Source: a virus. From it: 24,071 nt of DNA. Positions 1 through 24,071 of this stretch are shown here, piece after piece (positions within the stretch are counted from its first letter, which is position 1; the number at the start of each line of letters is the position of its first letter). The notes under the pieces were generated by a model. It worked only from the letters and a program-made list of their open reading frames with translations, did no database searches and was not told the DNA's origin. The position numbers and the translations under genes were made by a program. The stretch spans positions 1 through 24,071 of IMG/VR virus record IMGVR_UViG_3300045999_002451; one strand, written 5' to 3'.

Positions 1-329
1 ACGGATTTACAGTACCAACTAATCGCGGTGGTTGGGTAACAGTGCGCTGTGCCTTCCACAATGATAAGGTTAAGTCAGCGCGTTTAAACATAGACAACGG
101 TGGTTTCCGCTGCTTTGCATGCGAGATGTCTGGTGATGTCTACTCACTCATTATGAAGAAAGAAGGAGTTACCTATGTCAAGGCTCTCGAAATCGCAGAG
201 GGAATTACTGGCGAAAGCAACAGAGAACTACGAAAGAAACCTAGACGAGGTGGCTCCGTATCTGGAGAGTCGCGGTATAACCAAGGAGACAGCACTTATG
301 TTCCGCCTCGGCTTCGTAAAGAATCCTGA
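1..329 (+). CDS. DNA primase, zinc-finger part (5' partial)
   Basis: The reading frame is open from base 3, so the true start lies upstream of the window. The visible protein carries a CHC2-type zinc finger as in DnaG primases: Cys at 48-50, His at 57-59, then a Cys-x-x-Cys pair at 111-113 and 120-122 (FRCFACEMSGD). This is the fold that recognises template during RNA primer synthesis. It is followed by the usual helical stretch (DVYSLIMKKEGVTYVKALEIAEG). After about base 175 the frame becomes rich in Arg, Gly and Ser and overlaps the TOPRIM gene for 155 nt, so its last ~50 codons may be non-functional read-through. Either this is a two-gene primase or the two parts are joined by frameshifting. 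The zinc-finger assignment is secure; the C-terminal limit is uncertain. Confidence 0.8.
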   Translation, partial: GFTVPTNRGGWVTVRCAFHNDKVKSARLNIDNGGFRCFACEMSGDVYSLIMKKEGVTYVKALEIAEGITGESNRELRKKPRRGGSVSGESRYNQGDSTYVPPRLRKES

Positions 330-795
330 GACAGGGCACGAACCATACCAAGGTAAGTTGGCTATCCCATACCTGACACCATCAGGAGTAATTGACATAC
401 GCTTCCGCAGTTTAAACGCAGATAGCGGACCGAAGTATCTATCAAGACCTGGTGCAAGCACACACATTTTTAATGTGGCTGCATTGAATACAGACTCTGA
501 TGTGCTGGTCATTTGTGAAGGTGAGATTGACACGATGATTGCCACACAAGTGGGCTTCGCTGCGGTTGGTTTGCCTGGTGCTAATAACTGGAAGCCGTTT
601 TATACACGAGTCCTTGCGGACTGGGAAAAGATTATGTTGTTCTGTGATGGTGACAACGCTGGTAAGGAGATGGCTAAGACAATCACTCGTGAACTGGACA
701 ATGTGTTTCCAATCTTTATGCCTGAGAACTGTGATGTGAACGATGTGTACCTCGCCGAGGGCGCAGAAGGACTACATAAACGAGCGGGTGTTTAA
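175..795 (+). CDS. DNA primase, TOPRIM catalytic part
   Basis: This 206-aa protein holds the catalytic half of a DnaG-type primase. After a helical N-terminus (SRGITKETALMFRLGFV, residues 32-48) comes the RNA-polymerase-like basic region. The TOPRIM domain follows with its metal-binding acidic residues: CEGEID at 114-119 and FCDGDNAGK at 156-164. It ends with a short tail typical of phage primases (PENCDVNDVYL). No helicase domain is attached. The ATG at 175 lies inside the zinc-finger ORF but has its own Shine-Dalgarno sequence, AGAAGGAG at about 161-168, six bases upstream, which supports independent initiation. The stop codon TAA sits inside a GTTTAAAC motif (790-797), one base from the next ATG. 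Confidence 0.88.
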   Translation: MSRLSKSQRELLAKATENYERNLDEVAPYLESRGITKETALMFRLGFVKNPETGHEPYQGKLAIPYLTPSGVIDIRFRSLNADSGPKYLSRPGASTHIFNVAALNTDSDVLVICEGEIDTMIATQVGFAAVGLPGANNWKPFYTRVLADWEKIMLFCDGDNAGKEMAKTITRELDNVFPIFMPENCDVNDVYLAEGAEGLHKRAGV

Positions 796-798
796 ACA

Positions 799-1185
799 AT
801 GGCTAAAAACTCTAGTTTTGATTTAGACTTTGGGTACGGGAGAAAAGGCGAGCAGTTAGTTGACGAATTATTAACTGGAGGAAGAACAGTAGAAGTTAAG
901 CGTGACCGCAAGTGGTTCAAGACCAACAACCTATACATAGAAACTGAATGTTACTTTGTAAAGACAGAAGCGTGGGCACCAAGTGGATTGGGTGTAACAG
1001 AAGCAGCATACTGGGCATTTGTATTGCAGGAATCTACCTTGATTGTACCCACTGATGTGCTTCGCTACGCAGTTAAAGAGTTTGGTCGTGAGATTAAGTG
1101 TGAGATACCCCCGAACCTAAGTAAGGGATACCTCATAACAGTAGATGATTTAATGACAGCGACAAGGAAATACAAGGATGAGTGA
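799..1185 (+). CDS. PD-(D/E)XK-type nuclease
   Basis: This 128-aa protein looks like a compact PD-(D/E)XK endonuclease, possibly Holliday-junction-resolvase-like. An N-terminal acidic residue in GRKGEQLVDELL (Glu18, with Asp22 nearby) precedes the core TVEVKRD (Glu32-x-Lys34). Then come LYIETECY and a SGLGVTEAAYW segment, an order seen in phage nucleases of this fold. Such enzymes process recombination or replication intermediates, which fits its place next to the primase. The ATG follows the primase stop by three bases, with GTTTAAAC covering the junction. The exact substrate cannot be read from sequence. Confidence 0.7.
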   Translation: MAKNSSFDLDFGYGRKGEQLVDELLTGGRTVEVKRDRKWFKTNNLYIETECYFVKTEAWAPSGLGVTEAAYWAFVLQESTLIVPTDVLRYAVKEFGREIKCEIPPNLSKGYLITVDDLMTATRKYKDE

Positions 1186-1339
1186 CGAAGAACTAATAGA
1201 GGCTATCGAACAGGCTTGCTACTTTATTCCTGCTGAACGCATGCAAGATACTGGTAGTGGCAAGCCTTCTGCTTACATAGATGGCATCACTAATGGTAGG
1301 AAACAAGCCATTGAAATTATTAGGAGTCGCAATGGATGA
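1178..1339 (+). CDS. small hypothetical protein (53 aa)
   Basis: I do not recognise this short gene. It starts at ATG 1178, inside the last codons of the nuclease gene, and ends at TGA 1337-1339, overlapping the start of the sigma-like gene by 8 bases. Both overlaps are typical of translationally coupled phage operons and are the main evidence that it is real. The protein begins MSDEELIEAIEQAC, is acidic at the N-terminus and more basic at the C-terminus (NGRKQAIEIIRSRNG), and looks mostly helical. It has no transmembrane segment and no zinc motif. Without it there would be an unexplained 150-base gap in a tightly packed operon. Confidence 0.6.
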   Translation: MSDEELIEAIEQACYFIPAERMQDTGSGKPSAYIDGITNGRKQAIEIIRSRNG

Positions 1340-2000
1340 GCAAGACAAGATTTGGGAAACTATCTATGGCACAGCACGACAAGTTGCATCACGCAGTAAC
1401 CGCATCCATCGTGGACTGGTAACTACTGATGATGTGTACCAACACTTATCTTTGTGGGCGTTGGAACACTGGCACAAGATAGAAGAATGGGAACAGCAAG
1501 AGTCGTTGAAGTTTAAACTACGCCGTACTTTCTACAATGAAGCACAGAAGTATGTTGCAAAAGAGCGCATGCACCACTCACGCACGCCTATGTCTGATAG
1601 TTTTTATTACACCCATGAGGTACTGCACGAACTATTGCGTGATGTGTGGGAGCATGAAGGGTGGACAGATACAGCAGACTTAAGCAATGAGTATGTGTCT
1701 AAGTCAAGCAAGCCAGCAGAAGGTGGCAACCGAATGGCTTTGCTATCTGATGTGGCGGCGGGGCTAAAGCGTTTAAACGATGCAGACCAGGCGCTGCTGC
1801 GGCTGAGGTATGCTGATGGTGGCATGGAGTTTGATGCATTGGCTGAGGAATACCAAGCAACAGAGGAAGCCATACGCAAGCGTGTCAAGAGAGCGTTGAC
1901 TAAGTTGCAAGATAGATTAGGTGGCGAAGCGCCAGTGTGGTATGGGCGTAGGCGTAACCGCAGTAATGCAGAAGCACGACAAGAGGTAAGTGATAACTAA
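1332..2000 (+). CDS. sigma-factor-like DNA-binding protein
   Basis: This 222-aa protein resembles a small sigma-70-type factor. The N-terminal half is helical and Trp/Arg-rich (residues 10-80, including LVTTDDVYQHLSLWALEHW), in the place of region 2. Residues about 144-195 read as a region-4-type helix-turn-helix: GLKRLNDADQALLRLRY, then an EFDALAEEYQATEEAIRKRV recognition segment. It probably directs host RNA polymerase to phage promoters or acts as a related HTH regulator; this is inferred from fold, not tested. The start is ATG 1332, with AGGAG at 1322-1326. An in-frame codon upstream (1281) lacks such a site and would overlap the 53-aa gene more. The C-terminus is basic (GRRRNRSNAEAR). 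Confidence 0.68.
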   Translation: MDEQDKIWETIYGTARQVASRSNRIHRGLVTTDDVYQHLSLWALEHWHKIEEWEQQESLKFKLRRTFYNEAQKYVAKERMHHSRTPMSDSFYYTHEVLHELLRDVWEHEGWTDTADLSNEYVSKSSKPAEGGNRMALLSDVAAGLKRLNDADQALLRLRYADGGMEFDALAEEYQATEEAIRKRVKRALTKLQDRLGGEAPVWYGRRRNRSNAEARQEVSDN

Positions 2001-2119
2001 TGTTTAAACGGATTCGCCATCGGTTTTGTTTTAATTATTTATGGCATGTGATAGACCCACAAGCAAGTTTTTGGTGGGTTAAATGTACTAAGTGTGGATA
2101 CATAAAGGAGATGAAATGA
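2000..2119 (+). CDS. tiny CxxC protein (39 aa)
   Basis: This tiny gene begins at ATG 2000, sharing its A with the TAA of the sigma-like gene (TAATG), and ends at TGA 2117-2119, overlapping the kinase start as ATGA. The peptide starts MFKRIRHRFCFNYLWHV and contains FWWVKCTKCGYIKEM, a single Cys-x-x-Cys knuckle in an aromatic context. That looks like half of a zinc ribbon, so a dimer or a binding partner could complete the site. The start codon is embedded in a GTTTAAAC motif (2002-2009). Coupling on both sides supports expression. The function is unknown. Confidence 0.62.
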   Translation: MFKRIRHRFCFNYLWHVIDPQASFWWVKCTKCGYIKEMK

Positions 2120-2652
2120 TTATTGGTTTGAGTGGATACGCACGCAGTGGCAAGGATACAGTTGCTGAACTGTTGTGTTTGAATTATGGATACAAGCGCG
2201 TATCATTTGCTGACCCAATGCGTGAGGCACTGTTGCGTTTAAACCCTACTATTAACCATGAACCTCTGGCTCATCTTGTGAATGATTATGGTTGGGATGT
2301 AGCCAAGACTAACCCTGAGGTACGCCGTTTGTTACAAGTGTTTGGCACCGAAGTTGGTAGAGAAATGTTTGGCGAAAACTTCTGGGTTGACTTAGCGTTT
2401 AAACAAGTGCAGCAAGAGCGCGTTGTGTTTGCTGATGTTCGCTTTCCTAATGAAGCACAAGCAATTATCAAAAGAGGTGGACAAGTCTGGCGTGTACAGC
2501 GTGAAGGACACAAGCCTGTCAACTTACATACATCTGAAACTGCAATGGATAACTGGCGGTTTGATGATTTGATTCTTAATCATGGCAACCTTGATGACCT
2601 AGCCGATGAAGTCTTTATGTTGGCTAAGCAAAAAGAAATTAACTTGGCATAA
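2116..2652 (+). CDS. deoxynucleoside monophosphate kinase
   Basis: This 178-aa P-loop kinase transfers phosphate from ATP to (d)NMPs, feeding dNTP synthesis for phage replication. The Walker A loop is GYARSGKDT (residues 7-15). The DPMREALLRLNP segment, the LLQVFGTEVGRE helix with FWVDLAF, and the VVFADVRFPNEAQAI strand-loop match the T4 gene 1-like dNMP kinase family. A dephospho-CoA kinase is less likely given these motifs and the phage context. The chosen start is ATG 2116, with AAAGGAG at 2104-2110; an upstream in-frame GTG (2092) would lie inside the tiny CxxC gene. The gene contains two GTTTAAAC motifs and is the last gene of the rightward operon. Confidence 0.85.
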   Translation: MIIGLSGYARSGKDTVAELLCLNYGYKRVSFADPMREALLRLNPTINHEPLAHLVNDYGWDVAKTNPEVRRLLQVFGTEVGREMFGENFWVDLAFKQVQQERVVFADVRFPNEAQAIIKRGGQVWRVQREGHKPVNLHTSETAMDNWRFDDLILNHGNLDDLADEVFMLAKQKEINLA

Positions 2653-2657
2653 AAGAA

Positions 2658-2695
2658 GAAGCACCGCGAGGGACTGGAACCTCAAGCGGTGCTTC
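2658..2695. terminator. intrinsic terminator between convergent operons
   Basis: A perfect 10-bp inverted repeat (GAAGCACCGC at 2658-2667 with GCGGTGCTTC at 2686-2695) has an inner GAGG/CCTC pairing separated by a two-base bulge. It lies in the 62-base gap between the kinase stop (2652) and the WhiB stop (2715). The flank on the leftward transcript reads TTCTTTTAT and that on the rightward transcript TCTGTTGT, so it can end transcription from both sides. Confidence 0.85.
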
Positions 2696-2714
2696 TCTGT
2701 TGTAGCCTATCAGA

Positions 2715-3080
2715 CTACGAACGAACTAGCGAATCGGTAAAGTTATTTGGGTCTGTCATTGCCCAACCTAACTTCCTCCGAAGCGTTGTTCTAGTATCGG
2801 GTGTTGTGCCACCCCATACCCCATACCTTTCATGAGCCAAGCCCCACTCCAAGCAAGCACTGACAATGGGGCAGTCCTTGCATAGATTTTCATAGAACTT
2901 TGTCTCAACCTTTGTAAACTGTACAACCTCGGGATAAAACATCTCTGTGTTTAAACCTCGGCATGCACCCTCTGACATAACTTCTCCGTTGTAGTTAAGC
3001 CGAAAGTATTTCAACCCATCTATAACTTTTTGTTGCATTATTCTGTGGAACTTAGGCGTGCTGGATAGTTTGGGTACCAC
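2715..3080 (-). CDS. WhiB-family transcriptional regulator
   Basis: This 121-aa protein has the four cysteines that bind the 4Fe-4S cluster in WhiB proteins: Cys40 (GACRGLNTEMFYP), then Cys67, Cys70 and Cys76 (LCKDCPIVSAC). The EWGLAHERYGVWGG turn (residues 78-91) and a basic TRTTLRRK tail for DNA contact complete the family pattern. WhiB proteins act with the host sigma factor to change promoter choice; phage versions can repress host genes or cause superinfection exclusion. The start is taken as GTG 3080, directly after the upstream TAG with AAGAGGA preceding; an internal ATG at 3038 lacks a ribosome-binding site. One GTTTAAAC lies inside the gene, encoding the GLN of CRGLN. Confidence 0.92.
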   Translation of the reverse strand: MVPKLSSTPKFHRIMQQKVIDGLKYFRLNYNGEVMSEGACRGLNTEMFYPEVVQFTKVETKFYENLCKDCPIVSACLEWGLAHERYGVWGGTTPDTRTTLRRKLGWAMTDPNNFTDSLVRS

Positions 3081-3524
3081 CTAGTACCATCCTCTTGAAA
3101 GACTAGAAGCATACGCCTTGCAGATATTGCCTCCGTATTTTCTTTCAATGTACGCAAGCCCTGCATCCACTTGTAAGTATCCGTCCTCGGTTTGCTTGTG
3201 TCCAACCAAGCCCCATGTGACTGGCATTAACTGTGCGATGCCTGCTGCTTTGCTTTCCTTGTTCAATGCTGCTGGTCGCCAGTTACTCTCGCGTGTCCAC
3301 AAATCATGCAGGCATGACCACTGTTCAAGCCGTCCATCCTTGGTGAGTTGGTCTATGGCGTAGCGTTGGTAGTCGTTTGTGTAATACGCAACAACTTGAC
3401 CTGACATCGGTGAGTGTTTAAACGGAATCACTGACTTGGAATCGCGGGGAAATAATGCGATTGCTAATACGAACACGATGACTGTGACCAGCCATAACCT
3501 ACCGCTAGGCGTTAGTCGGTTCAT
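3081..3524 (-). CDS. membrane-anchored lysozyme/transglycosylase-like protein
   Basis: This 147-aa protein has a signal-anchor at residues 10-25 (LWLVTVIVFVLAIALF) after a short basic N-terminus, and then an extracytoplasmic lysozyme-like domain. The domain holds the likely catalytic Glu79 in LHDLWTRESNW, followed by AAGIAQLMPVTWG and a GGNICKAYASSLSRGWY ending, as in SLT/aggregation-promoting-factor-type muramidases. It would cleave peptidoglycan from outside the membrane, either for lysis or for local wall remodelling. The start is uncertain. ATG 3524 gives an 18-nt overlap with the upstream gene. ATG 3602 has a better Shine-Dalgarno (GGAG, spacing 6) but a 98-nt overlap and adds an Arg-rich cytoplasmic tail. 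Confidence 0.78.
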   Translation of the reverse strand: MNRLTPSGRLWLVTVIVFVLAIALFPRDSKSVIPFKHSPMSGQVVAYYTNDYQRYAIDQLTKDGRLEQWSCLHDLWTRESNWRPAALNKESKAAGIAQLMPVTWGLVGHKQTEDGYLQVDAGLAYIERKYGGNICKAYASSLSRGWY

Positions 3525-3879
3525 ACTCTGCTTCAATCTTGTTCTTGTCCGCGCATACTTTCTTGATGAACGCGAGGATGTCCTGCGGTATGTCTGTGTC
3601 ATTGCCTTCTCCATCATCCTTGCCTAGCACAATCATGTTGCCAAGCATCATTGGGTTATTGCCGAACATGAAAGACAACGCGCTCGCCACTGTGTTTAGT
3701 GGTAGTCCAAGCAGGATGCCTTCCTCATTTACATAGCCTGTCAGTACTTCATCTCCATAGTAATCGTACATGTGAACAATCTCAATCAACCCATTGACTG
3801 CGCCTTGCATATCTTTGAGTCCATTGAAATCCTTTTCTTCATAGGTTCCATCGGGGTAAAGCACTGCACCTTTGGGCAT
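3505..3879 (-). CDS. DUF3846 domain protein
   Basis: This 124-aa protein matches the DUF3846 pattern common in phages and plasmids: GLIEIVHMYDYYGDEVLTG, then YVNEEGILLGLPLNTVAS (residues 49-66), which is the family signature. It is followed by a region rich in Met and Asn and a hydrophobic strand, MIVLGKDDGEG. The biochemical role of the family is unknown to me. The start is ATG 3879, preceded by AAAGGAG eight bases upstream. An in-frame extension to 3966 would overlap the upstream 51-aa gene and has no ribosome-binding site. The gap of 61 bases before this gene is unusual within the operon. Confidence 0.75.
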   Translation of the reverse strand: MPKGAVLYPDGTYEEKDFNGLKDMQGAVNGLIEIVHMYDYYGDEVLTGYVNEEGILLGLPLNTVASALSFMFGNNPMMLGNMIVLGKDDGEGNDTDIPQDILAFIKKVCADKNKIEAEYEPTNA

Positions 3880-3940
3880 CTGTCCGTCTCCTTTGATTAT
3901 GGTTTGCTTTATTTTTATCTGTGTTCTTTTAATAACTACC

Positions 3941-4096
3941 TTACTTGGAGTCATGTTTAAACTCACGACCGACTTCTAACTCTGCGCCAATCGCGTTAAC
4001 AGCATCTGATAGAGCCTTAAAAAACTCTACCTTCTTGTCCTCACTGAGGTGTGCCACCATCTCGGATGTAACCTCTGCTTTCCATAGCGTTGTCAT
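3941..4096 (-). CDS. small hypothetical protein (51 aa)
   Basis: This short leftward gene starts at 4096 in an ATGA overlap with the upstream DUF7249-like gene and ends at TAA 3941-3943. The peptide begins MTTLWKAEVTSEMVAHLSED and is predicted helical and amphipathic, ending EVGREFKHDSK. No family is recognised. The stop/start coupling and lack of another candidate in this interval support it. A GTTTAAAC motif (3955-3962) is read here as part of the codons for Glu-Phe-Lys-His near the C-terminus. Confidence 0.6.
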   Translation of the reverse strand: MTTLWKAEVTSEMVAHLSEDKKVEFFKALSDAVNAIGAELEVGREFKHDSK

Positions 4097-4350
4097 GAGT
4101 TCAATCCCTTCATCATTTGATTTAGTTCTGCGTAAGATAGTTTATCGCTAATGAATGGCACGCTGTCAATAGTTTCTTTCTCTGTTAATCCAGCATGCTC
4201 GACCCATGATTTGTATGGGGTGGCACCTTTGTATAGTTTCATAAAGTCAAGGGCTGATAGGTAAAGTTTGTACTCGTTGTTGATAATGAGTGCAACATTC
4301 CATGTCTCGTAGTTTGCCCAGCCTTGGTAGGTTTGTTTAGTAGTTGGCAT
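4093..4350 (-). CDS. DUF7249-like protein (85 aa)
   Basis: The diagnostic part is the N-terminal WANYETWNVALIINNEYKLY (residues 11-30), a pattern widespread in small phage and plasmid proteins that I recall as DUF7249. No catalytic residues can be named. The rest is helical and ends KLSYAELNQMMKGLNS. The start at ATG 4350 is supported by GAGGT six bases upstream; an earlier in-frame codon (4371) has no site. Its stop overlaps the next gene start as ATGA, and its own start lies within the tail of the 47-aa gene, so three genes are coupled here. Confidence 0.68.
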   Translation of the reverse strand: MPTTKQTYQGWANYETWNVALIINNEYKLYLSALDFMKLYKGATPYKSWVEHAGLTEKETIDSVPFISDKLSYAELNQMMKGLNS

Positions 4351-4480
4351 AGCGCACCTCAATCTCGTCAATCCTTGCTTGGATTAGGTCAAGTAAAACA
4401 CAGTATAATTTTGGGTCATCGAATAGAGGGTTCTCTTGTGCCCTCTTGTACTCCGCCCGCAAAACTTCTAACTCATCCAT
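4337..4480 (-). CDS. small hypothetical protein (47 aa)
   Basis: This short helical, acidic protein begins MDELEVLRAEYKRAQENPLF and ends DEIEVRYANY. It overlaps the DUF7249-like gene by 14 bases. Its ATG (4480) follows directly after a GTTTAAAC motif (4481-4488) that also supplies the TAA stop of the upstream 71-aa gene, a junction of the form GTTTAAACATG. No family is recognised. The heptad-like N-terminus could form a coiled coil. Confidence 0.58.
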   Translation of the reverse strand: MDELEVLRAEYKRAQENPLFDDPKLYCVLLDLIQARIDEIEVRYANY

Positions 4481-4482
4481 GT

Positions 4483-4698
4483 TTAAACACCCTCGCTTTC
4501 TAGTTCTTGAATCTGTCGCTTGAGATTAGCGATGCGTTCTGCTTTGGTTGGATGCACCCTGCCACCCATTTCAATGACCAGCGCTCGGTACTTTTCTGTG
4601 TATTCCTCGTGGTACTTGTGGCATAGGTGCTTAACCGCTAGTTGCTGTGCTTTCTGATGTATCCGTACCTTTGCAGGGTCTCGTTTTGCCACTGCCAT
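4483..4698 (-). CDS. small basic helical protein (71 aa)
   Basis: This 71-aa protein is strongly basic at its N-terminus (MAVAKRDPAKVRIHQKAQQL) and has a His/Cys-containing stretch (VKHLCHKYHEEY, residues 22-33). It ends in a helical tail resembling a coiled coil (AERIANLKRQIQELESEG). It could bind nucleic acid, but no family is recognised. Its ATG abuts the TAA of the upstream membrane-protein gene with no gap. Its TAA lies within GTTTAAAC. Confidence 0.62.
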   Translation of the reverse strand: MAVAKRDPAKVRIHQKAQQLAVKHLCHKYHEEYTEKYRALVIEMGGRVHPTKAERIANLKRQIQELESEGV

Positions 4699-4860
4699 TT
4701 ACTTGCCTACCTTCTGTGCATCCTTCAAGATTTTAATTGTTCTGCGTAGGTTCTTGTTGTCGTTACTTAATGCATGGTTGCCCACGATGAGAGCAATGAG
4801 TGTTCCTACCAATACGAATAGCAGAATCACGATAGCGAATAGGTCTGTTGAAGTTAACAT
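4699..4860 (-). CDS. small single-pass membrane protein (53 aa)
   Basis: This is the first gene of the downstream leftward operon. The 53-aa product starts MLTSTDLFAIVILLFVLVGT and has one clear transmembrane segment (residues 7-26), followed by a basic cytoplasmic-type tail (NKNLRRTIKILKDAQKVGK). The topology suggests an N-out or signal-anchor protein; a role in lysis control or superinfection exclusion is possible but cannot be shown. There is no good Shine-Dalgarno site before the ATG. A perfect 8-2-8 inverted repeat lies 26-43 bases upstream of the start codon. Confidence 0.65.
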   Translation of the reverse strand: MLTSTDLFAIVILLFVLVGTLIALIVGNHALSNDNKNLRRTIKILKDAQKVGK

Positions 4861-4885
4861 TTGAATCTAGTTTCCAATCTATTTG

Positions 4886-4903
4886 GTAAGCAAGGTTGCT
4901 TAC
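4886..4903. promoter_or_regulatory. perfect 8-2-8 inverted repeat, candidate operator
   Basis: GTAAGCAA and TTGCTTAC flank a two-base GG centre, upstream of the first gene of the downstream leftward operon. The geometry suits a dimeric regulator, or a hairpin in the leader RNA. No known regulator is assigned. Confidence 0.45.
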
Positions 4904-5002
4904 AGAAAGAATCATCTCATACTGTATGCAATGCGTGTCAAGTACATTTGAAAACTTTTTTAAATTATTTTTTTGTTTAAACATAACCGCATCTATCTTT
5001 TA

Positions 5003-5021
5003 GTTTTACCTGCGGTAAAAC
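5003..5021. promoter_or_regulatory. inverted repeat with 3-base loop
   Basis: GTTTTACC (5003-5010) and GGTAAAAC (5014-5021) form a perfect 8-bp repeat with a TGC loop, just downstream of one TTGACAC element on the leftward strand. It could be an operator or an RNA hairpin. Confidence 0.42.
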
Positions 5022-5185
5022 CTACCTTACCATCCGTGTCAAGTACCACTGTTTAAACATTTAAATAACAGTACACATATTTGGGTGTCAACTCTTATAC
5101 TGTTTAAACGCTATGCAATTAGCAGTCCCTGGGTGTGAGTGCTAACTGTTTAAACACAACTATAGTTATTTGGGTGTCAACTTTT

Positions 5186-5203
5186 TATGTGTTAAAACAC
5201 ATA
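5186..5203. promoter_or_regulatory. perfect 8-2-8 inverted repeat, candidate operator
   Basis: TATGTGTT and AACACATA flank AA, five bases upstream (leftward sense) of the TTGACAC at 5175-5180. It has the same 8-2-8 geometry as 4886-4903 but a different sequence. The position suggests control of the leftward promoters. Confidence 0.42.
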
Positions 5204-5208
5204 ATGCA

Positions 5209-5227
5209 CCCAACGATTTTTGTTGGG
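5209..5227 (-). terminator. secondary hairpin after the GATase gene
   Basis: CCCAAC (5209-5214) pairs with GTTGGG (5222-5227) around a 7-base loop. It lies just past the stronger terminator at 5236-5271 in the leftward direction, so it may act as a back-up. Confidence 0.4.
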
Positions 5228-5228
5228 C

Positions 5229-5271
5229 AAAAGAAAAACCCCCGCCAAAGCAGGGGCTTTAGCAGGGGTTT
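5229..5271 (-). terminator. intrinsic terminator of the upstream leftward operon
   Basis: AAACCCC (5236-5242) pairs with GGGGTTT (5265-5271), extended by GC/GC and AAAG/CTTT pairs around a six-base loop. The two mismatches are C.A on the + strand, and so become G.U wobble pairs on the leftward RNA, giving a continuous ~15-bp stem. A T-rich tract (TTCTTTT) follows on that strand. It sits 38 bases past the amidotransferase stop. Confidence 0.85.
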
Positions 5272-5309
5272 CTTATTCGGCTCGCCTTCCACGAAAAGCC
5301 GAAACTTAT

Positions 5310-6116
5310 TTAGAATAGGTGCGAGTCATAGTAACTTGCATGCTCGCTTAACTCATCCTCATACTTTCCGATTGCGTACTTGCGCCAGTCGTGGCTGATT
5401 GATGAGCGGTAAGGCTTGAACTTTTGATGCTCAATAATCTTTCCGTTCTTGACCTTGAAGTACTCGCCTTCATCTGCTGAGTATGACCAGTCAAGGTCTG
5501 AACCAAGCATGATGCCTGCGTTCTCGATTGTCTCCTCTGTTGAACCATAAACCAGTGAACCAGTAAGGGTCTGACCTATCCACAATGGGCTGTTAGATAC
5601 ACGAGCAAGGTGCAAGGTGTCGCCTTGGTCTTGGGTAATCCAAGCCAATGCAGCACTACCTTGGATGCGTGTTAATACCTCGGCAGGATGTTTGCCCTGA
5701 GTAAAGGCAAGCAATGCAGCAACAGCCTCTGAATCTACCTGACCGATGCGGTCAACCTTGAGTTGTTTAAACAGTTGGTCATCGTTGGCGATGTGTCCGT
5801 TGTGAGTGAGTACGATTTTGCCACGCGGAATTGGGTGGTTGTTGTCGTTAATACTTGGCGAACCTTGAGTTGCCCAGCGTGTATGCAAGATTGCAGTTGT
5901 TGCATCCTTGCATACATTCTGACCAGCCTTGGTAGCGATGAACTTAGAGGCTGAGATTGGTGCCTTAGTAATGGCACGCTTTCCCTCCTTGTTAATCCAT
6001 GCCACACCAGTGGCGTGATAGCCACGATGTTCGATGTCGAGAAGCATCTGCGATGCTAACTCTGTTGTGTTTACATGGTGCTTAGGGTTAAGGCAGAAGC
6101 CTGCGATTCCACACAT
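5310..6116 (-). CDS. class II glutamine amidotransferase
   Basis: This 268-aa protein has an N-terminal-nucleophile glutaminase domain like that of GlmS or PurF. Cys2 (MCGIAGF) becomes the N-terminal nucleophile after Met removal. HRGYHATGVAW (30-40), HTRWATQGSP (78-87), HNG (105-107) and VDSE (127-130) are the glutamine-binding and oxyanion-hole motifs, and all are intact. It therefore should release ammonia from glutamine. The ~130-residue remainder is not a sugar-isomerase or PRTase domain, so the acceptor must come from another protein. The amidoligase in the same operon is the obvious candidate. GGAG about ten bases before the ATG is the likely ribosome-binding site. Confidence 0.9.
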   Translation of the reverse strand: MCGIAGFCLNPKHHVNTTELASQMLLDIEHRGYHATGVAWINKEGKRAITKAPISASKFIATKAGQNVCKDATTAILHTRWATQGSPSINDNNHPIPRGKIVLTHNGHIANDDQLFKQLKVDRIGQVDSEAVAALLAFTQGKHPAEVLTRIQGSAALAWITQDQGDTLHLARVSNSPLWIGQTLTGSLVYGSTEETIENAGIMLGSDLDWSYSADEGEYFKVKNGKIIEHQKFKPYRSSISHDWRKYAIGKYEDELSEHASYYDSHLF

Positions 6117-6302
6117 TTATTTATTCTCCAGTCTTGTAGGTGTTGATGTTGTAATTGTATCACGACTGATGCGCGTTCCAATAACCTTGTTTAAACAGTC
6201 ACTTGCAACGAGGTAATCCGCATCTGATTTGGAGTAAACCCCAGCGAACTTTCGTCCGCTTGGGTCTACACCTTCCACGATGTATAACAATTCGTTACTC
6301 AT
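6117..6302 (-). CDS. small hypothetical protein (61 aa)
   Basis: This 61-aa protein begins MSNELLYIVEGVDPSGRKFAG and reads as a beta-strand/helix mini-domain (YIVEGVD, FAGVYSKSDADYLVASDC). That arrangement resembles small phage proteins of unknown role. It ends with a Thr/Ser-rich tail. The start overlaps the upstream 29-aa membrane ORF by 8 bases, and the stop adjoins the amidotransferase ATG. It contains one GTTTAAAC, encoding Leu-Asn within DCLNK. Confidence 0.6.
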   Translation of the reverse strand: MSNELLYIVEGVDPSGRKFAGVYSKSDADYLVASDCLNKVIGTRISRDTITTSTPTRLENK

Positions 6303-6384
6303 TGCCGAGCCAATACCATGCCCATGTTAAGGCAATGATTGCAACGATGAGAAACGAGCGACCATCTACGATTGATAAGTCCAT
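6295..6384 (-). CDS. tiny membrane peptide (29 aa)
   Basis: The 29-residue peptide MDLSIVDGRSFLIVAIIALT... is essentially a short lead followed by one transmembrane helix (SFLIVAIIALTWAWYWLG) and a short acidic tail. Its ATG (6384) follows directly after GTTTAAAC (6385-6392), which also contains the TAA of the upstream zinc-ribbon gene. Its TAA overlaps the next gene by 8 bases. Size and hydrophobicity resemble small phage membrane effectors. Its position between two coupled genes argues for translation. Confidence 0.5.
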   Translation of the reverse strand: MDLSIVDGRSFLIVAIIALTWAWYWLGNE

Positions 6385-6386
6385 GT

Positions 6387-6491
6387 TTAAACACGCACCT
6401 TCGTAGCCTCGCCACAGTCTTGGCATGACCAGTAGATTCCGTCTTGGCTTGATGAATAGTCAACGCTTGCGCCACAGTCTTTGCATCTCAT
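6387..6491 (-). CDS. mini zinc-ribbon protein (34 aa)
   Basis: This 34-aa protein is almost only a zinc ribbon: MRCKDCGASVDY (Cys3, Cys6), then IYWSCQDCGEATKV (Cys23, Cys26), the 2+2 Cys pattern of a rubredoxin-type knuckle. It starts two bases after the TAA of the 51-aa gene. A longer in-frame reading to 6614 lies over that gene and is rejected. Its stop codon is within the GTTTAAAC at 6385-6392. A nucleic-acid or protein adaptor role is likely but unproven. Confidence 0.6.
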   Translation of the reverse strand: MRCKDCGASVDYSSSQDGIYWSCQDCGEATKVRV

Positions 6492-6493
6492 GA

Positions 6494-6649
6494 TTAAGCA
6501 CCAGCCTTGATGTTCACAATGATGGCACTGAACTTTGTCGCACCAGTGTTTAACTCTGCGATTGTGTCGTTGATTTCCTTCATGCTTGATGCACTTAGGT
6601 TTACACCAACACAACGGCTACCTTGCATAATTGCGTATTCGATTGTCAT
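6494..6649 (-). CDS. small hypothetical protein (51 aa)
   Basis: This gene starts at ATG 6649 with AAAGGAG nine to fifteen bases upstream, the best ribosome-binding site in this stretch. The product begins MTIEYAIMQGSRCVGVNLSA and reads as strand-helix-strand with a central SSMKEINDTIAELNTG helix and a final hydrophobic strand (FSAIIVNIKAGA). No family is recognised. A GTTTAAAC lies just before its ribosome-binding site (6666-6673). Confidence 0.62.
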   Translation of the reverse strand: MTIEYAIMQGSRCVGVNLSASSMKEINDTIAELNTGATKFSAIIVNIKAGA

Positions 6650-6700
6650 GATTCCAGTCTCCTTTGTTTAAACAGTCCGAGGCTTTCTCGTCCTGCTTGT

Positions 6701-6745
6701 GCCTGCCGAGGGTAACGCTCCCTCGCTTGCCCACTTGGGGCAGGC
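6701..6745 (-). other. intercistronic two-part hairpin
   Basis: GCCTGCC (6701-6707) pairs with GGCAGGC (6739-6745), with an inner GAGGG (6708-6712) and CCCTC (6720-6724). It lies between the amidoligase stop and the next gene and has no T-tract. It is more likely an mRNA-processing, stabilising or attenuating structure than a full terminator. Confidence 0.45.
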
Positions 6746-6752
6746 TGTCGGC

Positions 6753-7526
6753 TTACGCCTGACCTTGTAGGCTCAAGGCGCGTTGCTTGAGGTATTCCGC
6801 TGTTCGTACATCGAGGTTGTCCTGTGCGATTTCATCGAGCAGGGTTTGGATGTTGTTTAAACGGATGTCTGTTCGTGAGTAGGTTGCTCCGAGCAGATTG
6901 TTGCCCTTGCTGTAATCAATGAGTCCTGCAATGAACTCTGCCCAAGCAACAGCCTTGCGACCATTCAAGGTGCCTTGGTGTAGGCGAACCTCGATTGTGC
7001 CATGGCGGTCAAAAGATTCGAGATTGAGCGACACATAGCGGTCACCGATTCCGATTCTGCCTGAGCGGATTTGCTCGGCTGTCTCGTGAGCCTCGGCAAT
7101 AGTGCGAACCTTGCAGAAACGATTGTTTAAACGGCTTGGGGCAACCAAGGTGCCGATTGTTTCGTGTGCTGTGTGCCAGTTGATGTAAAAATTGGCAAGC
7201 GCGTTAAAGCGGTCGCTGAGCGTATCGCCAAAACTGTCGAAACCGATATGGACATGGTAACCAGTTGAGCGGTCAACCCTTGCGCCTGCATTTAACAACA
7301 AGCGTGCAACAGTTGAAGCCTCGTTTAAACGGGCATCGTTAAGGATTGGAGAAACTACCTCGGCTCCTTGGATTGAGCCGTCATAAACGGCTGTCCACTC
7401 GGTTGAAAGCACATGCTGATTGCGAGGGGCGAGACAGTTGATTCCGCCCTGAGTCAAAACAGTTGATGCGGTTGATGGTGAGATTCCGTTGACCTCGAAC
7501 TCGAGTCCGTATGTAAAAGTAGACAT
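6753..7526 (-). CDS. amidoligase-family enzyme (glutamine-synthetase-like fold)
   Basis: This 257-aa protein fits the phage/bacterial amidoligase family, whose members have a glutamine-synthetase-like COOH-NH2 ligase fold and use ATP to join a carboxylate to an amine. Motifs in order are YGLEFEV (6-12, metal-binding Glu9 and Glu11), YDGSIQGAEVVSP (48-60), GYHVHIGF (89-96, the H-x-H signature), DRYVSLNL (162-169) and TIEVRLHQGTLN (177-188). All expected catalytic residues seem present. The acceptor and donor are unknown; a peptide or cell-wall substrate is possible. GGAGG precedes the ATG, within the end of the SprT-like gene. It contains three GTTTAAAC motifs, each encoding Leu-Asn (RLN). Confidence 0.85.
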   Translation of the reverse strand: MSTFTYGLEFEVNGISPSTASTVLTQGGINCLAPRNQHVLSTEWTAVYDGSIQGAEVVSPILNDARLNEASTVARLLLNAGARVDRSTGYHVHIGFDSFGDTLSDRFNALANFYINWHTAHETIGTLVAPSRLNNRFCKVRTIAEAHETAEQIRSGRIGIGDRYVSLNLESFDRHGTIEVRLHQGTLNGRKAVAWAEFIAGLIDYSKGNNLLGATYSRTDIRLNNIQTLLDEIAQDNLDVRTAEYLKQRALSLQGQA

Positions 7527-7529
7527 GGT

Positions 7530-8099
7530 TTAAGCCTCCACTAGAGATTGGTTGCATGCAGGGCAGATTGGGGAGCCAAGATTCACGAGAGTTGAGCGAG
7601 AAACTCGGGCAATGTAGTTGTCGTTTAAACAGGCAACCTTGATGAGGCGAGTTGATTGTTTTGGAGCCTCGGCTAACTCGATTTTTGCATGAGGGTATGC
7701 ACCAAGGCGAGCCAAGATTGGCTCAACCCATGAGGGCAACGACTCGAGAGGCTTGGCAACCGAGGCTGAGGCTGAACGCCAGTTTCCAGCCTGAGCAACC
7801 TTGAGCAAGGGCAGAATTAGACGGGCAACAGTCTCGGCATCGTCCACAGTTGGAGCCACAAAAATCTCGGCTGTGAAATCGGCTGAGGCTGTTGGAGGCA
7901 CGATTGAGGCTGAAACAGCCTTGCGCCCTGATTTTGGAGGAAAGCCACAGGAAAGGCGAATTGCAGATTCCTCATCGCCTCCGTTTTGGATAGTTGAGGC
8001 AAGGTGAGGGCGTACAGCAATGGCAAGGCTTGCCAGCCACTGTTCGCGGTTGAGTACAGGCATTTGGTGCATCCAGTCTGTCGGGGGTTTTGCCGACAT
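7530..8099 (-). CDS. SprT-like protein lacking the HExxH protease motif
   Basis: This 189-aa protein follows the order of phage SprT-like metalloprotease proteins: LNREQWLASLAIAVRPHL, SCGFPPKSG, AEIFVAPTVDDAETVARLI, LGAYPHAKI, KQSTRLIKVAC and a C-terminal CPAC knuckle. Where active relatives have a VHELVHA-type zinc site, this one reads ILPLLKVAQ with no His-Glu pair. The first half of the C-terminal knuckle is VACLNDNY instead of a C-x-x-C pair. It is therefore probably a non-catalytic homologue. The start is taken as ATG 8099; an in-frame TTG (8147) overlaps the promoter-like sequence and an ATG at 8063 is also possible. It is the first gene of the upstream leftward operon. Confidence 0.65.
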   Translation of the reverse strand: MSAKPPTDWMHQMPVLNREQWLASLAIAVRPHLASTIQNGGDEESAIRLSCGFPPKSGRKAVSASIVPPTASADFTAEIFVAPTVDDAETVARLILPLLKVAQAGNWRSASASVAKPLESLPSWVEPILARLGAYPHAKIELAEAPKQSTRLIKVACLNDNYIARVSRSTLVNLGSPICPACNQSLVEA

Positions 8100-8104
8100 G
8101 GAGA

Positions 8105-8134
8105 AACTTAGGGCATCGTTTAAACCGATGTCAA
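8105..8134 (-). promoter_or_regulatory. candidate leaderless promoter of the SprT-like/amidoligase operon
   Basis: On the leftward strand TTGACA (8134-8129) is followed after 18 bases by TAAGTT, a weak -10. ATG 8099 comes five bases after that, so the transcript would start almost at the start codon, as in many actinobacterial leaderless mRNAs. A GTTTAAAC (8118-8125) fills the spacer, where a bound protein would block polymerase. Confidence 0.5.
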
Positions 8135-8261
8135 CAGATAACGGCAAAAAAGATAAAACCGCAGGTCGCTACGCATAAAACTTTTTTGCGACACGAGGCT
8201 TTTGGGGTGGATTTTGTGGCACAAAACAGCCCACAGCGAACAGGGAAAGTTTAAACAGTCG

Positions 8262-8388
8262 TAAGTTACCGAGGAGTAACAAGGCTAAAGTCAGTGCTAT
8301 ACACTGATAATTCGATTCTTACTGTATCGGCATAACTCTAAAGTGTCGTTAAACAACTGACTTTAGCGATTTACTGGCGAGTAACTTA
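8262..8388. repeat. large interrupted inverted repeat with 60-base loop
   Basis: Three blocks pair in register: TAAGTTAC (8262-8269) with 8381-8388, AGTAA (8275-8279) with 8371-8375, and GCTAAAGTCAGT (8284-8295) with 8356-8367. They are separated by internal loops of 5/5 and 4/3 bases. The 60-base loop is 8296-8355. It could be a structured RNA, a replication or packaging element, or paired operators. Confidence 0.7.
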
Positions 8389-8580
8389 TGGCGGTTGTTG
8401 AACTTTCAACTACTTATGCTGAGCCTGCATGCTGGGGGGGAGCGCGGATACTGTGAAAGAGCGCGAGCCTATACAGAGTCAGCGCCTCAGCCTGCCCTAG
8501 CCCTGCCTGTTCCTAGCCAAGCCTGCATGCATAGCCTTGCAAGCAGGTGCTTAACTGTTTAAACAGCAAGCATTGCAGGT

Positions 8581-8596
8581 GGGTGAGTCATCACCC
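8581..8596. promoter_or_regulatory. short inverted repeat
   Basis: GGGTGA and TCACCC flank GTCA. It lies between the GTTTAAAC at 8557 and the tandem GGTATC repeat. It could be an operator or small hairpin; no regulator is assigned. Confidence 0.35.
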
Positions 8597-8614
8597 CAGG
8601 GTTATTAAACTGCT

Positions 8615-8632
8615 GGTATCGGTATCGGTATA
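8615..8632 (+). repeat. tandem GGTATC repeat (three copies, last imperfect)
   Basis: GGTATC GGTATC GGTATA is a short direct repeat in the control region. Iteron-like repeats can mark replication or regulator sites, but three short copies are weak evidence. Confidence 0.4.
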
Positions 8633-8696
8633 TCTCTACCTACATAAATTTGATAGTGGTGGGGGTCTGACCTGCACTTTTACCCATAAGCAACAG

Positions 8697-8712
8697 TGTG
8701 ATGTAAATCACA
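8697..8712. promoter_or_regulatory. CRP/GlxR-type palindrome
   Basis: TGTGATGTAAATCACA matches the TGTGA-N6-TCACA operator of the CRP family in full, including the central TA of the actinobacterial GlxR form TGTGANNTANNTCACA. A TATAAA at 8716-8721 follows closely. This suggests host cAMP-dependent control of the rightward late operon. Confidence 0.6.
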
Positions 8713-8720
8713 CGCTATAA

Positions 8721-8747
8721 AGTGTCCAATAGTGTCCTTCTGGACAC
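8721..8747. promoter_or_regulatory. GTGTCC direct and inverted repeat set
   Basis: AGTGTCC occurs at 8721-8727 and again ten bases later at 8731-8737. The second copy forms an inverted repeat with GGACAC (8742-8747). The helical-turn spacing suits cooperative binding next to the presumed late promoter; the sequence TATAGTAT follows at 8749-8756. Confidence 0.45.
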
Positions 8748-8759
8748 CTATAGTATAGT

Positions 8760-8785
8760 GAGAGGCGAAATTATCGGAGCCTCTC
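8760..8785 (+). other. leader hairpin 1 upstream of terminase
   Basis: GAGAGGC (8760-8766) pairs with GCCTCTC (8779-8785) around a 12-base loop. It is the first of several stems in the leader before the terminase gene. Confidence 0.45.
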
Positions 8786-8797
8786 TGCTAAGCAACA

Positions 8798-8814
8798 GCG
8801 CCCTCTAGGGGCGC
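8798..8814 (+). other. leader hairpin 2 upstream of terminase
   Basis: GCGCCC (8798-8803) and GGGCGC (8809-8814) enclose TCTAG, a compact GC-rich stem. No T-tract follows, so a simple terminator is unlikely. Confidence 0.5.
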
Positions 8815-8823
8815 ACCCTAAAT

Positions 8824-8867
8824 GAAGCCCTAACCTTCGGCTTCGTTTAGACTTCGCCTTCGGTTAG
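8824..8867 (+). promoter_or_regulatory. leader with two competing stems
   Basis: GAAGCC (8824-8829) can pair with GGCTTC (8839-8844), while CTAACC (8830-8835) can pair with GGTTAG (8862-8867). The second 5' arm lies in the loop of the first stem and its partner lies outside, so the pairings are exclusive or form a pseudoknot. TTCG is repeated four times between the arms. Confidence 0.5.
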
Positions 8868-8909
8868 AGTTTGCCCCAAAACTCACCACAAATGGTTTTG
8901 GAGCATGCT

Positions 8910-10769
8910 ATGGAAAGAAAGAGAACAACCTCTGCTTCGCATAAAAGCGATGCTATTAAAAAGCAGGTCATTGACTTCCTAATGCAGGGGTACTCCGTCC
9001 AAAAGGCGATGGATGCCGTAGGTAGGTCAGTTAAGACCTATGAGTACTACCGAAAGACTGATGAACAATTTGCCTTAGCCATTGACAAGATTCGCTCAAT
9101 GACAGCACGGGGTGAGGTCGGCTCTCCACGAGGGGAAGTACCACCCTTCCCAGAGTTTTCAGAAAAATTTTTAGGGGTCCAAGTATTCCCCCATCAAAAG
9201 CACTGGATTGATTTACTAGAGGGTCGAGAGCCTGAGGACTTACATCCTGCCATCTCCTATGAACCTGGGTCATCAGACTTAATCATAGTCAACACCCCAC
9301 CAGAACACGCTAAGTCTACGACCATTACAGTAAACTATGCGGTATATCGGATTTGCCAGAACCCTAACATCAGAATAATGATTGTGTCCAAGACACAGGC
9401 TATGGCGCAGAAATTCCTGCTTTCTATCAAGAATCGTCTAACCCATCCTCGTTATCAGGATTTACAACTAACCTTTGGTCCGCCAGGGGGATATGAAAAA
9501 AATTCCGATTCGTGGAAGCAGGACCTAATTTACCTATCCTCCGAGTCTCGTGACTCTGGAGAAAAGGACCCTACAGTTCAGGCTGTGGGTATTCGTGGTC
9601 ATATCTATGGTGCCCGTGCTGACTTAATCATCATGGACGACTGTGTTGACCACACCAACGCCCATGAATACGAGAAACAGATTGACTGGATTCAATCCGA
9701 AGTTATGTCTCGTATTGACAATGACGGCGGACGGCTACTGGTTGTAGGTACTCGACTACGCCCACGAGATTTATATTCCGAATTGCGTGACCCTATGCGC
9801 TATCCAGACGAGACATCCCCTTGGACATACTTTGCCCAACCTGCCGTATTGGAGTTCGCAGATGACTCGAAGGACTGGGTTACGCTCTGGGCTAAGACCA
9901 ACATGCCTCCCGTATCTGGCAATGGTGTACCTGATGAGGACGGACTCTACGACAAGTGGACAGGTCCAGCACTGCATAAGAAGCGAAGCCGTATGTCCCC
10001 GAACTTGTGGGCGATGGTCTACCAACAGCAACAGGTTCACGAAGATTCTGCTTTCCCATCAGATGCTATCAAAGGCGTTATTAACGGCGCTCGCAATATT
10101 GGGATTATCCCGAAGGGTAAGCATGGCGTTCGACCTAATGGTATGGACGGGCTTATTGTGGTTGCTGGTCTTGACCCCGCTGGCTCTGGTTATACCGCCG
10201 CTGTGGTTCTTGGCTTGGATGTTTCTACGCAGAAGCGTTACTTGCTGGATGTCTCCAATGTTGCGGGGATGAAACCAGACGAGATTCGTGGCTTAATCAA
10301 AGACTGGACTGAACGCTACAGAGTTACTGAGTGGCGTGTTGAGAAGAACGCATTTCAGACAATGCTTACGCAGGATAGAGAAGTCCGTGAGTTCTTAACT
10401 CGCAGTGGTTCTATGTTGCGCGAACACCATACTGGTCAGAACAAGTGGGACTCAGACTTTGGTGTGGCATCTCTAACAACTTTGTTTTATGGATGGGATG
10501 AAGGCAATGCTCTTATTGAGTTCCCTTCAACACATTCTTCTGAGGGTCTTAAGGCTCTCATTGAACAACTTGTGACATGGTATCCAGACTCACCTAAGTC
10601 ACAAAAAACAGATACAGTCATGGCGTTCTGGTTCGCAGAACTTGGATGTCGTGACCGCTTGGCAAGTGCAACTAACTTTTCTAAGAATCACAACAGAATG
10701 GGCATGTTTCATACGCCGTATGACCGCTCAAAACAATACACCGTCAATCTTGACGAACTATACGCATAG
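8910..10769 (+). CDS. terL: terminase large subunit with N-terminal HTH
   Basis: This 619-aa DNA-packaging motor cuts concatemers and pumps DNA into the prohead. The ATPase has a Walker A-like loop VNTPPEHAKSTT (about residues 127-138) and a Walker B LIIMDDCVD (about 238-246). The RNase H-like nuclease begins VVAGLDPAGSG (about 416-426) with its metal-binding Asp, and a late acidic motif DTVMAFWFAE lies near 568-577. Residues about 13-60 form a separate helix-turn-helix (KQVIDFLMQGYSVQKAMDAVGRS), like those of small terminase subunits. The start is ATG 8910 with GGAG six bases before; ATG 8892 and TTG 8871 lack such a site. No separate small subunit is visible nearby. Confidence 0.92.
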   Translation: MERKRTTSASHKSDAIKKQVIDFLMQGYSVQKAMDAVGRSVKTYEYYRKTDEQFALAIDKIRSMTARGEVGSPRGEVPPFPEFSEKFLGVQVFPHQKHWIDLLEGREPEDLHPAISYEPGSSDLIIVNTPPEHAKSTTITVNYAVYRICQNPNIRIMIVSKTQAMAQKFLLSIKNRLTHPRYQDLQLTFGPPGGYEKNSDSWKQDLIYLSSESRDSGEKDPTVQAVGIRGHIYGARADLIIMDDCVDHTNAHEYEKQIDWIQSEVMSRIDNDGGRLLVVGTRLRPRDLYSELRDPMRYPDETSPWTYFAQPAVLEFADDSKDWVTLWAKTNMPPVSGNGVPDEDGLYDKWTGPALHKKRSRMSPNLWAMVYQQQQVHEDSAFPSDAIKGVINGARNIGIIPKGKHGVRPNGMDGLIVVAGLDPAGSGYTAAVVLGLDVSTQKRYLLDVSNVAGMKPDEIRGLIKDWTERYRVTEWRVEKNAFQTMLTQDREVREFLTRSGSMLREHHTGQNKWDSDFGVASLTTLFYGWDEGNALIEFPSTHSSEGLKALIEQLVTWYPDSPKSQKTDTVMAFWFAELGCRDRLASATNFSKNHNRMGMFHTPYDRSKQYTVNLDELYA

Positions 10770-10783
10770 AACAGGAGGCGAAT

Positions 10784-12613
10784 GTGGCTCTATCTTTAGA
10801 TGATATTAAAGATAACTATGACCGCTACCGCCAGCAATTCGCCGAGCGAGACAGCCGCATGGAAGCAGTGCTGCTTGTCCGCAAGGGTCGCATGCGTGAT
10901 GTTTACCCAGACCTTTTCCCCGATGGTCCTTTTGAAAATCCTATCGTGGCAAATATGGTTGACATCGCAGCACGCGACTTGTCAGAAGTAATTGCTCCGC
11001 TACCAGCATTTAACTGCAACTCACCTACTATGGTGTCAGAGGCTGCTCGTAAGAAGGCAGACAAGCGTGAAGAAATTGTTAACTCTTATGTTGACTTCTC
11101 TGACTTGCAGACACAAATGTTTACAGCAGCAGACCGCTATGTATCTTATGGCTTTGTTCCTGCACAGGTAGAGTTCGACATGGAAGCGCAGATGCCTCGC
11201 ATCCGTTTCTTAGAAGCAGTTGGTTCTTACCCAATCATTGACCGCTTTGGAAATGTTAACGCTCTCTACCAGCGCACAATGAAGCCAGTATCTGAACTTA
11301 TGGCTTTGTACCCAGAGTACGCACACATCTTGTACGACAAGGATGAGCACAACTCAATGACATCTTTGTTGGAAGTTGTGCGTTATCACGACAAAGACCA
11401 AGATGTTTTATTTGTACCAACACGCAATAACCTTGTTATTGACCGTGCTAAAAACCCTATTGGCGAATGTATGGTCCGCGTTGTTATGCGCCCATCACTT
11501 GACTCACAGGCTCGTGGTCAATTTGATGATGTATTGCCAATCCAAGTAGCAAAGGCACGCTATGCACTTCTCTCACTTGAAGCAGCAACTAAAGCAGTTC
11601 AAGCACCCATGGTCGCACCAAGAGATGTCAGTGATATTGCTCTTGGACCAGATGCTATTATTCGTACAGAACGACCTCAAGATGTCCGAAGAATTCCACT
11701 GGAGATACCAGCAGGTGCTTTTGCACAGCAGCAGGTTCTTGAAGGAGAGTTGCGTTTAGGCTCTCGTTATCCTGAATCTCGTACAGGTAACATTGATGCT
11801 TCAATCGTTACAGGTCGTGGTGTTCAAGCCCTTATGGGTGGATTCGATACACAAATTAAAACAGCACACGCAATGTTTGCTCGTGCATTTGTCGAATTGA
11901 TGAGCCTTGCTCTCAAGGTTGACGAAATGGTATTTGCCGATGTTGAGAAGAACCTACGCGGTACACGCAATGGAACTCCATACAACATCAAGTACAAGCC
12001 AAAGAAGGACATTGATGGTGATTACACTGTAGATGTTCAATATGGTTTGATGGCAGGACTTGACCCTAACCGCGCTTTGGTATTCGGTCTACAGGCTCGC
12101 GGAGATAAGTTGATTTCACGCGACTTCCTACGCCGTCAGATGCCTTTCTCTTTCAATGCAACACAAGAAGAAGAAAAGGTTGACACCGAAGAACTACGCG
12201 ATGCAATGAAGCAAGCGATTGCTTCTTATGCTCAGGCTATCCCTGCGCTTGCTTCTCAAGGTCAAGACCCATCTGACATTCTTTACAAACTTTCATCCGT
12301 TATCAATGCACGCCAGAAGGGAACCTCTATTGAGGTTGCGGTTTCTGATGCGTTTAAACCACAGAATCCCCCACCTGGTGCGATGACCCCTGAGGGTATC
12401 GTAAGTCCTGACATGATTGGGCAGCCAGGCGCGGTCCCACCAGGTGAGGGCGAACTTCCACTAGGCATGTCTGCAACTGGTCGTATGCAAGGTGTAGCAC
12501 CAGGACAGATTGCTCCAGGCGGTCGTCCAGATGTTCAATCTCTTTTAGCAGGATTAACAGCGAGAGGCGAACCTAATCTACAGGCTTCTCTCCAAAGACG
12601 AGTACCAGTATAA
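10784..12613 (+). CDS. portal protein
   Basis: This 609-aa protein directly follows the terminase and has the size and composition of an actinophage portal. The portal is the dodecameric ring at the unique vertex through which DNA enters and leaves and to which the tail attaches. The N-terminus (MALSLDDIKDNYDRYRQQFAERD) and the strand-rich middle are typical; residues about 520-570 are rich in Pro, Gly and Met (a flexible tail). No catalytic motif is expected. Translation starts at GTG 10784: AGGAGG ends six bases before it, and the overlapping ATG at 10782 meets a stop within six codons. It contains one of the only two GTTTAAAC copies in the structural half. Confidence 0.85.
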   Translation: MALSLDDIKDNYDRYRQQFAERDSRMEAVLLVRKGRMRDVYPDLFPDGPFENPIVANMVDIAARDLSEVIAPLPAFNCNSPTMVSEAARKKADKREEIVNSYVDFSDLQTQMFTAADRYVSYGFVPAQVEFDMEAQMPRIRFLEAVGSYPIIDRFGNVNALYQRTMKPVSELMALYPEYAHILYDKDEHNSMTSLLEVVRYHDKDQDVLFVPTRNNLVIDRAKNPIGECMVRVVMRPSLDSQARGQFDDVLPIQVAKARYALLSLEAATKAVQAPMVAPRDVSDIALGPDAIIRTERPQDVRRIPLEIPAGAFAQQQVLEGELRLGSRYPESRTGNIDASIVTGRGVQALMGGFDTQIKTAHAMFARAFVELMSLALKVDEMVFADVEKNLRGTRNGTPYNIKYKPKKDIDGDYTVDVQYGLMAGLDPNRALVFGLQARGDKLISRDFLRRQMPFSFNATQEEEKVDTEELRDAMKQAIASYAQAIPALASQGQDPSDILYKLSSVINARQKGTSIEVAVSDAFKPQNPPPGAMTPEGIVSPDMIGQPGAVPPGEGELPLGMSATGRMQGVAPGQIAPGGRPDVQSLLAGLTARGEPNLQASLQRRVPV

Positions 12614-12625
12614 AGGGGGTGAAAA

Positions 12626-12799
12626 ATGAAGAAAGCGACAGCAAAGAAAGCAACAGGAAAGAAGCCAGCGAACCAAGGTTCAGCAGGTAAGCCTAACTAC
12701 CAGAAGCCTATGAAGTCATCTGTTAAGAAGATGTCTAATAAGTCAGGTATGTTGTACACAACAAAGCAACCAAGCGGCACACGCGGGTCAGGTAAGTAA
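12626..12799 (+). CDS. small lysine-rich protein (57 aa)
   Basis: This short gene follows the portal with a GGGGGTGA ribosome-binding site before ATG 12626. The product is very basic (MKKATAKKATGKKPANQGS, then KPMKSSVKKMSNKSGM), low in hydrophobic residues and probably disordered. It resembles small basic proteins that bind DNA or acidic partners in virions. Whether it is packaged with the DNA or serves assembly is unknown. A weak GAGCA/TGCTC hairpin lies in the gap after it. Confidence 0.68.
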   Translation: MKKATAKKATGKKPANQGSAGKPNYQKPMKSSVKKMSNKSGMLYTTKQPSGTRGSGK

Positions 12800-12870
12800 T
12801 TCTTAATCCTGAGCATGATTTAAAACTGCTCAACTAATTTTAAAAGACTGAACTTAATTGTGAGGGAACT

Positions 12871-13302
12871 ATGGCACTGCCAAAAGATAAGAACTTTGAG
12901 GTATCCGCAACAGGCGGAGCGGGAACTAATGGTCAACCAGCACGCTATGCAGCAGGCATAGACGGCGCACAGGACTTCTATGACCTACAGACTGCAGCAC
13001 AAATGAGTGGCTCAAACCCAGCGTTCTCTGCAGTTCCTTCCCCATCAGGTCAACGCCCATTCCGAGGCGACAGCGCAGCACCACTCGTTCGACTAGATGC
13101 TCCAACTCAGCGCCCTGAGGAAGATGTCCGCACTGGTGCAACCATTGCTCCAAACACAATGTATGCAACAGATGGAATGGCAAACTCGGAAGATGCAGAC
13201 CGCATGCGTGCAGCACTTCCATATCTTTCAACACTTGCAGAGTTGCCACAGACATCAAATAATTTCCGTAACTATGTACGATACTTAAAGAGTGTACTTT
13301 GA
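12871..13302 (+). CDS. hypothetical head-region protein (143 aa)
   Basis: The 143-aa product is poorly ordered in its first two thirds, rich in Ala, Gly, Pro and Ser (MALPKDKNFEVSATGGAGTN). It ends in a helical segment (DRMRAALPYLSTLAELPQTS, then FRNYVRYLKSVL). No family is recognised. Its place between portal and the giant virion protein, with a GAGGG site before the ATG and a stop that overlaps the next start (TTGA), indicates a structural or assembly role. Confidence 0.7.
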   Translation: MALPKDKNFEVSATGGAGTNGQPARYAAGIDGAQDFYDLQTAAQMSGSNPAFSAVPSPSGQRPFRGDSAAPLVRLDAPTQRPEEDVRTGATIAPNTMYATDGMANSEDADRMRAALPYLSTLAELPQTSNNFRNYVRYLKSVL

Positions 13303-16300
13303 GTTTCTCCGAGACACTTGGCAGTTTTGCCAAAAAACTTCAAGGTAACGGATTTGCCAACGATATAGGCTTACCGACTTTATTATACGACCTTGCTTCT
13401 GTGTCATCTAATGACAAAAGTTGGGTAGGCGATGCTTTTAATTTTGCTGGCAATGCGTTTAGAACATCAGTATCAACAGTATCTTTTCCAATTCGCAAAA
13501 CAGCAGGCTTTGTAATTCAAAAAGGTTTACTTCCAGCAGCACAAATATCTTACGAAACTGGTGGTCGTTACCTTCGTGAGCCATTATCAGCAGGATTAAC
13601 AACACTTGCAACTGGTGATGCAAAGAAGTCATGGGAAAATCGTGATGAGATTTCTCCAGGTCAAGCACTTGCTTATTTACAATCAAAGTTTCCTATAAGT
13701 GGAAATATGGTCATGGGGTTTGATGAAGATTTTGACATCTTTGACCCTAATGACCGACAAGATTTTTATACAGACTTTACATTAAATAAACTTACTGGTG
13801 CTTACGATACATTTTTCTCAACAGTAACTGACCCACTAGGCAAGATTGGTAAAGCAGCAGGTCTTGCAAAGAAGGCTTTTGTTACTCGTCCACTTGGCGC
13901 TGTTGATGCTAACGCACAATCTTTGGCTCGTGATTTCTTTATGCCAAAGAGTATTCGCAAGACAACAATTATTTCTCCTAAGACTCTTGCAGATAATATT
14001 AACGCAGGGCGTGAAGAAGGCGGAGAACTTTACAATACGCTTTCATGGATGGCTAAAAGCGACCAAGTTGCAATCCGCAGTCACCCAGTAATTGAAGCAT
14101 CTAACGATGCAGATACATTGTCATACCTTCTTGGTGAGGCAAAGACTGTAGATGATGTTGCAGATGTTCTTATGGCTACAGCACTTAAAGACAAAGGTGC
14201 AATGAAAAACCTTGTTGATAAGCGTTTAGATTTTAAGTTTGTTATGGATAAAATTAGAGACACATCCACAACAGAAATAAACATGTTGAACAATGTTCCT
14301 ACTAACGGCATTGTTGACGACATCAATAAGTTAGATGCTGCAGATGCTTTTCTTAAAGTACTTGATGAAAATGAAGTTTATTATCAGTACCTAACGACAC
14401 TTAACGCAAAAGGTGCAGATTTAACTAAGCGTACATTTGGTGCTTCACCATTTGAGAAGATGGCTATTAACCGCGCTGAACGCCGTGCTGGTCGTGTTCG
14501 TGGTAAAGCAGATGATGTAGATACTCCAACAAACTTCCCTACAGTAGGTTACTTTCAACCAACAAAGTACCACCCGCTTGTTGCGGTTGTTAACTTTGGT
14601 CTAACAAAGGTAGGCGATGCTTTCCAAGAAAAGCCAGCAGGATATATTAACCTTAACGATTCTGATTCGTATAACGAAATTGCGGCATTTGGCGGGCTTC
14701 TTCGCCGCATTGTTGGAGAAGAATCAAACCCAATTATCGAAAGACATTTAAACGACTACATCCAATCAGGTGGTACTCCTGAACTTCGTGCTCGTGTAGT
14801 TGAGTCATTTGAAGATTTAGCAATCACTTCTATTAACCGCAAACTCGGTATCTCTGATGAAGCAGGTGCACAGATTTGGGGCGCATACAAGTCTCGCCGT
14901 GAGACTGCACGCTCTATGATTCGTGACCGCAAGTTCTTGATGACTGATGACGATGTTATTCTTAAGGTTCCTTACCTAGAGCGCCAAGGTGCCAACGCAT
15001 TACCAATGGTTGACCTTGAAAACTACGAGCGCGTTCTTACAAAGAACAAGGGCTTGTTGACTGCTCTTGAAGGTGGCTTCAATGTAGTAGACCCAGATTC
15101 ATGGCGCTACACCACGGGTATCTTAAATGATATGTGGAAGGCTTCTGTTCTTCTTCGCCTTGGTTACACAGTAAGAAATGTGTCAGAAGGTGCAATGTCT
15201 ATCATGGCTAAGGGCTACGGCTTGATGGCTTTGGGTGACTTAAACCGTGAAGGTTTTGATGCATGGTACACAAACCGCATCCGCGACATTGAGCGCATTA
15301 CAGACCGCCGCATGGTAGCGCAAGGATTGCGTGAAAACTCTGTAGAGATGCGCCGTGCGTTTGCTGAGAAGCAGTATGAATTTATGGCTGCTGACCGCAT
15401 GTACAACCAACTACTTGCGTATCTTCCAGCAGCAGAGCGTGCTTACCTCAATGGTAAGTTAGACGAGGGACAACTCAGAGAAATTATTGATGTGTTCCAG
15501 TATTCAACTGGTGAGTACCTATACCACGGAACACCTACTCCTATAAATGGGTTTGATAATACTCGTCCATTAGCAATGAGTTTGTCTCAGGATATTGCAA
15601 ATCGTTATGCCGATGCTGCTATGCCACAGATTTCAGCCTCTGAAATTTACAAGCGCAAAACTGGTCGCGCATACACAATGCCAAAGAACCTTCGCACTCG
15701 TGAAGGTGAACTTGTCAAAGAAGGTAAAGCAAAGAAGCCGTCACTTTCTATGCAAACTATCGCAGCAGACATGCGCGAAGGTTTTATCAATAGCACTGAC
15801 AATGGTAATCAGGTAGAACTTCTTAACCCTCAAAGTGGTGAATGGCGTGCTATCAACCCATATAATGTTTCACAGAAGATGCTTGTTGAAGGCACATTCC
15901 GTATCCGTAAGCCTGGTAATCAGGGAGCAACCCTTGGCAACAAGGTGTACGGACTTCCTGTTGATGTGCGTTTGTTTAATGGCAATCGTACTCAACTAGG
16001 ACTCAAGGATTATCCAGAACTGCAAAAGATTCTTGGTGTTGGCGAAACTGCTGGCTGGAAAACTCGTGCAGCATGGGAAGGCAAAGAGGATGCAATCCTC
16101 GGCTGGATGCGTGCTAATGGTGTTGGCAAGTTAATCTTGCCTGACACCAAGGCTAACGGTGGCGCAACAGCACTTGTTGACCCTGACATGGTTGAAGCCT
16201 TTGGACAGCAACCATCTGTTCGACTTGCTGAGCAGCGCTTAGATGCAATTAAGAAGCAGCAACAGTTGCTATCAGAAGAATCTCGTGTTGCTAAACTTAT

Positions 16301-19300
16301 TGAAGATACCATTGCAAATGGTGGAGCGACAGTTTCATTTACTGGAGATGTACCTGCATCAGGATTCTCTGTTGCCGTCCGTGGCGCTACACATACATTC
16401 TCAGTTGAAGATGCGCGTAACAACCCTAAGGCATGGATTGATTCTGTGGCTGAACACTTTGAGAAGAACCTTGAGAAGTTTGGACAAGCAGACCATTTTG
16501 GTACTTGGGTAGAAGATATTGATGGCGTGCCACATATCTGGGCTGAACCTACAAATGTTATTGTAGACAAAGCAAAGGCTGCTAGACTAGGACTTGAAAG
16601 AAACCAAAAGAGTGTTGCCGACCTTGCCGCAATTAAAAGAGGCGACTGGGATAATGCTACTATTAACACACAAGGTACAGGAGATGTAGATGCCACAGCA
16701 GAGTTTGCATTGGGTCAAGGCACCAAAGCCAGTGCAGGAAATGTCCCAGGAGGAGCGCAAGGCGTTCGCAGAGTTATTGGCACAGAGGGCTTTGGAAAAC
16801 GCATTAGCGAACTTGAAGCCATCCTCAGCACAGGAAAGTATCCAACAGACGGGCTTGTAAATCTTGTTCGTGAGTTTGCTGATGGGCAGGCTGCAGCAAA
16901 GCGTGACATGAATGGTCTATTAACTAGACTAGATGCACGCCTTGTAGAAGAAGCACGGATAGCAGCACCTCGTGCTATTCAGGGTACAGGTCGCCGTTTT
17001 GAAACTCTTTATGATGGAACAGTTATTGAGATTGATGATGCTTTCCGTGGTGAAGGTGGAGCAATTCTTTTATCTCAAACAGATAACGCACAGTCTTATC
17101 GTAATTTTGTAGACCACCCAGCACAATTATTTAGTGCTGAGCACACAAACTTTACCGAGGCTCGTCTTACACCTAAGATGCCTGAGTACTACACAGGTTA
17201 TGCAAACCAACTTAATACTTTCTTCCGCTCACCTGATGGTCGCATTGACCCAGTAATTGAAATGTTCCTTAATGGAATGAAGCCAGAGCAGGCTGTTGCT
17301 TGGTTGCGTAAACCAGAAAATGCTACTTATGCTCGTAGGTTTAACATTGATGTTCCTGGTATCAAGGTAATGTCAGAGCGTTTAAATGTATCTATGGATG
17401 CAGAAGATTTTGTTGGTGACTTATACAGCGCCTATAACCGCTACCTTCCAGATGGTGAAGTGCAAGAAGCCTTCCGTAATGGCGAAGCAACCGAGCAATG
17501 GTTGCGTACTCACTTTACTGATAACCCAGATATGCCAGACATTATTGGTCGTATCGTGCCTACAAGCCCAGAAGCGGCTAACTGGCGTGAGGGTATGAGT
17601 AAGGTTGTAGAGCGTGCGTTCCACTTCCTTGGCTCATTGCCTGAAACAACAGTGGCTCGTCACCCATTAGCCCGTCAGATTTACCGCGCTGAATACAAGA
17701 ACCGTTTAGATATTGCTCTTGCTACAAAGCGTTTAAACGAAGGCGATGCTGCTGAACTTACTGTAGATGAGATTAACAATCTACGCGGACAGGTCATTGA
17801 GGCTACACGCAAAGAAGTTAATAGCACACTCTTTACCATTATTCGCAAGTCATACGCAGGCGAAAAAATGCGTTTCATTATGCCGTTCTTTAACGCATGG
17901 GAAAACACTATCCGCCGTTGGTATGGACTTACTAAGGAAAATCCAGCAGTTGTCGCCCGTGCAGGACAGGTTATTTCTTCTCTGCGTAACCAGCCAAATG
18001 TGGTTGACCAAGATGGTAACCCAACTACTGAGTTTAGTTATGACAACAAGATTGTTCTACCTATGCCAGAAGGTGCGATTAAAACAATCAGCCTTATTCC
18101 AGGGTGGGGCAAGGGAATGGCAGAGGCAATGCGTTCATCTGGAACACAGATGTCTATTCCAATTCGAAGCCTTGACCTCTTGTTCCAAGGTGAAGCACTT
18201 GCGGGATTTGGTCCTATCGTAACTATTCCAGTTAATGAATTAGTTTTGATGAAGCCAGACCTAGAAGATATAGTCACATCAAGCGTGTTACCAGTTCTTC
18301 CATTTGGTCCACAAGGCTCAAGCAAAGATGTTATTCAAAGAATGGTAAGCCAACTGTTTCCACCTGCAGCACAGAAACTTATTTCTTTGCAGGGTCAAGA
18401 TGAAGCATGGAGCCGTACATTCAACACTGTTTACCGCTATGAGTTAATTCGCTTTAACCTTGGCGAGCGCAATACACTACCTGAACTAGGTGAGATTAAA
18501 GAATTAGCAGATAACCTGTACAGAGTTAGGATTCTTTCTAACTTGGTAATGCCATTTGCTGCACAGTATGACTCAACTTTGAGTTTCTATACTCAACAGT
18601 TCCGCCGTTTGCAACAAGTTTATGGTGCAGATGCAGAGGCTTTATTCCTTGAGATGTACCCTGAAATGGGTCCTGCTTTAGTTAGCGCCTCATATAACCC
18701 AACTGGTGCTGTTGCATCACAGGCTGCATTTAAGAACATCCAGAAGTACGGTGGCTTGATTGGCAAGATTGGTCAGACTACACCTGAAATGATTGGCTTC
18801 TTAGTCAATGACCCTGATGGCAAGTATGACTTCTCAGAAGCAGTTTATGCATGGCAGTATGGCAATGCCCCTGTTCCTGGTTCTACAGAGAACTATCGTA
18901 CTCGCCGTAACCCAGCAGACTTGAAGAAGGATGCTAATGTGAAGATGGGTTGGATTGAGTTCCGCAAGAACATGAACCTTCTTAACTCACAACTGTTTGC
19001 ACAAGGCTACGAATCTTATAGTGAATCAGGTGCTGAGGAGTTGCAGGCTATTAAGCAGATGATGGTTGCTGACCTGACTAGTCGTAATAAAGATTGGGCT
19101 GTGGATTACTTTAGTGTAGACCGAGGTAAGTGGGTCTATCGTATGGACTCAATGCGTACAATGTTAAGCGACCCTACATGGATGAAAGAAAATGGTCAGC
19201 GCCAAGTAGTTCAGGCTATGGCTGTTTATCTAAATGTACGCACACAAATTGCACGAGAGTTGGAAAGCCGTAAAGCATACGGAATGGCATCAACACTTGC

Positions 19301-19427
19301 GGCAAAAGATAATGCAGACCTTGATGGTTTGTGGAATAAGACAATCGCTCAACTACTTCAAGGCTCTGGTGAGTTTGAAGATTTCTATAACCGTTTCTTG
19401 CAAAATGACCCTGTGACTTTGGGATAG
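13299..19427 (+). CDS. giant polyvalent virion protein (2042 aa) with ADP-ribosyltransferase-like domain
   Basis: This is one uninterrupted 2042-aa frame starting at TTG 13299, which overlaps the previous stop. Residues about 740-790 carry YLYHGTPTPINGFDN and then a SLSQDIANRYA segment. That is the order (His743 and Tyr770 pockets) of ADP-ribosyltransferases of the H-Y-E type. Residues about 1060-1110 read WVEDIDGVPHIWAEP...RLGLERNQKSV, an accessory module I associate with polyvalent phage proteins. RFIMPFFNAWENTIRRWYG (1525-1543) resembles another such module. Placement between portal and capsid suggests a protein packaged in the head and injected with the DNA. ART activity is inferred from motifs; the third acidic residue is not located with confidence. 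Confidence 0.72.
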   Translation: MSFSETLGSFAKKLQGNGFANDIGLPTLLYDLASVSSNDKSWVGDAFNFAGNAFRTSVSTVSFPIRKTAGFVIQKGLLPAAQISYETGGRYLREPLSAGLTTLATGDAKKSWENRDEISPGQALAYLQSKFPISGNMVMGFDEDFDIFDPNDRQDFYTDFTLNKLTGAYDTFFSTVTDPLGKIGKAAGLAKKAFVTRPLGAVDANAQSLARDFFMPKSIRKTTIISPKTLADNINAGREEGGELYNTLSWMAKSDQVAIRSHPVIEASNDADTLSYLLGEAKTVDDVADVLMATALKDKGAMKNLVDKRLDFKFVMDKIRDTSTTEINMLNNVPTNGIVDDINKLDAADAFLKVLDENEVYYQYLTTLNAKGADLTKRTFGASPFEKMAINRAERRAGRVRGKADDVDTPTNFPTVGYFQPTKYHPLVAVVNFGLTKVGDAFQEKPAGYINLNDSDSYNEIAAFGGLLRRIVGEESNPIIERHLNDYIQSGGTPELRARVVESFEDLAITSINRKLGISDEAGAQIWGAYKSRRETARSMIRDRKFLMTDDDVILKVPYLERQGANALPMVDLENYERVLTKNKGLLTALEGGFNVVDPDSWRYTTGILNDMWKASVLLRLGYTVRNVSEGAMSIMAKGYGLMALGDLNREGFDAWYTNRIRDIERITDRRMVAQGLRENSVEMRRAFAEKQYEFMAADRMYNQLLAYLPAAERAYLNGKLDEGQLREIIDVFQYSTGEYLYHGTPTPINGFDNTRPLAMSLSQDIANRYADAAMPQISASEIYKRKTGRAYTMPKNLRTREGELVKEGKAKKPSLSMQTIAADMREGFINSTDNGNQVELLNPQSGEWRAINPYNVSQKMLVEGTFRIRKPGNQGATLGNKVYGLPVDVRLFNGNRTQLGLKDYPELQKILGVGETAGWKTRAAWEGKEDAILGWMRANGVGKLILPDTKANGGATALVDPDMVEAFGQQPSVRLAEQRLDAIKKQQQLLSEESRVAKLIEDTIANGGATVSFTGDVPASGFSVAVRGATHTFSVEDARNNPKAWIDSVAEHFEKNLEKFGQADHFGTWVEDIDGVPHIWAEPTNVIVDKAKAARLGLERNQKSVADLAAIKRGDWDNATINTQGTGDVDATAEFALGQGTKASAGNVPGGAQGVRRVIGTEGFGKRISELEAILSTGKYPTDGLVNLVREFADGQAAAKRDMNGLLTRLDARLVEEARIAAPRAIQGTGRRFETLYDGTVIEIDDAFRGEGGAILLSQTDNAQSYRNFVDHPAQLFSAEHTNFTEARLTPKMPEYYTGYANQLNTFFRSPDGRIDPVIEMFLNGMKPEQAVAWLRKPENATYARRFNIDVPGIKVMSERLNVSMDAEDFVGDLYSAYNRYLPDGEVQEAFRNGEATEQWLRTHFTDNPDMPDIIGRIVPTSPEAANWREGMSKVVERAFHFLGSLPETTVARHPLARQIYRAEYKNRLDIALATKRLNEGDAAELTVDEINNLRGQVIEATRKEVNSTLFTIIRKSYAGEKMRFIMPFFNAWENTIRRWYGLTKENPAVVARAGQVISSLRNQPNVVDQDGNPTTEFSYDNKIVLPMPEGAIKTISLIPGWGKGMAEAMRSSGTQMSIPIRSLDLLFQGEALAGFGPIVTIPVNELVLMKPDLEDIVTSSVLPVLPFGPQGSSKDVIQRMVSQLFPPAAQKLISLQGQDEAWSRTFNTVYRYELIRFNLGERNTLPELGEIKELADNLYRVRILSNLVMPFAAQYDSTLSFYTQQFRRLQQVYGADAEALFLEMYPEMGPALVSASYNPTGAVASQAAFKNIQKYGGLIGKIGQTTPEMIGFLVNDPDGKYDFSEAVYAWQYGNAPVPGSTENYRTRRNPADLKKDANVKMGWIEFRKNMNLLNSQLFAQGYESYSESGAEELQAIKQMMVADLTSRNKDWAVDYFSVDRGKWVYRMDSMRTMLSDPTWMKENGQRQVVQAMAVYLNVRTQIARELESRKAYGMASTLAAKDNADLDGLWNKTIAQLLQGSGEFEDFYNRFLQNDPVTLG

Positions 19428-19431
19428 GACT

Positions 19432-20604
19432 ATGGACGAAAAAGTAATATATCAGATACTTAAAAAAGAAAATCCTAGTTTTTCAGAGAGCAGACTTCGT
19501 GCTACCGCAAAACAAATTGTTGATAACCCAGAGATACTTGAAAGCGGTATGCTTGGTGGTTTATTAACCAAGGCTGCTGCAACAAAAATAGGCAAAGGAC
19601 TCAAGGCTGTTGGTGGTCTTGCAGGAACTCTTGTTGCACGCCAACCAAGTGGAAAAGTTGCTAAAGGTAAAACAGCGCTTCGCGTTGGTGGAGTTGGCGC
19701 TGCTGGTTTAGGTGTTCAACAAGGATTCTTTGGTGGCGGAGACTCAACTGCACAGGAAGATGCAACTCCAGATGCAACGGCTCAGGTAAATATGATGCTG
19801 TCGTTAGCAACGGCTCAATCTCAAGGAGTTAATATTGAGGGCGTAGTGCAAAGTCCTGTTTTTCAGCAAATCATGAAAAATCCAAAATTTACTATTGGTT
19901 CACTTTTGAATAGTGGTACTGTTGATTTAGGTGAAGATAACGGTGTTTACACTGGAAAGTCTGTAAGTTCTGGTGGTCAATATGTAGGTTCACAATTTGT
20001 TCCTAATCCAAATAAAACATCTGTTCCATTAACAGAGTGGAAGAATCAGTTTCCTATTTCAGACCCAAAGGCTTTGGCTGCTTGGAAAGCAAAACTTGTA
20101 TCTGCTGGTGTAGTTAGTGCAAGTGCAGGATTACCTGAACTTAAGAAACAATGGGAAGCCTGGGGAGAATACTCACAGGAGATGAATCGTCAGGGTAAGA
20201 AATTGACTCCTGACCAACTACTTGACATCCAGCGCGGACTGTGGGGCGGTGGAGGTGGAGGCAAAGATTACTCTACTCAATACCAGGTCAACCTTCTTAA
20301 AGAAGAAAATGTTAAGGCTATGTACAAGGCTGCCAGAGAACAAGAGGCAGGTCTTGTTGTAGGCGATGAGCAGGCTGCTGCATTTGCAGAGCGCATTAAG
20401 GCTCGTCAAATGGCAACACCTACAAAGACTGAGTACAAGAAGATTAAGGGCAAGATGACACCTGTAACTACACCAGGTTTCGGTGAAGCAGAGACTGCTG
20501 CTGCCGCGTTAGAACTTGCTAAGAAAGACCCACTATACGCAGAATTCCAAACAGCAAATGTGTTTGGTTCAGCACTTGAGAAGGCATTGGGGGTTAGACC
20601 ATAA
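19432..20604 (+). CDS. putative internal virion protein with Gly-rich hydrophobic segment
   Basis: This 390-aa protein has no enzyme motif. Residues about 40-103 are Gly/Ala-rich and amphipathic to hydrophobic (SGMLGGLLTKAAATKIGKGL, then RVGGVGAAGLGVQQGFFGGG), which could insert into or cross a membrane. The remainder is helical and polar, with a five-Gly run near 277-281 (WGGGGGGKD). The ATG lies five bases after the giant gene and its stop shares bases with the next start (TAATG), so the three genes are coupled. A role in DNA ejection with the giant protein is plausible but inferred from position and composition. Confidence 0.55.
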   Translation: MDEKVIYQILKKENPSFSESRLRATAKQIVDNPEILESGMLGGLLTKAAATKIGKGLKAVGGLAGTLVARQPSGKVAKGKTALRVGGVGAAGLGVQQGFFGGGDSTAQEDATPDATAQVNMMLSLATAQSQGVNIEGVVQSPVFQQIMKNPKFTIGSLLNSGTVDLGEDNGVYTGKSVSSGGQYVGSQFVPNPNKTSVPLTEWKNQFPISDPKALAAWKAKLVSAGVVSASAGLPELKKQWEAWGEYSQEMNRQGKKLTPDQLLDIQRGLWGGGGGGKDYSTQYQVNLLKEENVKAMYKAAREQEAGLVVGDEQAAAFAERIKARQMATPTKTEYKKIKGKMTPVTTPGFGEAETAAAALELAKKDPLYAEFQTANVFGSALEKALGVRP

Positions 20605-21587
20605 TGGTAGATACAACAACTATTCAAGGTATTAACGCTGCAAGCGCAGCAGACCCATTTGGTCAAGGTAAAGGTGACAAATCTATACCATCAATGACAA
20701 CTTGGATTGTCAACCTTCTTAAGAATGTCCCTGAACTTAGAAATATCTACGACTCAGTACGCAACCCAGACGGCAGTTTTAATAGAACTGTTGATGCCAT
20801 TGTAGATATGATTACCAGCAGTTCTTGGTACCTGGACAATGGACCAACTGTTGCTGCAAATGTTGCTTCACGCTACAAGTTTGGTGAGAAGTACTATAAC
20901 CAAAAGGTTAACCAGTACAAGATTACTATTTCTGGTCTTGCTACAGCCATTGGTTTAGATGTTAATGACCCAACTGTTGCTGACTACTTAGAAGGTTTAG
21001 CAGAGACATCATTCCTTAATGGCTGGGATGAGGACTACATTGAGAATACAATCATTGGCAATGCTGACATTGTTAATAAAATCAGTGGTGGTGCTTATGA
21101 GAAAGCAGTACAAGACTTGGCTGAGTATGGCAATCTTATGGGATTTACTTTAAGCGATACAACCAAAAAAGACTACCAGCGCCGTCTTATTGGTCAAGTA
21201 ACCGAAGGTGGACTACGCTCTCGTACGACACCAGACCAGATTAAAAAAGAGATTCGTGATAAGCAGGCTTTGCTTTATCCAATGTTTGCCGATGACTTTG
21301 CAGTAGGTCGTACCCTTTGGGATGTAACATCATCACAGCGTAAGAAGTGGGCTGACCTTCTTGAAATGAGTGAGGATGACCTTGACTGGAATGACCCACT
21401 ATGGAAAGACGGAAAAATCTTTACTATGGTTGATGAGAAAACTGGCAAGGTAGTTGCTCGCCCAGCATGGGATGCTGAGAAACTTATCAAAGCAGATGAG
21501 CGTTGGCAGTACACAGAAAATGCTACAAAGACCTACGACAAGTGGGGTACTGGAATTCTTACTAAGTTCGGAATGGCGGCTATCTAA
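20604..21587 (+). CDS. actinophage minor virion protein A (327 aa)
   Basis: This 327-aa helical protein belongs to the set of minor structural proteins between portal and capsid in this phage type. It has an N-terminal part with SIPSMTTWIVNLLKNVPELR (about residues 29-48) and a central RYKFGEKYYNQKVNQYKITI segment. The C-terminal region is acidic and Trp-rich (LLEMSEDDLDWNDPLW). No catalytic residues are evident. Its start and stop both overlap its neighbours as TAATG, implying fixed stoichiometry with the 390-aa and 558-aa products. Confidence 0.55.
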   Translation: MVDTTTIQGINAASAADPFGQGKGDKSIPSMTTWIVNLLKNVPELRNIYDSVRNPDGSFNRTVDAIVDMITSSSWYLDNGPTVAANVASRYKFGEKYYNQKVNQYKITISGLATAIGLDVNDPTVADYLEGLAETSFLNGWDEDYIENTIIGNADIVNKISGGAYEKAVQDLAEYGNLMGFTLSDTTKKDYQRRLIGQVTEGGLRSRTTPDQIKKEIRDKQALLYPMFADDFAVGRTLWDVTSSQRKKWADLLEMSEDDLDWNDPLWKDGKIFTMVDEKTGKVVARPAWDAEKLIKADERWQYTENATKTYDKWGTGILTKFGMAAI

Positions 21588-23263
21588 TGTTTAGATTTGG
21601 TGACCCAAACATTATGAGGGTTGACGGCGAAGAACAACCTACAAAAATTGTATCTACTGAACGCACTGATACCAGCAAAATAACAGATGCTGAAATGAAG
21701 GCTGCCTCTATTGCTGCTGCAAGAGAGTTAGCAGCAGTTCCTTACGCGGACTTGCCTGCCGATGTAAAAAAGGCAATGACCGCTACAGAAAAGCGTGAGT
21801 ACATAACCGCTCAGCGTGAAGAAACAGCAAGAATTGACCGAGAAGAAGCAACTTTTTCTGACCCATTGCAGAACCCAGACCAACGCCCTGATGCTCAGAC
21901 ATTGGGTGATAACAACTATATTATTTATTACAGTTGGGTTGGTGGAACAAAAAGCGGTAACTGGCGACCAACTCGTGTTCCTCGTACAGAAGAAAATGTT
22001 GCCATCTATGGTGGTCGTCAAGTTGGTGGACCAACAAGAGCATCACAAACTGGTAAAGTTTCAGATGCAAATACATTAGTTATACAGCCAAAGCCTATTC
22101 GAGATAATGATGGGCAGATTACTGGCTGGGAAGTTGATGGCACTAACTCTATTGATTTAATTGGTACCGATGGAACTACTGATGGTACTGGCGGTACAAG
22201 CGGTACAGGCACTGGAACTCCTAATTTTAAACCTGGTGGTACAGGTGGCACTGGAGGCACAGGAGGAACTGGTGGCACGGGTGGAACGGGTGGTACTAGT
22301 GGCACAGGTGCAAGAGGTCTTACTCAGGCAGATGTAGATGCAGCCGTTGCTAAAGCCCTTGCTGCTTCTACTGCACAGACTAATGCTTTAGTTGCTGAAC
22401 AAAAAGCACAGGCTGCTGCTGCAGCATTTGCTACAAAAACAAAAGCATCTGACCGCCTCAAGGCAATGTTTGATGCAGTTGGCTTAGGAAGTCTTGCTGG
22501 CTTTATCAATAAGAGAATTATGGAAGATGCTTCTGAGGAAGCAGTACTTCTTGAACTTTATGAACAACCAGAATATCAGTTGCGTTTTCCAGGTATGAAA
22601 GCATTACGCGCTAAAGGTAAAACAATTACCGAAGATGAGTACATTAAAAATGAAAAAGCGTTTGAAGCAACTGCTCGCTTCTTTGAAATCCCTGTAGGAT
22701 TTTATGATACTCCTGATGACTTTGGAAAACTTATTGGAAATCTAGTTTCTCCAAAAGAATACCAAGACCGCTTGCAAGTAGGTCAGGACTTGTCTCGCGC
22801 TATGTCTCCAGGTGTCAAGTTACAACTACAAGAACTTTACAATATTGGAGAAGGTGGCATTACAGCCTATGTTCTTGACCCAGATAGAGCATTAGCGATT
22901 CTCCAGAAGCAAGCAAAGTCTGCACAATTTGTTGGCTTTGGTCGTGAAAAGGGCTTTAAGTTAGAAGGCATTACTGCTGCTCAGGCAGAACAGATTGCTG
23001 GAACAGAAGCATACGCCAAACTATCAGCACAACAAATGCAAACAGCACTTGGTCAAGCAGCACAATTACGCAAAACTCAATCACGCCTTACAGGAATTGA
23101 AGGCGAAGTTTACAATGAGAATGAAGCGTTACAGGCTGTTATCGAAGGAAGTCCAGAAGCAATCCTTGCATCACAACAAAGAGCACAGCGTGAAGGCGCT
23201 CGCTTTGGTGGTGGTTCAGGAATTACTGGCTCATCACTTCGTTCAACACCAACAGCAATATAA
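21587..23263 (+). CDS. actinophage minor virion protein B (558 aa) with Gly-Gly-Thr linker
   Basis: The 558-aa product has an acidic, Ala-rich N-terminus, a low-complexity linker (residues about 193-244) and a folded C-terminal domain (about 290-530). The linker contains about seven consecutive Gly-Gly-Thr units. The C-terminal domain has AMFDAVGLGSLAGFINKRI, YQLRFPGMKALRAKGKTITE, VGFYDTPDDFGKLI and AYVLDPDRALAILQKQAKSA. I recognise this pattern from conserved virion proteins encoded near the capsid gene of many actinophages, usually without an assigned function. Its C-terminus is Gly/Ser-rich. Confidence 0.62.
   Translation: MFRFGDPNIMRVDGEEQPTKIVSTERTDTSKITDAEMKAASIAAARELAAVPYADLPADVKKAMTATEKREYITAQREETARIDREEATFSDPLQNPDQRPDAQTLGDNNYIIYYSWVGGTKSGNWRPTRVPRTEENVAIYGGRQVGGPTRASQTGKVSDANTLVIQPKPIRDNDGQITGWEVDGTNSIDLIGTDGTTDGTGGTSGTGTGTPNFKPGGTGGTGGTGGTGGTGGTGGTSGTGARGLTQADVDAAVAKALAASTAQTNALVAEQKAQAAAAAFATKTKASDRLKAMFDAVGLGSLAGFINKRIMEDASEEAVLLELYEQPEYQLRFPGMKALRAKGKTITEDEYIKNEKAFEATARFFEIPVGFYDTPDDFGKLIGNLVSPKEYQDRLQVGQDLSRAMSPGVKLQLQELYNIGEGGITAYVLDPDRALAILQKQAKSAQFVGFGREKGFKLEGITAAQAEQIAGTEAYAKLSAQQMQTALGQAAQLRKTQSRLTGIEGEVYNENEALQAVIEGSPEAILASQQRAQREGARFGGGSGITGSSLRSTPTAI
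22235..22300 (+). repeat. 9-base tandem repeat encoding Gly-Gly-Thr
   Basis: Codons for GGT GGT-type units are repeated about seven times with silent changes at third positions (Gly as GGT/GGC/GGA/GGG, Thr as ACA/ACT/ACC/ACG). The peptide is kept while the DNA varies, which points to selection for a flexible protein linker rather than recent slippage. Confidence 0.75.
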
Positions 23264-23269
23264 AAGAAT

Positions 23270-23298
23270 CCCCACCGTGACCGACTAGCCCACGGGGG
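23270..23298 (+). other. intergenic hairpin before the scaffold gene
   Basis: CCGTG (23275-23279) pairs with CACGG (23291-23295), extended by CCC/GGG across a one-base bulge. No T-tract follows. It may reduce read-through or set the relative level of scaffold and capsid mRNA. The remaining ~90 bases to the scaffold ATG show no gene. Confidence 0.5.
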
Positions 23299-23386
23299 CG
23301 TACAAGTCTAGGAGCAATAGCCAATTTAGTTTCCCCGAACTTCATTGTGGATTGCGAATACAACTACTAACAAGGGAGATAGGCTG

Positions 23387-23842
23387 ATGCCTACAAATTA
23401 CCAGTTCGATGACGAAGATGACATTGACACATCAACAGATGTGGTGTCTCAACTCCGTAAGGTAAATCGTGCGCTTGAAAAGCGTGCAAAAGAACTAGAA
23501 CAGGAGTTGAGTGGTCTTAAAACACAGACCCGTCAACGCACTGTCAAGGATGTATTACAGGCAAAGGGATTAAACCCAAAGATTGCAGTATTCATACCAC
23601 AAGATGTAGATACCTCTGAGGAGGCTATTGCTGCGTGGGTAGATGAATACGGAGATGTCTTTGGTGTACAGCCCGCTCAAACAAATGAAGCGCCAACACA
23701 AAAGGGTCCAGACCTCTCAGCACAACACCGTATGAACAATGTCGTATCAAGTGGCTCAATGCCAGATATTGATGAGGATATGTTCGCCAAGGTTGCAGGT
23801 GCTAAAACTAAAGAGGACCTAGATGCACTCCTTGGATTTTAA
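23387..23842 (+). CDS. putative capsid scaffolding protein
   Basis: This 151-aa protein sits just upstream of the major capsid gene, the standard place for a scaffold. It has an acidic N-terminus (FDDEDDIDTSTD), a predicted coiled coil at residues 21-50 (VSQLRKVNRALEKRAKELEQ...) and a C-terminal helical segment (DMFAKVAGAKTKEDLDALLG), which is the usual scaffold layout. It would guide prohead assembly and then leave. The start is ATG 23387 with AGGGAG upstream; an in-frame codon at 23345 has no site. Confidence 0.72.
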   Translation: MPTNYQFDDEDDIDTSTDVVSQLRKVNRALEKRAKELEQELSGLKTQTRQRTVKDVLQAKGLNPKIAVFIPQDVDTSEEAIAAWVDEYGDVFGVQPAQTNEAPTQKGPDLSAQHRMNNVVSSGSMPDIDEDMFAKVAGAKTKEDLDALLGF

Positions 23843-23882
23843 TTAACCAACAAACATCAACCAATCACCAGGAGGTGAACAC

Positions 23883-24071
23883 ATGGCATATAACGACACT
23901 ACCTCGCTTGGCGGACTCGTCAAGACAGCGTATGACCGTTATGTAGAATTCGCACTTCGTGCCCAGCCAATGATTCGTGCAGTGGCTGACAAGCGCCCAG
24001 TGCAGCAGGCGATGCCAGGTTCAAGCGTTGTATTCTCACTTTACAATGACTTAGCACCAGCAACATCTGCT
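23883..24071 (+). CDS. major capsid protein, N4-gp56 family (3' partial)
   Basis: The first 63 residues are visible before the window ends: MAYNDTTSLGGLVKTAYDRY, then VEFALRAQPMIRAVADKRPV, then a QQAMPGSSVVFSLYNDLAPA segment. This closely follows the N-terminus of N4-gp56-type major capsid proteins of actinophages, including the TAYDRYVEFALR and MPGSSVVF elements. It has the strongest ribosome-binding site in the window (AGGAGGTGA at 23870-23878), as expected for the most abundant virion protein. The HK97-like fold cannot be checked from this fragment. Confidence 0.87.
   Translation, partial: MAYNDTTSLGGLVKTAYDRYVEFALRAQPMIRAVADKRPVQQAMPGSSVVFSLYNDLAPATSA

Follow-up and report, generated by a model that had tools for sequence, protein, structure and literature searches.

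The window analysed here is the whole of a 24,071-base virus record from an uncultured actinobacterial phage, and its genes are arranged in two arms that diverge from a non-coding gap. The arm on the left of the gap carries WhiB-like, sigma-like and primase-like genes together with an amidoligase and a glutamine amidotransferase, and the arm on the right carries the terminase, portal and structural genes. The gap extends from a leftward gene at 7530–8147 to terL at 8871, and the inverted repeat at 8262–8388 is located within it, at the point where the leftward, non-structural arm parts from the rightward terminase and structural operon. The repeat contains 25 base pairs around a 60-base loop, as the initial annotation described it. 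The pairs are distributed over an outer block of 8 (8262–8269 with 8381–8388), a middle block of 5 (8275–8279 with 8371–8375) and an inner block of 12 (8284–8295 with 8356–8367). All three blocks had been described as being in register, which is correct for the outer and middle blocks, whereas the inner one is displaced by one base, the internal loop next to it having 4 nt on the left and 3 nt on the right.

The regularity of the repeat had been judged too high for chance, and the folding statistics bear this out. The z-scores are −3.62 on the plus strand and −4.72 on the minus strand, none of 200 shuffled sequences folds equally well on either strand, and the 12-bp inner arms surpass those of all 30 shuffled versions of the region that holds them. 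Among 752 folds of 127-nt segments scanned along the window, the element ranks second on the minus strand and fourteenth on the plus strand. The strongest fold of the window, with z −9.8 in a scan using 15 shuffles, is found at 5185–5311 on the minus strand. It lies downstream of the gene for the glutamine amidotransferase and includes a stem that resembles a classical terminator and has a T run.

Anatomy of the element in related phages

Relatives were collected with the TerL of the window (80 close loci), with the glutamine amidotransferase (80 loci) and with the TerL of locus L101 (80 more distant loci), and the element itself was gathered by two pattern scans. The resulting alignment comprises 46 distinct elements; L149, L132 and L127, unrelated sequences that matched by the spacing rule only, were left out. 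All 46 elements are 125–128 bp long despite their diverging interior, and in the orientation of terL they consist of the modules P, B, M, A and P in this order. The outer palindrome P has the consensus TAAGTTACYnRYnRGTAAC(TTA), also given as TAAGTTAC-Y-nnnn-R-GTAAC(TTA), and its two copies are 103–106 bp apart. In the window, the left P (TAAGTTACCGAGGAGTAAC) occupies 8262–8280 and has the core GTTAC-n6-GTAAC, of which GTTAC/GTAA is invariant in all 46 aligned elements, and the right P (TTTACTGGCGAGTAACTTA) is found 105 bp away at 8370–8388; these two sites are the only matches to TTACn6GTAA in the window. Between them lie two imperfect palindromes of about 33 bp and of like sequence, the clearest members of which read CTCTAAAG...CTTTAGAG. 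Module B at 8283–8315 (alignment columns 22–54) has its left arm GCTAAAGTCAGT at 8284–8295 and a partner half that is degenerate in the window, module A at 8336–8368 (columns 75–107) reads CTCTAAAG...CTTTAGCG with its right arm ACTGACTTTAGC at 8356–8367, and the alignment places the variable middle M at 8316–8335. Many relatives have an extra B-like module to the left of the element. Because A resembles B, pairing is possible between the left half of either module and the right half of its partner, and the long hairpin seen in the window results from this. The inverted repeat is a conserved array of DNA palindromes, and the long hairpin is not the conserved trait.

A mobile, MITE-like palindromic element was considered and rejected, as the full element, in every case with both flanks found, occupies the same gap between terL and the leftward arm, and the host-type genomes (genome_contigs) contain 0 copies of it. 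The more distant relatives (TerL 43–47%) have pairs of P in the same gap upstream of terL, at different spacings and with a different interior. Helical phasing of the P spacing was likewise discarded as independent evidence: the signal at 10.5 bp (Rayleigh p ~0.003, 99 non-redundant pairs) stems from the 103–106-bp cluster, and periods of 9 to 12 are nearly equal among the long spacings.

Arrays of P are also present in other viral contigs, in 102 stretches. From these and an element pattern scan 50 records were picked, 25 of which have terL (phrog_2). The P sites of L116, L159, L352, L358/L376 and L379/L380 are located at most about 1.5 kb upstream of terL; in G005, G022, G023, G035, G042, G044 and G050 the arrays are far from terL, and for this reason no general rule linking P to the terminase is claimed. 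The GTTAC-n6-GTAAC clusters of L352 (7200–7500), L358 (2070–2270), L376 (780–975) and L379 (3620–4020), phages with another type of TerL, overlap or adjoin a small reading frame directly upstream of terL.

Each P is by itself a perfect small hairpin, and in a few relatives (e.g. L109, L113, L115 and L144) a T run follows the left P on the leftward strand, as might be expected of a transcription terminator or a bidirectional insulator between the operons. However, the T run is absent in the window, a fixed length of 125–128 bp is unneeded for termination, and a simple scan calls no terminator at 8262–8388, in agreement with the initial annotation, so that this explanation appears highly improbable.

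The rest of the gap contains further palindromes. The palindrome GTTGAACTTTCAAC at 8397–8410 is associated with the element and lies outside the 127-bp unit, and among the relatives 21 of 65 close and 14 of 57 distant ones have a palindrome of the GTTGAAnTTCAAC type upstream of terL. Upstream of terL there is also a CRP-like palindrome, GTGTGATGTAAATCACAC, at 8696–8713, and the corresponding pattern TGTGAn6TCACA occurs in the terL-upstream gap of 23 of 65 close versus 40 of 57 distant relatives. Next to terL, 8720–8870 is a conserved block with a GTGTCC/GGACAC..TATAGTAT-like sequence and leader hairpins, and the plus-strand fold at 8705, belonging to this terL-proximal block, ranks fourth of the 752 scanned.

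Constraint on the palindromes: DNA or RNA

A small RNA had been among the functions first proposed for the repeat. A small structured RNA or leader, on this strand or the other, would agree with the strong fold on both strands and with the pairing of the inner stem, which in the relatives reaches 72.5% as against 66.8% in shuffles (none of 500 as high) and also exceeds slid controls. The covariation analysis that had been suggested as a check gives a divided answer, since next to this excess the arms change without compensation, which is largely the outcome named in the initial annotation as counting against its reading. Only 5 of the 46 elements have all 12 pairs of the inner stem intact, three of its pairs are unpaired in 27, 28 and 30 of the 46 sequences, and the consensus (covariance) fold retains the outer pairs only, with an energy of just −3.2 kcal/mol and a covariation term of −0.12. 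The first and last loop bases of P, compared over 134 distinct contexts, are T-A in 53, C-A in 36, T-G in 33, C-G in 8 and other combinations in 4; within the elements (92 P sites), C-A occurs 29 times, T-G 9 times and C-G not once. Finally, the window has no match in Rfam. The uncompensated changes in P, together with an inner stem that is perfect in 5 of 46 elements, argue that the unit is a DNA site and not an RNA, and a structured RNA is accordingly very unlikely. The simplest account of the pattern would be a set of dyad-symmetric sites in DNA with predicted binding of protein.

Some dyad constraint does act on the inner stem, and the local palindromes are paired above shuffles to a similar extent (66.8 versus 63.1%). 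Two of these observations count against reading the sites as an operator: the pairing of the inner stem above both shuffles and slid controls may leave room for pairing within a single strand, and the preference of C-A over T-G in P would be a tolerable wobble if the minus strand were present as RNA.

Linkage to the left arm and its iterated octamers

The distribution of the element among close relatives separates it from the terminase. The TerL proteins of L005, L007 and L013 are 97, 94 and 93–94% identical to that of the window, yet the element is missing from these phages. Homology to the window begins in them at 8427–8437, just to the right of the element, and continues up to terL, which delimits a terL-linked block at 8427–8870. 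Since relatives with such similar terminases are without it, the element, as judged from the loci compared, is linked to the left arm and not to the terminase, and this linkage makes an operator-like site of the arm the best reading. To the left of 8427–8437 the DNA of L005, L007 and L013 is unrelated to the window, as in an exchange of the left arm, with a recombination boundary close to where a genome end is predicted below.

The left arm is further distinguished by an iterated octamer, GTTTAAAC, which occurs 29 times in the window against 0.62 expected, in coding and non-coding DNA alike. All but two of the copies (12352 and 17731) lie to the left of terL, 27 sites at 82–8564, and in 31 relatives the density is 2.35 per kb to the left of terL versus 0.10 to the right. 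Left arms rich in GTTTAAAC are found at 30 of 30 element-bearing versus 8 of 26 element-less loci, a comparison that ignores kinship and covers the 56 close TerL loci, out of 80, that were included with at least about 1 kb of upstream sequence. Alternative octamers, counted in 14 loci, take its place in other left arms: GTCTAAAC is iterated in L018 (16 copies), L064 (17) and L061 (12), which still share the amidotransferase, amidoligase and 7530 genes, and TGTCTTAA/CTTAAGAC are iterated in, for example, L005 (20 and 16) and L013 (26 and 24). The octamer-dense zone of one 41.6-kb relative spans about 8.1–22.1 kb. Among the matches listed, the literature on overrepresented palindromes in phage genomes does not include the GTTTAAAC octamer.

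A comparable system is that of the stoperators of the cluster A mycobacteriophages, which are 13-bp asymmetric sites of a known repressor, present in many copies per genome and with variants specific to subgroups (PMC6550527). The iterated octamers resemble stoperators in their copy number and in their subgroup-specific variants. In contrast to them, the octamers are palindromes or near-palindromes, a repressor of theirs would be hypothetical, and the element is a single compact array. It is conceivable, although doubtful, that the element and the iterated octamers (GTTTAAAC, GTCTAAAC or GTCTTAAGAC-like) belong to a single system of DNA specificity in the non-structural arm, the former as its master site and the latter as its dispersed sites. 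Such a system could be stoperator-like or serve replication or maintenance; it would be confined to the arm, stop at the end of the packaged genome and be exchanged together with the arm by recombination at the junction.

Predicted genome ends and the function of the junction

The cultured cousins of the phage are the Streptomyces phages of the Beephvirinae, with TerL about 50% identical. All six Beephvirinae checked (Zeigle, Stella, Fabian, JPandJE, RosePharie and Dennebes) have exact direct terminal repeats of 253–275 bp in the homologous gap, and in all six the start of the motif ACCC(C/G)(A/G)GGGTTGTTAA precedes the repeat's right end by exactly 39 bp. A motif of this kind, ACCCCAGGGTTATTAA, is found on the plus strand of the window at 8593–8608, which predicts the right end of a direct terminal repeat at 8631, between positions 8631 and 8632. 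If the repeat is as long as in the Beephvirinae, its left end would fall at 8357–8379, inside the right-hand portion of the element. A profile built from close relatives over the 400 bases that precede their terL has its top match at the spot of the motif in six of seven Beephvirinae left ends (best E-value 4e-4). The right end of the element precedes the motif by 172–281 bp in 42 of the 46 cases, the other four contigs ending before it, and the left end of the Beephvirinae repeats precedes it by 214–236 bp. These correspondences suggest that the junction of the left arm and terL is most probably an end of the packaged genome. The ends of contigs were also considered as genome ends, 23 of 51 upstream ends within 6 kb lying 0–800 bases upstream of terL; this enrichment was not used, because the ends have no common distance to the motif and assemblies break in variable non-coding DNA in any case.

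The terminal-repeat region of the Beephvirinae thus shares with the window phage the gap to the left of terL, the ACCC..GGGTTnTTAA motif and, in some members, an inverted repeat at the left end. The left end lies within an inverted repeat of similar span clearly in three of the six (controls equally good: 2 of 170 in Stella, 0 of 172 in RosePharie and 0 of 179 in Dennebes), weakly in one (Fabian, 9 of 171) and not in the remaining two. Unlike in the window phage, neither the GTTAC/GTAAC palindromes nor CTAAAG modules are recognised in this region of the Beephvirinae, and the ends given for the window are predictions. Concatemers of T7 reportedly acquire a hairpin end, where palindromic DNA adjoins the terminal repeat on its left, and palindromic DNA beside the left end, here a predicted one, would be a feature common to both phages.

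By analogy, the palindromes could act at a concatemer junction, where they would assist in nicking, folding or re-priming the DNA and in this way allow the terminal repeat to be duplicated before packaging, as has reportedly been proposed for the hairpin end of T7. The position of the element relative to the cultured terminal repeats fits such a role, and the P arrays found upstream of terminase genes in less related phages would also suit packaging. However, phages with nearly identical TerL do without the element, no sign of nicking is seen here, and among 19 element-less relatives tested (excluding L018, L061 and L064, where the motif is not recognised) a different inverted repeat scoring above all 30 shuffles is present at this place in L075, L077 and L079 only. 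Of the packaging element proposed in the initial annotation the place fits, while the element does not accompany this type of TerL everywhere, and we consider the concatemer role possible but rather unlikely.

A replication origin, in which P and the inner modules would serve as sites for an initiator, would account for a multi-palindrome array in a divergent gap. Of the distant relatives, 15 of 57 have DnaA-box-like sequences upstream of terL, and in L101 one of them, TTATCCACA, is located between its two P sites (8193 to 8323). In contrast, none of the 65 close relatives has a DnaA box at this place, and neither an initiator gene nor an unwinding element was identified, so that an origin seems improbable.

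The reading we tentatively prefer, at slightly less than an even chance, is an operator-like multi-palindrome site of the leftward arm, placed at a junction of control region and genome terminus. The element would be a double-stranded array of sites for one or more dimeric DNA-binding proteins, in which the two GTTACYnRYnRGTAAC palindromes 103–106 bp apart frame the two imperfect palindromes of about 33 bp. One or more proteins, presumably encoded in the left arm, would bind all four palindromes, and the 127 bp would thereby be folded into a compact complex that controls divergent transcription at the junction of the arms. Candidates would be the sigma-like and WhiB-like proteins, the 205-aa product of the gene at 7530–8147 and, outside this arm, the helix-turn-helix domain at the N terminus of the terminase. 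Against this reading, no sigma-70-type promoter sites are found in the element region; the phage carries its own sigma-like gene.

No description of the element was found in the open-licence papers searched. Across a large group of uncultured actinobacterial phages, the element appears to mark a conserved junction of control region and terminus, and it provides genome-end coordinates that can be tested, at 8631 and near the element itself. The octamers, confined to one arm and specific to subgroups, are the stronger oddity, and they could make the specificity of repression or replication testable in phages of which there are no isolates.
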